DNA from: Planctomycetia bacterium
GTDB taxonomy: Bacteria; Planctomycetota; Phycisphaerae; UBA1845; Fen-1342
NCBI GenBank assembly: GCA_015709575.1
Contig: CP054190.1
Location: forward strand, 2,044,616 to 2,108,615
Length of the DNA stretch: 64,000 nt
Reading direction: 5' to 3'
Shown here: one piece after another, positions 1 through 64,000 of the stretch
How the letters are laid out: every line of letters starts with the position of its first letter
How positions within the stretch are numbered: the first letter of the stretch is position 1
Program-made: the position numbers and the translations under genes
Notes under the pieces: model-generated
Database searches by the model: none
The model's input: only the letters and a program-made list of their open reading frames with translations
What the model was told of the DNA's origin: nothing

Positions 1-3
1 TCG

Positions 4-40
4 GGCCCGTCGGCGTCATGCGTCGACGGGCCTCTTTATT
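4..40 (+). terminator. Rho-independent terminator
   Basis: A perfect 9-bp stem (4-12 with 24-32, GGCCCGTCG/CGACGGGCC) with an 11-nt loop is followed by TCTTTATT. The T-rich tract is on the plus-strand side only, so it should end a plus-strand transcript that enters from the left of the window. Positions 41-125 hold no gene that I can see. Confidence 0.6.
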
Positions 41-125
41 GCGCAGCATGCGGAGATTGTGTTTCGTCGTCCCGGCGAACCGGCCTCGGCGGCCGGTCCG
101 CTCGCCGCCGGCGTGAGCAAACTCG

Positions 126-698
126 TCACACGTCCTTCATCCGCTCAAACGCATTACGGCAATCCGCGCAGTAATGTATAGAGCGGCAGCGCGTCGGCCC
201 GAATGGGCTGTGAAGTGTTGTTTGCTCACTCCCACACAACGGGCAGCGAACCGGCTCCGACTCCTGGGCTTCATACAGCGCACCAGCATCCTCTCCGCCG
301 CTGCGGCTCAGCGGCACGAGCGCCGGCCGCGAAGCCGCCTGGCACGTGGACGCACCGCCCCCCTGTCCGCCGCGCTGTGGCACGGCAATGCCGAACCGCT
401 CCAACCGCTCGCGGCCGGCCTGGGAAATTCGCGATACGCTCCACGGTGGGTCGAACACAAACTCGACGTGCACCGCCTGTGCCCCCGATGCCCGCAGGCG
501 CTCCTCTACCATCTCGCGCAACAGGTCCAGTGCGGGGCAGCCCACAAAGGTCGGCAAGAGGCGTACATGTACCGCATCCCCATCCGTGCGCGTCTCGATC
601 CGGACGTCGTCGACGATCCCCAGTTCAATGATGCTGATCGGCATCTCGGGATCGTCGATCCCTTGGAGCACGTTCATCACCCTGTCGCGCGTCAGCAT
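126..698 (-). CDS. paaD: PaaD-like phenylacetyl-CoA epoxidase assembly protein
   Basis: 190 aa. An N-terminal MIP18/DUF59 domain (residues 1 to about 100, with VGCPALDLL typical of PaaD) is followed by a C-terminal zinc ribbon with CPLC near residue 155 and CADC near residue 180. In the family, PaaD is needed to mature the diiron centre of the PaaABC epoxidase that makes ring-1,2-epoxyphenylacetyl-CoA. The frame stays open to 854, but that part would overlap paaC and is only Arg-rich, so I chose the ATG at 698, which has a GGGAG 12 nt upstream and begins the conserved domain. It is the last gene of the paaBCD series. Its identity is firm; no paaE is visible before the window edge. Confidence 0.87.
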   Translation of the reverse strand: MLTRDRVMNVLQGIDDPEMPISIIELGIVDDVRIETRTDGDAVHVRLLPTFVGCPALDLLREMVEERLRASGAQAVHVEFVFDPPWSVSRISQAGRERLERFGIAVPQRGGQGGGASTCQAASRPALVPLSRSGGEDAGALYEAQESEPVRCPLCGSEQTTLHSPFGPTRCRSIHYCADCRNAFERMKDV

Positions 699-831
699 TG
701 TCGCACCGCGCTCCCGCCTCGGCCTGCCGCGCTGCTTATTCCGCCGACGCTTCGCCGTCTCATCGGGTTGCAGCAGCAACCGCATGCCGACGGCGCTCCA
801 TCTGCGCCAGCCATGCCGGTGCGCACCAGGC

Positions 832-1617
832 CTACCACGCCGCATCCGGCTCAAGCTGAAACACCTCGCTCAACTCGGCGTGCACAGCGGCGAAGCCTGG
901 CTGGTGGCGCCCGGCCCGGCCTGCCGGCGGTGCGGACGCGGCGCGCGGGCTGACGCGAAGGGATATTCCGCCGGCCGCGGCGACGCGCTCCAGAGATTCT
1001 TTCCAACGCTCGAACATCCGAGGATCCGACAAAATCACCCCCGCCGCCTCGAGATCCGACACGCCGGGCGTCGGTTCAAAGAGGTCCGCCGCGGGCGTGC
1101 TCAGACGATCCACCGCCGCCTGCAGCCTGCCCCGCGAATCAGCATTTCCCTTTCCCAACCGCACGATCCACGCGTCCGAATGCGCCGCGTGAATGCGCTC
1201 CTCGGCGGCGATTCGGGTGGCCAGCGCCTTTAGCGGCGCGAAGTTTGATCCGCACAACCGTTGCAGCCGCAGCGCGTCGAAGTGATCGCAGAACCAGCGC
1301 CGCGCGATTGCCGTGGCCCAGTCAAAATCATCCTCGATCGTGGTGATCGACGCGCAGCGATACTGCCCCGGCGCGCGACCGAACGCGATTCGGTCGGCGC
1401 TGCGGCCGTCCCACGTTGCGATGAGCTGATAGATCGCGGAGGCGTGGCCGATTTCGTCCTGCGACAGCGACGAAAACGCGATGTCCTCCTCCAGCAGCGG
1501 CGCGAGGCCAGTCCAGTCCGAATCGAGGTGGCCGAGGAAGAATTTGTCATCCGCCAGCGCGAGCAGGTACTCGGTCAACGCGGGGATCACGGCCGGCGGC
1601 GGCGTCGCTGCGCTCAC
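832..1617 (-). CDS. paaC: PaaC-like phenylacetyl-CoA epoxidase subunit
   Basis: 261 aa, about the usual PaaC length (E. coli about 250). It is a ferritin-like helical protein. Carboxylate/His pairs that resemble diiron ligands remain: E43/E44, D54-E55-x-x-H58 and E139-E140-x-x-H143 with H146. E. coli PaaC has lost some of these and is structural, while the catalytic iron is in PaaA. The C-terminus (HAELSEVFQL) matches the end of PaaC. It starts with GTG one base after the paaB stop codon, so it should be co-translated with paaB. No paaA accompanies it, which makes the retained ligand set worth noting. Confidence 0.87.
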   Translation of the reverse strand: MSAATPPPAVIPALTEYLLALADDKFFLGHLDSDWTGLAPLLEEDIAFSSLSQDEIGHASAIYQLIATWDGRSADRIAFGRAPGQYRCASITTIEDDFDWATAIARRWFCDHFDALRLQRLCGSNFAPLKALATRIAAEERIHAAHSDAWIVRLGKGNADSRGRLQAAVDRLSTPAADLFEPTPGVSDLEAAGVILSDPRMFERWKESLERVAAAGGISLRVSPRAASAPPAGRAGRHQPGFAAVHAELSEVFQLEPDAAW

Positions 1618-1618
1618 G

Positions 1619-2008
1619 TCAGAACGCCTCCTTCAGGTCGTCGCGCTGATACTCGTCCACGGCCTTGGTCGCCCGGATCTTCTCCCACTTGCGGCGCACG
1701 TCTGAGTAGCCCTTGGCCTGCCGGTAACTCTGATCCGAAAGGCGGAATATCACTTCGCGGTCGCTGTCGGCTGTCAGGATCGATTCGCGCCGCACCACCC
1801 ACACCTCGACGCAGGGCTGGTCGCGCCCGTAATGCTCGCGGCCGTACTGCAGCGCCAACTCGTCGTCCGGCGCTTCGAGCGTGCCGGCGTGAACCTGCGG
1901 CTTGCCGCGTTCCGTGCGGACGAAGACCTCGTAGGCGCGCAGATCGGCGTGTGGCGGGGCGGCGAAGTCACCGCCGGATGATGGGAATTGCTGTCGTACC
2001 TTGGACAA
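1619..2008 (-). CDS. paaB: PaaB-like phenylacetyl-CoA epoxidase subunit
   Basis: 129 aa from a TTG start at 2008, chosen because AGGAGAG lies 4 nt upstream; a GTG at 2044 in the same frame has no clear ribosome site. The core (YEVFVRTERGKPQVHAGTL, then ALQYGREHYGR and a VEVWVV strand) is the PaaB fold, which bridges PaaAC heterodimers in E. coli. The C-terminal part (DQSYRQAKGYSDVRRKWEK) is an extension beyond the 95-residue E. coli protein and contains the typical YR..KGY motif. It lies 51 bp downstream of the cystathionine beta-synthase gene, where paaA would normally stand. Confidence 0.83.
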   Translation of the reverse strand: MSKVRQQFPSSGGDFAAPPHADLRAYEVFVRTERGKPQVHAGTLEAPDDELALQYGREHYGRDQPCVEVWVVRRESILTADSDREVIFRLSDQSYRQAKGYSDVRRKWEKIRATKAVDEYQRDDLKEAF

Positions 2009-2059
2009 GGTTCTCTCCTGTCGTCCGCTGTCGCGAAGTCGCACGGCTCGACGACCGAC

Positions 2060-3460
2060 TCAGCTCTTGACCTTCGCCGAGGTCGGCGCGGCGGTGCGGT
2101 GCTCGGCGGTCTGGCGGTCCCAGAAGTTGACGAGGTCGATGCGCGTCAGGATGCCGCAGATCTTTCCGGCGCGGCGCACCAGCACGCCGGTGTTTCCGCT
2201 CAGCAGCAGACGATAGACCTCATCCACCTTGATGGTATCGTCCACCTCGGGCAGCGGACGGGCCATGATGTCGCGTAGCGAGACGGTGCGTGGGTCGTGC
2301 CCGTCATACAGCAGGCGCGCCAGCGTGACTTCCTGGATGCTGCCCACGCTGCGCCCGCCCTCGAGGATCGGAATCTGCGAGATGGCGTCCTGCCGACAGA
2401 GATCGATCGCGTCCTGCATTGTGTGATCGGGTGTGAGGTGCAGCACGGCGCCGTCATCCTGCGCCGAGAGTGCGTCCGCTGCGATGTGGCCGCGGCGGCT
2501 GATATCGAGCATGCCCTGGTCGCGCATCCAGTCGTCGTTGTACATCTTGCTGAGGTAGTTGCGACCGGTGTCTGGAAGAACGGCCACGACCAGGTCGTCC
2601 GGTGAGCAGCGTTGCGCGTAGCGGAGCGCCGCCGCGCAGGACGTGCCGCAGGATCCGCCCACGAGCAGCCCTTCCTGACGGGCGAGCTTTCGTGCGACGC
2701 CGAAGGACTCGGCGTCCGTCACCCGGATCCAGTCATCGACCATCTGGCTGTTGAATGTCTTTGGCACATAGTCCTCGCCGATGCCCTCGACGAGCCACGG
2801 CTTTGGCGTGCCGCCGGAGAGGATGCTGCCGTCCGGGTCCGCGCCGATGATGCGGATGCGCGGGTTGCGCTCCTTGAGGTACTTCCCGACGCCGCTGATG
2901 GTGCCGCCGGTGCCGATGCCCGCCACGAACGCGGTGACGCGCCCCTGCGTCTGTTCCCAGATTTCGGGGCCGGTGGTCAGGTAGTGAATTTCCGGGTTGG
3001 CGAGGTTCGTAAATTGATTCGGTTGCCAGGCGTGCGGGATTTCGTTCAACAGCCGCGCTGCAACGCCGGCGTAGCTGTCGCAGGAATCCGGCGCGACGTT
3101 CGTCGGAACAATCACGACCTCGGCGCCGTAGGCCTTGAGCAGGTGCGTTTTCTCGCCGCTCATCTTGTCGGGCATGACGAAGATGCAGCGATAGCCCTTG
3201 ACCGCGGCAACCATCGCGAGGCCGACGCCGGTGTTCCCGCTGGTGGCCTCGATAATGGTGGATACCCCCGGCTTGAGGACGCCGTCGCGCTCGGCCTTTT
3301 CGATCATGGCCTTGGCGATGCGGTCCTTGATGCTGGCGCCAGGGTTGAAAAACTCGACCTTGCCGTAGACGGGGCAGGGCAGCCCTTCCGCGACGCGATT
3401 CAGACGGATGAGCGGAGTTCGGCCGATCGTCTCCAGGACGCTGTTACACAATCCGAGCAT
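2060..3460 (-). CDS. cbs: Cystathionine beta-synthase with CBS-pair domain
   Basis: 466 aa. It is a PLP-dependent fold-type II enzyme: K45 in NPGASIKDR binds PLP, S74-GNTG binds substrate, and GIGTGGTISG near residue 180 holds the PLP phosphate. The C-terminal 120 residues form two CBS motifs (LSAQDDGAVLHL to the end), as in cystathionine beta-synthases that condense homocysteine with serine; plain O-acetylserine sulfhydrylases lack this part. The start is MLGLCNSV at 3460, since the upstream extension of the frame is low-complexity Arg-rich. It stands head to head with the heparinase-like gene, 85 bp apart. It could act in transsulfuration or in H2S production. Confidence 0.9.
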   Translation of the reverse strand: MLGLCNSVLETIGRTPLIRLNRVAEGLPCPVYGKVEFFNPGASIKDRIAKAMIEKAERDGVLKPGVSTIIEATSGNTGVGLAMVAAVKGYRCIFVMPDKMSGEKTHLLKAYGAEVVIVPTNVAPDSCDSYAGVAARLLNEIPHAWQPNQFTNLANPEIHYLTTGPEIWEQTQGRVTAFVAGIGTGGTISGVGKYLKERNPRIRIIGADPDGSILSGGTPKPWLVEGIGEDYVPKTFNSQMVDDWIRVTDAESFGVARKLARQEGLLVGGSCGTSCAAALRYAQRCSPDDLVVAVLPDTGRNYLSKMYNDDWMRDQGMLDISRRGHIAADALSAQDDGAVLHLTPDHTMQDAIDLCRQDAISQIPILEGGRSVGSIQEVTLARLLYDGHDPRTVSLRDIMARPLPEVDDTIKVDEVYRLLLSGNTGVLVRRAGKICGILTRIDLVNFWDRQTAEHRTAAPTSAKVKS

Positions 3461-3545
3461 TCGGACACCTGCGGGTGAACACGCTGGGCGGCGGCGCGCG
3501 CGCCGCGACGGTGTGGCGTCGCAACGGCCATGATACCATCTTCCG

Positions 3546-5945
3546 ATGCACGCGCCGCGACGCATTGCCCCGGATCGGCACCGGTTTCCTCTCGCAGCGG
3601 CGATTGCAATGGCAACGATATCGCTCGTCTCCGCGACGGCCGGCGAGCATCCGAGCCTGCTGCTTCGCGCGGACGACCTGCCGCGACTCCGGCACGTGGC
3701 GGGAATCGGGTCGCCCAGCGGCGACGCGACGCATGGCCGGTACGCGGCGTTCGCCGCGGACTACCATGCTCTTCGAGTCGCCATCCGCGACTCGCAGGTG
3801 GAGGCCCCGCTGCCGGGAGACTTGCTCGGCTGCGCCTTCCTGCTCTTGATCGACCCGCTCTCATCGGAGCGCGACGCCCGGCTGGCGCGGCTCACCTCGT
3901 GGATTACGCGGCCGGATTCAGTCGCGATGGATCCGTTGAGCGTGATCATCGCGATGGATTGGACCTGGAAAGAACTTCCTGTCGACCTGCGGCGCGACAC
4001 CCTTTCCGCGATTCGCGCTCGGGCCACTCCATTCGCCACGACCGACAGCCCGTTGCGGCGCGACGAGTTTCTCGCGCGGCTGGCGGACCTGGCCATGGCA
4101 ATCGCCGTGGATGAAGAGGATGAACCGTCACAGGCGTGGGCGCAGATCCGAGGCGAGCTGATTCGAGCCGGCCGTGAGTACGCCCGCGAAACGCTTCCCC
4201 GGTTTCTGTCCCTGCGGGGATTGGCTCCGACAAGTCCGAGCACAGCCGCGGACGAGGAAGCGGGGATTGTGTTGCTTGTGGAGTTGACCGCGGCCATGGA
4301 GCGGCGGGCGCGCGGCGAGATTGAAGCAGCGGTCGCGGCTTCGCCCGATCCGACGCGCGTCCTGGAGCATTACGCGATGGTGGCAGGCGCTGTCGATCCC
4401 GAGGGGCGGCAGTTCGTGCGCGACGACGGCGATGAGGCCCCCCTGCTGACCTGTGGACGCTGGGAGCGCCTGACGCCGCTGACCGCGCACCTGCTGGCCG
4501 CGCGCACGGGCGACCCCGCCGCCGTGTGGATGGCGGGGCGCGTGGAGACCGAACTTCGCAAGCGGCCGGAGCGCGGTAGCTGGCGCTTCCTGCCGTTGCT
4601 TTTCGATCTGCGCGGCCGACGTCCAGTCGGGCTTGATTCTTTGCCGATTGTTCGCGACCTCGGCTCGGCGGTCGTGTTTCGTTCTGCCGGCCCGGACGCG
4701 GCCACGTTCATCTGGGTCGAAACTCCGGTGGCACACCTGCGCTCGCGCCAGTATTTCGATGCCGGGCATTTTCTCGTTCGCCGCGGCGGCGACCTGGTGG
4801 CGAGCGCCGCCGTGGACGTCGCCCACGAGGCCGTGCCCGTCAAGGGCGGCTCCCAGCACGCCGGCTCCGAATCTGATCCGGCCGCCCTGACGCAATTCGC
4901 GGCGGCCACGATCGCCCACAACGCGATGATCTTCTTCGAAAGCGGGCGCACCCCGACACACGAGGGGCGGCGCTATCGTCCGTTGGGAGGGCAGCGCGCG
5001 ATCAGCGGCGATTGGCCGGATTACGGTTCGGAATCGGACATGGCCAACCCGCGTAGACTGGGCGGCTTGCTCGCGGTCGGCGAGGTATGCGGCGCGGCGT
5101 ATGCTGCGCTGGATCTTGCCCCGGCATACTCGCCCGGTGCGATCCGCGCATACGTTCGCGAGTTCATCTGGTTCCCGCCCGATGCGCTGCTCGTGATCGA
5201 CCGCTTCTCTCTGCGCGACGCGGGCACCACGCCGACGTGGGTGATGCAGCTTACGACGCGCCCAACGCCACCGATTGGCGGGCTATCGGATCAAAACCGC
5301 GCGGCCGGCGCCACCAATGACGCGGGTGTCTGGCAGATTGACGAGCCGCGGGTGGAGTGGAGCGGAGCCGACGAGCGCGCGGCGCTGCAGACGCTGCACC
5401 CGGCACGCGTACGTTTTCGCGTGGTGGGCGGACCCGCCCGCCGCCTCGACATCGAGGGCGGTCCGCACGCAGGTCGGACGTACGTGGGTGGGAGTGCGGC
5501 GTCGTTTGAACGCCTATTGACGCCGGTTGGCTCAAAGTCGCTGATAAACGCGTGGTTCCGGCTCGGAGCACCGACCCGGCTGGGTCGCGAGTTCGGGACG
5601 ATTCCACACTGGGGACGGGTCGAGGTCGAGCCGGCCACCCGCGGTTTGGAACACACGATGGTGCACGTCGTACACGTCGGGGGCAGTGAAGCGCCGCTAT
5701 CGAGTTCCGAGTGCGTCGCCACGGCGGATGGATGGCTGCAGGTGCACGTGCGCGGGGCAAAGCGGTTGTGGACACTGCGTATCCGCGACGGGGTGGAGCG
5801 CGGCGGCGAAATCGCCCTGGCAGAGAGCGCCGCGCCTACAATCAGCGCCGACGAGGCAGCGGCCGGAACGATCCAGTTCACGCCGTTGCCATCGGGTCGA
5901 GCGCCGATCACCCCGCTTCCAGCTCGTGAGGCCGATTCGCCGTGA
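3546..5945 (+). CDS. Exported heparinase II/III-family-like protein
   Basis: 799 aa with an N-terminal signal segment (AAAIAMATISLVSATAG). The helical first half should be the alpha/alpha toroid of polysaccharide lyases. The second half carries the family marks QYFDAGHFLVRRGGD near residues 400-415 and ATIAHNAMIF near 455, followed by beta-rich sequence, as in heparinase II/III and alginate lyase families. A role in breaking acidic polysaccharides outside the cytoplasm is inferred. The lyase Tyr/His set cannot be confirmed by eye, and no sulfatase, transporter or other carbohydrate gene is near, so the substrate is unknown. It converges with the next gene, 30 bp apart. Confidence 0.68.
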   Translation: MHAPRRIAPDRHRFPLAAAIAMATISLVSATAGEHPSLLLRADDLPRLRHVAGIGSPSGDATHGRYAAFAADYHALRVAIRDSQVEAPLPGDLLGCAFLLLIDPLSSERDARLARLTSWITRPDSVAMDPLSVIIAMDWTWKELPVDLRRDTLSAIRARATPFATTDSPLRRDEFLARLADLAMAIAVDEEDEPSQAWAQIRGELIRAGREYARETLPRFLSLRGLAPTSPSTAADEEAGIVLLVELTAAMERRARGEIEAAVAASPDPTRVLEHYAMVAGAVDPEGRQFVRDDGDEAPLLTCGRWERLTPLTAHLLAARTGDPAAVWMAGRVETELRKRPERGSWRFLPLLFDLRGRRPVGLDSLPIVRDLGSAVVFRSAGPDAATFIWVETPVAHLRSRQYFDAGHFLVRRGGDLVASAAVDVAHEAVPVKGGSQHAGSESDPAALTQFAAATIAHNAMIFFESGRTPTHEGRRYRPLGGQRAISGDWPDYGSESDMANPRRLGGLLAVGEVCGAAYAALDLAPAYSPGAIRAYVREFIWFPPDALLVIDRFSLRDAGTTPTWVMQLTTRPTPPIGGLSDQNRAAGATNDAGVWQIDEPRVEWSGADERAALQTLHPARVRFRVVGGPARRLDIEGGPHAGRTYVGGSAASFERLLTPVGSKSLINAWFRLGAPTRLGREFGTIPHWGRVEVEPATRGLEHTMVHVVHVGGSEAPLSSSECVATADGWLQVHVRGAKRLWTLRIRDGVERGGEIALAESAAPTISADEAAAGTIQFTPLPSGRAPITPLPAREADSP

Positions 5946-5975
5946 GTACCTGCACCTTGGCTTCGGGAGTACCGT

Positions 5976-7307
5976 TCAGTCGCCCTTGATGCTATCGAGC
6001 GTCGGCGGCAGCGGCATGCGATCACCGAGCAGGCCCATCACGATCATGGCCGTCCCGAAGTTCCGCGACCGCGGAAAGACCCGGTCATTCCATGTGCCGT
6101 CTTCGTCGCGCGTTCGCAGATAGACCTCAAGCAGGCGGGCGCGCTCCGCCTGCCGCTTCTCGACCGGCAGCATCTGGATCGCCTGCGCGGCGTAGCGGTG
6201 GCCGAAATAGAAGTAATACGGCGCGACGCCATAAGGCGGCGCGTGCGTGCCGGTCTTCTTGCGGCGTTTCTCCAACTCATCCCAGTGCGTGTGAAATGCG
6301 TCCAGGGCCGCCCGGATCCGTGCGACGGACCCGTCGCCGAGGAGCATCAGTGAGGTTTCGCACACGGCCGAGCGCGCTACAGAGCCAGGCAGTTCCGACG
6401 TGCTGCTGCGCGCCGGCGCCGATGCAGGCCGGGAGGCCGCGCCAGTCGCCGGACCGGACTCCGCCGGCTTGGTCGTCGCCGCTCTGTCGTCCTCAGTCGT
6501 CGGCGGTGCGCCGCCAGCGGGCGTGTTGCTCTCGTCCGGTCCGGGAGCGGAGGGCCGCGTCGTCGTCGCCGGCTCTGTCGCCGTGGGTTGAGTCGCCGAG
6601 CGCTCCGGGGCGTCTTCCGACGGACGGCGGCGCGGCACCAGACCGGAGTATGTGAATGCCCCATCCTCAAACCGCGAGGCGCGCAACATCTTGGCTGCGC
6701 GTTCCAGCGCATCGCGCGGCACCCGTTCGCCCTGAGACTTCGCCAGCAGCAACGTCTGCACCAGCGGCGCGGTCACGAACGCCGCCGGTCGGCGGCGCGA
6801 GGCATAATTCCAGCCGCCGCCGGGGATCTCATCCACGAGGATCGCCTCGACCAGCCTGGGAATCCACTCGCGGATCTGCGCTTCATGCGCGCCCATTCGA
6901 TTCGCCGCGCGAAGGTGGCAAAACAGGTCGAGCGCCCACGTAAATCCCCAGATTCGCACGTCGTACTCGATCGGCGTGCGGGGCGTCATCGCCTTGTCTT
7001 CGAGACCGCCAAGGATGTATGCGATGCCGCGCTCGATGGCGGCGCGCGACTCGGGACCATCCGGATCCGCAAAGAGCAGCGCCTCGCAGACAATCGCGGT
7101 TCCGGCGACGCGGTAGCCGATCGGGATCTGTCCGCCGACGCGGTAGACCCCCTCGTAGGGCCAGGCGCCATCCTGCTCCTGCATCTTCACCAATTCGGCG
7201 GTGGCGACGCGGATCAGCTCGTCCGGAGTCTGCGAAGGCTCGGCCGCGAGGGCGGCGGGGGAAAAAAGCACGACGGTCAACAGGCTCGCAACCGCTCTGA
7301 AGCGCAC
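5976..7307 (-). CDS. Exported prenyltransferase/squalene-cyclase-like toroid protein
   Basis: 443 aa with a clear signal peptide (RAVASLLTVVLFSPAALAAEP). The repeats around EQDGAWPYEG, PGGGWNYASRR, FEDGAFTYSG and RDEDGTWNDR (pattern xDGxW/Y) are those of alpha/alpha-toroid proteins of the terpene-cyclase/prenyltransferase superfamily. Residues about 230-310 are a Pro/Ala/Thr/Ser linker inserted between the third and last repeats. Such exported toroids without cyclase acid motifs are frequent in planctomycetes and have no assigned activity; I see no DxDD motif. It diverges from the next gene with only 14 bp between the starts. Confidence 0.62.
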   Translation of the reverse strand: MRFRAVASLLTVVLFSPAALAAEPSQTPDELIRVATAELVKMQEQDGAWPYEGVYRVGGQIPIGYRVAGTAIVCEALLFADPDGPESRAAIERGIAYILGGLEDKAMTPRTPIEYDVRIWGFTWALDLFCHLRAANRMGAHEAQIREWIPRLVEAILVDEIPGGGWNYASRRRPAAFVTAPLVQTLLLAKSQGERVPRDALERAAKMLRASRFEDGAFTYSGLVPRRRPSEDAPERSATQPTATEPATTTRPSAPGPDESNTPAGGAPPTTEDDRAATTKPAESGPATGAASRPASAPARSSTSELPGSVARSAVCETSLMLLGDGSVARIRAALDAFHTHWDELEKRRKKTGTHAPPYGVAPYYFYFGHRYAAQAIQMLPVEKRQAERARLLEVYLRTRDEDGTWNDRVFPRSRNFGTAMIVMGLLGDRMPLPPTLDSIKGD

Positions 7308-7321
7308 CGTGAGTCTCCGTT

Positions 7322-8011
7322 ATGATGCCGGCAGGCAGCGGGGAGATTGTAACGCATGACCGGCGCCGGATCGTGCGATGGTCGGCGGGGCTGCGGCTCG
7401 GGATCGGAGGAATCGTGAGATCGGGATTGATCGTCGTGGCGGTGTGCGTGCTGATCGGATCGGTCGGCGGCGCCATCATGATGCGAAACGCGCAGCGCCA
7501 GATCGGCGAGTCGCGCGAGCTGGTACTGGGGCTGATCTACTACCTGGAGTCCAGCGGCGGAAAAATGCCGCAGAGCCAGGAGGCGTTTCTCAGCAGCCCG
7601 TTCGTGGAGCGGCTGCCGGCGCAGGACGGGCGCATCAGTCTGCGCATTCGCCCCCCCGCCACATCCCGTTTTCGCACCGATCCGCGCGGAACGGTCATCC
7701 GCGATCTGCGCGACTTCGTCATCGGCTGGGGGGCCGAGCCGGCCACGTTGACGGTGGACCAGAGCGGCGCGGCCCGCACGCCGGCTGGCGGCACGTTGAA
7801 GCTGTTCGCCTGGGCGTCAAAATCCAAGGCGGCCAACGTCTACGGCGAGATGCTGATCGACGCCGCCCGGGAAATCACCGGCATCACCGCAAAGCCGGGC
7901 GCCGGGTTAATGCCGCCACCGAAGCAAGCACGGTCCGAAGCGGGTGGCGCAGGCGATTCTGCGTCAGAATCCGCCGGCGCAACGCAAACCGCGCCAGCCG
8001 AGCGCGAATAG
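7322..8011 (+). CDS. Membrane-anchored protein of unknown function
   Basis: 229 aa. One transmembrane helix (SGLIVVAVCVLIGSVGGAIMM, about residues 34-54) follows a basic N-terminus, so the rest should lie outside the cytoplasmic membrane. A short helical segment (QRQIGESRELVLGLIYYLE) follows, then a beta-rich domain of about 100 residues with RTDPRGTVIRDLRDFVIGWG. The C-terminal 45 residues are Pro/Ala/Ser-rich and disordered. I do not recognise the family. The start may be the first ATG; a start further in would still keep the helix. Confidence 0.5.
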   Translation: MMPAGSGEIVTHDRRRIVRWSAGLRLGIGGIVRSGLIVVAVCVLIGSVGGAIMMRNAQRQIGESRELVLGLIYYLESSGGKMPQSQEAFLSSPFVERLPAQDGRISLRIRPPATSRFRTDPRGTVIRDLRDFVIGWGAEPATLTVDQSGAARTPAGGTLKLFAWASKSKAANVYGEMLIDAAREITGITAKPGAGLMPPPKQARSEAGGAGDSASESAGATQTAPAERE

Positions 8012-8042
8012 CGCAACAGGCCCGCAATTCAGCGATGGTCGG

Positions 8043-9407
8043 CTATTCGATCTGAGTCAGCCCGCTGGCATTCGGCGGCCAGAACACAAAGTCGCCAGGC
8101 GCTCGTCGCCACTCGCCGTCCTTCCCGCCGTCGTCCTTTCCGTCCGGGCCAATGCTGTAGATCCGGAAGCCCTTACCGGCTTTTTCGTAGACCAGCGGTT
8201 TGCCGCTGAAAGGGTCGATCGGCAACGCAGGAATCGTGCCTGGCGCGAGCACGGCCGCGTCGGCCGGCGGGGATTTTTCCTTTGTCTCGTAGATCCGCAC
8301 CGCCAGCACCAATTCCACGGCAGCGCGTTGCGCCACAATAAACGCGGACTCGAACAGGTCGAGGTCGGGCATCAGGTGCACGACGCGCTGCAGCGGATCG
8401 GCCGCGGACGCCTTCGCCACCTGCTCGCGCAGGGCCTCGACGCCGCGCCAGGATTCATGGATCGGGGAGGTGCGGGCGGCACGCAGCAATGCTCGAACGG
8501 CGTCGGCTGCGGCAATGGATTTTTCCACGCTGGACTTGCCCATTGCAGCCCGAAGCTCCTCCACGTCGCGAAACGGGCGCGGCAGAGGCTTTGCATTCTC
8601 ATTGCTGACGTCGAACAGGTACGCTTCGAGCGCGAAGCCGTGTCCGCCGTGGCGCGACGGATCCTTCGCCCAGGCGTAGGACGCTTCGATGAAATCCAGC
8701 TCCGTCGCGGCAATGACGAGATCCATCGCTTCGGCGTCGGGACGCATGCCCCAGGCGGCCCGCAGCGTCTCGGCAATCGCCGCCGGGTCCGCCGGCGGCT
8801 TGCGGCTCAGGAACGCGAGCGACTGCCGCAGCGCGATGCGCGCCACGCGACGGCCGATCGGCTGCGAGAACGGCGAGGGCTGCGCCAGCAGGTGGCCGGC
8901 AATGCGGTGCAGGCGGATGTTGTCCGCGTAGGCGGCGTCCCAATCGCCGTCGTTTGCCGCGAGATTGGCCCGCATCGCAAGTACGCGACAACTGGACGCC
9001 TCGAAGGCGCCGAGCGACTGGGTGGCCGCGGTGGGCGTGGGCGCGGTGGTGTCGACCTTGTACGCCCAGCGCGGCGCATCGGCGATTTTCTCCAGCGTGC
9101 TGAGCGTTTCCGAGTTTCGACGCACCCATTCCCGCAAGGGCGCCTCTGAGCGGCCGAGGCGATCGCTGACGATCATGGTGGAAAGGCCGTTCAACGCCGC
9201 CTCCCCGCCCTCGATCTGGTGCAGTTCAACGTAGGAGGCGGAGGCGGTGGAGAGTTGCGGGGCGGCGTCCACCTTTGGAAACGCGGCGGCGACGCGCGCC
9301 ACGCGCGCCTGGGGTGTGAGGGTGCGCAGCTCGGCGGAATCCGCCGCCATCGCGGCAACCGCAAGGCCGACACATCCAATCGCGACGCTCGTCATCTGTC
9401 TGAACAT
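8043..9407 (-). CDS. Exported hypothetical protein, paralogue of the 13152-14570 gene
   Basis: 454 aa with a signal peptide (VAIGCVGLAVAAMAADSAE). It is mostly helical. The last 75 residues hold IPALPIDPFSGKPLVY, then YSIGPDGKDDGG and GDFVFWPP. The same ending is present in the protein at 13152-14570, so the two are paralogues. The PxDPFSGxPLxY...YSxGxDGxDDGG pattern is frequent in exported planctomycete proteins and resembles the C-terminal part of type II pseudopilin-like proteins, but no function is known to me. AAGGAG lies 9 nt before the ATG. Confidence 0.62.
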   Translation of the reverse strand: MFRQMTSVAIGCVGLAVAAMAADSAELRTLTPQARVARVAAAFPKVDAAPQLSTASASYVELHQIEGGEAALNGLSTMIVSDRLGRSEAPLREWVRRNSETLSTLEKIADAPRWAYKVDTTAPTPTAATQSLGAFEASSCRVLAMRANLAANDGDWDAAYADNIRLHRIAGHLLAQPSPFSQPIGRRVARIALRQSLAFLSRKPPADPAAIAETLRAAWGMRPDAEAMDLVIAATELDFIEASYAWAKDPSRHGGHGFALEAYLFDVSNENAKPLPRPFRDVEELRAAMGKSSVEKSIAAADAVRALLRAARTSPIHESWRGVEALREQVAKASAADPLQRVVHLMPDLDLFESAFIVAQRAAVELVLAVRIYETKEKSPPADAAVLAPGTIPALPIDPFSGKPLVYEKAGKGFRIYSIGPDGKDDGGKDGEWRRAPGDFVFWPPNASGLTQIE

Positions 9408-9506
9408 TCCCGAATCTCCTTCAGGTCAACGGCTCGGACGATATCGGCTTCTCGGGTCGGTCACAATTCGAAACGCGGCGCGGGATCAGGCGCGTGCGAA
9501 GCGCCA

Positions 9507-11759
9507 TCAGCACGCCTTCATCCCCCGTCGATCGGAACTGGCGGCGACCGGCGTCACCTTCAACGGCACCAGCGCCGCTCCGTCGTCGGCCTGCACGCGC
9601 ACGGGCACGGACTTGAACGCCGGCGTCTGCGAGAGCTCATCCGCCACGCGCGGGACGAGCACGTTTGCCTCGGGGTAGTACATCGCCGCGCACCCGGCGT
9701 GAATGTCGAACTCGCGCGCCAGAATTCCGCGCATGACACCCGCGGCGCTGCGGACTGCCACCGGCTGGTTCGGACGGATGCCGCGGATGCGCATGTCCTG
9801 CGCGTTCATGAGAATGACGTCGCGGCGCTCCTGCCCGCGATAGACGTCCTCCTCCTCGTAAACAACCGTGTTGAACTGCCCCTCGCTGCGGATCGTGGTG
9901 AGCAGCAGCTCATCATCCGCGCGCTCGACGCGCGGCAAGTTCGACGCGAAGAACCGTGCCCGCCCGGCGGGCATCGCGAATCGCGGCTCGTGCAGAATGC
10001 GCCCGTTGACGTGAAATTCGCCGCCCCCGGCGTCGATCCTCGCCAACGGCTCGAAGCCGGGAACCACGGCCGCGATGATTTCGCGAATCTCGCGATGCCG
10101 AGTCAGAGCGGCCCAGTCGATCGGGCCGTCGCGCCCGAGCACGTCGCGGGCGATCGCGGCGACGATCTCGACCTCGCTGCGCGGACCGGGCAGCCGCGGC
10201 GGCCCGCCGTCGCTGACCCGGACAAGGCTGAACATGCTCTCCTGCGTCGTCGGCTGCGCCTCTTCGTCGCGAGCGCACGTCGGAAGAATCAACGTGCGAC
10301 CGGCTCGGCCTTGGACGTGGCCGGTGTTCATCGTCGTGCTGATGTAGACGATCGAGTCCAACCGGCCGATGGCGTCGCGGGCGAAGCGCGCATCGGGCGA
10401 TGCGCCGAACAGGTTGCCGCCCAGGCACCAGCCGTTGCGAAGCCGCCCCTCGTGCGCGGCGCGCAGACTGGCGAGCGTGTCGAGGCCGGGCGTGCGCGGC
10501 AGCTTCACGTCGAAGCGCTGCTCCAGCGCGGCGAACACCGCGTCCTTGAGCTGAGGCGTGACGCCCACTGAGCCGATTCCCTGCACGTTGCTGTGCCCGC
10601 GGATGGGCATCAGCCCGGCGCCGGGGCGACCGACCATGCCGCGCAGCAGCGCCAGCGCGGCGATGGCGCGCACGTTCTCCACGCCGAAGCGGTGATGCGT
10701 AATGCCCATGGTCCAGGCGAACACGGCCGCCCGCGACCTCGCATAGCGAGCGGCGATGTCGCGCATCTGCGACTGGGATACCCCCGCGGCCGACTCCAGT
10801 TGCTGCCAACCGGCCTCTCGCAGAAACGCGGCGTAGGCATCAAAGCCCTCGGTGTGGCGATTGATGAAGCCGCGATCCTCCGCCCCGGATTCAAGAATCG
10901 ACTTGCCGATGCCGGCCAGCAGCGCCGCGTCGCCGCCGACCAGCGGCTGCACGTAAAGCGACGCGATGGGCGAGCCGAACAGCAGGCTGCGCAGATCGGA
11001 AGGCACGCGGAAGTTGACCAGCCCCACTTCGCGCAGCGGGTTGACGACCACGACCTCGCCGCCGCGGCGCCGCAGCTCCACCAGCGTCCGCATCAGGCGC
11101 GGGTGATTGGAGGCGGGGTTTCCGCCGATCAGCATCAGGAAGTCGCAGCGGTCAAGGTCTTCGAGCGCGACGGTGGCGGTGCCGGTGCCGATCACTGACT
11201 GCAGGCCGACGCCGCTGGCCTGATGGCAGTAGTAACTGCAGTTGCTGATGTTGTTCGTACCGTAGACGCGCGCGAACAACTGCAGCAGAAACGCGGCTTC
11301 GTTCGATGATCGGCCGCTGAAGTAGAAAAAGTTCTCGTCCGGTGCAGTCTCGCGCAGGCGATCCGCGCAGAACTGCAGCGCCTGCTCCCACGAAACCGGG
11401 CGGAAATCGGCATCCGGACCATCCGCAAACACCGGGTCATTGAGTCGGCCGAGCGATTCCAATTCGCGTGGCGAGAGCGTGCGCAGCGCCGCCGCGTCGT
11501 ATCGCGACCAGAATTCCGGCGCGATCCGCCCCTGCATGTCGGCCACCATCGCCTGCATCGACTTCTTGCAGATCTCGGGGAAGTGCCCGGCCTCGTTGAC
11601 CATACCGCCGCGCTGCCCGCCCATGCCGAGCGCGCAGGTCTTGCAGGCATTACGGGTGCGGAGCGCCCGGTAGAAGCGCAGCAACCCCCCGGCTTCGCGC
11701 GCTTTGCGAAGCGAATAGCGAATCGCCGCCCATCCACCGCCGGAGCGCGGGAGCTTCAT
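9507..11759 (-). CDS. FdhF/YdeP-type molybdopterin oxidoreductase alpha subunit
   Basis: 750 aa. Molybdopterin oxidoreductase core domains run from about residue 85 to 560 (RPVSWEQALQFCADRL, GGNPASNHPRLM, VNPLREVG, GRPGAGLMPIRGHSNVQG), followed by a dinucleotide-binding C-terminal domain (TIRSEGQFNTVVYEEEDVYRG). This pattern is that of the TIGR01701 clade (E. coli YdeP), related to formate dehydrogenase H. The Mo-ligand position appears as Cys in SYYCHQASG. Only three N-terminal Cys (CKTC and EIC) are present, so a complete FdhH-type 4Fe-4S site is doubtful. No beta subunit, FdhD or molybdopterin synthesis gene lies nearby. YdeP homologues are linked to acid resistance; the substrate here is unknown. 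Confidence 0.82.
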   Translation of the reverse strand: MKLPRSGGGWAAIRYSLRKAREAGGLLRFYRALRTRNACKTCALGMGGQRGGMVNEAGHFPEICKKSMQAMVADMQGRIAPEFWSRYDAAALRTLSPRELESLGRLNDPVFADGPDADFRPVSWEQALQFCADRLRETAPDENFFYFSGRSSNEAAFLLQLFARVYGTNNISNCSYYCHQASGVGLQSVIGTGTATVALEDLDRCDFLMLIGGNPASNHPRLMRTLVELRRRGGEVVVVNPLREVGLVNFRVPSDLRSLLFGSPIASLYVQPLVGGDAALLAGIGKSILESGAEDRGFINRHTEGFDAYAAFLREAGWQQLESAAGVSQSQMRDIAARYARSRAAVFAWTMGITHHRFGVENVRAIAALALLRGMVGRPGAGLMPIRGHSNVQGIGSVGVTPQLKDAVFAALEQRFDVKLPRTPGLDTLASLRAAHEGRLRNGWCLGGNLFGASPDARFARDAIGRLDSIVYISTTMNTGHVQGRAGRTLILPTCARDEEAQPTTQESMFSLVRVSDGGPPRLPGPRSEVEIVAAIARDVLGRDGPIDWAALTRHREIREIIAAVVPGFEPLARIDAGGGEFHVNGRILHEPRFAMPAGRARFFASNLPRVERADDELLLTTIRSEGQFNTVVYEEEDVYRGQERRDVILMNAQDMRIRGIRPNQPVAVRSAAGVMRGILAREFDIHAGCAAMYYPEANVLVPRVADELSQTPAFKSVPVRVQADDGAALVPLKVTPVAASSDRRGMKAC

Positions 11760-11778
11760 TCCCGGATCATACGCTCGA

Positions 11779-12153
11779 TCAGCGCTGCATCGGCTTCCAG
11801 AGGCCGACCGCGTTGCCCTCGGGGTCTGTGAACCACGCGAAGTGGCCCATCTGCGGAACTTCCGTGGCGGGGATCAGCGTCTTGCCGCCGAGCTTTTCTG
11901 CCTTGGCAAGCGTGCCCGGAATGTCGTCAACCATGGCGTAAATCGTCACGTACTGGTGCGGCGGGTGCCCGAGGCAATTGATGTGGCCGCCGATGCCGTC
12001 CGTGGGCTTCTCGACGTGCCCGCCGAGGTTGGCGATCATCCCCATGTTCGGCATGCCCGGCACATACTCCCAGCCGAGCAACTGGCCGTAGAAGCTTTTG
12101 GTCTTTTCCAGGTCCTTGCAGCCGATCTCGAAGTGAACAACCGGAGCGGGCAT
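11779..12153 (-). CDS. VOC/glyoxalase-family protein
   Basis: 124 aa, a single glyoxalase/bleomycin-resistance (vicinal oxygen chelate) domain: VVHFEIGCKDLEKTKSFYGQ opens the first beta-alpha-beta-beta-beta unit, and HFAWFTDPEGNAVGLWKP closes the second. H7, H104 and nearby acidic residues could ligate metal. It starts at the ATG at 12153, with AGGAAAGGA about 9 nt upstream; the longer open frame is a shadow. It ends 19 bp before the start of the molybdopterin oxidoreductase gene on the same strand, so the two may be cotranscribed. The substrate cannot be told. Confidence 0.82.
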   Translation of the reverse strand: MPAPVVHFEIGCKDLEKTKSFYGQLLGWEYVPGMPNMGMIANLGGHVEKPTDGIGGHINCLGHPPHQYVTIYAMVDDIPGTLAKAEKLGGKTLIPATEVPQMGHFAWFTDPEGNAVGLWKPMQR

Positions 12154-12339
12154 GAGACGGTCCTTTCCTGCGACGATGAAACGAGGCTGCGGTCGGGCAT
12201 GCCTCCCCGGAGCAGCGGCGACCCGCTGCGCGTCGCGATTGCCGCATCCTATCGTGCGATCACGGTCCATCCAAGATGACTCGCGGGAGTTCATCCGTCC
12301 GGATAGGCTCACCTCAGAACTCAAACGGGGAGCTTCACC

Positions 12340-13110
12340 ATGGCAGCCAGAAAAGCCAGCCGCCCGGCGAAATCGAGAAAGTCCGCAGCTTCGGCGCGCC
12401 GCGAACCGCTCCGACGAATCGCGTCTGAAAGCACGCGCCAGCGCCCCGCCGCACCATCCGGCGCTCGACGGCGACAAAAACCAAACAAATCGTCACCGGG
12501 CGGCGCCTCGGCGAAATCGACGCGGCCGTCACCGCCGGCCCGCCCTGTGCCGAAGCTGCGCTTTGAATCGCTGACGCCGCAGCGCTGGGGCGACCTGTGC
12601 GCGCTATTCGGCGAGCGCGGCGCATGCGGCGGTTGCTGGTGCATGCACTGGCGACTTCCGGCGGCGGAATACACCGCCGGCAAGGGGGCAAAAAACCGCG
12701 GTCGCCTGAAGGCGCTGGTCGATTCCGGACGCGCGTCGGGAGTGATTGCCTACGCCGGCGATCGGCCGATCGGCTGGGCGGCGGTTGAGCCGCGCTCGGT
12801 GTTCGTGCGCCTCGGATCTTCGCGCGTGCTGCGGGGCGGCGATGACCTCCCGGTGTGGTCGGTGCCCTGCCTGTTCGTCCTGTCGGAGTTTCGCAATCGC
12901 GGGGTGTCGATCGAGCTGCTGAAGGCGGCATCGGCACATGCAAAGTCCCGTGGAGCGCGCGTGCTGGAGGGTTATCCTGTCATCCCGCGTCGTGAAAAGA
13001 TGCCCGCTGCGTTTGCCTGGACGGGCACGCTGTCCGCGTTCGTCGCGGCCGGGTTCGAGGAATTCGTGCGGCACTCCCCGGTGCGGCCGGTCATGCGGAA
13101 GGCGCTCTGA
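12340..13110 (+). CDS. GNAT acetyltransferase with basic N-terminal tail
   Basis: 256 aa. Residues 1-72 are a Lys/Arg/Ser/Pro-rich disordered tail. The GNAT domain follows: GACGGCWCMHWR near residue 95 (a Cys-rich motif of one GNAT subfamily), VIAYAGDRPIGWAAVEPR as the central strands, then CLFVLSEFRNRGVSIELLKAA as the acetyl-CoA pyrophosphate loop region. The tail resembles histone-like nucleic-acid-binding tails, so it may tether the enzyme to DNA or RNA; this is inference. The acceptor is unknown. The tail could be shorter if an internal start is used, but ATG at 12340 is plausible. Confidence 0.72.
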   Translation: MAARKASRPAKSRKSAASARREPLRRIASESTRQRPAAPSGARRRQKPNKSSPGGASAKSTRPSPPARPVPKLRFESLTPQRWGDLCALFGERGACGGCWCMHWRLPAAEYTAGKGAKNRGRLKALVDSGRASGVIAYAGDRPIGWAAVEPRSVFVRLGSSRVLRGGDDLPVWSVPCLFVLSEFRNRGVSIELLKAASAHAKSRGARVLEGYPVIPRREKMPAAFAWTGTLSAFVAAGFEEFVRHSPVRPVMRKAL

Positions 13111-13151
13111 GCCATGATGCCGGTTGAATCGACGGGACGTGAGGATTCGCG

Positions 13152-14570
13152 ATGATCGTGCTGGCGCTCTGCCTGATGTGGTTGACTCCTGATAACGAGG
13201 CGTTGCTCCGCAGAGCAGCGGAAATCCCGGCGTCGAAGCGCATGGAGCGTGTCCTTGAACTGTCGGGTGGTCAACCGGAGTCACCCGCGTGGCGCGATTA
13301 TGCGGCCGCATCCGATGCAATGGTCACTTGGTTCAATCTCGCGGTTTCGCAGGATGCGGAGTCTTCCGCGCTGGCGGATGCGATCGAGCAGAACATGGGG
13401 CGCATGCTGCTGACCGACGACTGGACAATCTCGCAGGAATTCATGATTCGGCGCTACCTGGAGCTGAACGCCGAGGCATTGGCGCTTATCAGGCGGGCGA
13501 CGGATCGACCAATCCTGGGGTTGCCGGCGGAGGGGATCCTTCGGCCCAGTGCGCTGAACTTCTCGCATGCGATTCGACCCTTCACGGCGGGGCGACTGGC
13601 GTTGCTGAAAGCGGCCGACGACGCGCGACGGGGTGAGTGGAAACAGGCCTGGGAATGGAATCACCGCGCGGCCTGCTGCACGCAGCACCTGATGCAGCTC
13701 GCGTCAGTCATCGCGCGCGGAGCCGCCTGGGCGTCCGAAGCGCGGCAGCGCGCCCAGGCGCTGGCGTTCGTGCATCGCGCGCCAGAGCACGCGCCGCGCG
13801 ACCCCCTGTGGCGCGACGCAGCCGCCGCGGCGAGAACGGCTTCATGGGACGCAGTGACCGAAGCCGAGCTGCTGCTGACGCTGGACTACACCGAGCGGCT
13901 GGCGGCCTGGGCGAGCGGCGCTGCGGACGAGGAAATTGGCTCCATCGTGGAGGTGGCGGTCGCCGGTTTGGGAGATGAGGAAGGCAAAGGCGCCCTGGGG
14001 GATGGCGGGATGCGATTCGACAGCGTCGCGGAGTTTCGCAAGGCGATGCGCGGCTGGACCTCCGCAAAGCAACTGGAGACGGAGGTCGCGCTCGGGCGTA
14101 TCTACGCCGACTGGAACCAGCGCCCGTTTCATGAGTGCCTGCGCGAGATACGCGAGCGCGGCGATGAGGCCGAGTTACGCCGCCGCGTGCGCGCGGCGCT
14201 GATCCGGTCGCCGGCGAGCCGGTTGTTTCACGGTGTTTTCTCGCAGCCCCCGGAGCACTCGCGCCGTCGTGCCGAGCATTCCCGCATGACCGCTGCGGCA
14301 GTGAGTGCGATTGTGAAACTGACCGCGCATCAACAACGTCACGGGGTGCTGCCGAAGTCGCTGGCGGAAGTCTGCGGGGCCGAACTGCCGCTGGATTCCT
14401 ACAGCGGCACGCCGCTGGTGTACCGCCAAATCGGCGACGCGGAATTCACGCTCTACAGCGTCGGCTTCGACGGCGATGACGATGGCGGCAGGGTCACCCC
14501 AATCGGGGGAACGGAAGACGGAGATTACGTCTTCTGGCCGCCGGTCGTTCCGAAGTGGGTTGGGAACTGA
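13152..14570 (+). CDS. Exported hypothetical protein, paralogue of the 8043-9407 gene
   Basis: 472 aa. A short hydrophobic N-terminus (MIVLALCLMWLT) may act as a signal segment. The helical body carries WNHRAACCTQHLMQLA and similar stretches. The C-terminal 75 residues (LPLDSYSGTPLVY, YSVGFDGDDDGG, GDYVFWPP) match the end of the 8043-9407 protein, and the order of segments is the same, so this is a diverged paralogue about 4 kb away on the opposite strand. GAGG lies about 8 nt before the ATG. No function is known to me. Confidence 0.62.
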   Translation: MIVLALCLMWLTPDNEALLRRAAEIPASKRMERVLELSGGQPESPAWRDYAAASDAMVTWFNLAVSQDAESSALADAIEQNMGRMLLTDDWTISQEFMIRRYLELNAEALALIRRATDRPILGLPAEGILRPSALNFSHAIRPFTAGRLALLKAADDARRGEWKQAWEWNHRAACCTQHLMQLASVIARGAAWASEARQRAQALAFVHRAPEHAPRDPLWRDAAAAARTASWDAVTEAELLLTLDYTERLAAWASGAADEEIGSIVEVAVAGLGDEEGKGALGDGGMRFDSVAEFRKAMRGWTSAKQLETEVALGRIYADWNQRPFHECLREIRERGDEAELRRRVRAALIRSPASRLFHGVFSQPPEHSRRRAEHSRMTAAAVSAIVKLTAHQQRHGVLPKSLAEVCGAELPLDSYSGTPLVYRQIGDAEFTLYSVGFDGDDDGGRVTPIGGTEDGDYVFWPPVVPKWVGN

Positions 14571-14623
14571 CGCCCCGGTCGCGAAGCGCCCCGTCGCCGT
14601 GCGCGCCAGCTGCTATAGTCAAA

Positions 14624-14899
14624 CTACTTGCGCCGGGCTGCCGCGGCGCGCGCCAGCGCGCGATCGGCCGGGATTCGAGCATGGAGCATCGCATCGGCGA
14701 CGCGGTAGGCAATCGCCGCGATGCGCCGGGCTTTCTCATCGTCGTTGATGTCGGGCGTGTTGTGATGCGAACCGACGCCGGCGATCCACATCCCGGCGAA
14801 CCAGTCGCGCAGTGACACTGCCGCCGGCTGCGACGTGTCGATCGGAACGACCATGAAGCCGGCCGCCTGGATGGCGCGATGCAGCGCTGGCTCGTCCAT
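14624..14899 (-). CDS. Small hypothetical protein
   Basis: 91 aa from the ATG at 14899 (AAGGGAG 13 nt upstream); the open frame reaches 15160, but that part looks like non-coding Arg/Pro-rich sequence. It is a mixed, soluble protein with DWFAGMWIAGVGSHHNTPDI in the middle and an Ala/Arg-rich C-terminal helix. I do not recognise it. It is convergent with the gene that ends at 14570. Confidence 0.45.
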   Translation of the reverse strand: MDEPALHRAIQAAGFMVVPIDTSQPAAVSLRDWFAGMWIAGVGSHHNTPDINDDEKARRIAAIAYRVADAMLHARIPADRALARAAAARRK

Positions 14900-15084
14900 A
14901 CCGCGTGAAACTCCCTTGGCTCGGCGCGGATCGACCGGGTTCGGTGCGTCCGCCTTACTGGTTATCGGGGGATTTACCCACGCAGGCTGAACGTGCGCCG
15001 GCCACGGGTGGAGCGCGCGCCCGGGCGGTCCCGGACCGTGTCTGTCGGGCCGCCGCGGAATTTGCGTCGTGCGTGTTGAGAACG

Positions 15085-15366
15085 TCAGGCCGGACACGCC
15101 GGCGCGGCGCCGAGGTCGATCCATCCGGCATACACGGCTCCGGCAGCGCCGGTCGTGCAAATGCCGAGGATCAGCGCAAGAACCGCCAGAACGCGCTGCT
15201 CACGACCAGCCAGCGCAATTCCGGCGCAAATCGCACCGGCCGGCCCGCCCAGGTACAGCATGCTCGGACCGAGCATGGCAAGCGGACCTCAGGTAAAGAC
15301 CTGTCCGCGGATCAGGGCCGCTCCCAGGATCGGCGACAGCGAGAATAGCAGGGCCTGGAGGCTCAT
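15085..15366 (-). pseudogene. Small membrane protein gene broken by an in-frame TGA
   Basis: A ribosome site (GGAGAG, 8 nt) precedes an ATG at 15366, and 25 codons later the frame meets TGA at 15289-15291. The same frame continues open from there to 15085. If the TGA is read as Trp (TGG), one 93-residue protein with about three membrane helices results: MSLQALLFSLSP, PAGAICAGIAL and VLALILGICTTGAAG, a style close to DUF4190-like proteins. A G-to-A nonsense change, or a base-call error, is the simplest reading. Translation could restart at the ATG at 15276 and give a 63-residue product. Confidence 0.42.
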
Positions 15367-15676
15367 GGTTTCACTCTCCGCGCGGCGACGCGTATGTTCT
15401 CATCGGATCGTGCGGGTCGCCACAGTGACAGCCGAGCGATTCTATCCCGCTATCGCCGGGGCGCTGTCATTCATTGCGGCGGCTTGCGAAGGGTCATTCA
15501 GACGACTCGCCCGCGTGGAGGAGGGAGCGCGGGGGTTCGCCGCCTAGCGCCCCCGCGGTCCGGAGCGTCCGCTATCCTTTGCTCATGGCGTGTGTCTGAC
15601 GCTCTCGCACAATCTGCGCTTCGCGATGTGCCATCGAAGCGCGCGGCGAGGACTTCGGCGAGTTCAGGAGTAGAAC
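15367..15676. other. Gene-free stretch
   Basis: I see no gene here. The ribosome site AGGAG just before the ATG at 15677 belongs to the next lipoprotein. An imperfect GACAGC...GCTGTC pair near 15427-15471 is too widely spaced to call. Confidence 0.4.
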
Positions 15677-16033
15677 ATGCGAACGGCGGGACGAGCGTTA
15701 CTCGTGTGCGGGCTGACGGCGCTGCTCTTCGGGTGCGCGGAAAAGTTTACGCGCGAGCGTTTCGACATCATCGCAGTCGGCGTCGAGGATCGCGAGGACG
15801 TGATTCGCACGCTCGGCGAGCCGCGCTACGAGGCAGGCGACGAGATGTACTTCGAAGACCTCGACCGCAACCTGCATGCGCGGGTGTTCTTCGGGCCGGA
15901 CGGTCGCGTGCGCGGCAAAGAGTGGATGGACGCACGGCGCGGGGAGTGGGACGGTCGCCATCCGGATTCAGACCCCCCGCCGCAGGGCGAGGTGCGCGAG
16001 TCGCGGCGCAGGAACACGACGGTCAAGCCGTGA
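15677..16033 (+). CDS. Lipoprotein with BamE/SmpA-like domain
   Basis: 118 aa. A lipoprotein signal peptide ends at LLFGC (Cys20). The mature part includes VGVEDREDVIRTLGEPRYEAGDEMYFED, the pattern of BamE/SmpA-type folds (a helix-turn with LGEP, followed by strands). The last 30 residues are charged and disordered. AGGAG lies 8 nt before the ATG. Family members are small outer-membrane accessory lipoproteins; this one has no Bam gene nearby, so the role is not assigned. Confidence 0.65.
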   Translation: MRTAGRALLVCGLTALLFGCAEKFTRERFDIIAVGVEDREDVIRTLGEPRYEAGDEMYFEDLDRNLHARVFFGPDGRVRGKEWMDARRGEWDGRHPDSDPPPQGEVRESRRRNTTVKP

Positions 16034-16077
16034 GCATCCGCGCCGCGTAAGGCGAACACGGCGTCTGTTGCGGAAAC

Positions 16078-16168
16078 CGGAGAGGGCGGGATTCGAACCC
16101 GCGGTACCGGCATTCACCAGTACGACGGTTTAGCAAACCGTTGCCTTCAGCCGCTCGGCCACCTCTCC
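16078..16168 (-). tRNA. tRNA-Ser (anticodon GCT)
   Basis: The acceptor stem GGAGAGG (16162-16168) pairs with CCTCTCC (16079-16085), with G73 at 16078. The anticodon stem ACGGT/ACCGT encloses loop TTGCTAA (anticodon GCT), the T-loop is GGTTCGAATCC, and a long variable arm is present, as expected for serine. It is 91 nt; CCA is not encoded. Confidence 0.95.
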
Positions 16169-16399
16169 CTGCCGGGTTCGCCGGCCGCTGACTTTCATCG
16201 GCGGTCGGCCTGGTCCGGGCAAAGCCGCGGCATTGTTGCCCGGTTCCCGCCGCGAGTCAACGATGACGCGGCCGCGTGGAACGACGTTCGGCGCGTCGGC
16301 ACCGGAGGCGACCCATTGGGCGCTGACCGCTCGACATCGCAAACGGTCGCTTCTGCGCGACGCCCGACGCACCCGCCTCCGGCGTGCCATGCGCTCTCA

Positions 16400-16960
16400 A
16401 TGGCCGTATGGGCCGCGCCGCTGCTTTTCGCGGCCGCCGGCTGCGCCTACCGCGTCACTCCGCCTGCTGACGTGCGCCACCCGGCGACGGTCTACGTCGC
16501 CGACCTGGGCTATCACGCCAGCCTGCTGCTGCCGGCCGGCGACGGCGGCTACGCAGAGTTCGCCTACGGACAGTGGCGCTGGTTCGCGCTGAACGAAGAC
16601 ACGTGGCTGGACGGCATTGGGGCGATGCTGATACCTCAGCGCGGAGCCCTCGCGCGGCGAATACTGGTCGCACCGAAAAATGAGCGCGAGCTGAGTTCCG
16701 CGATCGGATCAGAGGCTGTGCTTTCGATCGTTGTCGAAGCGCGCAATGCCGCGGAGTTGCTCAGCCGATTGACGCAGCGGTGGGAGCAGGCGGCGCAGAC
16801 AGCGCACTACAACCCGGTCATCGGCATGACGCTGGTTCATGATCCCAGCCGCTATTCCGCGCTGCATAACTGCAACAGTGTCGTTACCGACTGGCTGCGC
16901 GAACTGGGCTGCCGCGTTCGCGGCGGTGCGCTGTGGGCCGACTTCCGGTTGGCCGACTGA
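16400..16960 (+). CDS. Lipoprotein, DUF2459-like
   Basis: 186 aa from the ATG at 16400, chosen because it directly precedes a lipoprotein signal (AVWAAPLLFAAAGC, Cys15); the 28 codons before it look non-coding. VYVADLGYHASLLLP, YGQWRWFALNE and LHNCNSVVTDWLRELGCRV recall DUF2459 (conserved His, then Asn-Cys-Asn...Trp-Leu), a family of unknown function with a papain/NlpC-like look in which Cys and His could form a catalytic pair. The assignment is by motif likeness only. It is convergent with the NagB-LmbE gene. Confidence 0.55.
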   Translation: MAVWAAPLLFAAAGCAYRVTPPADVRHPATVYVADLGYHASLLLPAGDGGYAEFAYGQWRWFALNEDTWLDGIGAMLIPQRGALARRILVAPKNERELSSAIGSEAVLSIVVEARNAAELLSRLTQRWEQAAQTAHYNPVIGMTLVHDPSRYSALHNCNSVVTDWLRELGCRVRGGALWADFRLAD

Positions 16961-17069
16961 CATTTCCCGCCGGCTGATCTCCCGGATGCGCGTGTGGCGC
17001 ACGCATCATCGCGCCATCGCAGGTGTCTGCACGCCATTCAATCGCGGCTCCGGGCGCCAGCGGATGGAA

Positions 17070-19025
17070 TCACCCCGTCGCCGAGCTCCAGCGAACAAAC
17101 GCCTCGATCGCCTGGTACTCGGGCAGGCCGAGCTTGTCGTACAACTCCGCCGTGGCGCGGTTGCGATCCTCGGCGCGCTGCCAGAACTCGCGCGTGTCCC
17201 ACGGACCGGGAAAGAGCGCCTTATCCTTCTGAGACTCGTGGTGGAAGATCGCCGTGCGCTTGCGCTCCACTTCATCCGGCGACAGCGGCACGGCCATCTC
17301 GATCTGGTGCGGCTCCCACTCCTGCCACGCACCGCGATAGAGCCACGCTTCGCAGTTTCTCATCCAGCTTCGCGAGGCCAGGCGCTTCATTGCCGCGTCG
17401 ATCGCGGCCAGGCAGACGCGATGGGTGCCGTGCGGGTCGGAGAGATCGCCGGCGGCGTACAACTGCTGCGGCTGCACATGATCGAGCAGGTCCACGATGA
17501 TCTGCACGTCCGCATCGCTCAGCGGCTTCTTCTTGACACGACCGGTTTCATAAAACGGCAGATCGAGGAAATGCACGTTTTCCGGCTTGACACCGCTGTA
17601 TTGCGCGGCGGCGCGGGCCTCGCTGCGACGAATGAGCGCCTTGATCTTCTGCAGCTCCGACGTGTCGATCTCGCCCGGGCGTTTGCGAGCAACAAACGCC
17701 TCCACCGCCTGCTCGATCGTGCTGATCTGCTTCTCTTCGAGCAGGTTGAACGCGCGCGCGAACTCCGTCACGAAGTCGCAGTGGCGGATGGCCTTGTCGT
17801 CGAACACCGCGATGTTGCCCGAGGTCTGGTAGGCGACGTGCACCTCGTGCCCCTGCTCGCAGAGCCGGGAGAACGTGCCGCCCATGCTGATCACGTCGTC
17901 GTCGGGGTGCGGGCTGAAGACCACCACGCGCTTCGGAAAGACATCGGCCGAGCCGTCGGGTCGGCTGCGACCGGGCTTGCCGCCCGGCCAGCCGGTGATG
18001 GTGTTCTGCAACCCGCGGAAAATGCGGATGTTCAGGTCGTACGCGCTGCCGCCTTCGCTGAGAAGCTCCTGCAGGCCGTGTTCGTTATAGTCCTCGGCGA
18101 CCAGCTTCAGCACCGGCTTGCCGACCTTCAGTGCCAGCCAGATGACCGCGCGACGAGTGATCTGCTCATCCCACTTTTCGCCCCGCTCCGCCAGCGGACC
18201 CAGCAGCCAGGGCGTCTTGACCGGCGTCAGCTCCGAAGCCGCAGCAGGATCGAGTACGAACTGGGCGTCCGGATGCTCCTGCAGAAAGCTCGCGGCGACG
18301 CTGACGTTCACCGGCCCTTCGACCGACTCGCGAATGATCCGTGCCTTGCCTTCGCCGAACGCCATCAACAGGATGCGGCGCGCGTCCAGAATCGATCCGA
18401 CCCCCATCGTGATCGCGCGGCGCGGGACATTCCACTCGCCGAAGAAATCACTGGCGGCGTCGAGGCGCGTCACGCGGTCAAGCGTGATCAGGCGCGTCCG
18501 GCTGGTGCGACCGGAGCCCGGCTCGTTAAAGCCGATGTGCCCCGTCCTTCCGACACCCAGTATCTGAAGGTCGATGCCGCCCGCGTCACGAATCGCCTGC
18601 TCATACCGATCGCAGGCGGCGGCGATCTGATCCTGGGCCAGCGTGCCGTCCGGCACGTGCACGTTGCGCTTGTCAATGTCGATGTGATCGAACAGGTATT
18701 CCGACATGAACCGGTGGTAGCTCTGCAGCGCATCCGGCGTCATCGGCCAGTACTCATCCAGGTTGAACGTCACCACATTGGCGAAGCTCAGCCCCTCGTC
18801 TCGGTGCATTCGTACGAGTTCGTCATATACGCCCTGCGGCGTGCTGCCCGTCGCCAGCCCGAGCACGCATCGCTCACCCCGCGCCGCCTTCTCGCGAATC
18901 AGCGCCGCGATCTCCTGCGCGACGGAGATGCTCGCCTCCTGCGCGGATTGGAACATGAGCGTGTTGGGCGTCACGCGCCGGCAGGGCGGGCGGCGCGACG
19001 CGGGCTGCGACGATAGTGCGGTCAT
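17070..19025 (-). CDS. NagB-like glucosamine-6-phosphate deaminase fused to PIG-L/LmbE deacetylase
   Basis: 651 aa. Residues 20-280 are a NagB domain: GLATGSTPQGVYDEL (phosphate site), NLDEYW (D90, E91) and GRTGHIGFNEPGS with catalytic H163. Residues about 365-620 are a PIG-L/LmbE domain with FSPHPDDDVISMGG and DPHGTH, the zinc site of GlcNAc deacetylases. NagB converts glucosamine 6-phosphate to fructose 6-phosphate and ammonia; the LmbE part could supply it by removing the acetyl group. Such fusions are known in Bacteroidetes. The start at 19025 has GGTGGAG 7 nt upstream. No transporter or NagA is near. HPDDD replaces the usual HPDDE. Confidence 0.88.
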   Translation of the reverse strand: MTALSSQPASRRPPCRRVTPNTLMFQSAQEASISVAQEIAALIREKAARGERCVLGLATGSTPQGVYDELVRMHRDEGLSFANVVTFNLDEYWPMTPDALQSYHRFMSEYLFDHIDIDKRNVHVPDGTLAQDQIAAACDRYEQAIRDAGGIDLQILGVGRTGHIGFNEPGSGRTSRTRLITLDRVTRLDAASDFFGEWNVPRRAITMGVGSILDARRILLMAFGEGKARIIRESVEGPVNVSVAASFLQEHPDAQFVLDPAAASELTPVKTPWLLGPLAERGEKWDEQITRRAVIWLALKVGKPVLKLVAEDYNEHGLQELLSEGGSAYDLNIRIFRGLQNTITGWPGGKPGRSRPDGSADVFPKRVVVFSPHPDDDVISMGGTFSRLCEQGHEVHVAYQTSGNIAVFDDKAIRHCDFVTEFARAFNLLEEKQISTIEQAVEAFVARKRPGEIDTSELQKIKALIRRSEARAAAQYSGVKPENVHFLDLPFYETGRVKKKPLSDADVQIIVDLLDHVQPQQLYAAGDLSDPHGTHRVCLAAIDAAMKRLASRSWMRNCEAWLYRGAWQEWEPHQIEMAVPLSPDEVERKRTAIFHHESQKDKALFPGPWDTREFWQRAEDRNRATAELYDKLGLPEYQAIEAFVRWSSATG

Positions 19026-19225
19026 CGAACAATTCTCCACCGAAGCGGCCCGCGCGGCATCGTCCCACGACGGCGAGACCGGCTCCAGAGCGTTATATAA
19101 CAATATCTCGGATGTTCCGCAGCCGTGCGCGGACCGGCGCGGTGCAAATCCGGCGCGCCGATGATACCCTGCCAATCAGCAAGGTTCGATGAGCCCCGCA
19201 GTTCCGGGATTCGGAGTTCCGCCAG

Positions 19226-20011
19226 ATGATCGACCTATCCGGCCGTCGGGCGCTGGTGTGCGGCAGCACGCAGGGCATTGGCCGCGCGACGGCCGAGCGG
19301 CTGGCGGCGCTGGGAGCGCGCATCACGCTGCTCGCCCGGGATGCCGCGGCGCTCGCGACCGTGCGGGCGGCGCTGCCGAGCGTGAGCGGCGCGGAGCATG
19401 GAGCGCTGACGGCGGATTTTCGCGATCCGGTGGCGGTGAGCGACGTCGTCCGGTCGCATATCGCCCGCACCGGGCCGATTGAGATACTGGTCAACAACAC
19501 CGGTGGTCCGCCGGCGGGGCCGCTGCTGGATGCCGCGCCGCAGGCGTTCATTGACGCTGTGACCATGCACATCTGCTGCAATCACCTGCTGGTGCAGGCG
19601 CTGGCGCCGGGAATGCGTGAGCGCGGCTACGGCAGGATCATCAACATCATTTCGACGTCGGTGCGCCAGCCAATTCCCGGGTTGGGCGTGTCAAACACGA
19701 TCCGCGCGGCGGTGGCGGCCTGGGCCAAGACGCTGGCGGGCGAACTGGCGCCCCACGCAATTACCGTGAACAACGTACTGCCAGGCTATACCTGCACCGG
19801 CAGGCTATCGTCGTTGATTCGGGCGCGGGCGGAAAAACAGAGTGTGACGGCGGAAAGCGTGGAAGACGCCATGCGCCGCGAAACGCCGCTGGGGCGCTTC
19901 GCCGCGCCCGAAGAAATTGCGGACGCCGTGGCGTTTCTCGCGTCGGCGTCGGCGGGATACATCACGGGCGTCAGCCTGCCGGTGGACGGTGGACGCATTT
20001 CTGCGATCTGA
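19226..20011 (+). CDS. SDR-family protein lacking the YxxxK motif
   Basis: 261 aa. It has a Rossmann nucleotide site (GSTQGIGR, residues 13-20), NNTG at about 91-94 and a C-terminal GGR ending, all as in FabG-like short-chain dehydrogenases. The catalytic Ser of IISTS is kept, but the Tyr-x-x-x-Lys pair is replaced: GVSNTIRAAVAAW puts Ser and Arg at those places. This variant recurs as a subfamily, so it is not simply a broken gene. It stands 49 bp before an aldehyde dehydrogenase gene of the aminomuconate/hydroxymuconate semialdehyde type, which suggests one operon in aromatic or tryptophan-derived catabolism; that link is inference. Confidence 0.75.
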   Translation: MIDLSGRRALVCGSTQGIGRATAERLAALGARITLLARDAAALATVRAALPSVSGAEHGALTADFRDPVAVSDVVRSHIARTGPIEILVNNTGGPPAGPLLDAAPQAFIDAVTMHICCNHLLVQALAPGMRERGYGRIINIISTSVRQPIPGLGVSNTIRAAVAAWAKTLAGELAPHAITVNNVLPGYTCTGRLSSLIRARAEKQSVTAESVEDAMRRETPLGRFAAPEEIADAVAFLASASAGYITGVSLPVDGGRISAI

Positions 20012-20060
20012 AGGGCGCCGCTCGCGCTGATCCTGAGTAATCCAATCGCGGAGTGCCGCA

Positions 20061-21509
20061 TTGCAGCGGATTCTGAATTTCGTAAACGGTGAGCCGCGGC
20101 CGGCCATCAGCGGCGGCACACTTGAAGTGCATGAACCCGCGGTCGGCCGGGCGTACGCGCTCGCCCCCGATAGCGACGCGCGTGACCTGGATTCCGCGAT
20201 TGTTGCGGCGGAGCAGGCATTCCCGGCCTGGTCACGCAGCGGGGCGGAGTCGCGTTCCAATCATCTGCTGGCCATCGCCGCAGCGATTGAGTCGCGGATG
20301 GAGGAGTTCGCGCGCGCCGAGTCAATCGACACCGGTAAGCCAATCGCGCTGGCGCGGACCATGGACATCCCGCGCAGCGTCCGTAATTTCCGCTTCTTTG
20401 CAACCGCCGTCCTGCACGAGCGCAACGACGCGCACGTGACCAATCACGCGGCGCTCAATTACACGCTTCGCCGCCCGCGCGGCGTGGTCGGGCTGATCTC
20501 CCCCTGGAATCTGCCGCTGTACCTGCTCAGTTGGAAGATTGCACCGGCGCTGGCGGTCGGCAACACCGCGGTTGCCAAACCCAGCGAGATCGCGCCGATG
20601 ACGGCCCACCTGTTGGCCGACGTATGCCGGCAGACGGGGCTGCCACCGGGCGTGCTGAACGTCGTGCACGGTTTGGGGCCGAAGGTCGGCGGACCGATCG
20701 CATCGGACCCGCGCCTCGGGACCATTTCGTTCACGGGCGGTACGGTGACGGGCCGCTCGATCGCGCTGGCCGCCGCCCCCCATTTCAAGAAACTGGCACT
20801 GGAGATGGGCGGCAAGAACGCAACGGTCGTTTTTGCAGACGCGGATTTCGAGCAAGCCGTGTCTGAAAGCGTGCGAGCCGCGTTTGCGAATCAGGGCCAG
20901 GTGTGCCTTTGCGGCTCGCGCGTCCTGGTCGAAAAGTCAATTTACGCACAATTCACTGATGCGTTCGTGCAGCGCACGCGGGCTCTGCGCATCGGCGACC
21001 CGCTGGATGAAGCCACAACGCAGGGCGCACTCTCGTCACAGGCACATCTCGACAAGGTGAAGCGGTACGTCGCGCTCGCGCGCGCGGAAGGCGGCCGGAT
21101 CATCTGCGGCGATGACCCAATCGTGCTGCCGGAGCGCTGTCGCAACGGGTGGTTCCACCCCCCTACCGTGATCGTCGGCCTGGACCCGCACTGCGGCGTG
21201 AACCAGGAGGAGATCTTCGGGCCGGTCGTGACCCTGTCGCCGTTCTCGAACGACGCGGAGGCGGTATCGCTGGCGAATTCAACCATCTACGGGCTGTCAG
21301 CGTCGCTCTGGACGCGCGATCTGAACCGTGCACTGCGCGTCAGCGAGCAGCTCGACGTCGGTACAGTATGGGTTAACTGCTGGCTATTACGTGACTTGCG
21401 CGTTCCATTCGGCGGCACAAAGCAGAGCGGATTGGGACGTGAAGGTGGCGAGGAGGCGCTGCACTTCTTCACGGAGCCGAAAAACGTCTGCGTTCGCACG
21501 ACGGCGTGA
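20061..21509 (+). CDS. Aldehyde dehydrogenase, hydroxy/aminomuconic semialdehyde type
   Basis: 482 aa with a TTG start preceded by GGAG. NAD-dependent ALDH marks are all present: SPWNLPLYL (N at about 152), KPSEIAP, FTGGTVTGRSIA, catalytic Glu in LEMGGKN (about 253) and catalytic Cys in NQGQVCLCGSR (about 287). The C-terminal WVNCWLLRDLRVPFGG and KQSGLGREGGEEALHFFTE are close to 2-aminomuconic and 2-hydroxymuconic semialdehyde dehydrogenases (ALDH8 group), enzymes of kynurenine and catechol meta-cleavage routes. No dioxygenase or kynureninase lies in the window, so the substrate is a guess. It is likely in one operon with the preceding SDR gene. Confidence 0.85.
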   Translation: MQRILNFVNGEPRPAISGGTLEVHEPAVGRAYALAPDSDARDLDSAIVAAEQAFPAWSRSGAESRSNHLLAIAAAIESRMEEFARAESIDTGKPIALARTMDIPRSVRNFRFFATAVLHERNDAHVTNHAALNYTLRRPRGVVGLISPWNLPLYLLSWKIAPALAVGNTAVAKPSEIAPMTAHLLADVCRQTGLPPGVLNVVHGLGPKVGGPIASDPRLGTISFTGGTVTGRSIALAAAPHFKKLALEMGGKNATVVFADADFEQAVSESVRAAFANQGQVCLCGSRVLVEKSIYAQFTDAFVQRTRALRIGDPLDEATTQGALSSQAHLDKVKRYVALARAEGGRIICGDDPIVLPERCRNGWFHPPTVIVGLDPHCGVNQEEIFGPVVTLSPFSNDAEAVSLANSTIYGLSASLWTRDLNRALRVSEQLDVGTVWVNCWLLRDLRVPFGGTKQSGLGREGGEEALHFFTEPKNVCVRTTA

Positions 21510-21707
21510 GATGGCGACGCTCAACCACCCCGGCGTGCGGATGGCGCCGAGCATCGAATTTTAATTCGAATTAGCAACGCAACCCTTGTCCCGCCAGCCG
21601 GCTACGGCATAGCATTCGACAAGCCCCCAGAGCGGTTTAGCCGCATGCGCCAGGACGTCCCTCTCCCCTAGCTGGCGCGAGAGTCCTATAATTTCAGGAG
21701 GACGTCC

Positions 21708-23156
21708 ATGTTCCGATTCACCACTGCGCCCGTGTTCTGTTCTGCGCTGGCCCTGCTGCTCTCGCAGCAGCTTGCGATGGCCGGCGATGGCCCTCCTCCG
21801 CCCGATTGTGAAATGCGCCCGATCCTGGGCGACGTGAACTGCGACGGGCTGTTCAACAACTTCGACATCGACGCGTTTGTTCTGGCGTTGACCTTCCCCG
21901 AGCAGTTTGCTCTCAGTTTTCCGGGCTGCGACCCGATGAACGGCGACGCGAACGCGGACGGAGTCCTGAACAACTTCGATATCGATCCGTTCGTGGAGTT
22001 GATTGTCAATCAGCCGCGCGTCAGCGCCGACCCCGGCGGGCCGTACAGCGCGGAATGCAGCGGCGAGAGCATTCAACTCGCGATTGACGGGCGCTGCTCG
22101 CGTTCTATCGACGGTGCGGACATGCAGTACGCGTGGACGTCGAATTGCCCGGATCTGATTTTCAGCGATCCCGGCAGCCCGACACCGATGGTCACGGTGC
22201 CGAGCACGGCAGCCTGCACCCAGGAGTGTGTAATCACGTTGACGGTGACGGCCATCTCTCCGCCGGCCGGCGGAACGGGAACGAACGTCAATCAGCGCGC
22301 CACGCGCATCACCATCACGGACACGGCGCCGCCGACCGTGACGCCGCCGGCCAACCTGGTCGCCGAGTGCGGCACTCCGATGGACACGGCCGCGCTTGGG
22401 AATGCAACGATCGTGGATGCGTGTGACCCCGATCCGCAGGTCGTCGTCTTAGACACGCCGACTGAGAACGGGTTCGTGCGCCGCTGGACCGCGACGGACG
22501 CCTGCGGCAACTCGGCCAGCGCTGAGCAGGTCGTCGTCGTCGCCGACACGCGCGCGCCGGTGATTGAGTGCTCGGCCAACGTCGAGCTGACTGCGCCGAG
22601 CGATGACGGGATGCCTGCCGAAGAAATTCCAATTTCGGCCGGCGCAGGGGACGACTGTGACCCGAACCCGGTGCTGACCGACAACCGTCCGAAGGGAATG
22701 TTCCCGATTGGCCTGACGCCGGTCACGTTTACTGCCACGGACGCGGCAGGCAACGCCGCAACCTGCATCGTGAACGTGATGATCAACGCCCCGACGGGGA
22801 ACACCAACGGAAACACGAACGGCAACGGCAATTCCAACGGAAATAACAACGGCGGCGGCAATACGAACTCCAACGGCAACTCAAACTCGAACGGCAACTC
22901 AAATTCCAGTGGAAACTCCAATTCGGGCGGAAACTCAAATTCCGGTGTGCCGGACGACAGCACGCGTCCGCCCGCCAACACCAATTCCAGCGACCCGGCG
23001 GCCGACGACGGCGATCAGGCCCAGCGGGACCGGAGGTTCCAGGAGGAGTACGTCGTCAGCGTCATGCGCACGCCGATGTGCGCGCCACTGGGCTTTGCCG
23101 GGTTCGGACTGATGCTGGCCGGCTTCGCCCTGCAGCGACGCGCCTGGCGGTGCTGA
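21708..23156 (+). CDS. Secreted dockerin-like surface protein with HYR modules and C-terminal membrane tail
   Basis: 482 aa. Signal peptide (residues 1-25), then a Ca-binding dockerin pair: GDVNCDGLFNNFDID (41-55) and GDANADGVLNNFDID (80-94). A PKD-like module with paired Cys (about 105-195) is followed by two HYR-like modules (about 205-365). Then comes a 50-residue linker of Asn, Gly and Ser, an acidic-basic stretch, and a C-terminal helix (PLGFAGFGLMLAGFAL) with QRRAWRC at the end. The tail looks like a sorting or anchoring signal, like the PEP-CTERM or MYXO-CTERM groups, but I do not recognise the exact class. AGGAGGA lies 5 nt before the ATG. Probably a cell-surface adhesive or scaffold protein. 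Confidence 0.78.
   Translation: MFRFTTAPVFCSALALLLSQQLAMAGDGPPPPDCEMRPILGDVNCDGLFNNFDIDAFVLALTFPEQFALSFPGCDPMNGDANADGVLNNFDIDPFVELIVNQPRVSADPGGPYSAECSGESIQLAIDGRCSRSIDGADMQYAWTSNCPDLIFSDPGSPTPMVTVPSTAACTQECVITLTVTAISPPAGGTGTNVNQRATRITITDTAPPTVTPPANLVAECGTPMDTAALGNATIVDACDPDPQVVVLDTPTENGFVRRWTATDACGNSASAEQVVVVADTRAPVIECSANVELTAPSDDGMPAEEIPISAGAGDDCDPNPVLTDNRPKGMFPIGLTPVTFTATDAAGNAATCIVNVMINAPTGNTNGNTNGNGNSNGNNNGGGNTNSNGNSNSNGNSNSSGNSNSGGNSNSGVPDDSTRPPANTNSSDPAADDGDQAQRDRRFQEEYVVSVMRTPMCAPLGFAGFGLMLAGFALQRRAWRC
22798..22947 (+). repeat. Degenerate Asn/Gly/Ser codon repeat
   Basis: The stretch codes for about 50 residues of Asn, Gly and Ser with a recurring core of Gly-Asn-Ser-Asn, using AAC/AAT, GGC/GGA and TCC/TCA in varying order. 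The DNA units are imperfect, so it has drifted from an ancestral short repeat under pressure on the residues and not on the bases. It serves as the flexible linker before the C-terminal tail. Confidence 0.8.
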
Positions 23157-23508
23157 ACCAGACTGATGGTGCCCGCTCCCGGGTGCCGATAATGACAGTG
23201 TGGCGTTGGGTTTTTCGACGCCGATCGGAGCATTTTCGTAGTGGGTCCACGGGCGGATGGAGCTGGTGCCCGACAGTTGTCGGAAGGCGGGTGCTAGAGC
23301 GACGACTATCTCGCGTCCGGGCATTCCGGCGCATACGGGCTGCTGCGGCGTCGACTGTGTGTCGCTGCGCCGGAGCGGTTGAGCCGCCGGACAGAACGGG
23401 TGGCGCCGCCGTTGGGCGGCTGATCGTCGATGCTCGCTACGAGCAGTTTGAGAAACTGGCTGGCGCGCCTGGCTGGGCGGCAGCAGAACTGAATCACGGA
23501 AGGACTCA
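23157..23508. other. Gene-free stretch
   Basis: I see no convincing gene, RNA or terminator between the surface protein and the small lipoprotein. GGAAGGA at the right end is the ribosome site of the next gene. Confidence 0.4.
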
Positions 23509-23751
23509 ATGATGAAGCGAACCATTCAAAGCGCAGTCCTGCTGGCGGCGCTCGTCGGAATCCTCGGATCCTCCACCGGCTGCCGTCGCACCGGGTGGGT
23601 GCTTCCGCCGTTCATCGGCGGGACGGTGTTCGGGTTCCTGCTGGCGGGCGGGCAGAACGTGTCCGTGACCGTCGAGCGCAACTGCTTTGAAAACGGTGTC
23701 CCGGTGGATTGCTCGCAAATCCCGGGCGCGCAAAGCGCCGGCACGAACTGA
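23509..23751 (+). CDS. Small lipoprotein
   Basis: 80 aa. MMKRTIQSAVLLAALVGILG and the lipobox SSTGC (Cys25) mark a lipoprotein. The mature part has a hydrophobic glycine-rich segment (PPFIGGTVFGFLLAGG), then VTVERNCFENGVPVDCS with two Cys. ATG codons at 23509 and 23512 are both possible; GGAAGGA suits either. Unknown function. It is near, and on the same strand as, the dockerin-like surface gene, but 350 bp away. Confidence 0.6.
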   Translation: MMKRTIQSAVLLAALVGILGSSTGCRRTGWVLPPFIGGTVFGFLLAGGQNVSVTVERNCFENGVPVDCSQIPGAQSAGTN

Positions 23752-23989
23752 CCGGTTGATCTCGCTTGCCCCCGTGCATCGCCGTTGCGTCCACATTCGC
23801 GGCGCGGCGATGCGCGGGGGCGCTCGCACCTCCCTGCTCCCGCTCGCTCGCGCCCTGCCGTCGCAACCTGCGGCGCGCCTTCGACGCCCCGCCTGCGCCG
23901 CGCGCGGGTATATTCCTCCGGCAGACGGTCGCCGATGAGACGTTCGGCGGCGCAACGGCGACATTGCAGGCATCTGCTCTGAGGAACTC

Positions 23990-25231
23990 ATGATCTCCGA
24001 GGAAATCACGCTCGAAGGCCACATCATCGACTGGCCTGTGCTGACGAAAGTGCTCGACGGCATCAACAGCGCCGGCGGCGGCTTCCGCATCATCGAACTG
24101 CATATTGGCCGCACCAAGGCCGAGCGCAGCCACGCCACGATCGAAGTGTCAGCTCCTAACCGCACCGAGCTCGCGGCGCTGCTGGAGCGCCTGAAGAATG
24201 AGGGGGCGCTGGTTCGCGAAACTCCGGACGCCGAAGTCCAGGTGGCCGACATGGATGGCGCGTTTCCCGAGGCGTTCTACTCCTCGACGAACATCCAGAC
24301 CTATATCCGGCACAAGGGCGACTGGTGCGAAGTGCAGGATCAGGAGATGGACTGCGGCATCGTTCACGATCCGCGGAACAACACTTTTCGCTGTGTCCCG
24401 ATCGCCAACATCCGCAAGGGCGATCGGATCGTCTGCGGGCATCGTGGAATCAAGACGGCCTCCGTCGCGAAAGAGAAGGAGGGCGGCGGCTTCGAGTTCA
24501 TGTCCAGCGAGATTTCCACGGAGAAGCCGAAGAACGCGATCATCCGCAATTGCGCGCAGCTCATGCACCGCGTCCGGCAGAGCGGACAGAAACTGCTGAT
24601 CGTCGGTGGCCCTGCGATCGTCCACACCGGCGCTTCCGAGCATCTGGAGGCGCTCATCCGCCGCGGCTATTGCCACGTGCTCTTTGCCGGAAACGCCCTC
24701 GCCACGCACGACATGGAGCAAGCGCTTTACGGCACGTCGCTGGGCGTGTATCTCGCCAACGCCGCCCCGGCACACGCCGGCCACGAGCATCACCTTCGCG
24801 CGATCAATACGATCCGGCGCTGCGGCAACATCCGCGCCGCCGTGGACAAGGGCGTACTCAAGAGCGGCATCATGCACGCCTGCATCCGCCACGACGTGGA
24901 GTACGTGCTGGCCGGGTCGATCCGCGACGATGGGCCTCTGCCGGACGTCATCACCGACGCGCTCCAGGCCCAGGATCGCATGCGCGAGTTGATCAAGGGC
25001 GTTGGGTTCGTGTTGATGGTCGCGACCACTCTGCACTCGGTCGCCACCGGGAACTTTCTGCCCGCGTGGATTCCGTGCGTCTGCGTGGACATCTCGCCGT
25101 CCGTCCTGACGAAGCTCGCCGATCGCGGCAGTTGGCAGACCATCGGCCTTGTGACCGACGTCGAGCCGTTCTTCCGCGAGCTGATCCACGAGTTGGACGT
25201 CGTCGAGCGCACGGCCGCCGCCGCGAGCTGA
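23990..25231 (+). CDS. TIGR00300-family ornithine cyclodeaminase-like protein
   Basis: 413 aa. The N-terminal 90 residues (ISEEITLEGHIIDWPVLTKVLD) and the Rossmann-containing remainder (LLIVGGPAIVHTGA, VLFAGNALATHDMEQALYG, GILKSGIMHA-like segment, DDGPLPDVITDA) correspond to the TIGR00300 or LOR/SDH family. Its members include the C-terminal half of cyanobacterial AgrE/ArgZ and a methanogen ornithine cyclodeaminase, which turn ornithine into proline and ammonia with bound NAD. That activity is the best guess. GAGGA lies 6 nt before the ATG. It stands alone, 39 bp before the ABC ATPase gene and possibly cotranscribed with it. Confidence 0.82.
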   Translation: MISEEITLEGHIIDWPVLTKVLDGINSAGGGFRIIELHIGRTKAERSHATIEVSAPNRTELAALLERLKNEGALVRETPDAEVQVADMDGAFPEAFYSSTNIQTYIRHKGDWCEVQDQEMDCGIVHDPRNNTFRCVPIANIRKGDRIVCGHRGIKTASVAKEKEGGGFEFMSSEISTEKPKNAIIRNCAQLMHRVRQSGQKLLIVGGPAIVHTGASEHLEALIRRGYCHVLFAGNALATHDMEQALYGTSLGVYLANAAPAHAGHEHHLRAINTIRRCGNIRAAVDKGVLKSGIMHACIRHDVEYVLAGSIRDDGPLPDVITDALQAQDRMRELIKGVGFVLMVATTLHSVATGNFLPAWIPCVCVDISPSVLTKLADRGSWQTIGLVTDVEPFFRELIHELDVVERTAAAAS

Positions 25232-25270
25232 GTTGTGAACGTCCCGTCCCCGCTTGCAGAGGGTTGAAGC

Positions 25271-26296
25271 GTGATCGCCCCGCCGCCCGTTGAGCCTGTC
25301 GCCGCACGCTCGCCCCGTGATCGCGAGCCGCCGCCGCCTGACGCCCTGCTCTGCATCCGCAACCTGCGGGTGCAGTTCGGGTCGCTGCTGGCCGTCAACG
25401 ATGTGAGCTTTACCCTGCGCGCCGGGCAGTTGATGGGTATGATCGGTCCGAACGGTGCGGGCAAGAGCACGACGCTGCGCGCCGCCGCCGGCCTTCAGCC
25501 GCTGACCAGCGGCAGCATTCATGTGATGGGTCACGACGTGACCATCGCGACAACCGATGCCGGCTCGCATCTGGGGTTCGCGCCGGATACGCCGGCCGTT
25601 TATGACCAGCTCACCGTCGAGCAATTCCTGAGTTTTATCGGAGACGCATATCGCCTCGGCAGGCGGCTGACGCTCGAGCGGATCGACTACTGGCTCGAAT
25701 CGCTCTGGCTGGCCGACAAACGCTCCGCGCGGATCGGCACGCTATCGCGCGGCATGCGGCAGCGATTGCAGGTCGCCCGCACGCTCCTGCCTGATCCCAG
25801 CGTGGTGCTGCTGGATGAGCCGGCCGCGGGCCTGGACCCGGCCGGTCGTGTGCAATTCCGGCGCCTATTGGCGGGCCTGCGCGACCAGGGCAAGGCGATT
25901 ATCGTCTCCTCGCACATCCTGGCGGATCTGGCAGAGTATTGCACGCATATCGGTATCATGGGGCACGGCCGGATGCTCCAGTACGGCACGGTCGCGGAAG
26001 TAGCGGCCGGGGCTGGCGGCGACCGCGGCACCTATCGCGTAATGCTGGCAGAGCGGGTCGGCGACCTGGCGGCGCGATTGGCGGCGCTTTGGCCGCCCTC
26101 GGAATCTGCCGATGCGGTACGCGTGGTGTCCTGCGACGGTGACTCGCTGGTTGTGGACGGCCCGATGACACGCGCGGCGGCTGCCGAAATCCTTCGCGCG
26201 ATGCTCCGTTCAGGGCTTGAAGTGTGCGAGTTTCAGGCCTCGCGTCCGGACCTGGAGCAGGCGTACCTGCGAACCGGGCTGCGGCAGGTGGATTGA
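25271..26296 (+). CDS. ABC transporter ATP-binding protein
   Basis: 341 aa, GTG start. Walker A GPNGAGKST (about residues 58-66), Q-loop region, signature LSRGMRQRL (about 160), Walker B VVLLDEPAAGLDP (about 178) and H-loop SSHI are intact. A C-terminal domain of about 90 residues follows, as in the CcmA/NatA-like export group that works with multi-pass ABC-2 permeases. No permease lies beside it: the next 320 bp hold a tandem repeat and then tRNA-Asn. The permease either lies elsewhere or was lost when the island at 26.7 kb arrived. Confidence 0.9.
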   Translation: MIAPPPVEPVAARSPRDREPPPPDALLCIRNLRVQFGSLLAVNDVSFTLRAGQLMGMIGPNGAGKSTTLRAAAGLQPLTSGSIHVMGHDVTIATTDAGSHLGFAPDTPAVYDQLTVEQFLSFIGDAYRLGRRLTLERIDYWLESLWLADKRSARIGTLSRGMRQRLQVARTLLPDPSVVLLDEPAAGLDPAGRVQFRRLLAGLRDQGKAIIVSSHILADLAEYCTHIGIMGHGRMLQYGTVAEVAAGAGGDRGTYRVMLAERVGDLAARLAALWPPSESADAVRVVSCDGDSLVVDGPMTRAAAAEILRAMLRSGLEVCEFQASRPDLEQAYLRTGLRQVD

Positions 26297-26325
26297 CTTC
26301 GCGCGGCCCCCGGGCTTCGCGACTG

Positions 26326-26480
26326 TCCGGAAGGTGAGCTCGTCGCCGGCGGGCAGTTGGGCGCGCGAATAGTCGGCCGCTGAACCTGTCGCGGGTGGGC
26401 AGTCGAGCGAGCGGATCGTCGGCGGCTGAATCTGTCGCGGGTGTGCAGCTGGACTCACGACCGGTCGCTGGCTGAATCCG
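26326..26480. repeat. Imperfect tandem repeat, period 46 bp
   Basis: The element GTCGGC(C/G)GCTGAA(C/T)CTGT begins at 26372 and 26418, and a third, more diverged copy (GTCGCTGGCTGAATC) begins at 26464; spacing is exactly 46 bp each time. GTCGCGGGTGGGCAG at 26388 has a counterpart at 26342. About 3.3 copies fit between the ABC ATPase gene and tRNA-Asn. It has no open frame of note and is not a CRISPR array. The rest of 26297-26616 shows nothing else. Confidence 0.7.
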
Positions 26481-26616
26481 CCACCCGCGTCCCGGAAGGG
26501 TTCAGGCGTGGTGCGATGTAGGCGTTATCGGCGGCGGGTTGACGGAATCCGCGTCGCCGCTATGCTTCGGAGTTCGCCTGCGGCCCAAGCCGTTTAACGG
26601 CTTCCCGCGGGCCTGG

Positions 26617-26688
26617 TCCCCGATAGCTCAATGGTAGAGCAACCGGCTGTTAACCGGTTTGTTGTAGGTTCGAGTCCTACTCGGGGAG
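26617..26688 (+). tRNA. tRNA-Asn (anticodon GTT)
   Basis: The acceptor stem TCCCCGA/TCGGGGA (26617-26623 with 26681-26687) and G73 at 26688, anticodon stem ACCGG/CCGGT with loop CTGTTAA (anticodon GTT), and T-loop GGTTCGAGTCC give a complete 72-nt tRNA. CCA is not encoded. It borders the mobile remnant to its right. Confidence 0.95.
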
Positions 26689-26733
26689 CTAATATTCCGG
26701 TCGCGGAACGACGCGACCGACGAGTTAACGATG

Positions 26734-26770
26734 AACCCCGGGAGAGCGATCTCCCGGGGTTCGTTCGTTT
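26734..26770 (+). terminator. Terminator of the tRNA-Asn transcript
   Basis: A perfect 12-bp stem, AACCCCGGGAGA with TCTCCCGGGGTT (26734-26745 and 26750-26761), with a GCGA loop, is followed by CGTTCGTTT. It lies 46 bp after the tRNA and should end its transcript. Confidence 0.8.
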
Positions 26771-27074
26771 CCGCCAGTATTTGCAAGGGCTTGCGCGCGT
26801 CAAGGCTCTCGGCGGTGGGCCGAGAGAGCGGTCGCGCGAGCGCCGAATCGCAGCGCCCGCCGCCGACCATCCGCCCCGGGCCGAGAGTTCTCTCTTTCTC
26901 TCGTTAACAGACCCCATCCAGTTAGCGCTTAGGGTTGCTCTCGCGCCCCGAGCAACTTGTGTGCTTACTGCCTGCTGGCACCTTCCTGATTCCGCGCTCA
27001 CGGCGCAGCCACGACACAAACGGCAATAGCGAACGAAATGGCGCGAAATAGCGCCGTCCCGATAGACTGATACC
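26771..27074. other. Left flank of the island, no gene seen
   Basis: Between the tRNA-Asn terminator and the SRAP gene I see no convincing open frame. The stretch is less GC-rich than the core (for example TCTCTCTTTCTCTCGTTAAC near 26889). The left boundary of the acquired segment probably lies here. Confidence 0.4.
27040..27055. promoter_or_regulatory. Possible operator before the SRAP gene
   Basis: The inverted repeat GGCGC-GAAATA-GCGCC stands 8 bp before a -10-like TAGACT (27063-27068) that lies just ahead of the ATG at 27075. No good -35 is visible. It could be a repressor site; support is weak. Confidence 0.25.
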
Positions 27075-27701
27075 ATGTGCAACTGGTACCGCCTCAAGGC
27101 TAGGCCCGATGAGCTGATCGATTTGAGGTGGTTGCCGCGCGATACGCGCGTACCCGACATTTCATCGGACTTCTTTCCCGGCATGCCCGTCCCCGTGATT
27201 CGTCGGCACAGCGATGCGCGACAACTCGATGAGATGACTTGGGGTTTTCCAGCGTTCAATGGCGGGCGGCCGATCAACAACACGCGTTCCGAGAAGGCAG
27301 CCTCAAGCCCGTTTTGGAAACGGCACCTCGAAAATCGCTGCCTATTTCCTATCACCGGTGCGATAGAGTGGCAGCACCGGGCCAACCTGCAGACGGGCAA
27401 AGTGCAAAAGATTCCACATATGATCAGCTTCCGCGATGCCGGCATCGGAGCCGTGGCCGGCATCTATGGCGTTGGGCCAGGCGGGGCGTGCTGTTCGATG
27501 ATGACATGCCGCGCGAACCGTCTGTGGTCCACGATTCACAACGCCAAACCCGATGATCCGCGAATGCCGTGTTTCCTGCTTGATCCGGAATCCATCGCGA
27601 CCTGGCTGGACCCCGATCGGTCCTACGAGAGGGCTCTCGACTTGCTCCAGCCGCTGTCCGACAACGCCGACCTGCTGATCGCCGGGCCCAAAGATTTTTG
27701 A
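27075..27701 (+). CDS. SRAP-domain protein (YedK/HMCES family)
   Basis: 208 aa. The family's catalytic Cys is residue 2 (MCNWYRL), followed by NNTRSEKA (Asn and Arg of the site), a Glu in TGAIEW and His in TIHNAKPDDPRMP. SRAP proteins form a thiazolidine DNA-protein crosslink between Cys2 and an abasic site in single-stranded DNA, shielding it from error-prone synthesis. All four key positions are present. It lies 47 bp ahead of the umuD-like gene in a probable operon with umuD-umuC, which fits a DNA-damage cassette. The middle is slightly shorter than E. coli YedK (222 aa). Confidence 0.88.
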   Translation: MCNWYRLKARPDELIDLRWLPRDTRVPDISSDFFPGMPVPVIRRHSDARQLDEMTWGFPAFNGGRPINNTRSEKAASSPFWKRHLENRCLFPITGAIEWQHRANLQTGKVQKIPHMISFRDAGIGAVAGIYGVGPGGACCSMMTCRANRLWSTIHNAKPDDPRMPCFLLDPESIATWLDPDRSYERALDLLQPLSDNADLLIAGPKDF

Positions 27702-27728
27702 TGCACGGATGATTGACGGCGGCCAGAT

Positions 27729-27743
27729 GTTCGTATAATGTTA
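27729..27743 (+). promoter_or_regulatory. Possible SOS box overlapping a -10 element
   Basis: GTTC-N7-GTTA stands 5 bp ahead of the umuD-like ATG at 27749. The alphaproteobacterial LexA site is GTTC-N7-GTTC, so this is one base off. TATAAT (27734-27739) lies inside the spacer, so a bound repressor would block the promoter. The LexA site of this organism is unknown, hence low confidence. Confidence 0.35.
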
Positions 27744-27748
27744 GGTAT

Positions 27749-28075
27749 ATGATACAGCTCCGCGTTCCCATTCTCGGCAATGTAAGTGCCGGCTTCCCCA
27801 AGTCATCGGAGGGTTATGAGGATCACCCGATCAACCTTCAGGATTTGCTGGTTACGCGGCCGGCGGCAACGTTTTTCTTCCGCGTGGTCGGCGACGATCT
27901 ACGCGATCAAGGGGTGCCCGGCGGCGCGGTGCTGGTGGTTGATCGTTCGCTCTCGCTAAAGCCCGGCCGACTGGCCGTCGTAGAGCAGGATGGCGTATTT
28001 ATTGTGCGCAGGCTTCTGGCCCAGGATTCGGCGACGATCTGCGGCATCGTGACTGCCGCGATCGTGAGATTGTGA
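27749..28075 (+). CDS. UmuD-like protein without the Ser-Lys catalytic dyad
   Basis: 108 aa from the ATG at 27749. It aligns over its length with UmuD: the cleavage-type Ala-Gly bond (A14-G15 in VSAGFP), INLQDLL, PAATFFFRVVG, and VLVVDRSL. The catalytic Ser of GDSM (E. coli S60) is Asp here (VVGDDL, D50), and the catalytic Lys (K97 in TVKKL) is Arg (IVRRL, R87). Only 13 residues precede the cleavage-type Ala, against 23 in E. coli. It should therefore be unable to cleave itself and may act as a pre-shortened partner of the polymerase. It ends 6 bp before umuC. The identity of the fold is firm; the function is inferred. Confidence 0.85.
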   Translation: MIQLRVPILGNVSAGFPKSSEGYEDHPINLQDLLVTRPAATFFFRVVGDDLRDQGVPGGAVLVVDRSLSLKPGRLAVVEQDGVFIVRRLLAQDSATICGIVTAAIVRL

Positions 28076-28081
28076 CCCACC

Positions 28082-29371
28082 ATGCTGGCGCACGTGGACG
28101 CCAACAACTTTTACGCCTCCTGCGAGCAGGTCTTTAATCCCGCGCTACGCGGCAAGCCAGTCGTGGTGCTCTCCAATAACGACGGCGTCGTCGTGGCGCG
28201 CTCTGTCGAGGCAAAGGCGCTCGGCATCGACATGGCCCGGCCGTACTTCGAGATCGAATCGCTGCTGAAGCAGCGCCACGTCCACGTTCTGAGCAGCAAC
28301 TACACGCTTTACGATGACATGAGCAACCGGCTAGCGGACATTTACCGCCATGCCACCGATCACGTCGAAGTGTACTCCATCGACGAGTGCTTCCTGTCGT
28401 TCGACGACATCCGCCGCAGCGATCTCATCAACCACGGCCGGGACTTGCGCTACACCGTATTGCGCTGGACCGGTCTCGGCGTGGGCGTCGGCATCGCCCC
28501 ATCCAAGACCCTGGCCAAGCTGGCGAACCACCTGGCCAAGCGTGTCCCTGAAAACGCAGGTGTCTGTGTGTTGGTCAATGAAGAGGCGATTACTGCGGCA
28601 CTGGCACAGGTGGAATTGACCGATCTGTGGGGGATATCAGGCGGGTTCCAGCGCCGCCTCGCGGGACTTGGCATTCACTCGCCGCTGGAGCTGCGCGCTG
28701 CTGATCCGCATCGCGTCCGCAAGGGCCTGGGCGTGGTCGGCCAGCGCATCGTCTTCGAGTTGCGCGGCGAATCCTGCCTGCCGCTGGAGCTGATTGTCCC
28801 CGACAAGCAGAACATCTGCTGTTCGCGCTCATTTGGTCAGGAAACCCGCAACTTCGATGAGCTGCGCGAAGCGGTCTGCACCTTTGCTTCGCAAGCCGCC
28901 GTCAAGCTGCGCCGTCAGGATTTGGCCGCCGGCGCGGTGTCCGTGTTCATCGGCACGAACATTCACGCCCCCGTCGAGCAGTATCACAACAGCTACGGCG
29001 TCAGCCTGGCGGTGCCCTCCTTTGACACCCGCGAGATCGCACGCGCGGCGGTCTACTGCCTGAGCCATATCCATCGACCACAGCACTCCTGCAAGAAGGC
29101 GGGGGTGATGCTCCACGGGCTGCTCAAGCGCTTGCACATCCAACCCCACCTGTTTGATCAGCGCGATCATGAGCGCGACCGCCGACTAATGCTGACGATG
29201 GACCGGATTAATCGCGACTATGGCCGTGGAACAATCCGCATCAGTGCGGCGGCGGCGTTTGAACTTATGCCGGGGCGCACGGTCGCCTGGCGGGGCCGGT
29301 GCGAGCAACGATCTCCGCGTTACACCACGCGCTGGGACGAGTTGCCGTTAGCGAGGGCGCAAGCCCCCTGA
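28082..29371 (+). CDS. umuC: Y-family DNA polymerase, UmuC
   Basis: 429 aa, full length for UmuC (E. coli 422). Metal-binding acid residues are in [10 protein letters not shown] (D6) and SIDECFL (about residues 100-106). The helix-hairpin-helix region [20 protein letters not shown] lies near 182-202, and the little-finger domain and the UmuC ending [14 protein letters not shown] are present. It should perform translesion synthesis as part of a Pol V-like complex. It follows the umuD-like gene by 6 bp, within an SRAP-umuD-umuC operon. The codon pattern does not differ clearly from the core. Confidence 0.93.
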
Positions 29372-29436
29372 TAGCCACACGGCAGTTATTGTCGCCGATA
29401 CTCATGCGGCCCTCTCACGTACAATTTCTCACCACC

Positions 29437-29452
29437 TGGTTAACGCCCTGCG
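29437..29452. repeat. 16-bp direct repeat, copy 1
   Basis: TGGTTAACGCC(C)TGCG recurs at 29771-29786 with one mismatch (T for C). The copies lie ahead of the small gene at 29553 and ahead of the DUF2924 gene, so they could be protein sites or leftover recombination sites. Confidence 0.45.
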
Positions 29453-29552
29453 TATGTAATAGATAGAGGCTCGCGCTCGCGGGCCGACATCCCGCCGGAC
29501 GACGCACCAGCCGCGGAGCGGAGGACGTCGTCGGCATCGACTCTGCGGAGAG

Positions 29553-29777
29553 ATGCCGATGGCCACGCGCCGCATCATCATCGACCCATCCCATCCTGCG
29601 ACGATGACGCCCGAGCAACGCCGCGCCGAACTGGCGGCCATCCTCGCCGGAGGCGTCATCCGCCACTTCGAGCAGCGACATCTCGCCGCCATCCCGATGT
29701 CGCAAAACGCGGCAGATTCCGGCGAAAGTCGCCTTGAGGTTCCTCCCGACCCTCGCCCTTATGGACCCCGTGGTTAA
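29553..29777 (+). CDS. Small protein of the DUF2924-recombinase module
   Basis: 74 aa. Hydrophilic, with TPEQRRAELAAILAGGVIRHFEQRH, a helical stretch. Small proteins with this central segment commonly stand just before DUF2924 and a serine recombinase in phage- or ICE-like modules of proteobacteria and planctomycetes; this one has the same place. GGAGAG precedes ATGs at 29553 and 29559; the second has the better spacing. Function unknown. Confidence 0.6.
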   Translation: MPMATRRIIIDPSHPATMTPEQRRAELAAILAGGVIRHFEQRHLAAIPMSQNAADSGESRLEVPPDPRPYGPRG

Positions 29778-29786
29778 CGCCTTGCG
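29771..29786. repeat. 16-bp direct repeat, copy 2
   Basis: TGGTTAACGCC(T)TGCG, the partner of 29437-29452. It ends 24 bp before the ATG of the DUF2924 gene. Confidence 0.45.
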
Positions 29787-29810
29787 AGAGCGCGAGAGAA
29801 AGGAGAACGC

Positions 29811-30317
29811 ATGGCGCTGAACGTTGCGAAAGAGATCGCCGCGCTAAAGAGCATGACCGTGGGGCAGCTCCGCGAGAAGTACCAGACGGTCTTCGGCGAA
29901 CCGACGCAGGCCGGCAACAAGGACTTTCTGTTCAAGCGGATTGTCTGGCGGCTTCAGTCGTTGGCTGAGGGCGACCTGTCGGAGCGGGCACGCAAACGCG
30001 CGGCCGAGATCGCGCGCGACGCCGACATCCGCATGACGATTCCGAAGCCGCCGAAGACTAGCGCCGGCGCGGAACGCCGCACCGTCGCCGCGCCCGCGGC
30101 GCTTGGCGACGACCGGCTGCCGATCCCCGGAACCGTTCTCACCCGAACGTATCGTGGCCGGGCGCACCATGTGACCGTGCTGCCGAAGGGCTTCGACTAC
30201 GACGGCGAGGTCTACCGGACGCTCACCGCCGTCGCCAGGAAGATCACCGGCTCACACTGGAACGGGTTCCTGTTTTTCGGGTTGGTGAAGCCCGGCGCGG
30301 AGGCGACGGATGAGTAA
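29811..30317 (+). CDS. DUF2924 family protein
   Basis: 168 aa. The N-terminal half is helical (MTVGQLREKYQTVFGEPTQ, then KDFLFKRIVWRLQ), and the C-terminal half is the conserved DUF2924 core: PIPGTVLTRTYRGRAHHVTVLPKGFDY, ARKITGSHWNGFLFFGL. The family travels with large serine recombinases and is thought to aid them or to bind DNA, but no role is proven. AAAGGAGAA lies before the ATG. Its last codons overlap the recombinase start by 8 bp, so the two were translated together. Confidence 0.85.
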   Translation: MALNVAKEIAALKSMTVGQLREKYQTVFGEPTQAGNKDFLFKRIVWRLQSLAEGDLSERARKRAAEIARDADIRMTIPKPPKTSAGAERRTVAAPAALGDDRLPIPGTVLTRTYRGRAHHVTVLPKGFDYDGEVYRTLTAVARKITGSHWNGFLFFGLVKPGAEATDE

Positions 30318-30574
30318 ACGCCGCCCGACGACCGCGCCGCCGACCAAGGTCATCCGCTGCGCCATCTACACGCGCAAGAGCACTGAGGAGGGGCTCGAGC
30401 AAGAATTCAATTCGCTCGACGCGCAGCGCGAATCGGGCGAGGCGTACATCACCAGCCAGAAGGCCGAGGGCTGGGTCTGCCTGCCGGACCGCTACGACGA
30501 TGGCGGCTACACCGGTGGAAACATGGACCGGCCGGCTTTGAAGCGCCTGTTTGAGGACATTGAGGCCGGCCGGG
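30310..30574 (+). pseudogene. Serine recombinase, 3'-truncated
   Basis: The first 88 codons match the resolvase catalytic domain of large serine recombinases: CAIYTRKSTEEGLEQEF with the nucleophile Ser, SLDAQRESGEAYI, and DDGGYTGGNMDRPALKRL. After EAGRV, where family members go on with a Val-rich strand and VDRLSR, the frame enters the antisense of the neighbouring redoxin gene and stops at 30651. The rest of the usual 500 or so residues, including the DNA-binding part, is missing. The break at about 30574 is the right edge of the island. The product cannot be an active recombinase. Confidence 0.85.
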
Positions 30575-31504
30575 TCACCGCCGAACCGCGCGGAGGATCT
30601 CCTCCGCCGTTGCCCGCGCCTGCACGCGCGTCGATGCCTGCCGCCAGGTAATCCGCCGATTCGCATCCACGATCATCACCGCCGGAATCGCAAGATCGCC
30701 CTTGCGCGCCCCGGCCAGCCAGCCGCCCTCGCCGCCCCCGCGACTGGCGCCCGCCCCCACGTGCCGCAATCCCAGCGCGTCGACCAGTACCCCGCCCGTG
30801 TCGCTGAGCACCGGAAACGGCAGCCGGTTGTACTCAGCCGTCACGCGCGCCAGCGCGGGCGGGTCCATGGACACGGCGACAAGCCGCACTCCGGCGGCGC
30901 GAAGCGCGGCGTCGGCCGCCGCCAGTCGTCTCAGGTGTGCCGCGCAGGACGGGTCGCGCCCGGTGCGATAAAAAACCAGCGCAAGGAGGCCTGATTGCCC
31001 GGAATCGCCGGCCACCCGCGGACCGACCTCCACTCCCACGCCGCCGTTTCGGTCGAGCTCCGTGGCGTGTATCAACCCGCCCTCGACTCCTGGCTCGCGC
31101 CTCAACAACCCATCCAGCGTCCACCACGCGCCGCTCGAGTCCGGCAATGTGAACTCTGGACAGTTGAAGCGGAGGAACTCCGCTCGCGGTGCGGGCAGAC
31201 GGGACAGTACGATAAATCCGAACAGGAAGTGTGCCGCCCACACCCAGCAGAACACGGCCGCCGCGCGCGGCATCAATCTCCGCGTTGACCTCCAAGCGGC
31301 GATGGCGAGTACGCTCGACGCAATGACGAGCGCTCCCCCGATCACCGCCCATCGCTGCAAAACTTCAATTTCGCCCGCCACGATGTTGAGCGGCACGGCA
31401 GCCAGCGCCAGCGCTACCCCCAAGCCAGCGCACCACGAGCTGCGGCGCTCGCGCAATACGGCGGCCGATTGACCGGAATCCGTTCCAGCAATAACGGGCG
31501 TCAT
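30575..31504 (-). CDS. Membrane-anchored redoxin-like protein without peroxidatic Cys
   Basis: 309 aa. Three hydrophobic segments (about 27-42, 50-69 and 82-101) precede a redoxin/AhpC-TSA domain (about 113-305): FTLPDSSGAWWTLDGLL, LLALVFYRTGRDPSCAAHL, VRLVAVSMDPPALARV, FPVLSDTGGVLVDALGLRHVG. In the family the strand ends FYRGxWCPxC; here Asp stands in the first Cys place (GRDPSC) and only the second Cys is kept. Peroxidase action is thus unlikely by the usual route. An insert (residues 135-165) enlarges the first loop. The stop codon lies exactly at the island junction, yet the ending looks natural. Confidence 0.68.
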   Translation of the reverse strand: MTPVIAGTDSGQSAAVLRERRSSWCAGLGVALALAAVPLNIVAGEIEVLQRWAVIGGALVIASSVLAIAAWRSTRRLMPRAAAVFCWVWAAHFLFGFIVLSRLPAPRAEFLRFNCPEFTLPDSSGAWWTLDGLLRREPGVEGGLIHATELDRNGGVGVEVGPRVAGDSGQSGLLALVFYRTGRDPSCAAHLRRLAAADAALRAAGVRLVAVSMDPPALARVTAEYNRLPFPVLSDTGGVLVDALGLRHVGAGASRGGGEGGWLAGARKGDLAIPAVMIVDANRRITWRQASTRVQARATAEEILRAVRR

Positions 31505-31529
31505 GATCGGAACTCACGGGATACGGCGC

Positions 31530-32333
31530 TCACCGCGGGCGGCGCTTGTACGCCGGCGGCTTCGGCTTGGCCGGCGCGCGCGACGCCTTTGCGGGGCGCG
31601 GGCGGGCCTTGCCGGGCGTGCGGTCCGGCTGAGCGGCCTCCGGCGCTTTTGGCGCGCCGGTTCCCGGCACGCTTTCATCGGAGTTGCGGGGCGCGCGAGG
31701 ACCGCGAGCCGGATCGTCCGGCGCTCGCCCACCGGGCGACGACCCCATCGGGTTCTTCGGCGCCGACCCGGCCGGGCGACTGGATGATGCGTCCATCGCC
31801 GCTGGCGGCGTCTCGATCAACCGCAGCAGGTCGGCAATGCTCGACCCGCCGCAACGCAGCACCGCCTCAAACAACCGGCTCATCCCGGCCAGAAACGATC
31901 TCAGGTGCTCGAGCCGCTTGCGGCACTCGGCGATGCGGGCGGGATCGGCGTCGGCCGGCGCGGAACCTTCCATCACCTGCAGACAGCGGTCGATCGTCGC
32001 TACGATCGGCTCAACCTCGCGCCGCCGCCGCTCGCGCATGATCGTCTCGAACATGTGCCAGATATCCGTATCAGCCTGAAAGTACTCCTTGCGATCGCCC
32101 AGCTTGTGCACCCGGCGAATCAGCCCCCAATCGACCAGCCCGCGCAGGTTCATCGACGCGTTTCCGCGCGAGATCTGCAATTGCTGCATCACGTCATCGG
32201 TGCACAGCGGCTCGGTGGAGATGAACAGCAGCGCGTGGATCTCAGCCATGGTGCGATTGATGCCCCAGTAGCCGGACATCTCGCCCCAGTGCCGAACCAG
32301 CGAATTGCGAACCTCGTCAAACGCGCCGCGCAT
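31530..32333 (-). CDS. GbsR/MarR-like transcriptional regulator with basic tail
   Basis: 267 aa from the ATG at 32333. Residues 10-165 match GbsR-type winged-helix regulators: LVRHWGEMSGYWGINRTMAEIHALLFIS, then LCTDDVMQQLQISRGNASMNLRGLVDWGLIRRV (recognition helix) and EYFQADTDIWHMFETIMRERRRRE. The last 95 residues are Pro/Ala/Arg/Lys-rich and disordered, which is unusual for the family and may add non-specific DNA binding. It faces mltA across 260 bp that hold two palindromes close to its own start, so it may control itself and perhaps mltA. Ligand unknown. Confidence 0.78.
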   Translation of the reverse strand: MRGAFDEVRNSLVRHWGEMSGYWGINRTMAEIHALLFISTEPLCTDDVMQQLQISRGNASMNLRGLVDWGLIRRVHKLGDRKEYFQADTDIWHMFETIMRERRRREVEPIVATIDRCLQVMEGSAPADADPARIAECRKRLEHLRSFLAGMSRLFEAVLRCGGSSIADLLRLIETPPAAMDASSSRPAGSAPKNPMGSSPGGRAPDDPARGPRAPRNSDESVPGTGAPKAPEAAQPDRTPGKARPRPAKASRAPAKPKPPAYKRRPR

Positions 32334-32357
32334 GAGGCACGCTCCTCCACCCCCTAT

Positions 32358-32394
32358 TTTCAATCCCTTTTGAAATATACCGCATGTTTCGAAA
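32358..32394. promoter_or_regulatory. Palindromic sites in the gbsR-like/mltA divergent region
   Basis: TTTCAA-N6-TTGAAA (32358-32375) and TTTCGAAA (32387-32394) stand 24-61 bp ahead of the regulator's start in an AT-rich island within GC-rich surroundings. Winged-helix dimers of the MarR/GbsR type bind such sites, so autoregulation is a fair guess. Confidence 0.4.
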
Positions 32395-32593
32395 ATATCA
32401 ATCCGGGCGCGCGGGCGCCCGTCCGCCGAACAGCACCAGTTCGCGTTGGTCAACGCCGCGCGGCGCTCGCCGTTATCCGCTTGCGGGCGACTTCGCCCGC
32501 GTGGAGAATCCGGCCGGACACGGAGGTCGGCGGCCGCGGCGATTCTGCGCCGGCGGTCCGACCCGCCCTGATGCACGCGGAAGGAGCCGTCGA

Positions 32594-33799
32594 ATGAGCG
32601 TTCGATTCTGGATCATCGCGGGGTTTGCAGCGCTGCTCGCCGGCGGGGGTGGGTGCGCAAAGAAAACCGAAATGCAGCCCTTCCTCCCCACGAAGGACTA
32701 CAACCGCCCGCTTGCCCCGGGGCAAATGGCCCTCGAAAAGGTCGGCGAAGCCGATTATCCAGACTTTGGCGCCGGCTTCGACTCAATGGACCGCGATGCG
32801 CTGGAACGCTCCATCCGCAACAGCCTCAACTATCTCTCCAAGAAATCCAGCCGGCAGTATTTCCCCTATCTCGACGTGTCTCACGAGCGCGCCGTCCGCA
32901 CGCTCAACTCCTTCCTGCAACTGCTCCGCACGGTTCGCAGCGGCGCGGACCTCAACGCCGCCATTCGCCGCGACTACGACGTCTACCGCGCAGTCGGTTT
33001 TGACGGTGCCGGCACCGTGTATTTCACGGGCTATTACTGCCCGATCTTTGACGGCCGTCGCCGGCCCGACTCGCGCTTCCGCTACCCGATCTACCGCAAG
33101 CCCCCGGACCTGGTCGTCGACGCGGAGGGAACCACGCTCGGCCGACGCACCGCCGATGGGCAGACCGTGCCGTTCTACACCCGCCGCGAGATCGACGAGC
33201 GCGGCGCGCTGCGCGGACTCGAAATCGCCTGGCTCGCCGATCCGTTCGAGGCGTATGTCGTCACGGTGCAAGGGTCCGCCAAGCTCCGCCTCGAGGACGG
33301 CAGCCTGTTTGAATTGGGCTACGCCGGCAATAACGGCCACGAGTACGCCTCGGTTGCGCGACGCATGGTCGAGGACGGCGTGCTGAGGGCGGAGGACATT
33401 TCGCTTCAAAACCTGATCCGATTCTTCCGCGAAAACCCGTCGCGCGTGAACGACTATATGTGGACCAATCCGCGCTTCGTGTTCTTCCAGCCGCGCACCG
33501 GCGGTCCGTTCGGAAGCCTGAATGAGCCGGTCACTCCCTACTATTCGATCGCAACGGACAAATCCGTGTTCCCCCGCGCGTGCCTGGCGTTCATGACCAC
33601 TTCCCTGCCCGCGATCCGGCCGGATGGGTCTGTCGGAGATTACCGCTACGCTGGTTACACGCTGGACCAGGACACCGGCGGAGCCATTCGGGCTGCTGGC
33701 CGGGCGGACGTGTTCCTGGGAATCGGCGCTCGGGCGGAAGCGGTTGCGGGTCGAGTAAAGTCTGAGGGCCAGCTTTACTACATCGCCGTCCGGGAGTGA
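32594..33799 (+). CDS. mltA: MltA-type lytic transglycosylase lipoprotein
   Basis: 401 aa from the ATG at 32594 (AAGGAG 7 nt before). A lipoprotein signal ends at GGGGC (Cys21). The MltA domain (GTVYFTGYYCPIFDGRR, PFYTRREID, IAWLADPFEAYVVTVQGSAKL) is followed by the 3D domain (DYRYAGYTLDQDTGGAIRAAGRADVFLG) with the catalytic Asp. MltA cleaves peptidoglycan glycan strands with formation of anhydromuropeptides at the outer membrane. Its presence fits a peptidoglycan-bearing diderm. Length and motif order are those of the family. Confidence 0.9.
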   Translation: MSVRFWIIAGFAALLAGGGGCAKKTEMQPFLPTKDYNRPLAPGQMALEKVGEADYPDFGAGFDSMDRDALERSIRNSLNYLSKKSSRQYFPYLDVSHERAVRTLNSFLQLLRTVRSGADLNAAIRRDYDVYRAVGFDGAGTVYFTGYYCPIFDGRRRPDSRFRYPIYRKPPDLVVDAEGTTLGRRTADGQTVPFYTRREIDERGALRGLEIAWLADPFEAYVVTVQGSAKLRLEDGSLFELGYAGNNGHEYASVARRMVEDGVLRAEDISLQNLIRFFRENPSRVNDYMWTNPRFVFFQPRTGGPFGSLNEPVTPYYSIATDKSVFPRACLAFMTTSLPAIRPDGSVGDYRYAGYTLDQDTGGAIRAAGRADVFLGIGARAEAVAGRVKSEGQLYYIAVRE

Positions 33800-33967
33800 T
33801 CGCCGCTACCAACATTCCGCAAGTCCGCGCTGCCGCCGTTTGGGATTGATCTCCCCGGATCGGGTTCGGCCGCTCGGACGCGGAGTCCTGCTCAGACCGA
33901 TAATGCAATCAACTGCCTGTCGCAACGTCATTGTCGCGCCGGCCCAGAGTGAATTCGAATTCGGTTA

Positions 33968-33996
33968 TTGACCTGGGTTGCGGGCCGATATATGCT
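33968..33996 (+). promoter_or_regulatory. Sigma-70-like promoter before the long sigma factor
   Basis: TTGACC, a 17-bp spacer and TATGCT, close to consensus at both boxes with ideal spacing. It would give a leader of about 180 nt before the ATG at 34185. The rest of 33800-34184 holds no gene that I can see. Confidence 0.5.
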
Positions 33997-34184
33997 TCAT
34001 ATGGCGTTATAAGGTCTCTGCTCGTACTCGAAGTTGGGAGAGTCGAAAACCAGCGCTCGCCACTGACATCGCCACAACCGCCCGCTGTCTGCCTTTTCAT
34101 AACCATCATTCGCGTTCATACGCCGGTCTGTTTGCGGGTCATGTGGAGATGAGAGTTGGTCTTTGCGCGCAGAGGACCACGCAC

Positions 34185-35879
34185 ATGCCTGCCAACCGCT
34201 ACCAATCCGCGTGCCTCGCCGACCTCGCAGCGCAACTGCGCCACAGCCCGGTGCGCCTGCGCTTGCGCCAATTGCTCGGCGTGGAGTTTTTGCTCTCCGT
34301 CGTCGAGTCCAGCCGCGCCTATCCGGAAGACTTCGTCGTCCACGGTATCACCGGCTATCGCCCGCGGCTCGCCGCCGGCCTGGAGCCGCGCCTGATCGAA
34401 GCGGACGCTCTTCGGGCGGATCTCGTGCAGCTTGCCGAGGATCTGTCCGAAGCGGCGGACCTGAGCGCCGATGACTGGCCGGAGGCCGTCTGGACGGTCG
34501 CCGACCTGGCCGAGCGATTCGACGTCAGCACGAAGACGATCTTCCGCTGGCGGCGGCGCGGCCTGGTGGGTTGGAAGTTCCGCGGCGCGGACCGTCGGCA
34601 GCGCCTGGCCTTCCCGGATCGCTGCGTGCGCCAGTTCGTCGCGCGCAATGCGGGCCTGGTGCATCGGGGATCGAGCTTCTCGCAGCTCTCCGAGTCGGAG
34701 CGTGACACGATCGTCGCCCGGGCGCGCGAGTTGGTAACGCAGGGTCAGCGCACGGTCAATGCCGTCGCGCGTGTGATCTCTGCGGAGACCGGCCGCGCCG
34801 TCGAGACGATCCGCCTGCTGCTGAAGAATTTCGACACGGCCCAGCCAACCGTCGGGCTGTTCAACCGTCCCGCCGGCTGCGAGAGCGCGGACGATGTCTC
34901 GCTCTCCGTGTGGGAAGCGCATCTGGACGGCACGAGCGTCGCATCGCTCGCGGAGCGGTTCGATCTATCCGCTGCGCGCGTTCGCGACATCCTGCTGCGC
35001 ATGCGGGCGCGCGAGCTCAAGGCCCGCAAGATCGAGTTCTTCCACGTACCGGAGTTCGACGCCGTCGATGTTCGCGCGTCAGTGCTCGAGGCGCCGGCCG
35101 CTCTGGAGCCGTATCAGGCGAGCGGCCCATCCGCCCGCCGTGCGCCGGCCGATCTGCCCCCCTACCTGCAACAGCTTTTCCAGTTGCGGCTGCTCTCGCC
35201 GGAGGGCGAGTTGGCGCTGTTCCGCAAGCTCAACTGCCTGCGCTACATGGCAGACCGGGCACGTGCGGCCATCGACGAGGAGTCGCCGACGGTCGAATCG
35301 CTGGATGCGGTGGAGTCGCTTCTGGCGCAGGCGGACGAGGTGAAGAACCAGATTGTCCAGGCGAACCTGCGCCTGGTCGTCAGCATCGCCAAGCGGCACA
35401 GTTCGCCTCTTACGGATTTCTTCGAAACCGTCAGCGATGGAAACATCTCGCTGATGCGGGCCGTGGACAAGTTTGACTTCACCCGCGGGTTCAAGTTCAG
35501 CACCTACGGCTCGTGGGCGATCATCCGAAACTTCGCCCGCACGATTCCCGAGCAGCGCTACCGCCGCGAGCGCTACCAGACCGGCCGCGAGGAGCTGCTG
35601 GAGTCAACCGCGTCCCTGCCGCTTGACGAGGCCGAGAACGAAAGCGTGCCGGCGATTCGCTCGCTGCTGGAGCGGATGATGGGCACCCTCGATGATCGCG
35701 AGCGGGAAATCCTGCGCCATCGCTTCGGGCTGGAGGGCGGCGGTCAGCCGCAGACGCTGGAGCAGATCGGCCGGCGCTTCGGCGTGTCGAAGGAGCGCGT
35801 GCGCCAGTTGGAGGCACGCGCGATGCAGCGCCTGCGGACGGACTATTCCGATGAAGCCCGCCGGCTGATGAACGCCTGA
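34185..35879 (+). CDS. RpoD-like sigma factor with N-terminal helix-turn-helix domains
   Basis: 564 aa from the ATG at 34185 (AGAGGA 8 nt before). Sigma-70 region 2 is clear (NLRLVVSIAKRHSS, FETVSDGNISLMRAVDKFD, FKFSTYGSWAIIRNFAR; about residues 390-455), and region 4 (DDREREILRHRFGL, LEQIGRRFGVSKERVRQLEARAMQRL; about 500-550) is intact. The first 300 residues are not sigma-like: TVADLAERFDVSTKTIFRWRRRGL (about 105-128) and SVASLAERFDLSAARVRDILL (about 250-270) look like helix-turn-helix units. Such long alternative sigma factors are typical of planctomycetes. The extra units may read promoter DNA or bind a partner; targets are unknown. Confidence 0.85.
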   Translation: MPANRYQSACLADLAAQLRHSPVRLRLRQLLGVEFLLSVVESSRAYPEDFVVHGITGYRPRLAAGLEPRLIEADALRADLVQLAEDLSEAADLSADDWPEAVWTVADLAERFDVSTKTIFRWRRRGLVGWKFRGADRRQRLAFPDRCVRQFVARNAGLVHRGSSFSQLSESERDTIVARARELVTQGQRTVNAVARVISAETGRAVETIRLLLKNFDTAQPTVGLFNRPAGCESADDVSLSVWEAHLDGTSVASLAERFDLSAARVRDILLRMRARELKARKIEFFHVPEFDAVDVRASVLEAPAALEPYQASGPSARRAPADLPPYLQQLFQLRLLSPEGELALFRKLNCLRYMADRARAAIDEESPTVESLDAVESLLAQADEVKNQIVQANLRLVVSIAKRHSSPLTDFFETVSDGNISLMRAVDKFDFTRGFKFSTYGSWAIIRNFARTIPEQRYRRERYQTGREELLESTASLPLDEAENESVPAIRSLLERMMGTLDDREREILRHRFGLEGGGQPQTLEQIGRRFGVSKERVRQLEARAMQRLRTDYSDEARRLMNA

Positions 35880-35921
35880 GCAGGGTGGGCCGTGCCCGCC
35901 ATCGATCATCTGGATTGGTGA

Positions 35922-35957
35922 GCGACGGGCTTTGGTGCCACCCGTTCGCGATTTTTC
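35922..35957 (+). terminator. Terminator after the long sigma factor
   Basis: GCGACGGG and CCCGTTCGC (35922-35929, 35941-35949) pair with one bulged T, and ATTTTTCC follows, so it should end the plus-strand sigma transcript 43 bp after its stop codon. Confidence 0.55.
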
Positions 35958-35996
35958 CATCGCCATGCGATTGTTTCATGGCCATACGCGCCGCGA

Positions 35997-36026
35997 CATG
36001 CCTACGCGGAGTACCGCGAAGGCATG
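35997..36026. repeat. Inverted repeat between convergent genes
   Basis: CATGCCT-A-CGCGG, loop AGTA, CCGCG-A-AGGCATG: a 12-bp stem with one A/A mismatch, 19 bp past the end of the GIY-YIG gene. It lacks a T tract; it may aid RNA 3'-end stability for the minus-strand nuclease gene. Confidence 0.45.
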
Positions 36027-36044
36027 CCACCCGCCGCTGTTGTG

Positions 36045-36833
36045 TCACAGCCTCCGCTTGAGTTCGTCGATCGCCCGCATCTGCATTTGTCGCTGGATGT
36101 CCGGGTCTTCTGCCTGAAGAAACTCGACTGCCTTGAACTCATCGCCACGACGGCGGTTCTGCGGCGGCTCGAGTCCCTCGATCAGCAATGCCTCCATCGT
36201 CACGATGAGCATGCTCAAATCGAACCGCTCATTTCGCGGCGTTTCCAAGGCGCCCGACTCCGACACACCGCAGACCCCGAACCATGAAAACCGATTCCAG
36301 CGACCGTTAAGCCGGTCAATCGTGTGCTGCCGCAGCCGCACGCCCAGCGGTTGATCAGTGGTGCGCCCCACATACACAACAGCATGGCCGTCGTGCAACA
36401 GGTAGACACCCTTCTGCTCGCAAAAATCGACCGGGCTGCTGCCAGGATGCTGATGACCCAGGACTCTTGGATGAGCGGACCAGAGCACGCTGCTTCGCGC
36501 CCAGTACATTCCGAAGGCGTTGATCAGGCCGGTTTCATCCGCTTCGCTCTCATCAACGCTACGACTATCAGTGACAAGGCCATTGCCTTGACGGAGCGCA
36601 TACATGCCGCGACTCAAGCGAACAAACGGGCTCCTATCGCCTTCCCGTTGCATGGATACAAAGATGCAACCATTCACCGAGTTCGCCGGGGTCGCGCCCA
36701 GCTCCTGGCGCAATTCCCTCTCGGCAATTGCATCGGCGATATCAGAATAGTGCATCGGACCGTTGGCATCTGAGAGCACGCGAATGATTGCATCTCTCCA
36801 ACTTAGATGTTGGCTCACACCTTGCTCCAACAA
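36045..36833 (-). CDS. HARE-HTH plus GIY-YIG nuclease
   Basis: 262 aa with a TTG start (alternatives: TTG one codon on, GTG at codon 6). Residues 11-82 are a HARE-HTH domain (SWRDAIIRVLSDANGPMHY, then FVSMQREGDRSPFVRLSRGMYAL), a winged helix proposed to sense modified DNA or chromatin state. Residues 141-232 are a GIY-YIG nuclease: KGVYLL (Y144), VVYVGR (Y154), RLRQH (R166, R168, H170) and metal Glu in TMEALLIEGLEPPQNRRR (E214), so catalysis should be intact. It may cut DNA of a given modification state, as a defence enzyme would; that is inference. It lies alone between a sigma factor and fumC, in sequence less GC-rich than its neighbours, which hints at acquisition. Confidence 0.85.
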   Translation of the reverse strand: MLEQGVSQHLSWRDAIIRVLSDANGPMHYSDIADAIAERELRQELGATPANSVNGCIFVSMQREGDRSPFVRLSRGMYALRQGNGLVTDSRSVDESEADETGLINAFGMYWARSSVLWSAHPRVLGHQHPGSSPVDFCEQKGVYLLHDGHAVVYVGRTTDQPLGVRLRQHTIDRLNGRWNRFSWFGVCGVSESGALETPRNERFDLSMLIVTMEALLIEGLEPPQNRRRGDEFKAVEFLQAEDPDIQRQMQMRAIDELKRRL

Positions 36834-36914
36834 AAACCTTACACGCTCTCATCGCGCAGAGTAGCGAAAGCCATGAAGCTACTACCGTGCTGAATCACGC
36901 ATCGCTTCTTACCC

Positions 36915-38330
36915 TTACCCCGACACCGGCATCTGCCGCTCGCTCGGCATCGTCATGCTGCGCGGGTCCAGCGCTTCCTTCAGCTTCGCCTCCGGCAGCA
37001 CCTTCCGCTCCATCGCCACCTGCCGCACCGTCTTGCCCGTCTCGTGTGCTTCCTTCGCGATGGCCGCGGCCGCGTCATAGCCGATGTGCGGCGCCAGCGA
37101 CGTGCACATCGCCAGCGACTGCTCGATCAGCTCTTCGCAGCGCTGCCGGTTCGCCGCAAGCCCGTTGATGCACTTGTCCACGAACACGTCGCACGCGCTG
37201 CCCAGCAGCCGCAGCGACTCCAGCAGGCTGTGCGCCATCACCGGCATGCCGACGTGCAGCTCGAAATTGCCCAGCGAAATCGCCGCCGAGTTCACCGCCG
37301 CCTCCGCTCCGATCACGTGGCAGCACACCTGCATCACCGATTCCGGGATCACCGGGTTCACCTTCCCCGGCATGATCGAGCTGCCCGGCTGCGTCGCCGG
37401 CAGCAGCAGCTCCCCGATCCCGCAGCGCGGCCCGCTCCCCAGCCAGCGGATGTCGTTCGCGATCTTCAGCAGGCTGATGGCCACGACCTTCAGCGTGCTG
37501 GCCGCCCCCACGACCGAGTCCTTGCAGTGCTGCGCCTCGAAATGGTTCGGCGCTTCGTGGAAGCTCTCGTGCGTCTCGTGATTGAGGATCTCACACACCC
37601 GCTTGGCGAAGTTCGGATGGGCGTTGATTCCCGTTCCCACCGCCGTGCCGCCGATCGGCAGCTCGCGCAGCACGACGATCTTCTGCATCAGGCGGCGGTC
37701 GGCGTGCGACACCTGCGAGGCGTAGCCGCTGAAGACCTGCCCGAGCCGGATCGGCGTGGCGTCCATCAGGTGCGTGCGCCCGATTTTCACGATGTCGTCG
37801 AACTCGCGGGCCTTGGCCTCCAGCGCCTGGCGCAGCCGGTGCAGCGACGGCATCAGATCGCTGTGAAACGCCTCCACCGCGGCGACGTGAATCGCGGTCG
37901 GAATCACGTCGTTGCTGGACTGGCTCATGTTGACGTGATCGTTGGGATGGATCGACTTCGAGCCGATCTTCCCGCCGCCCAGCTCCGCCGCGCGGTTGGC
38001 GATCACCTCGTTGGCGTTCATGTTGCTGCTGGTGCCGGAGCCGGTCTGAAAGATGTCCACGACGAAGTGATCGTCCAGCTTGCCGTCGATCACCTCCCGG
38101 GCGGCCTTCTGAATCAGTCCGGCGACTTTGCCGTCCAGCAGCCCCAGTGAAGCGTTCGCCTCGGCCGCGGCATACTTGATCAGCCCCAGGGCGCGAATGA
38201 AACGGCGCGTGAAGCGATAGCCGCTGACCGGAAAATTCAGCACCGCCCGCTGCGTCGAGGCGCCGTAGTACGCGCCGGCGGGCACCTGCATTTCCCCCAT
38301 CGAGTCCTTCTCAATCCGAAACTCGGCCAT
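36915..38330 (-). CDS. fumC: Fumarate hydratase, class II
   Basis: 471 aa, close to the E. coli length (467). QTGSGTSSNMNANEVIANRA (substrate-binding region), HPNDHVNMSQSSNDVIPTAIH and the signature GSSIMPGKVNP are all present, along with the TGTAV-type segment GTAVGTGINAHP; the catalytic Ser sits in the signature loop. It hydrates fumarate to malate in the citric acid cycle. ATG at 38330. No aspartase-specific pattern is seen; the N-terminal FRIEKDSMGEMQVPAGAYYGA favours fumarase. Confidence 0.95.
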   Translation of the reverse strand: MAEFRIEKDSMGEMQVPAGAYYGASTQRAVLNFPVSGYRFTRRFIRALGLIKYAAAEANASLGLLDGKVAGLIQKAAREVIDGKLDDHFVVDIFQTGSGTSSNMNANEVIANRAAELGGGKIGSKSIHPNDHVNMSQSSNDVIPTAIHVAAVEAFHSDLMPSLHRLRQALEAKAREFDDIVKIGRTHLMDATPIRLGQVFSGYASQVSHADRRLMQKIVVLRELPIGGTAVGTGINAHPNFAKRVCEILNHETHESFHEAPNHFEAQHCKDSVVGAASTLKVVAISLLKIANDIRWLGSGPRCGIGELLLPATQPGSSIMPGKVNPVIPESVMQVCCHVIGAEAAVNSAAISLGNFELHVGMPVMAHSLLESLRLLGSACDVFVDKCINGLAANRQRCEELIEQSLAMCTSLAPHIGYDAAAAIAKEAHETGKTVRQVAMERKVLPEAKLKEALDPRSMTMPSERQMPVSG

Positions 38331-38544
38331 CGCTCATTTCCTTCTGGGCTGTGTGTGGATCGGCACGCACGCAGGCGCGGCGACGAGGCGGCCGCGGGGG
38401 CAGGAAACGCACCCCGAGCCGCGCCTCGAATCGTCCCCGAATGTACACGAAAGCCGCAGGAGCGAGTAGCAGCGCAGCGCGTCTAGCGGGACGGGGCCCG
38501 CGCCCTCGCGCGCCCCCGGTTTGACGTCCGCCGCGCAACCCACT

Positions 38545-39441
38545 ATGACCGCCGCACGAATGCCCGACCACACCGCCGATCTCGGCTTGCTGCTCGCCGC
38601 GGAGGCGCTGTTCCCGCCGGGCGGGATCGGCGTGTGGCTGATGCTGCCGCTGGTCGGCTTTGCGGCCGGCGCCCTGGGCGGCGCCCTGGGCATCGGCGGC
38701 GGGTTGATCATCATCCCGGTCCTGTTGCTTACGCAGCCGGACCTGTTCGGCGTCGGCTCGCTGCACGTCTACAAACTGGCCGCTTTGATCACGACCGTGG
38801 TCGTCTCCGTTCCCGCGGCCATTCGCCACCGCCGGGCGCGCGTGCTGACGCCCGCGCTGCTCCGCAAGGCCGTGCCGGCCGCATTCGTGTGTGCGATTGC
38901 CGGCGTCCTGCTGGGCGGCCTTTTCGGTGGGCCGCAAACTCGGCATCTACAGCGGATCTTCGGTGTCTTTATCTTGCTCGTAGTGGCGTCCAATGTCCTG
39001 CTTGGGCGCCTGACCGTGCCGAATACGGCCAGGCAACATGTCCCCGAATCCGGCTCCCGCCCGGCTCGATGGTGGCACGGCGTACTGGTGGGCGGCCCGG
39101 CCGGGATCATCGGCGGACTGCTCGGCGTCGGCGGCGGGGTCTGGGCGGTTCCCCTTCAGTACCTTGGCTTGCGTATGCCGCTGCGGACCGCCATCGCAAA
39201 TTCGGCCATGCTGATCGTCTTCGTCGGGCTGGCCAGCGTACCGGCACAGGCCTGGACCGTGTGGCGAATGCCGGAGCTATCGGCCGCCGCAGGCGTGGGG
39301 TTGGCCGTGTGGATCGCGCCGGGGGCCGTGCTGGGCGGCTGGATCGGGGCTGCGCTGACGCATCGGCTGCCGCTAGAATGGCTGCGGGCCGGGTTTCATG
39401 TGTTGCTGGCGGCGTCGGGGCTGCGACTGCTGATCGGTTGA
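38545..39441 (+). CDS. TauE/SafE (TSUP) family permease
   Basis: 298 aa with about eight membrane helices. The two inverted halves each begin with a Gly-rich motif: GALGGALGIGGGLIIIPVLLL (about residues 45-65) and PAGIIGGLLGVGGGVWAVPLQ (about 185-205), the duplicated mark of the TSUP family, which exports sulfite, sulfoacetate and other anions. ATG at 38545 is the most likely start; a TTG at 38521 and an ATG at 38584 are also in frame. It ends 48 bp before the metallohydrolase gene on the same strand. Confidence 0.85.
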   Translation: MTAARMPDHTADLGLLLAAEALFPPGGIGVWLMLPLVGFAAGALGGALGIGGGLIIIPVLLLTQPDLFGVGSLHVYKLAALITTVVVSVPAAIRHRRARVLTPALLRKAVPAAFVCAIAGVLLGGLFGGPQTRHLQRIFGVFILLVVASNVLLGRLTVPNTARQHVPESGSRPARWWHGVLVGGPAGIIGGLLGVGGGVWAVPLQYLGLRMPLRTAIANSAMLIVFVGLASVPAQAWTVWRMPELSAAAGVGLAVWIAPGAVLGGWIGAALTHRLPLEWLRAGFHVLLAASGLRLLIG

Positions 39442-39489
39442 AGCCGCGGTCACCGACGCGACTGGTGCTCGGCGGAGGTGCGGCGGCGA

Positions 39490-40251
39490 ATGCAGACGAT
39501 GTCGCTGCAATCCGGCTCCAACGGCAACTGCATCTATGTCGAGGCCGGCGAGACCCGCCTGCTGTTCGACGCCGGCATCACCGGCCGCCAGGCGGAGCTG
39601 CGGCTGCTGGCCCGCGGTCGGCACATCCGCGAGTGCCACGCTCTCTTTCTTTCCCACGATCATTCCGATCACACCTCCTGCGCCGGCGTCTTTCACCGGC
39701 GTTTCGGAATCCCGCTCTTCATGACAAAGGGCGTATATCGCACGCGGCGCGACCGCATCGGACCCGTCCGCCCGCCGACATGGTTCTCTCCCGGCGATTG
39801 CGTGACGATCGGCGACGTGCGCGTGCAGACGATTCCGACCCTGCATGACGGGGTCGACGGCGTGTGCTTCCTGGTGGAACATGACGGCCGGCGACTTGGG
39901 ATCTTCACGGACCTGGGGGCGCCGTTCCTTGCACTTGGCGAGGCGCTGTCGCGCTGTCACGGAGCATTTCTGGAGAGCAACTACGATCCGCAGATGCTCG
40001 AAACGGGGCGCTACACCGACGACCTGAAGCGTCGAATCCGCGGCGGCCACGGCCACCTGAGCAACGTGGAATCGGCCGATTTGTCGCGTGGCTACGCCAC
40101 CGCGACGCTCGGCTGGCTGGCCCTGGCGCACCTCAGCGAGGACAACAACACCCCCGCGCTGGCGCTCGAGACGCACCAACAGCGTGGCCCGGCGTTGCTT
40201 CCCACGATCGTCGCATCCCGCTACGGACCGTCCGAACTGCTCGACGTCTGA
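39490..40251 (+). CDS. Metallo-beta-lactamase-fold hydrolase, YycJ-like
   Basis: 253 aa. SLQSGSNGNCIYVEAGETRLLFDAG opens the fold, and the metal motif SHDHSDH (about residues 55-61) is complete; further ligands are in TIPTLHDGVDG (His) and IFTDLG (Asp), with HLSN...LAHLSEDNN near the end, a YycJ/WalJ-type pattern. Relatives are small nucleases or phosphodiesterases. The ATG at 39490 has GGAGG 12 nt upstream; a GTG at 39478 is possible. The substrate is not known. Confidence 0.85.
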   Translation: MQTMSLQSGSNGNCIYVEAGETRLLFDAGITGRQAELRLLARGRHIRECHALFLSHDHSDHTSCAGVFHRRFGIPLFMTKGVYRTRRDRIGPVRPPTWFSPGDCVTIGDVRVQTIPTLHDGVDGVCFLVEHDGRRLGIFTDLGAPFLALGEALSRCHGAFLESNYDPQMLETGRYTDDLKRRIRGGHGHLSNVESADLSRGYATATLGWLALAHLSEDNNTPALALETHQQRGPALLPTIVASRYGPSELLDV

Positions 40252-40448
40252 CCCCGTCGGGCGCTGAAATTCCGTCGCCGGCGGCCAGCCGATGGACAGT
40301 TAGGGACATGTAAGGTTTGTGAAGTTTGCGCAACCGCAGCCAGGGCAGACGGAAATGCTCTGGCGTTGCCCGGCACTCGAACGATACTATTATATAACGA
40401 TCACACGGATGACCGCGTATCGATGTTCGATGCCGCGTCTCCGGCTTG

Positions 40449-42149
40449 ATGGAATTGCTCCGGATGCGTGCGCACTCGACATCGCCCTCCACCCTTCGCA
40501 TCGTTGTCATCGCCGGCCCGCAATCGACTCAACCCGCCCTGCTCTCCGCGCTGCAGGAAAGCGGAGCGGTCCACACCGTCGCCACCGTGGAGGATGCGTT
40601 GTCGCACCTCTCGGCGAACCCCGCTGATCTGGTGGTCGCGGAGCCGTCCACCTTTCAGGCGCTGCGCCGCCTGGGTGGAATGCTGGGGTCGGAACAGATT
40701 CTGGAACGCCTGGGTCAGGGCGTGTGCATCGTCAATCGAAATGGCGAACTGGTCTGGGCCAACCCGCGGCTTCGGTCGTATCCGGCCAATGTGATCGACC
40801 AGGTGCGGTCAAGCTGCGCCAAGCTGCTGCACGAAATGATCGGCGAGCGCATCTCGCGCGACAACGCCCGCCCGCGAAGACGCGCCATCAGCGTGGAGCG
40901 CGAGTTTCATTTCGACGTGACCGCGTCGCCGCTGTTCGGCGCGGACGATCAGATTGAGCAGGCCGTCGCGCTGATCTGGGACGTCACCTCGACCCGCCGA
41001 CTTCAGGACAAGGTCAACGCGATCGATGCCGCTGGTCGTGAGCTGGTGCGGCTCGACGCCGATCAACTGGCCGACCTGAACGTGTCGGATCGCCTCGCGC
41101 TGCTCGAAGAGAAGATCATCGGCTATGCCCGCGAGCTGCTGCGCTTCACGCACTTCAACGTCCGCGTGCTGGACAAAGCGTCCAATCGCCTGGACACGGT
41201 GCTGGCCAGCGGGATGTCTGAAGAGGCCAAAAACCTCACCATCTATGCCACGACCGAAGGCAACGGGATCAGCGGCTACGTCGCCAGCACGGGGCGATCG
41301 TACATCTGCTCGGACGTCTCCAAGGATCCGCGCTACCTGCCGGGTCTGGATAACGCCCGCTCCACCCTGACGGTGCCGTTGCTGCTGCACGATCAAGTCG
41401 TCGGCATCCTGAATGTCGAATCCGATGAGATCGCGGCCTTCACTGAGGACGACCGCCAGACGGCCGAGATCTTTGCCCGCTATATCGCCATCGCGCTTCA
41501 CATTCTGCGCCTGCTGGTCGTCGAGCGGTTTACGACTACCGGCCGCATCGCGGCCGACGTCGGCGCCGAGCTGGCCGCCCCGCTGAACGACATTCTCGCG
41601 CAGACCTCCACCTTGATGGAGGACTACATCGGCCACGACGACTTGCGCCGCCGCCTCAGCGGAATCATCGACGACGTGGATCGCGCGAAACAGGCGATTC
41701 GAGCCATCACGGAAGCGCCCGGCGGCGTGAGCGGGCTGGTGCCCGAGCAAACTTCGGCGGATCCGCTCCTGGACGGCAAGCGCGTCCTGATCGCCGATGA
41801 CGAGACCGCCATCCGCGAGTCCATCGCCGACATCCTGACCAGCGCCGGCGCCGTGACGGCCATGGCCGCAGATGGCGCCGAAGCCATCGCGATGCTTCAC
41901 TCCCAGCGCTTTGACCTCGTGCTCTCGGACATCCGCATGCCGCACAAGACAGGCTACGAGATTTTCTCCGCGGCGCGCGAGGCAAACGCGGAGTGTCCGG
42001 TCATCCTGATCACAGGGTTTGGCTACGACCCGCACCACTCCATTGTTCGCGCCGGCCAGCAGGGACTGACCGGCGTTCTTTTTAAGCCCTTCAAGGTGGA
42101 CAAGCTGTTCGAGCTGGTTCACAAGGCGCTGGCGCCCCGAACGGCGTAG
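40449..42149 (+). CDS. GAF-receiver signalling protein with kinase-like but His-less helix domain
   Basis: 567 aa or so. An N-terminal 90-residue receiver-like part (IVVIAGPQSTQPALLSALQESG), a PAS-like part (ILERLGQGVCIVNRNGELVWAN), a GAF domain (about 215-365; EGNGISGYVASTGRSYICSDVSKDPRYLPG), a helical pair, then a complete receiver (about 445-565) with ADDE, phosphoacceptor Asp in LVLSDIRMP, Thr in LITGF and Lys in FKPFK. The helical pair matches a HisKA domain, but Ala stands in place of the phospho-His (GAELAAPLNDI) and no ATPase domain follows. It should receive phosphate from another kinase, such as the FHA-GAF kinase at 60649-62334. TTG at 40446 precedes the ATG. Confidence 0.78.
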   Translation: MELLRMRAHSTSPSTLRIVVIAGPQSTQPALLSALQESGAVHTVATVEDALSHLSANPADLVVAEPSTFQALRRLGGMLGSEQILERLGQGVCIVNRNGELVWANPRLRSYPANVIDQVRSSCAKLLHEMIGERISRDNARPRRRAISVEREFHFDVTASPLFGADDQIEQAVALIWDVTSTRRLQDKVNAIDAAGRELVRLDADQLADLNVSDRLALLEEKIIGYARELLRFTHFNVRVLDKASNRLDTVLASGMSEEAKNLTIYATTEGNGISGYVASTGRSYICSDVSKDPRYLPGLDNARSTLTVPLLLHDQVVGILNVESDEIAAFTEDDRQTAEIFARYIAIALHILRLLVVERFTTTGRIAADVGAELAAPLNDILAQTSTLMEDYIGHDDLRRRLSGIIDDVDRAKQAIRAITEAPGGVSGLVPEQTSADPLLDGKRVLIADDETAIRESIADILTSAGAVTAMAADGAEAIAMLHSQRFDLVLSDIRMPHKTGYEIFSAAREANAECPVILITGFGYDPHHSIVRAGQQGLTGVLFKPFKVDKLFELVHKALAPRTA

Positions 42150-42212
42150 TCATCCGGGCGCCTGTACGAACACGTCAATGGTGGTGCAACCGCTCAGCCC
42201 GGCCGACAGGGC

Positions 42213-43076
42213 TCAATCCATCTGCCCCATCTTCCCGGATTGATAATCGCGAATGGCCTGCTGAATCTCATCCGCTGTGTTCATCACGAACGGACCGCGC
42301 GCCGCAACGGGCTCATCGATCGGTTCGCCCGCCAGAAACAGCACCGTTGATTCTTCGAGCGCCGTCACGGATGCATCCTGACCGGCGCGATCCCACAGGA
42401 CAAACTCCGCTTCGCTCGCGACTTCACTCGACCCGACGCGCACACGGCCGGCGACGATCAGCGCCCCCGCCATATGCCCATCGGGCACAGCAGCCGTCAC
42501 GGCTGCCCCGCCGCGCAGCCGCATGTTCCAGACGCTGACCGGCGTAAACGTCCGCGCTGGTCCGCGCACACCGGCAAAGGCACCGGCTATGACATGGACC
42601 ACTCCGCCCGCGTCAGCCAGCTCAACCTTCGGAATGTCGGCGGCGAGCAGCGTCTGATACCCCGGAGGGGACATCTTGAACCGCGCCGGCAGATTCACCC
42701 ATAGCTGCGCAACCTGGAATATCCCGCCGCGCGCCGCGTAGCCCGGCTCGTGAAACTCCTCGTGCAGCACGCCGGACGCCGCCGTCATCCACTGCACGTC
42801 GCCCGGGCCGATCACGCCGCTGTGCCCGGCCGAGTCGCGATGCGCCAGTCCGCCCTGGTACACGATCGTCACCGTTTCAAATCCGCGGTGCGGATGCCGC
42901 TCCACGCCGCGCGGCTGGTCGGTCGGCGGAAAGTGGAACGGGGGCGCGTAGTCGAGCAGCAGGAATGGGCTGATCGCTGCGCCGTGCTGATGATGCGACA
43001 GCACCGACCGAACCGGAAAGCCGTCGCCGACCCAATGCGGCTGCGCGTCGCGCAGGATCGCGCTCACTCGCTTCAT
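42213..43076 (-). CDS. Pirin-family protein
   Basis: 287 aa, ATG at 43076 with GAGGGAG 7 nt upstream. Bicupin pirin pattern: SPFLLLDYAPPFHFPP, then ERHPHRGFETVTIVYQG (metal-binding His x His x x), GDVQWMTAASGVLHEEFH and LWVNLPARFKMSPPGYQ. Bacterial pirins (for example YhhW) bind metal and can act as quercetin dioxygenases or bind metabolic enzymes. It is 39 bp downstream of the exported YcaC-like gene on the same strand and should be cotranscribed with it. Confidence 0.9.
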   Translation of the reverse strand: MKRVSAILRDAQPHWVGDGFPVRSVLSHHQHGAAISPFLLLDYAPPFHFPPTDQPRGVERHPHRGFETVTIVYQGGLAHRDSAGHSGVIGPGDVQWMTAASGVLHEEFHEPGYAARGGIFQVAQLWVNLPARFKMSPPGYQTLLAADIPKVELADAGGVVHVIAGAFAGVRGPARTFTPVSVWNMRLRGGAAVTAAVPDGHMAGALIVAGRVRVGSSEVASEAEFVLWDRAGQDASVTALEESTVLFLAGEPIDEPVAARGPFVMNTADEIQQAIRDYQSGKMGQMD

Positions 43077-43115
43077 GGCCGCTCCCTCGTGGCTCCGACT
43101 CACCGCGCGAATCGG

Positions 43116-43904
43116 CTACTTCTTCGTGTTGGCCGTGTGGCTGACGATCAGGTTTTGATAAGCCGGGATGTGCTTGCCAAGCAATTCGGCCAGCGGTCCC
43201 GGTCCATCCCCGCTCCGCCAGTCGCGCTTCAGCTCACACGCCACCGCAAACCAGTTGGTGATGATTGCGCCCGCGTGCGCCATCCGCGTGACGGCCGCGT
43301 CGCGCACCGCCGTGTTGAACGTGCCGGATGCATCGACGACCACAAATACCTCAAATCCCTCCTCCAGCGCCGACAGCACCGGAAACGTGACGCACACGTC
43401 CGTGACGACGCCCGCGATGATGAGCTGCTTGCGGCCGGTGGCCTTCACCGCCTTGACGAACTCCTCGTTGTCCCAGGCGTTGATCTGCCCCGGGCGCGAA
43501 ATGAACGGCGCATCGGGGAAGATGGCCTTCAATTCCGGCATGATCGGCCCATTCGGACCGGTCTCGGCGCTGGTCGTCAGGATGGTCGGCAGCTTGAAGA
43601 GCTTGCCCGTGTTCGCCAGCGCCAGCACGTTGTTCTTGAATTCATCCGGGCCGAAATCCTGCACCAGCGACAGCAGCCCCGCCTGGTGATCCACCAGCAG
43701 CAGCACCGCCGAATCCGCCGAGAGTTTCGCCCGGCTGTTCGGCTGCCCCGCCGATCGCAGCTTTGCGGCCGGATCGGACTGCGCTAACGCACGTTCGGCA
43801 GGGCCGCGCGAGTCAATCAGCAGGAAGGCAAGCGCGGCTGTCACGACCGCCGTAGCGATCGGCAGCGGCCAGCGACGGGTGGTGTGAGTGGCGAAGGTGT
43901 TCAT
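43116..43904 (-). CDS. Exported isochorismatase-fold hydrolase, YcaC-like
   Basis: 262 aa. Residues 1-45 are an export signal (PLPIATAVVTAALAFLLI, then RALAQSDPAA). The rest is a cysteine-hydrolase domain of the YcaC group: VLLLVDHQAGL (catalytic Asp), TTSAETGPNGPIMPEL, RPGQINAWDNEEFVKAV, and KQLIIAGVVTDVCVTFP with the nucleophile Cys. Cytoplasmic YcaC has no signal, so export is unusual; a periplasmic amide or isochorismate-like substrate is possible but unknown. It precedes the pirin gene in a likely two-gene operon. Confidence 0.85.
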   Translation of the reverse strand: MNTFATHTTRRWPLPIATAVVTAALAFLLIDSRGPAERALAQSDPAAKLRSAGQPNSRAKLSADSAVLLLVDHQAGLLSLVQDFGPDEFKNNVLALANTGKLFKLPTILTTSAETGPNGPIMPELKAIFPDAPFISRPGQINAWDNEEFVKAVKATGRKQLIIAGVVTDVCVTFPVLSALEEGFEVFVVVDASGTFNTAVRDAAVTRMAHAGAIITNWFAVACELKRDWRSGDGPGPLAELLGKHIPAYQNLIVSHTANTKK

Positions 43905-44220
43905 GATTCAGGCTCCTGTGAACCGGTGAGTCAGGCGGGCAAACCGTCGGGCGGCTCAACCGCATCGACGTGCCGTCTGTTGCCGATTCCGCTGAAGATG
44001 ATACGGGCAAATTCCTACGGTCAATCGCTGTCAAGGACGAAGTGCGGATTCTCTGCGAGCACCGGCGCACCCGCCGGAGTGCAATCGCGTGATCAGGTGC
44101 GTACTCGCGTCACCCGGGCGAAAGTGCCTGGTGTGCCGCGCATTCGCCCAGCTCGCGGTGCTTTCGCGATGCCCCGCATGGAAACACAGGAAATGGGAAC
44201 CACCCCAAACGAGGCAAGAA
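43905..44220. other. Gene-free stretch with possible minus-strand promoter
   Basis: On the minus strand TTGACA (44030-44035) and TTGACC (44020-44025) are followed by TATCAT (43999-44004), 15 bp after the second box, which could drive the YcaC-like and pirin genes. The spacing is short, so support is modest. No gene is seen in the rest. Confidence 0.35.
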
Positions 44221-45441
44221 TCAACCTGCCCCCGCCGCTCCGCCCGCTTCGCTCGACAGCATTTCACTTAGCATGACCACGTCAGGATCACCCGGCGCCA
44301 GCCGCTCGGCTGCGCGCAGCGCTTCGCGCGCCTCGTGCGGTCGGTCATCCGCCCTCAGCGCCACCACAAGCACGCACCACGCCTCTACGCGCCGCGGGTC
44401 GATTCGCGTCGCAAAGCGCGCTGCATCCGCCGCCGCCCCCGGCCGGTCGGCTTCCAGCCGCGCCGCGGCCAGCAGTGTCCACAGACCGGCGTCACCGAGC
44501 TGCGTCCGCGTTGCGCGCGTCAGCATTTCGTCCGCCCGCTGCGCGTCCCCGACCGCGATCAATGACCCGGCGTATGCACCGATCAGCGCCTCCTGGCCAA
44601 ACCCCCCCGGCATCCCGACTCCGGGGCTGCTGGCGCTCGCCCCCTCCGCCCCGCCGTCTTGCGTCATTGAGCGTGCCAGCGGCTCCAGTTGCGCCAGCGC
44701 CTCTTCATAGCTTCCCAGCCAGTACAGGCTCAATCCCAGCGCCGCCCGGATCTCACGCGATTCATGTCCCAGCCGTTGCGCATCCCGAAACGCCTCGGCC
44801 GCCTCGGCCAGCCGGCCCTCGCGAAGCGCCAGTTCCGCGCGCGCAATGTGCCACGCCGGCTGATCGCGGAATCGTGCTTCGCCGGCGAGCAGCGTTTGCT
44901 CTGCCCGCTCCGCATCGCCCGATTGGGCGCAGGCCTGCGCCAGCGCGATGCAATGTTCCAGCCGCGACGGGTCCATGCGCGCAGCGTCGCCATATGCGAT
45001 CATGGCCTGCCGCCAGTTGCGCTCCCGCTCATACACCGTCCCGAGCAGGTACGCGATGCCTGCGTCCCGCGGGTGCAGCGTGCGCGCCGGTTCCAGCAGG
45101 CTGCGCGCGGAGGGAAAATCGGCCCGCGACAGGTAGGTGCGCGCCAGCAGTTCAAGGTGCCGCGCGTCCGACGGAGAAAGCCCGAGCGCCTCGTGCGCCA
45201 GTTGCAGGGCGCTGTCCGTCCGCCCTCGCCGCAGTTCGCTGCTGGCCAATTCGTACTTGAGGGAGGCCCGTTGCCGGTCCCAATCCGACCGGATTTCCTG
45301 GCGATCCGGCGTTTGCGAGCAGCCGCCCAGGAAGCCCAGCGCAACCCACGCGACGCTGCCGGTCAGAATTGTCACCCGTACGCCGGTGCTCGTAGGAACC
45401 CCGGTGCGGCCGAATCGCATTGCACGGTCAAGGTTACTCAT
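44221..45441 (-). CDS. TPR-repeat lipoprotein paired with secretin
   Basis: 406 aa from the ATG at 45441, which overlaps the end of the secretin gene by 8 bp, so the two are translationally coupled. A lipoprotein signal ends at LGFLGGC (about Cys40). Some eight TPR-like helix pairs follow, for example DSALQLAHEALGLSPSDARH, NWRQAMIAYGDAARMDPSR, GSYEEALAQLEPLA and RPHEAREALRAAERLAPGDP. A lipid-anchored TPR protein beside a secretin suggests a pilotin or assembly role, as PilF/PilW has for PilQ; that link is inference. Confidence 0.8.
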   Translation of the reverse strand: MSNLDRAMRFGRTGVPTSTGVRVTILTGSVAWVALGFLGGCSQTPDRQEIRSDWDRQRASLKYELASSELRRGRTDSALQLAHEALGLSPSDARHLELLARTYLSRADFPSARSLLEPARTLHPRDAGIAYLLGTVYERERNWRQAMIAYGDAARMDPSRLEHCIALAQACAQSGDAERAEQTLLAGEARFRDQPAWHIARAELALREGRLAEAAEAFRDAQRLGHESREIRAALGLSLYWLGSYEEALAQLEPLARSMTQDGGAEGASASSPGVGMPGGFGQEALIGAYAGSLIAVGDAQRADEMLTRATRTQLGDAGLWTLLAAARLEADRPGAAADAARFATRIDPRRVEAWCVLVVALRADDRPHEAREALRAAERLAPGDPDVVMLSEMLSSEAGGAAGAG

Positions 45442-47491
45442 CGCTGCCCTCCTCATCCCGGGCAGCCTCAGCATCGACCGTCCGGCTCGCACGCTCGGCG
45501 CATTCGCCATCGCGTGTCTTGGGCTGCTGTTCCGGCGGCGCGATCGGCAACGGTCGTCCAAACGCCCCGCGGTCCGCCGGCCGCGGCTCGCCGCGCACGC
45601 GGTGCCGCAGGTGGCCGCGGATCAGTGATCCATCCGCCTGCCATGTCCGGTCGCGCGTCAGCCGCTCCAGGAGCCGAACCGCGTCCGCGTGGCGCGGCCG
45701 CAGCCCCGTGCTCAATCGCAGATTGAAGATCGCCGCGCCGATGCTGCCCGCGCGGACCTGTCCCACCGCCGCCTGGTAGTGCGCCTCGGCCAGGTGATCC
45801 CGCCCCAGCCCGGACAGCCCCGAGCGCTGCGCCACGCGCATCCGCTCGGCGTCCTCGTACAGCGCTTCGGCGTCGGCGTCCGCCGCCCCTGGTTCCAGCA
45901 CGTGTACGGTCAGCAGGATGATGACTTCCTCTCGCACCGTCGAATTCTGGTTGTTTCCCAGCAGCACACCGAGAATCGGGATGCTCCCCAGCCCCGGGAT
46001 CTGGCTCTTGCCGACGGTGCTGCGCTCGCGGAAAAGGCCGCCGATCAGGATCGTGTGCCCGTTGCGGATCACGATGTTCGTCGTTGCTTCGGTCGTTTCC
46101 TGGAAGGGCAGATTGGCAGCGGTCAGGCCGCCGTTGCTGTCCTCCGGGTGAATCTCCATACGGACGAACCCGTCACGCGTCACGAATGGGCGGAAGATCA
46201 GCCGCGTGCCGGTCTCGAGAAATTCCACCGTCTGGACCGCCGCCGTTTCCGTCACGGTCGTTGTCAGATAGCCGTCGCGCCGTCCGACGATGATCTCGCC
46301 GCGCTGCTTGTTGAGCGTCAACACCTTCGGGTTGGCCAGAATCGTGACATCCGTGATCTGCTCCAGCGCCCGGATGAACGATGCTACCTGGTCCTTCACC
46401 ACCCCAAACGTGAATCCGCCGGCCGGGATAGCCGAGTTGAACTCCGTTCGCGCGGCGACACTGGTGTTCTGCAACTGCGGCTGCGGCACCGGCCCGAGCG
46501 AAAGGCTGCCCACGCCCGGGCTGTTTCCCGCCAGCATCTGAAAATCCACGCCCGCCAGCGTATTGAACTCGATTCCCAGCGCGTTCTGCTCGTTCAGCGT
46601 AGCGCGCATGATCGTCGCTTCCACCAGCACCTGCTGCGGCGGCGCGTCGATCTCCGCAATCGCCTGTTCGATGATGGCCAGGCGATCCGGCTGATCCACC
46701 ACGATCAGCACGTCCCCCATGGCCGGGCTCATGCCGCCCGCGTCATCCTTCGACGAGCCGATGCCCGCCTTCGGCGCGGGCGTTCGCGCCATCCGCCCAT
46801 GCGTCGAAATCAGCGGCTTGATGAACTCCTCCACGTCCGGCGCGGGGACATAGCTGAGGCGGAACATCCGCATGTCCAACGACGGCTCGGCGTCCGCCTT
46901 CCGCGCCGGCCGCACGAACACCACGCCGTCGCGAATCGTGGACTCGAGGTCGTTGGCGCGCAGCACCGCATCCAGCGCCTGCTCAAACGTCACATCCCGC
47001 AGCGTCAGTGACACCGTGCCGGTCGCTCCCGGCTGCAGCACGATGTTCCGCCCGGTCTGCTCGCCCAGGGCTTCGAGCGCAAGAAACAGTTCCGTGTTGA
47101 AAAAACGAACGTCGAGGCGACCGGCCGTGCCGACCGCCACCCGGTCCTGGGCGGCTTCTTCGACCGCCCCGGCGACGGCCGTCGGCCGCGCCCCCCCCAA
47201 AGCTGGCGTGATCGGCTGGGACGCGCCCGGTGACAGCCGCAGCGGCGGCGGCGATTCTGCCGGCAAGCTCGGCGTCGTCGACGTGGCCGCGGATCCGGCT
47301 GGTGCACCCAGCACGCGGCGGACCTGCTCCAGCAGGTCGGGCGGCACCCCCTCCAATGGGGGGGATGCAGGCGCCGCCGTGGAATCCGGAGGGCCGACGC
47401 GCGCCGACGGCTCCGCCGGCGATTGCAAAGCCGGAGCAGCCGCGGATTGACAGATCAGCAGGATCGGCAGCGCGACCAGCAGCATGCGCAT
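45434..47491 (-). CDS. Secretin of a type II/IV pilus-like system
   Basis: 685 aa from the ATG at 47491 (another ATG at 47485). Signal peptide, a Pro/Ala-rich region (about 20-125), an STN-like N0 domain (LDVRFFNTELFLALEALGEQTGRNIVLQ), an N1-type domain (FRLSYVPAPDVEEFIKPLI) with DVLIVVDQPDRLAIIEQAI, and the secretin barrel (QVLVEATIMRATLNEQ, VTILANPKVLTLN, TETGTRL-like strand, VGKSQIPGLGSIPILGVLLG, EEVIILLTVHVLEP). A C-terminal region of about 140 residues past the barrel is Arg/Ala-rich. No ATPase or inner-membrane platform gene is near; only the TPR lipoprotein accompanies it. It should form an outer-membrane gate. Confidence 0.9.
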   Translation of the reverse strand: MRMLLVALPILLICQSAAAPALQSPAEPSARVGPPDSTAAPASPPLEGVPPDLLEQVRRVLGAPAGSAATSTTPSLPAESPPPLRLSPGASQPITPALGGARPTAVAGAVEEAAQDRVAVGTAGRLDVRFFNTELFLALEALGEQTGRNIVLQPGATGTVSLTLRDVTFEQALDAVLRANDLESTIRDGVVFVRPARKADAEPSLDMRMFRLSYVPAPDVEEFIKPLISTHGRMARTPAPKAGIGSSKDDAGGMSPAMGDVLIVVDQPDRLAIIEQAIAEIDAPPQQVLVEATIMRATLNEQNALGIEFNTLAGVDFQMLAGNSPGVGSLSLGPVPQPQLQNTSVAARTEFNSAIPAGGFTFGVVKDQVASFIRALEQITDVTILANPKVLTLNKQRGEIIVGRRDGYLTTTVTETAAVQTVEFLETGTRLIFRPFVTRDGFVRMEIHPEDSNGGLTAANLPFQETTEATTNIVIRNGHTILIGGLFRERSTVGKSQIPGLGSIPILGVLLGNNQNSTVREEVIILLTVHVLEPGAADADAEALYEDAERMRVAQRSGLSGLGRDHLAEAHYQAAVGQVRAGSIGAAIFNLRLSTGLRPRHADAVRLLERLTRDRTWQADGSLIRGHLRHRVRGEPRPADRGAFGRPLPIAPPEQQPKTRDGECAERASRTVDAEAARDEEGSDE

Positions 47492-47866
47492 GGAAACGGC
47501 CCTGTCAGCCCGCTGAATTCGTCGCGGCCGGCCTCCGTGCCGGCCCTCGTCCGCGGACGGGCCGAGATTACCCAACCGTGTCCGCAGGACGATCTGATTT
47601 TTCTTCGGGCTGCGATGGGACCGGCGTCCGTTCCGGCCGCGAGTTACCGGCGCTATCGGCACCCGCCGCATGCGGCCGAAGGGTGGTCATATGAACGCCG
47701 TCGTAACGCGCGAGATTGGCCGTTTCCGCGGCATCTGTGGGTCGCGCCGAATTTGCCCGCTCGATCCGGCGTGCGCCCGGCCCGCGGCATGGCGGGAATA
47801 TTTGCGCAGCGCTCGTGAAATCCTTTCGGCGGCGGGTACACTCGTGTCCGCGAGTGAGGGCGGTCC
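47492..47866. other. Divergent spacer, nothing recognised
   Basis: It lies between the starts of the secretin (minus) and PHP (plus) genes and should hold both promoters. I could not find a convincing -35/-10 pair, hairpin or small gene. Confidence 0.4.
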
Positions 47867-48805
47867 ATGGAGTCGCTGCTGGCGACCATTCCCGAACAAG
47901 AATTCATCCGCAGCGCTGCTGCGCGCGGGGTGGCCGGCCCGCCCGTGCGGGTCGATATGCACTGCCATTCCCGCTTCAGCGTCGAGCGGATCCGCGTACC
48001 TCGGATGATCTTCCATCCTCTGCTGGAGCCGGAGGAATCCTACGACATGGCGATCGCGCGGGGGATGGACTTCGTCACGCTGACGGATCACGACACGATC
48101 GACGGCTGCAAGGCGCTGCTGGATCGGCGGGGGGACCTGCCGAATTTCTTCTTCGGCGAGGAGGTTTCCGTCCGGTTTCCCGAAGACCGGACGCTGATCC
48201 ACGTCAACGTCTATGACATCACCGAGCGAGAACACGATGAGATCCAGCGCGTCCGCGACAACCTCTACGATTTCGTGGACTATGTGACGCGGATCGGGCG
48301 GCTCTTCGTGCTGAATCACATGACCTGGAACGCCCAGCACCGCGTCCTGACCAGCCGCCAGATCGAGACCATGCTTCGTCTGTTCCCGGCCTTCGAGGCG
48401 CTCAACGGCACCCGCAGCTACGCCCACAACGCCTTTACCCTGCGGGCCACGGCCGGGCACCACAAGTCGCTGGTCGCCGGCAGCGACTCTCACACCCATC
48501 GCGTCGGTACGACGTTCACCCTGACCTTTGGGGCCACCGTCCGGGAACTGCTCGATAACGTACGGCGGGGCGCGACGCTGCCATGCGGCGAGTGGGGTAC
48601 GGCTGAGAAGCTGCGAGAGGACGTGTGGCTGACAATCCAGAAAAACGTCGAACGGCGCGTCGAAGCGGCATCTGGCGCCTGGGGACGATTTTGGGCGCGC
48701 CGTCTGCGGCAGCTTGGCCGGGCGGTCTATCCGGCTGCCTGCCTGGGTTATACCGCGCGACAAAACTCGCTGATTCGTGGGTTTGCCCGCGAGCTGCCGG
48801 CGTAG
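47867..48805 (+). CDS. PHP-domain phosphoesterase
   Basis: 312 aa. Metal motifs of the PHP fold are in order: VDMHCHSRFS (HxH, about residues 32-34), TLTDHDTIDG (about 72-80), FGEEVS (Glu), NHMTWN (His) and GSDSHTHRVG (Asp, His). Relatives hydrolyse phosphate esters of nucleotides or sugars (3',5'-nucleoside bisphosphate phosphatases). The C-terminal 75 residues (RRVEAASGAWGRFWARRLRQ) are basic and helical and look unlike the catalytic part. A single gene, on the opposite strand from the secretin. Confidence 0.85.
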   Translation: MESLLATIPEQEFIRSAAARGVAGPPVRVDMHCHSRFSVERIRVPRMIFHPLLEPEESYDMAIARGMDFVTLTDHDTIDGCKALLDRRGDLPNFFFGEEVSVRFPEDRTLIHVNVYDITEREHDEIQRVRDNLYDFVDYVTRIGRLFVLNHMTWNAQHRVLTSRQIETMLRLFPAFEALNGTRSYAHNAFTLRATAGHHKSLVAGSDSHTHRVGTTFTLTFGATVRELLDNVRRGATLPCGEWGTAEKLREDVWLTIQKNVERRVEAASGAWGRFWARRLRQLGRAVYPAACLGYTARQNSLIRGFARELPA

Positions 48806-48919
48806 CGATGCTTGGGGCGATAAGAGCAAACCCACCACGCAGTGCGAAACGCACCAGAGCTTTTCCACTTCAAGTCCGATTTATTTTTTTGAGTCTGCTT
48901 GACTTTTTAGCGATTCCGC

Positions 48920-48948
48920 TTGCATCCCCTTGCAGGGTGTGTTAGACT
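48920..48948 (+). promoter_or_regulatory. Sigma-70-like promoter before the second sigma factor
   Basis: TTGCAT, a 17-bp spacer and TAGACT stand in an AT-rich pocket (48870-48950) in GC-rich DNA. The leader to the ATG at 49180 would be about 225 nt. Otherwise 48806-49179 holds no gene that I can see. Confidence 0.5.
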
Positions 48949-49179
48949 TCCCTCGTTGGCTCCCCTAGCAGTACCGCGACCCAAGGATGGCTCCCCGGGT
49001 TGCGGCGTCAGCTCCCTTGTGTGTTAGCGCGCATCGTCCCATTTGCCGTTGTCGCGCGCCTGGTTTTCGTTCTTGTCGCCATCCGCTTCTCCCGGCGGTC
49101 GGCGCAAGCCGGGGATCGTGCGCGCCAAGGCGTCGAACCGGGACGTGGGATGGTTGTCCAAGCAGAAAGAGGTAGCTGC

Positions 49180-50232
49180 ATGCTGTCTTCGAAGGAGCCT
49201 GTCTCCACCGCCGTACCGACGCCGGCTCCGGCCGTGTCGATGCTGCGAAAGATCCGCCCGATGGTGCGATTGCCGTCGGAGCCGGAGCTCTCGCAGATTC
49301 CGGCGGAAGACGTTCGCATGTTGAGGCAGTTGCTCGAATCGCCCGTCGAGTGCGTCATCGATCCTAGCTATGACGACCCGGCCATCGAGCAGGAACACCT
49401 CCGATTTTTCGCGTCCCATCACGACGCGCTCTACATCACCCTCGCCAGCGGAACGCCCGAAGTCGGCCAGCCGCTCGACGACGCCGCGCTCGCCAACGAC
49501 GACAGCGGCGTGGACCTGCTCGGCGCGACGCGCATCCCCGCCTGGGAAGACGAACGGCAGATGTTCCTGCGGTTCAATTTCGCCCGGCTGAAGGTGATGC
49601 AGATCGTTCGTGCGAACCGCGGCAAGCGCCTGACCGTTGAACAGACCCGCGAGCTGGCTCGCTGGGAACGTTTCGTCTGCGAGATCCGCAGCGAGGTCGT
49701 GCGCGCGAACCTGCCGCTGGTGCTGGCCATGTCCAAGCGGACCCGCATCACCGGCGTCGATTTTGCCGACCTGATCAGCGAGGGCAACCTGGCCCTGCTC
49801 CGCAGCGTCGATAAATTCGACTCGTCGCGCGGGTTCAAGTTCAGCACCTATGCCTGCCGTGCGATTCTTAAGAGCTTCTCACGGGTCGCGGCCCGCACGG
49901 CCCGCTACCGCGGCTATTTCCCCACCGAGTTCGACCCGACGCTTGAAAAAAGCGATTACGTCGAGCAGAAGCGGACTGGGTTTGAAGGCGAGTGCGTCGC
50001 TGAACTCAAGCACATCCTGGCCCGAAACCTTGCCAAGCTCAACGACGTCGAGGAGCGCGTCATCCGTGCACGATTCGCGCTGGACGACATCGACGCCCTC
50101 GACCCCCGGGCCAAGACGCTCGAGCAGGTCGGCGAAATGATCGGCGTCACCAAGGAGCGCGTCCGCCAGATTCAGAACAAGGCGCTGCAGAAGCTCAAGT
50201 CGGCGCTCGAGGACAACCTGCTCTCATCCTGA
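49180..50232 (+). CDS. RNA polymerase sigma factor, sigma-70 family
   Basis: 350 aa from the ATG at 49180 (AAGAGG 8 nt before). Region 2 (RANLPLVLAMSKRTRITGVDFADLISEGNLALLRSVDKFD, FKFSTYACRAILKSFSR; about 190-245) and region 4 (EERVIRARFAL, LEQVGEMIGVTKERVRQIQNKALQKL; about 290-340) are clear. The N-terminal 110 residues are not conserved and carry no region 1.1. It differs from the sigma factor at 34185 by lacking helix-turn-helix units and by a short region 3. A group 2-4 type factor; its regulon is unknown. Confidence 0.88.
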   Translation: MLSSKEPVSTAVPTPAPAVSMLRKIRPMVRLPSEPELSQIPAEDVRMLRQLLESPVECVIDPSYDDPAIEQEHLRFFASHHDALYITLASGTPEVGQPLDDAALANDDSGVDLLGATRIPAWEDERQMFLRFNFARLKVMQIVRANRGKRLTVEQTRELARWERFVCEIRSEVVRANLPLVLAMSKRTRITGVDFADLISEGNLALLRSVDKFDSSRGFKFSTYACRAILKSFSRVAARTARYRGYFPTEFDPTLEKSDYVEQKRTGFEGECVAELKHILARNLAKLNDVEERVIRARFALDDIDALDPRAKTLEQVGEMIGVTKERVRQIQNKALQKLKSALEDNLLSS

Positions 50233-50283
50233 CGTGCCGGCCCGTAAGCGCCCACGTCAGTCACAAGCCTCCTCCTCCTCCCT

Positions 50284-50330
50284 GGCGACCCGCCCGAGCC
50301 ATGAGCTTGGGCGGGTCGCCGGATTGTTCC
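50284..50330 (+). terminator. Strong hairpin after the sigma factor gene
   Basis: GGCGACCCGCCC pairs perfectly with GGGCGGGTCGCC (50284-50295, 50309-50320), and the inner GAGC/GCTT extends the stem to 16 bp with a 5-nt loop. Only GGATTGTT follows, so the T tract is weak, but position 51 bp past the stop codon fits a terminator. Confidence 0.65.
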
Positions 50331-50361
50331 ACCATGCCGCGCTGCTGCGATCCCGCGTAAA

Positions 50362-52106
<1,745 letters not shown>

Positions 52107-52160
52107 AGTGTGGCGCAGCCCCGGCAGCGAACAGGCATTAATGGAATCGAGGCCGCTGCG

Positions 52161-52706
52161 ATGATTCGACGATTCGTCGCCGCAACCAGCTTCTGGCTGC
52201 TTGTCGCCACGTCCGCGGCGCTCCTCGCACCCTGCGCGCTGCTGCCGGCCTGGATGGAGCATCGCGCCGCACGCGCCGCCCACGCCGATGCGCAACAGCG
52301 CGTGCTTGCCCTATCCGCGGAAAACGTGCGGCTGGCGCGCGTCATTGACCACCACCGCAACGACCCCGCGTTCATCGAGCGCCACGCACGACGCGAGTTC
52401 GGGCTGACGCCGCCGGGGGTCGAGGCCATTCCGGCGCCCGCCCAGGCGCCGACAGAGATTGCCGCGGCGATCGGCGAGGCGCCCCCCGCGCCGCCGTCCA
52501 TCATTCGGGCCGACGTAGAGACAGGCGTGGAGTCCTTCCTGCAGCGATTCCCCCAGGCGCAGGCGTACCTGGACCCGCATAAACGCCCGATGATCCTGGC
52601 CGCCGGTGCCTCACTGGCCCTGATCGCACTCGTACTGCTCGGCAGGCCGGCGCAGCGGGCATCGCGGTCGTCTCAAGCGCGAGCGCCCCGAGTCGCCGGG
52701 ACGTAG
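52161..52706 (+). CDS. FtsB/DivIC-family protein with a second membrane helix
   Basis: 181 aa from the ATG at 52161. One membrane helix (FWLLVATSAALLAPCALLPAW) is followed by a coiled coil (AHADAQQRVLALSAENVRLARVIDHH) and NDPAFIERHARREFGLTPPGVE, the FtsB/DivIC mark (helix, then AR.E.G). The part after it is a Pro/Ala-rich linker, and a second membrane helix (PMILAAGASLALIALVLL) ends the protein, which is not usual in FtsB (about 100 aa). It probably belongs to the FtsQLB division complex. Place after eno supports this. Confidence 0.72.
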   Translation: MIRRFVAATSFWLLVATSAALLAPCALLPAWMEHRAARAAHADAQQRVLALSAENVRLARVIDHHRNDPAFIERHARREFGLTPPGVEAIPAPAQAPTEIAAAIGEAPPAPPSIIRADVETGVESFLQRFPQAQAYLDPHKRPMILAAGASLALIALVLLGRPAQRASRSSQARAPRVAGT

Positions 52707-52711
52707 CGGGT

Positions 52712-54079
52712 CTACGGAGTTGCCGGTGCGGTTGCGGGTGCGGACGTGGGGGACGCAGCGCCCCGCCTAGCGAGGATCCAGTCCGCAATCGCCGCGACGG
52801 CCGACTCGTCCACGTTCGCCGTCTCGCGGTACTCCGCCGGTGTCGATTTCCCCGCACCGCGCACCAGCAGGTGATTCAGCCCCGCGAGTTCGCGCCAGGT
52901 GACCCGCGGATGCGCCTTGGCAAAATCGCGCCAGGCCGCGGCATCCGGTCGCGTGACCTGGTAATCGCGCTCGGCGTGCAGCACCAGCATCGGCCGCTCC
53001 CACGTGGCGGCGATCTCCAGCGGATGAACCGCGTGCAATCGCGCCCAGTACCCCGCCGGCTGACCTAGCACCAGCCCGACGACCTGCTCCGGCGCTCCCG
53101 AACGGATTTTTTCGCACGCCTCGCGAATGACTTCGCGCTGTCGCCGATCGTCCTCGCTCACTTCGCCGTCGGATTCCGCGACGTACGCCGTCTGCTCCTC
53201 CAGCAGGTCGAGCACGGATCGTCCCGGCGCAGCGATCATCACCGCGCCCGCGACGGACGGCTCATCCTTCACAACCAGCGGCGTGAGCATCGCACCGAGA
53301 CTGTGCCCGACTACAAAAACCCGTTTCGCATCGACCTCCGGCCGCGACCGCAGCAGCGCCAGCGCCGCGCGCGCGTCGTCGATGACCTCGTTCTGCGGCG
53401 TCCACTCCTCCGGCTTGACCGCCATCGGGTGGGCCCTCGTCCGCTTGTCAAATCGCAACACGATGATCCCGCGCGACGCCAGCCCCCACGCCAGGTCGCG
53501 GAACATCTGCACACCGCCGACCGACTGCTCCATGTCCTGCGGGCCCGAGCCATGCAGCAGCACCACCGCCGGATGCGGTCCCGCGCTGTTCGGTATCGTG
53601 ATCTTCCCGGGCAATGGCAGCGGCGGCCCCCCCACCGTGACCGCATACTCGGTGAAGCGCGACGGATCCCCATATGCCGGCGGCGGAACCAGTAATTCCA
53701 TCCGATCAAACCAGAGTCCTGCCAGCCGGTTCGAGGAATCGACAATCACGCGCCCATCCACTGTCCCCCGATCAAATCGCCAGCGGAACTTCACCACCGC
53801 GTTCGGCCCCTCAATCGCGAGCGTCTCACCCTCCGACTTCTGAAACCCACCAACCCGGTTCTGAAGCGTTTGATAGGTGATCCGCGCCCGCGGCGGGCGA
53901 AAACCCTCGAGCATCATCTCGTCGCCGCGCGCGCAGAATTCGTCGAACTTCTCCGCCAGGAACAACCCCAGCAACTCGCGCCCTACGTGCAGCCGCGGGT
54001 CTTCCTGTGCAGCTGACATGGACGCAGCAACCGGACCAAGTGCAACGATCGCGAGCAGCAGAAAACCGCGAGTTCTCAT
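52712..54079 (-). CDS. Exported alpha/beta hydrolase with DUF3887-like N-domain
   Basis: 455 aa from the ATG at 54079 (GGAGA 5 nt before). Signal peptide FLLLAIVALGPVAASMSAAQ. Residues 25-125 form a small alpha/beta domain (GRELLGLFLAEKFDEFCARGDEMM), as in DUF3887 proteins. The hydrolase domain has PAVVLLHGSGPQD (oxyanion), nucleophile Ser in VGHSLGAML, Asp in HAERDYQV and His in GLNHLLVRG, so the triad is complete. Esterase or peptidase action outside the cytoplasm is likely. The last 20 residues are Thr/Pro/Ala-rich. Confidence 0.85.
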   Translation of the reverse strand: MRTRGFLLLAIVALGPVAASMSAAQEDPRLHVGRELLGLFLAEKFDEFCARGDEMMLEGFRPPRARITYQTLQNRVGGFQKSEGETLAIEGPNAVVKFRWRFDRGTVDGRVIVDSSNRLAGLWFDRMELLVPPPAYGDPSRFTEYAVTVGGPPLPLPGKITIPNSAGPHPAVVLLHGSGPQDMEQSVGGVQMFRDLAWGLASRGIIVLRFDKRTRAHPMAVKPEEWTPQNEVIDDARAALALLRSRPEVDAKRVFVVGHSLGAMLTPLVVKDEPSVAGAVMIAAPGRSVLDLLEEQTAYVAESDGEVSEDDRRQREVIREACEKIRSGAPEQVVGLVLGQPAGYWARLHAVHPLEIAATWERPMLVLHAERDYQVTRPDAAAWRDFAKAHPRVTWRELAGLNHLLVRGAGKSTPAEYRETANVDESAVAAIADWILARRGAASPTSAPATAPATP

Positions 54080-54153
54080 CGAAATCTCCGGGCGAGCCGC
54101 CTTACTATCATCGAGCGAACGGACAAACCCGCACCACTCGAGGGCCGCGAGGA

Positions 54154-55098
54154 TTATACCCCGCGCGCACGCTCGCTCCGCAGGTGCGCCAGCACCGCGT
54201 CCGCCACCGCGTGCATCCGCCAGAGTCCGCCGTGTGTCCGCGACGCAATGTGCGGCGTCAGGATGCACGATCCCATCTGAAACAACTCGTGATCCGGCGG
54301 CACCGGCTCCGGCTCGATCACATCCAGACCGGCCCCCGCCAGCCGCCCGCTGCGCAGCGCATCAATCAGCGCTGTGGTATCGACGATCGCCCCCCGCGCC
54401 GTGTTCACCAGCCTCGCCCCCGGCCGCATTTGCTCCAGCACGCTTCGTCCGATCATGCCGCGCGTCTCGGATGTCAGCGGAACGTGGATCGTGAGAATGT
54501 CCGATTCCCGCCACAGCGGATCGGCACGGACCCGCTCTGCTTCGAATCCGATCGGTCGCACGTCCGCGACATCGTGATAGATCACCCGTGCCCCAAACCC
54601 GGCTGCGCAGATTCGACCGACGCGACTGCCGATGTTGCCTAACCCCAGGATCCCGATCGTGCAGTCGCGCAGCTCGACACCGTGGGGGTTGCGGCGCGCG
54701 TCCTCAAACCGGCCGGCCGCATAGGCTGCCGCCAGTTGCGGGATTGGCCGCAGCAGGTTCAGCATGAGCGTCACCGCCAGTTCCGCCACCGCGTCTGACG
54801 CCGCCGTCGGCGTGCTCAGAACCGTGATGCCCCGCTCGCTGGCGGCGGCGAGGTCCACCCGCTCCACCCCGACGCCGGCCACACCGATCACGCGCAGAGC
54901 GCTGCCGGCGTCGATCACCGCTTTCGTCACCCGCGTGTGTGTTCGAACCACCAGCCCCTGTACGCCCGGCAAAGCCGCGATCAACCTCGCCTCATCGGAC
55001 GACGGAGCAAACACGACATCCGCCTGCTCCGCAATCCGTGCATGCGTCGCCGGGTCAAGCGGCTCTGCCAGCAGAATTCGCGGACGTTCACGCTTCAT
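54154..55098 (-). CDS. D-2-hydroxyacid dehydrogenase (SerA-like)
   Basis: 314 aa. The Rossmann motif GLGNIGSRVG is at about residues 151-160. The catalytic set is present: Arg in NTARGAIVD, Glu in DVIEPEPVP and His in TPHIASRTHGG. The N-terminal GVAGVGVERVDLAAASERGI is typical of 3-phosphoglycerate dehydrogenase, but the ACT domain of SerA is absent, so it may act on phosphoglycerate, glyoxylate or hydroxypyruvate. ATG at 55098. Its stop lies 74 bp before the start of the alpha/beta hydrolase gene on the same strand. Confidence 0.87.
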   Translation of the reverse strand: MKRERPRILLAEPLDPATHARIAEQADVVFAPSSDEARLIAALPGVQGLVVRTHTRVTKAVIDAGSALRVIGVAGVGVERVDLAAASERGITVLSTPTAASDAVAELAVTLMLNLLRPIPQLAAAYAAGRFEDARRNPHGVELRDCTIGILGLGNIGSRVGRICAAGFGARVIYHDVADVRPIGFEAERVRADPLWRESDILTIHVPLTSETRGMIGRSVLEQMRPGARLVNTARGAIVDTTALIDALRSGRLAGAGLDVIEPEPVPPDHELFQMGSCILTPHIASRTHGGLWRMHAVADAVLAHLRSERARGV

Positions 55099-55330
55099 GA
55101 TTACCCTGCGAAATCGTCACAAAACCGCATCCGGGCGCTGTTACCGAGCGCGTGACCACGGCCGACCGATCCGGGATCGGAGTGTATCATCGGATCGCTT
55201 CCGGCTGCGCGTAAAGTGCGCTGACCGGCGCAATTCGGCGTCAGGGACGCGCATCCGGCGGTAGAATCCGTGGCTTTCACCGCCTGCGCGGCAGGCGGCG
55301 TTGAACCCAGATGAGAGGCGGAACCAGAAC

Positions 55331-55642
55331 ATGATCTTCGGTGAAGAGGAATCGGCGCAACCGATGCAGAATCCCCAGGGGCAGCAGCGCGTTCGGCTGG
55401 ACATGAGCCGCATGGACACCGTGTACGCCAACTTCTTCGCGATGGCCGGCTCCGCGGATGAAGTGGTGATCTTTGTGGGGGCGAACTCAGCGCTGCCCGG
55501 CGCGACCGAGCCGTCACTGACCGTTTCTCACCGGCTGATCCTGCTGCCGCAGAACGCCAAGCGCCTGATGCTGGCGCTTCAGCAGACGGTCAAGGCACAC
55601 GAAGACCGCTTCGGGCCGATTGAGCTGGGACCGAAAGGCTGA
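55331..55642 (+). CDS. DUF3467 family protein
   Basis: 103 aa from the ATG at 55331. VRLDMSRMDTVYANFFAMAGSADEVVIFVGANS, then VSHRLILLPQNAKRLMLALQQTVKAHEDRFGPIEL is the DUF3467 pattern (YANF...DEVVIDF...P.HAK.L...L...). The family is common in bacteria and archaea and has no proven role. It is a lone plus-strand gene. Confidence 0.8.
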   Translation: MIFGEEESAQPMQNPQGQQRVRLDMSRMDTVYANFFAMAGSADEVVIFVGANSALPGATEPSLTVSHRLILLPQNAKRLMLALQQTVKAHEDRFGPIELGPKG

Positions 55643-55775
55643 TGACGCTCGCGCGGCGGGCGACCCCGCAACCGCGCGGCCCCGCACAACGCCGCGATTC
55701 AGCTACCACGCGGTGCCATTGCCGCGCGCCCTTCGCGGCTTGCATTTAGGGCTGCATGCACGCCGGTGCTGAGCT

Positions 55776-55812
55776 GTAGGCTGGTGCTGAGCGAAGCGAA
55801 GCCCAGCATCGC
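55776..55812. repeat. Dispersed hairpin repeat (GTAGGCTGG...GCCCAGCA type)
   Basis: GTAGGCTGGTGCTGAG, then CGAAGCGAAG, then CCCAGCATCGC: arms that pair as GCTGG(T)GCTGAG... with mismatch and a repeated CGAAG centre. It resembles the widespread GTAGG.TGG...GCGAAGCGAAGCCCA-type interspersed repeat known in many genomes. It lies between convergent DUF3467 and lpxA genes, a usual place for such elements. Confidence 0.5.
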
Positions 55813-55860
55813 CGTTCGATCGGCTCGCTGCCCGCGGCCATCACCTATGTCGCCCAGTCT

Positions 55861-56664
55861 TCACGCTTCCGCATCCTCGGTCGCAATGTGCTTTCGCCCG
55901 CGATACGGCGTGTACCCGCGCTTGCTGGGCGCTGTAACAAACGCGGCCAGCCGCCGACCCGGCTCCGTTGTGACGCGCCCCGCCACCTGCTCCGCCGCCA
56001 CCCGAAACGAAATGCCGGACCGGAACAGCGTGCGGTAGCCCTCGCGGATTTCCATTCGCTCGGCCGGCGACATCCCCGCCCGGCGCAACCCCACCACGTT
56101 CGGTCCGACCACGCCCATCGGACCCAGGATCATGAACGGCACGACGTCGTTCGTGACGCGCACGCCGCTGATCATTGCCAGCTCGCCGACTCGTACGAAC
56201 TGGTGAATCGCCGTGTTTCCCGCGATGAAGGCCTTGTCCCCCACCGATACGTGCCCCGCCAACAGCGCTCCGTTGGCCATCTTCACGTCGTCGCCGACCG
56301 TGCAATTGTGTGCGACGTGCGAGCACGCCATCAGGAAGCCGCGCCGACCGACCGTCGTGATGCTGCCCGGCATCGTCCCGCGATGAATGCTGACGTGCTC
56401 ACGGATGATGGTCTCTTCACCGATCCGCGTAAACGTCGGTTCGCCGGTGAAGGCCAGGTCCTGCGGCGGCTGGCCGATCGTCGCAAACGGGTGAATTACG
56501 ACGCGCGGCTCGATCGTCGTGCCCTCACCCACATACACATGCGCGATCAGCCGCACGCCGTCGCTGATGCGCACTCCTTTTTCCACGATGCAGTACGGCC
56601 CGATCTCGGCATCGCGGCTGATTTCCGCGGAAGCGTCGACGACCGCAGTCGAGTGAATCGGCAT
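55861..56664 (-). CDS. lpxA: UDP-N-acetylglucosamine acyltransferase LpxA
   Basis: 267 aa, near the E. coli length (262). Left-handed beta-helix hexapeptides run from VVDASAEISRDAEIGPYCIV onward. ATIGQPPQDLAFTGEPT, IREHVSIHRGT, SHVAHNCTVGD (catalytic His) and GNTAIHQFVRVGELAMISG are diagnostic. It adds a 3-hydroxyacyl chain to UDP-GlcNAc as the first step of lipid A synthesis, so the cell should have LPS-like lipid. ATG at 56664 with GGAG upstream. It is the last gene of the mdh-to-lpxA run, 5 bp after the CodA-like stop codon. Confidence 0.93.
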   Translation of the reverse strand: MPIHSTAVVDASAEISRDAEIGPYCIVEKGVRISDGVRLIAHVYVGEGTTIEPRVVIHPFATIGQPPQDLAFTGEPTFTRIGEETIIREHVSIHRGTMPGSITTVGRRGFLMACSHVAHNCTVGDDVKMANGALLAGHVSVGDKAFIAGNTAIHQFVRVGELAMISGVRVTNDVVPFMILGPMGVVGPNVVGLRRAGMSPAERMEIREGYRTLFRSGISFRVAAEQVAGRVTTEPGRRLAAFVTAPSKRGYTPYRGRKHIATEDAEA

Positions 56665-56669
56665 GCGCG

Positions 56670-57965
56670 CTAACTCCGTAACGTGACCACTGCCGGTACA
56701 CCCGTGGATGCCCCTACGGCGATGCAACCGGCGTGAACAACCAGCATCGGTGCAGGACGATCCGACAGCAGTTGCACCGCATCCCCAACCGCGAACAACG
56801 CCAGGTCCGCGGGCTCGCCCACCGCCACGCGCTGGGCGCCCGCACCGACCACGTCCGCGGCCATGCCCGTCACCATCTCCAGTGCCGTCCGCATCCGTCG
56901 GTCGCTGTCCATGTGCTCGGCATGCACCAGTAGAAACGCCTGGTCCAGCAGGCGCCCGTTACCGATCGGATAAAACGGGTCGCGGATGCAATCCTGCCCC
57001 GCAGCGCACGGAACACCAGCATCCAGCAAGTCGCGCACGCGCGTCAGACCCCGCCGCCGCGGGTATCCGTCGCCGCGCCCCTGCAGGTGGAGGTTCACCC
57101 CCGGGTTCGTCACGACGCGGATCCGCGCTTCCGCCACCCGGGCGATCACACGCCGCGCATACTCCTCGGGATAGGAGGCCAGCGCACAAACGTGCGACGC
57201 CGTCACGCGCCCCTGCCAACCGCGCTCGATCGTCAACTCCGTCAGCATCTCGGTGCAGCGGCTGTTCGGATCGTCGGTCTCATCCACGTGGACGTCGATT
57301 TCCGCGTTGTGCTCGGCCGCAACGTCAAACACAATTTTCAGATGCGCCCGGCTGTCGGCCGGGCTGCGTTCGACGTGGGGAATGCCGCCGACCAGCGTAC
57401 ATCCGGCGCGCATGGCCGCCCGCAGGTTCGCCTCCGCTTCCGGATCGCGGATCAGCCCGTCCTGCGGAAATGCGACAATCTGAATCCGGATGCGATCGCG
57501 AAACTCCGCCGCCGCTGCCGCCACCCCCTCCAGCAGGCGCAGCCCCGCGGCCGAGCCGACGTCGACGTGCGCGCGAATCGTGCCTGTTCCACCGCGCCAT
57601 TCCGCATCAAAGCAGCGCCGGGCGCGCTCATGGACGCCATCCGGCGTCAATTCACGCTTCGCAGCGGCCCAGTGCGAAATCGCCTCCGCCAGTGTGCCGC
57701 TACGGTTGGGCAAAACTGTTTCACGTGAAAACGCAAGATCGGGGTGCAGGTGCGCATCAACCAGTGCCGGCAGAAGCAGTGCACCGGCGGCGTCGATCAC
57801 ATTATCGTCCGCCGATATCGTCCCATCGGGCTGCGGAGCCACACGCTCAATCGCGCCGTTGGACCAGGAGATGGCGAATCGCCCCGGAAGCGGGATCAGC
57901 GGCGGGTTGACTGTGTCCGTAGGCGACGGCAGCAGGCGGGCGTTCACGATCCGGCCGGCGTTCAT
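56670..57965 (-). CDS. CodA-like amidohydrolase (cytosine deaminase family)
   Basis: 431 aa. Metal motifs: VDAHLHPDLAF (HxH, near residue 73), the DVHVDETDDPNSR segment (His, near 220), TASHVCAL (His) and GQDCIRDPFYPIGNG (Asp), which matches cytosine deaminase (HDDVFDPWYPLG in CodA) and its relatives. It should remove an amino group from a pyrimidine, triazine or similar ring; the substrate is not certain. The start overlaps the pdxJ stop by 4 bp, so it is co-translated. It is an unusual partner for pdxJ and lpxA. Confidence 0.82.
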   Translation of the reverse strand: MNAGRIVNARLLPSPTDTVNPPLIPLPGRFAISWSNGAIERVAPQPDGTISADDNVIDAAGALLLPALVDAHLHPDLAFSRETVLPNRSGTLAEAISHWAAAKRELTPDGVHERARRCFDAEWRGGTGTIRAHVDVGSAAGLRLLEGVAAAAAEFRDRIRIQIVAFPQDGLIRDPEAEANLRAAMRAGCTLVGGIPHVERSPADSRAHLKIVFDVAAEHNAEIDVHVDETDDPNSRCTEMLTELTIERGWQGRVTASHVCALASYPEEYARRVIARVAEARIRVVTNPGVNLHLQGRGDGYPRRRGLTRVRDLLDAGVPCAAGQDCIRDPFYPIGNGRLLDQAFLLVHAEHMDSDRRMRTALEMVTGMAADVVGAGAQRVAVGEPADLALFAVGDAVQLLSDRPAPMLVVHAGCIAVGASTGVPAVVTLRS

Positions 57966-58735
57966 CCGTTGTGCCCGAGCAGGTCCTCGGCGTCCACGAT
58001 GGCGACGTGATGCTGGGACGCACGATCCAGCAGGCGCTTCATTTCGCGCACCGCCTCGCGCATACCGACAAACACCGACCGGGCCACGATGCTGTGCCCG
58101 ATGTTGAACTCGGTGAACCCCGCCAGCGCCGCCACCGCATCCACGTTGCGATAGGTCAGACCGTGTCCGGCGTGAACAACCAGTCCCGACTCGTGTGCGA
58201 CGTCGATGGCCTCACCGAGCGACCGCAGGGCGCGCTCCGTTTGCGCGCGGGTGCGGGCGTGCGCATAGCCGCCGGTCCACAGCTCTATCGCATTGAAGCC
58301 GCACTTCGCCGCGGCCCGGACCTGGGCCGCGTCCGGCTCGATGAACGCGCTGACCTCGATGCCCGCCCCGCGCAACCGGCGCACCACCCCGCGCAGCCGG
58401 GCCGCGTGAGCGACGACATTCAGCCCGCCCTCGGTCGTCACCTCCTGGCGGCGCTCCGGGACCAGCGTGCATTGATGCGGCTTGAGGCGCAGCGCGATGC
58501 GCACGATGCCCGCATCGCTGGACATCTCCATGTTGAGCCGGCCGGCAACCGTGCGGCGCAGCACTTCGGCGTCGCGGTCGCTGACGTGCCGGCGATCCTC
58601 GCGCAGATGAAACGTGATGGTATCCGCCCCGCCCAATTCGGCCTCGACCGCCGCCCAGACCGGGTCCGGCTCATCCGCCCCGCGGGCCTGGCGGATGGTG
58701 GCGACGTGATCGATGTTGACGCCCAGACGGATCAT
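57962..58735 (-). CDS. pdxJ: Pyridoxine 5'-phosphate synthase
   Basis: 257 aa from the ATG at 58735. RLGVNIDHVATIRQARG opens it, followed by ADTITFHLREDRRHVSDRD (catalytic region), MEMS (Glu), CTLVPERRQEVTTEGGLNV, IELWTGGYA and HAGHGLTYRNV, all PdxJ marks. It joins 1-deoxyxylulose 5-phosphate with 3-amino-2-oxopropyl phosphate to give pyridoxine 5'-phosphate. The gene feeds PLP to enzymes such as cystathionine beta-synthase at 2060-3460. Confidence 0.95.
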   Translation of the reverse strand: MIRLGVNIDHVATIRQARGADEPDPVWAAVEAELGGADTITFHLREDRRHVSDRDAEVLRRTVAGRLNMEMSSDAGIVRIALRLKPHQCTLVPERRQEVTTEGGLNVVAHAARLRGVVRRLRGAGIEVSAFIEPDAAQVRAAAKCGFNAIELWTGGYAHARTRAQTERALRSLGEAIDVAHESGLVVHAGHGLTYRNVDAVAALAGFTEFNIGHSIVARSVFVGMREAVREMKRLLDRASQHHVAIVDAEDLLGHNG

Positions 58736-58789
58736 TCGCACTGCTTCCACCGGCGCACGGGACGGACGCCCGCCGGACTCGCGCTGACG

Positions 58790-59572
58790 CTAGCGCTGCT
58801 CGTTGCGAGCAAGAAATTCCTCGTTGATCTTCAGCGTGGCGCTCATGAATTTTGCTTCGTAGCCGCGCTCGCGGCAACTGCGCACGATCGCGTTGCAGTC
58901 CTTCGGCAGACACTTGCCGGAGAAGCCGCGCGCCCAAGGATAGACGAACGTGTGGTCGCGGCTGATGCGCGGATCGGCCAGCCAGATTTCCCGCAGGATG
59001 TTGAAGTCCACTCCGTGCGCCCTGGCCACGTCGAAAAACTCGTTCACAAACGTCACCTTCACGGCATAGAAGGCGTTTTCCATGTACTTGGCCACTTCGG
59101 CGGTGATCGCGTCGCAGAAGTAGTACCGGCAGTACGAGTTGTAATAGTGCTTGTAAAAATCGGCGGCCAGAGAGATGTCCTCGGTGCGGCCGCCCAGCAC
59201 GACAAAGTCGCGCTCGGCGACGTTTCCGAAGACGTGTGCGACGGTCTCCCCGAGGTACTCCGGCTGAAACACGATCCGCTTGCCGGTCTCGCGCACCAGC
59301 CGGTCGGTCGTGCCGGGCGTTACCGTGCTGCGCAGGATGATCAGCGGCGCCTTGATCCAGCCGACCGCCTCCTCCACGATCGACACGTCGCACGAGCCGT
59401 CCGGCTTCATCGGCGTCGGCACGGCGACCATCACCACGTCGCAGGCGTTGATTTCCTCGCGCGATGCGTGCCCGGGCTTCACGTCATAGAGAAGCGTGCC
59501 CGGACCGCATAGTTTCTGCATGGCGCTGCCGACGACACCCGCGCCCACGCACCCGACTCTCGGCTTGCCCAC
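58790..59572 (-). CDS. Short UDP-glucose/GDP-mannose dehydrogenase-like protein
   Basis: 260 aa, GTG start. N-terminal Rossmann part (RVGCVGAGVVGSAM), VVMVAVPTPMK, ILRSTVTPGTTD, QPEYLGE and the middle helix-rich part (ITAEVAKYMENAFYAVKVTFVNEFF), ending soon after the catalytic Cys motif GFSGKCLPKD. Normal enzymes have about 430 residues with a third, nucleotide-binding domain; here it is absent and no remnant follows. It is 18 bp after mdh and 54 bp ahead of pdxJ. It may act on a different or smaller substrate, or work in a complex. Confidence 0.8.
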   Translation of the reverse strand: MGKPRVGCVGAGVVGSAMQKLCGPGTLLYDVKPGHASREEINACDVVMVAVPTPMKPDGSCDVSIVEEAVGWIKAPLIILRSTVTPGTTDRLVRETGKRIVFQPEYLGETVAHVFGNVAERDFVVLGGRTEDISLAADFYKHYYNSYCRYYFCDAITAEVAKYMENAFYAVKVTFVNEFFDVARAHGVDFNILREIWLADPRISRDHTFVYPWARGFSGKCLPKDCNAIVRSCRERGYEAKFMSATLKINEEFLARNEQR

Positions 59573-59590
59573 ACCGCTCTCCCTCGAACG

Positions 59591-60586
<996 letters not shown>

Positions 60587-60648
60587 TCATATCGCCGGGT
60601 GTGTGCGGTGAAAATCGCCCCGAGATGGAGAGTCTGGCACCCGCGCGA

Positions 60649-62334
60649 TCAGCGCGCCGGACCCATGGTTTCGCCGGCCGACTCCGTCGCCAGCGCAGCC
60701 GGCAGCCGCACAACGAACTCCGCCCCGCCATCCGCCGGCGCCGCCACGTCGATCGAGCCGCTCAGTTCGCCGACGATCTTCCGCGCCACGGCCAATCCCA
60801 GCCCGGTTCCGCCGTGCCCCTTGGTCGAATGGAACGGCTCAAAAATGCGGGCACGCTGGTCGGGCGGGATGCCCGGCCCGTTGTCTGTAACCGAGAAGAC
60901 GATGCGCCGCGCCGCAGCGTCGTAGCGCGTGCGGACGTTGATCACCCCCGCCCGGCCGCGCACCGCGTCGATCGCGTTCTCCAGCAGGTTCAATACGACC
61001 TGGTGCACGCCGTCGAAGTCCAGCGGCGCTGCCGGCACCGTCTCGTCAAGGTCGGCCAGCAGCACCGCGCGTGCGTCGTCCGCCTGCTTCTGCACCAACC
61101 CGACGCACTCCTCAACGATGCGGTTGACCTGCAGCATCTCCAGGTTCGGCTCGCGCTGCTTGCTGAAAGCCAGCATGTTCAGCATGAGGTTGTAGGAGCG
61201 GTCGAGGTTCCGCTCGACGATCTGCCAGCCCTGGCCCGTCATGGCCAGGTCCTTGCGCGACAGTCCACGGGCCACCACGTCCGCCCCGCTGCGCATCCCC
61301 TGCAGGATGTTCTTGATGTAATGCGACAGATACGCGACCGTCTCGCCGGCTGCCGCGAGGCGCTCGCGCTGCAACTGGGCCTGGACCAGCCGCTGATTCT
61401 CGATCGCCAGCCCCGTCTGGTTGCCGATCGCCACCAGCAGCTTCAATTCATGCTCGTTGAAGGTGTGCCGCGTGACCTGCGAATCCACATGGATGACGCC
61501 CAGCACGGTTTCCCGCGCGACGATCGGCGCGCAGATGACGCTGCGCATCCCCATGTTGTGCACGCTCTTGCCGCTCTGAAAACGGGCATCCGCCAGCACG
61601 TTCGAGCACAGCACCCCCTCGCGCGACTGCACGACGTGATTCAGGATCGTCCGCGAGGCGACGATTCCCTCGCGCTGCGCGCCGCGCGGCGCCTCGCGCG
61701 AGTGATAGCGGACGGCTTCCGGCAGCAACTCCCCGCTCAGCTCATCGGCGATGAAAATCACGACGCGATCGACCTTGAGCTGCTCGAAAATGATGTCCAC
61801 CACCCGCGCCAGCAGTTGCTCCTGCGGCAGCAGGCTGCCGATGACGGCCGCGATATCGCGCATCGCGTTCCACGCCTTGACCGCGTACGCCGTTTCCGGC
61901 GCGGCCATCACCACGCTGTCGTCCAGCGCCGGGACCGACGCGACCACCGACGCATCGATAGCGCCGACGTCGAGGGTGACGAGATCGGTGGGAATGCCAC
62001 TGCCGGTGAATTGCTGCTGCGTCTCATCCCCGCCGTAGACCAGCAACGTGCTGCCGACACGCACCTGGTCGCCGCGCTTGAGGCGGGTCGGCCGCTGCAG
62101 GCGAACGCCATTGAGGTAGGTGCCGTTGGCGCTGTTCAGGTCGCGCAGCGTCCAGCCCTCGTCGGCCCGACGCAGCTCGGCATGCCGGCGCGAGACGGTC
62201 TGGTCCGTCAGGGGCGCCTGCGGGCTGCCGCGCCCCAGCACGACGGTGTCGTCGTCGGCGCGCAGTTGCTTGCCCTTATCCGGACCCTGTAGAACGAACA
62301 ACGTCGCCACGCACGCCTCGCAACCGCCGCTCAT
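60649..62334 (-). CDS. FHA-GAF sensor histidine kinase
   Basis: 561 aa from the ATG at 62334. An FHA domain (about 12-105: VVLGRG, TVSRRHAEL, LNSANGTYLNG) binds phospho-Thr peptides. A GAF domain (about 165-330) follows, then a HisKA-type helix with AYLSHYIKNILQG (phospho-His), and a HATPase domain with N box LLNLLENAIDAV, G1 DNGPGIPP and G2 GGTGLGL, so kinase activity should be intact. It may pass phosphate to the orphan receiver protein at 40449-42149 and may be controlled by Ser/Thr kinases through FHA. Cytoplasmic; no membrane segment is seen. It lies between pnp and mdh. Confidence 0.88.
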   Translation of the reverse strand: MSGGCEACVATLFVLQGPDKGKQLRADDDTVVLGRGSPQAPLTDQTVSRRHAELRRADEGWTLRDLNSANGTYLNGVRLQRPTRLKRGDQVRVGSTLLVYGGDETQQQFTGSGIPTDLVTLDVGAIDASVVASVPALDDSVVMAAPETAYAVKAWNAMRDIAAVIGSLLPQEQLLARVVDIIFEQLKVDRVVIFIADELSGELLPEAVRYHSREAPRGAQREGIVASRTILNHVVQSREGVLCSNVLADARFQSGKSVHNMGMRSVICAPIVARETVLGVIHVDSQVTRHTFNEHELKLLVAIGNQTGLAIENQRLVQAQLQRERLAAAGETVAYLSHYIKNILQGMRSGADVVARGLSRKDLAMTGQGWQIVERNLDRSYNLMLNMLAFSKQREPNLEMLQVNRIVEECVGLVQKQADDARAVLLADLDETVPAAPLDFDGVHQVVLNLLENAIDAVRGRAGVINVRTRYDAAARRIVFSVTDNGPGIPPDQRARIFEPFHSTKGHGGTGLGLAVARKIVGELSGSIDVAAPADGGAEFVVRLPAALATESAGETMGPAR

Positions 62335-62448
62335 CGCGCATTGTAGCCGAGGCTGTCGGCAACGCACCAACAAGGGCGGCCGACCCCCGGGGTGGGAGCC
62401 GGCCGCGGATGCTGGAGATTCACGCAGAACCGTGAGGATCAGCGCCGG

Positions 62449-64000
62449 TTAGCCGGGATCCTTCATCGCCTGCTTGCGCGAGAGCTTCACACGGCCCTGG
62501 TCGTCGATCTGGATGACCTTGACCCGCACCATGTCGCCGATCTTGACCACGTCGGTCACGCTGCGCACATAGGCGTCGTCCAGCTCGCTGATGTGGCACA
62601 GGCCATCCTGGCCGCCGGCCACTTCGATGAACGCGCCGAAATCCTTGATGCTGACGACCTTGCCCTCGTAGATGCGGCCGAGCTGCAGCTCCTCGGTCGT
62701 CGCCGAGACCATGTCGCGGGCCTTGTTGGCGTTGGCCGCGTCCTTGCACGCGATGAAGACGGTGCCGTCCGGCTCGATGTCGATTGTAGCGCCGGTGGCC
62801 GCCTCAATCGCCTTGATGCCCTTGCCGCCGGGACCGATCAGCTTGCCGATCTTCTCGGGGTTGATCTTGACGGTCAGCAGGCGCGGCGCGAACTCGCTGA
62901 TCTCGGGCCGGTGCTTGCTCAAGGCCGAGTCCATGCGATCCAGGATCTGCAGGCGGAGCTTGCGGTTGAGCTTCATCGCCTCGCGGATGAGCTTGTAGGA
63001 CAGGCCCTGTGTCTTGATGTCGAGCTGCACACCGGTGACACCGGTGCGCGTTCCGGCGACCTTGAAATCCATGTCGCCGAAGTGATCCTCTTCGCCGAGG
63101 ATGTCGGCCAGCAGGACGTACTTGCCATCCTCCTCGACCAGACCCACCGAAATCCCGGCCACCGCGCCCTTGATCGGCACGCCGGCGTCCATCAGCGCCA
63201 GCGAGCCGCCGCAGACGGTCGCCATGGAGCTGCTGCCGTTGGACTCGAGAATGTCAGAGACCAGGCGGATCGTGTACGGGAATTCATCCGGGCTGGGCAG
63301 AACCGCTTCGAGGCTGCGCTCCGCCAGCGCCCCGTGGCCGATCTCGCGCCGGCCGGGCGGGCCGATGCGCCGCGCCTCACCCACTGAAAACGGCGGGAAG
63401 TTGTAGTGCAGCATGAATTTCTTGCTGTACTCATCGAGCAGTTCATCGACCACCTGCTCATCCCGCGACGTGCCGAGGGTCGTGATGACGAGCGCCTGCG
63501 TCTCACCGCGCTGAAAGAGCGACGATCCATGGACGCGCGGGAGAAAGGCGGTCTCGCAGGAAATGTCGCGCAGCTCGTCCGGCTTGCGGCCGTCGGGGCG
63601 GATCCCGTCCTTGAGAATCATCTCGCGGACGACCTTTTCCTCGATGTGCGAGACAATCGCCTTGACCTCGCCGGCGGTGTGCTCCGGGGCGGCGACGTCG
63701 GCCGGGCAGAATTTTTCGATCGCCTGTTCGTAGATGGCGGCGACGGCGTCGTTGCGCTCCTGCTTGCCCTTGATCCGCTTCGCGTCGCGCAGCGGCTTGA
63801 GAACCAGCTTCTTGACGGATTCAACAAACGCGGCGTCCGCTTCCGGCGGCGACCAGTCGCTGGCCTGTCCCGCCTGCTGCGCCAGTGCTTCGATCATCTC
63901 GCAGATCGGGATCACGCCGTTCTTATGGCCGAACTCGATCGCATCCGCGACGTCGTCATCCGCCACTTCGTGCGCGCCTACCTCGATCATGTTGACGGCG
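62449..64000 (-). CDS. pnp: Polyribonucleotide nucleotidyltransferase, 5' part outside the window
   Basis: The frame is open to the right edge (TAVNMIEVGAHEV runs into it), so about 190 residues of the first RNase PH domain are cut off. Present are the helical domain, the second RNase PH domain (RRIGPPGRREIGHGALAERS, SNGSSSMATVCGGSLALMDAGVP, ILGEEDHFGDMDFKVAGT), KH (IGKLIGPGGKGIKAIE) and S1 (GRIYEGKVVSIKDFGAFIEV, DGLCHISEL). It degrades RNA from the 3' end with phosphate. The C-terminus ends directly after S1. Confidence 0.95.
   Translation of the reverse strand, partial: AVNMIEVGAHEVADDDVADAIEFGHKNGVIPICEMIEALAQQAGQASDWSPPEADAAFVESVKKLVLKPLRDAKRIKGKQERNDAVAAIYEQAIEKFCPADVAAPEHTAGEVKAIVSHIEEKVVREMILKDGIRPDGRKPDELRDISCETAFLPRVHGSSLFQRGETQALVITTLGTSRDEQVVDELLDEYSKKFMLHYNFPPFSVGEARRIGPPGRREIGHGALAERSLEAVLPSPDEFPYTIRLVSDILESNGSSSMATVCGGSLALMDAGVPIKGAVAGISVGLVEEDGKYVLLADILGEEDHFGDMDFKVAGTRTGVTGVQLDIKTQGLSYKLIREAMKLNRKLRLQILDRMDSALSKHRPEISEFAPRLLTVKINPEKIGKLIGPGGKGIKAIEAATGATIDIEPDGTVFIACKDAANANKARDMVSATTEELQLGRIYEGKVVSIKDFGAFIEVAGGQDGLCHISELDDAYVRSVTDVVKIGDMVRVKVIQIDDQGRVKLSRKQAMKDPG

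Follow-up and report, generated by a model that had tools for sequence, protein, structure and literature searches.

A conserved planctomycete clade of UmuD homologues lacking both catalytic residues

Textbooks describe self-cleavage of UmuD as the second lock on mutagenic Pol V. In Escherichia coli, UmuD/UmuD' has an S24 fold, carries Ser60 and Lys97, and is encoded next to umuC. We analysed a 64,000-nucleotide stretch of DNA from a Planctomycetia bacterium (the window), in which a gene on the forward strand at 27749-28075 encodes a 108-residue protein that shares this fold and the adjoining umuC. As a preliminary description of the locus had proposed, the protein aligns with E. coli UmuD over the key stretch with zero gaps (query residues 12-94), but it lacks both Ser60 and Lys97. 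Compared to E. coli UmuD, its arm starts around residue 12 and is 1 residue shorter between Pro16 and Gly25, which gives it a LexA-like register, and the ~20 residues that precede the last strand of the E. coli protein are missing.

Short UmuD'-like proteins that need no processing step are known from phages (HumD, N15 gp26, and HK140), and they are a partial precedent for a gene under a LexA site that encodes a UmuD'-like form directly. In phage P1, humD follows an annotated LexA site, and its annotation states that it complements UmuD'; a LexA-type box also precedes the window umuD. While the N-terminus of the phage proteins coincides with that of UmuD' (Met-Gly-Phe-Pro), the window protein has 14 residues before the Gly, and it scores below the HumD cut-off (NCBIfam NF051876, 46.4 bits versus 120). 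The phage proteins keep the Lys, the catalytic Ser is absent from those of N15 and HK140, no umuC adjoins the phage genes in the stretches read, and their identity to the window protein is ~35-40%. Most likely, the window protein is a cellular counterpart of phage HumD in which the uncut arm has been kept.

Mobile Pol V operons (mucAB and plasmid umuDC) also pair umuD with umuC and, as here, probably represent horizontally acquired segments. However, mucA and the plasmid umuD matches are annotated as autoproteolytic, and the pLD91 plasmid copy keeps both the Ser and the Lys that the window protein lacks. SRAP-umuDC neighbourhoods (PMC3765255) and SRAP-like/UmuC modules (PMC12926913) show the same adjacency as the window, although the window SRAP gene does not carry umuD's box and SRAP is missing in several family members. 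Non-peptidase small subunits, YqjX/YolD, have been proposed for a UmuC-type polymerase in Bacillus (PMC6511836, PMC12926913); these are unrelated in sequence, whereas the window protein is a true S24-fold protein whose active site has been lost. We found no catalytically dead cellular UmuD in the open-licence literature, a result that does not prove absence.

Loss of the catalytic dyad

The product of the umuD-like gene matches Pfam Peptidase_S24 (E 1.7e-12) and scores above the curated cut-off for the S24 fold (PF00717, 47.5 bits versus 23.3). The closest PDB match of its modelled fold is UmuD' (1ay9); the model was built from four sequences and is of moderate quality (mean pLDDT 70.6), and the position of the arm is not argued from it. 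In the E. coli alignment, Asp50 (GDDL) occupies the position of Ser60 and Arg87 (IVRRL) that of Lys97. The protein falls below the cut-off for autoproteolytic UmuD (NCBIfam NF007621, 69 bits versus 110); of the features that define that group, the Ser-Lys dyad is absent and the adjacent umuC, with a DUF4113 domain and a UmuD'-binding tail, is present. The window protein is a UmuD homologue without either catalytic residue, a pseudo-peptidase, and the open reading frame and the alignment bear out the coordinates, frame, and two substitutions given in the preliminary description.

The Ala14-Gly15 cleavage-type bond had been reported as kept behind an arm of 13 residues; the bond is indeed present, but 14 residues lie ahead of it. 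Pro to Gly spans nine residues both in the window protein (VPILGNVSAG) and in the genome's own LexA (LPLAGRIAAG), compared to ten in canonical UmuD (e.g. PVFIARIAAG). The hydrophobic docking pattern of the arm is conserved across the UmuD-like family, whose intact members share the shorter arm with its LexA-like register and all lack the ~20 residues that separate the Lys strand from the last strand. A parallel C-terminal shortening was observed in a UmuD of another genome (L018, G313), where Ser and Lys are intact and the stretch that follows the Lys strand is missing as in the dead family.

A sequencing error or a single-strain mutation as the source of the substitutions was ruled out by six relatives in other genomes. 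It had also been noted that the claim would fall if a nearby Ser-Lys pair took over catalysis in homologues. No such pair was evident across the clade in the alignment of relatives, since no Lys elsewhere is invariant (Lys18 is replaced by Ser in L009) and the lone invariant Ser, Ser67 of the VDRS motif, is present in canonical UmuD too. A substitute dyad was thus rejected.

Distribution and selection in the family

Homologues were collected and their Ser and Lys sites tabulated, as the preliminary description had proposed. In Phycisphaerae/Planctomycetota MAGs, a search of genome contigs returned three relatives with 68-73% identity (GDVL, GDAL, and GDAL around the Ser site, RR at that of the Lys), and a class survey of 397 genomes yielded three further loci (GDDL/ATRL, GDEL/VCRF, and GNHL/VVRRL). 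Both catalytic residues are lost in all six relatives, which come from six other planctomycete genomes, with D, V, A, E, or H at the Ser site of the family and R, T, or C at the Lys site. By comparison, 43/43 canonical UmuD proteins tabulated for this class and phylum keep both. Each of the six members whose umuD gene is intact has the Ala-Gly pair, and most members conserve EGYED, PAATFF, and VVGD elsewhere in the protein. A variable, dead Ser site combined with strong conservation elsewhere looks like the pattern of catalysis lost under continued selection.

Between five family members, dN/dS is ~0.1-0.3, an approximate value because synonymous sites are near saturation, which indicates that the dead-UmuD family is under purifying selection. 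The family's UmuC proteins group in a single clade (SH-aLRT support 100%) whose internal branches are deep. Collectively, these findings confirm and strengthen the view that the dead UmuD proteins make up a conserved clade, a lineage rather than an accident.

Intact frames are found in the window and in L004, L006, L008, and L009. The GNHL/VVRRL locus (G251; L057 5891-6858) has a stop inside the dead umuD and a umuC match that is truncated, so that it resembles a pseudogene, and the umuC of L005 (4318-5604) has an in-frame stop. The distribution of the cassette is patchy, and no other genome among 27 from the window's family or 114 from its order carried a member. We rejected a phage or viral source, as a pattern search of IMG/VR returned 109 matches and zero relatives; phage and plasmid UmuD matches were all <60% identical. 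As a separate observation, one genome (G044) encodes identical UmuD sequences 2.4 kb apart (L015 and L053, C1:3801976 and 3804388), each followed by umuC, in a tandem umuDC duplication.

Promoter, neighbouring genes, and repair set

A sigma-70-like promoter (TTGACG - 17 nt - TAATGT, 27713-27741, forward strand) lies between the SRAP gene and umuD, with its -10 element ending 7 nt ahead of the umuD ATG. The same layout is found in L004, L005, L006, and L008, which makes a leaderless umuD transcript probable and lends good support to the start codon. Overlapping the -10 element on the same strand is a candidate LexA box, GTTCGTATAATGTTAGG, at 27729-27745, a direct repeat of the form GTTNGG-N5-GTTNGG whose 11-base layout is that of the alphaproteobacterial box GTTC-N7-GTTC (PMC8565304).

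To score this box, we used a matrix built from four other genomes and judged significance against 400 dinucleotide shuffles. The umuD box scored 16.2, compared to 19.3 for the box before the genome's own lexA and 15.4 for that before recA, each matched in 0/400 shuffles. A relaxed pattern, picked after the lexA sites had already been seen, occurred at 4 sites genome-wide, 3 of them ahead of the window umuD or lexA, while the reversed control gave 0. Several canonical umuD genes of the class bear the same box; none was found in the stretch scanned for the G060 member (L009). Since the predicted umuDC box is of the type that precedes the genome's own lexA and recA, LexA presumably binds it, and transcriptional SOS control appears to have been kept while control by self-cleavage is gone. 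The changed control that had been suspected for this cassette can thus be specified as loss of the cleavage step with a LexA-type box retained at the promoter.

In the window's genome, two tandem boxes (L002 2753-2820, minus strand) precede a short frame ahead of lexA that is possibly the first gene of a lexA operon. A weaker site in the window, GTTAGGGACATGTAAGG (40299-40315, score 15.3), precedes a frame in which GAF-like and response-regulator-like domains were recognized by eye, and is possibly a further SOS target.

The gene upstream of umuD (27075-27701, forward strand) encodes a full-length SRAP protein of the HMCES/YedK family (Pfam SRAP, E 1.6e-27) with the active-site motifs Cys2, NNTRSE, AIEW, and TIHN. 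SRAP adjoining umuDC is a neighbourhood that has already been described (Aravind 2013, PMC3765255). SRAP also lies ahead of umuD in L004 and L006, while in L005 a reading of the upstream DNA by eye showed only a C-terminal remnant; in the loci of G055 and G060, SRAP was not found within ~6 kb. Control of SRAP by the umuD-type box was rejected, as the 300 nt upstream of the gene contained no box (best score 6.2, with 121/400 shuffles as good). The preliminary description had read the three genes as an SRAP-umuD-umuC operon. The neighbourhood is real, yet not obligatory, and because the umuDC promoter and box sit between SRAP and umuD, the term operon is not supported. What holds of that proposal is a Pol V accessory protein that is unable to cleave itself, in a cassette with changed control; an obligate SRAP partner does not.

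The segment has a G+C content of 59-63%, compared to mostly 65-70% in its flanks. It is bounded by tRNA-Asn (26617-26689), before SRAP, and, after umuC, by a DUF2924 gene with a short, truncated serine-resolvase fragment (29811-30651); these flanking features are probably the remains of an integrated element. The G060 cassette adjoins tmRNA. No convincing copy of the tRNA-Asn end was found as a flanking direct repeat. Acquisition was likely horizontal, at a tRNA or tmRNA site.

The umuC gene (28082-29371, forward strand) encodes a 429-residue Y-family polymerase that retains D6, D101/E102, and a clamp-type motif, QPHLF, at 354-358. Its DUF4113 region contains a RecA-NT motif and, at 410-422, the tail that in E. 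coli UmuC is the UmuD'-binding element (PMC6511836, PMC11791011). Judged from these motifs, UmuC looks intact and functional. It is the sole Y-family gene found in the window's genome, which has one RecA and one LexA, the latter with catalytic Ser and Lys. A second, canonical UmuD was excluded, as the only matches in this genome were the gene itself, LexA, and one weak hit (E 0.33). Family UmuC proteins carry several substitutions that are absent or rare in canonical UmuC: C7A, adjoining the catalytic D6, in 5/5; A103C, adjoining D101/E102, and C36V in 4/5; and, further along, R271Q, E274V, and F295H. That these changes adapt the polymerase to the uncut arm is a guess. Beside the dead umuDC cassette of L004 (5693-7187, minus strand), a probable DinB polymerase, which also matches UmuC, and an IS630-type transposase fragment were recognized by eye.

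Possible roles of a UmuD that lacks its catalytic dyad

The preliminary description had left three options, with the protein ready to act from the outset, processed in trans, or holding the polymerase inactive. Sequence cannot fully separate them. We favour the first, given a UmuC that looks fully functional and the lack of a further UmuD, and consider it reasonably probable that the window protein is a cleavage-independent Pol V accessory subunit that dispenses with UmuD-to-UmuD' maturation. In this scheme, DNA damage would lead RecA to inactivate the cell's ordinary LexA, which would derepress the umuD-umuC promoter. The short UmuD-like protein, unable to cut itself, would then dimerise, bind the UmuC tail, and form, together with UmuC and RecA, a translesion polymerase directly. 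It would act like UmuD' despite the 14 residues that precede the former cleavage bond, with the shortened arm now probably a fixed structural strand, and transcription and the binding of RecA to UmuC would be the points of control.

Several observations count against this explanation. In published Pol V models, UmuD' has its free N-terminus close to the active site of UmuC (PMC11791011); a protein that stays uncut has no such terminus to offer. There is also no obvious need for the docking pattern and the Ala-Gly bond in an always-active protein. In E. coli, the non-cleavable UmuD delta-8 S60A, with a 16-residue arm, supports mutagenesis poorly and can sensitise cells to UV, which shows that an uncut arm can inhibit; with the arm cut to six residues, non-cleavable UmuD partly mimics UmuD', while the 16-residue form is UmuD-like and inhibitory (PMC5342242). 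The retained arm, these E. coli data, and the placement of the free UmuD' end lend some weight to the other two options.

It is accordingly conceivable, though unlikely, that the protein is locked in an uncleaved, UmuD-like state that binds UmuC and other replication proteins and restrains the polymerase or redirects it to accurate bypass or a checkpoint role. Conservation of the arm and of its docking pattern fits such a brake, as does the lowered mutagenesis seen in E. coli with a non-cleavable UmuD of comparable arm length (PMC5342242). However, it would leave the genome's sole Y-family polymerase without an activating partner, and with the operon under a lexA-type box, brake and polymerase would be induced together. 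We give a lower probability to a damage-triggered cut of the Ala-Gly bond in trans that would yield a UmuD'-like form, with the LexA active site or a different protease of the cell as the most plausible agents. UmuD S60A is cleaved by the other UmuD active site in heterodimers (PMC5342242), but the window's genome has no second UmuD to play this part. The arm register matches that of the genome's own LexA, unlike that of canonical UmuD, and the Ala-Gly pair persists in every member with an intact umuD; on the other hand, LexA would have to cut a foreign substrate, an ability of which we saw no sign, and structural reasons could explain why Ala-Gly was retained. The stricter version, in which the protein is purely a substrate whose LexA-like arm is cut in trans by LexA during SOS, so that a single peptidase would open the promoter and also mature the polymerase subunit made from it, is quite improbable. 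Least probable of all is a decaying remnant in which umuD function has been lost and UmuC acts alone or is also decaying. The degenerate copies in G251 and L005 and the patchy distribution would fit decay, but the low dN/dS across a deep divergence, the five loci with intact frames, and the conserved promoter and box argue against it.

Under the preferred reading, that of a subunit that works uncut, gene expression and partner binding seem to be the only remaining control of mutagenic repair. The two locks on this repair would then have been separated in nature, and a natural, conserved Pol V that lacks the cleavage lock and keeps a LexA-type box would provide a test of what cleavage is for, be it timing, activation, or partner choice. 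The window protein may also serve as a minimal accessory subunit for structural work.
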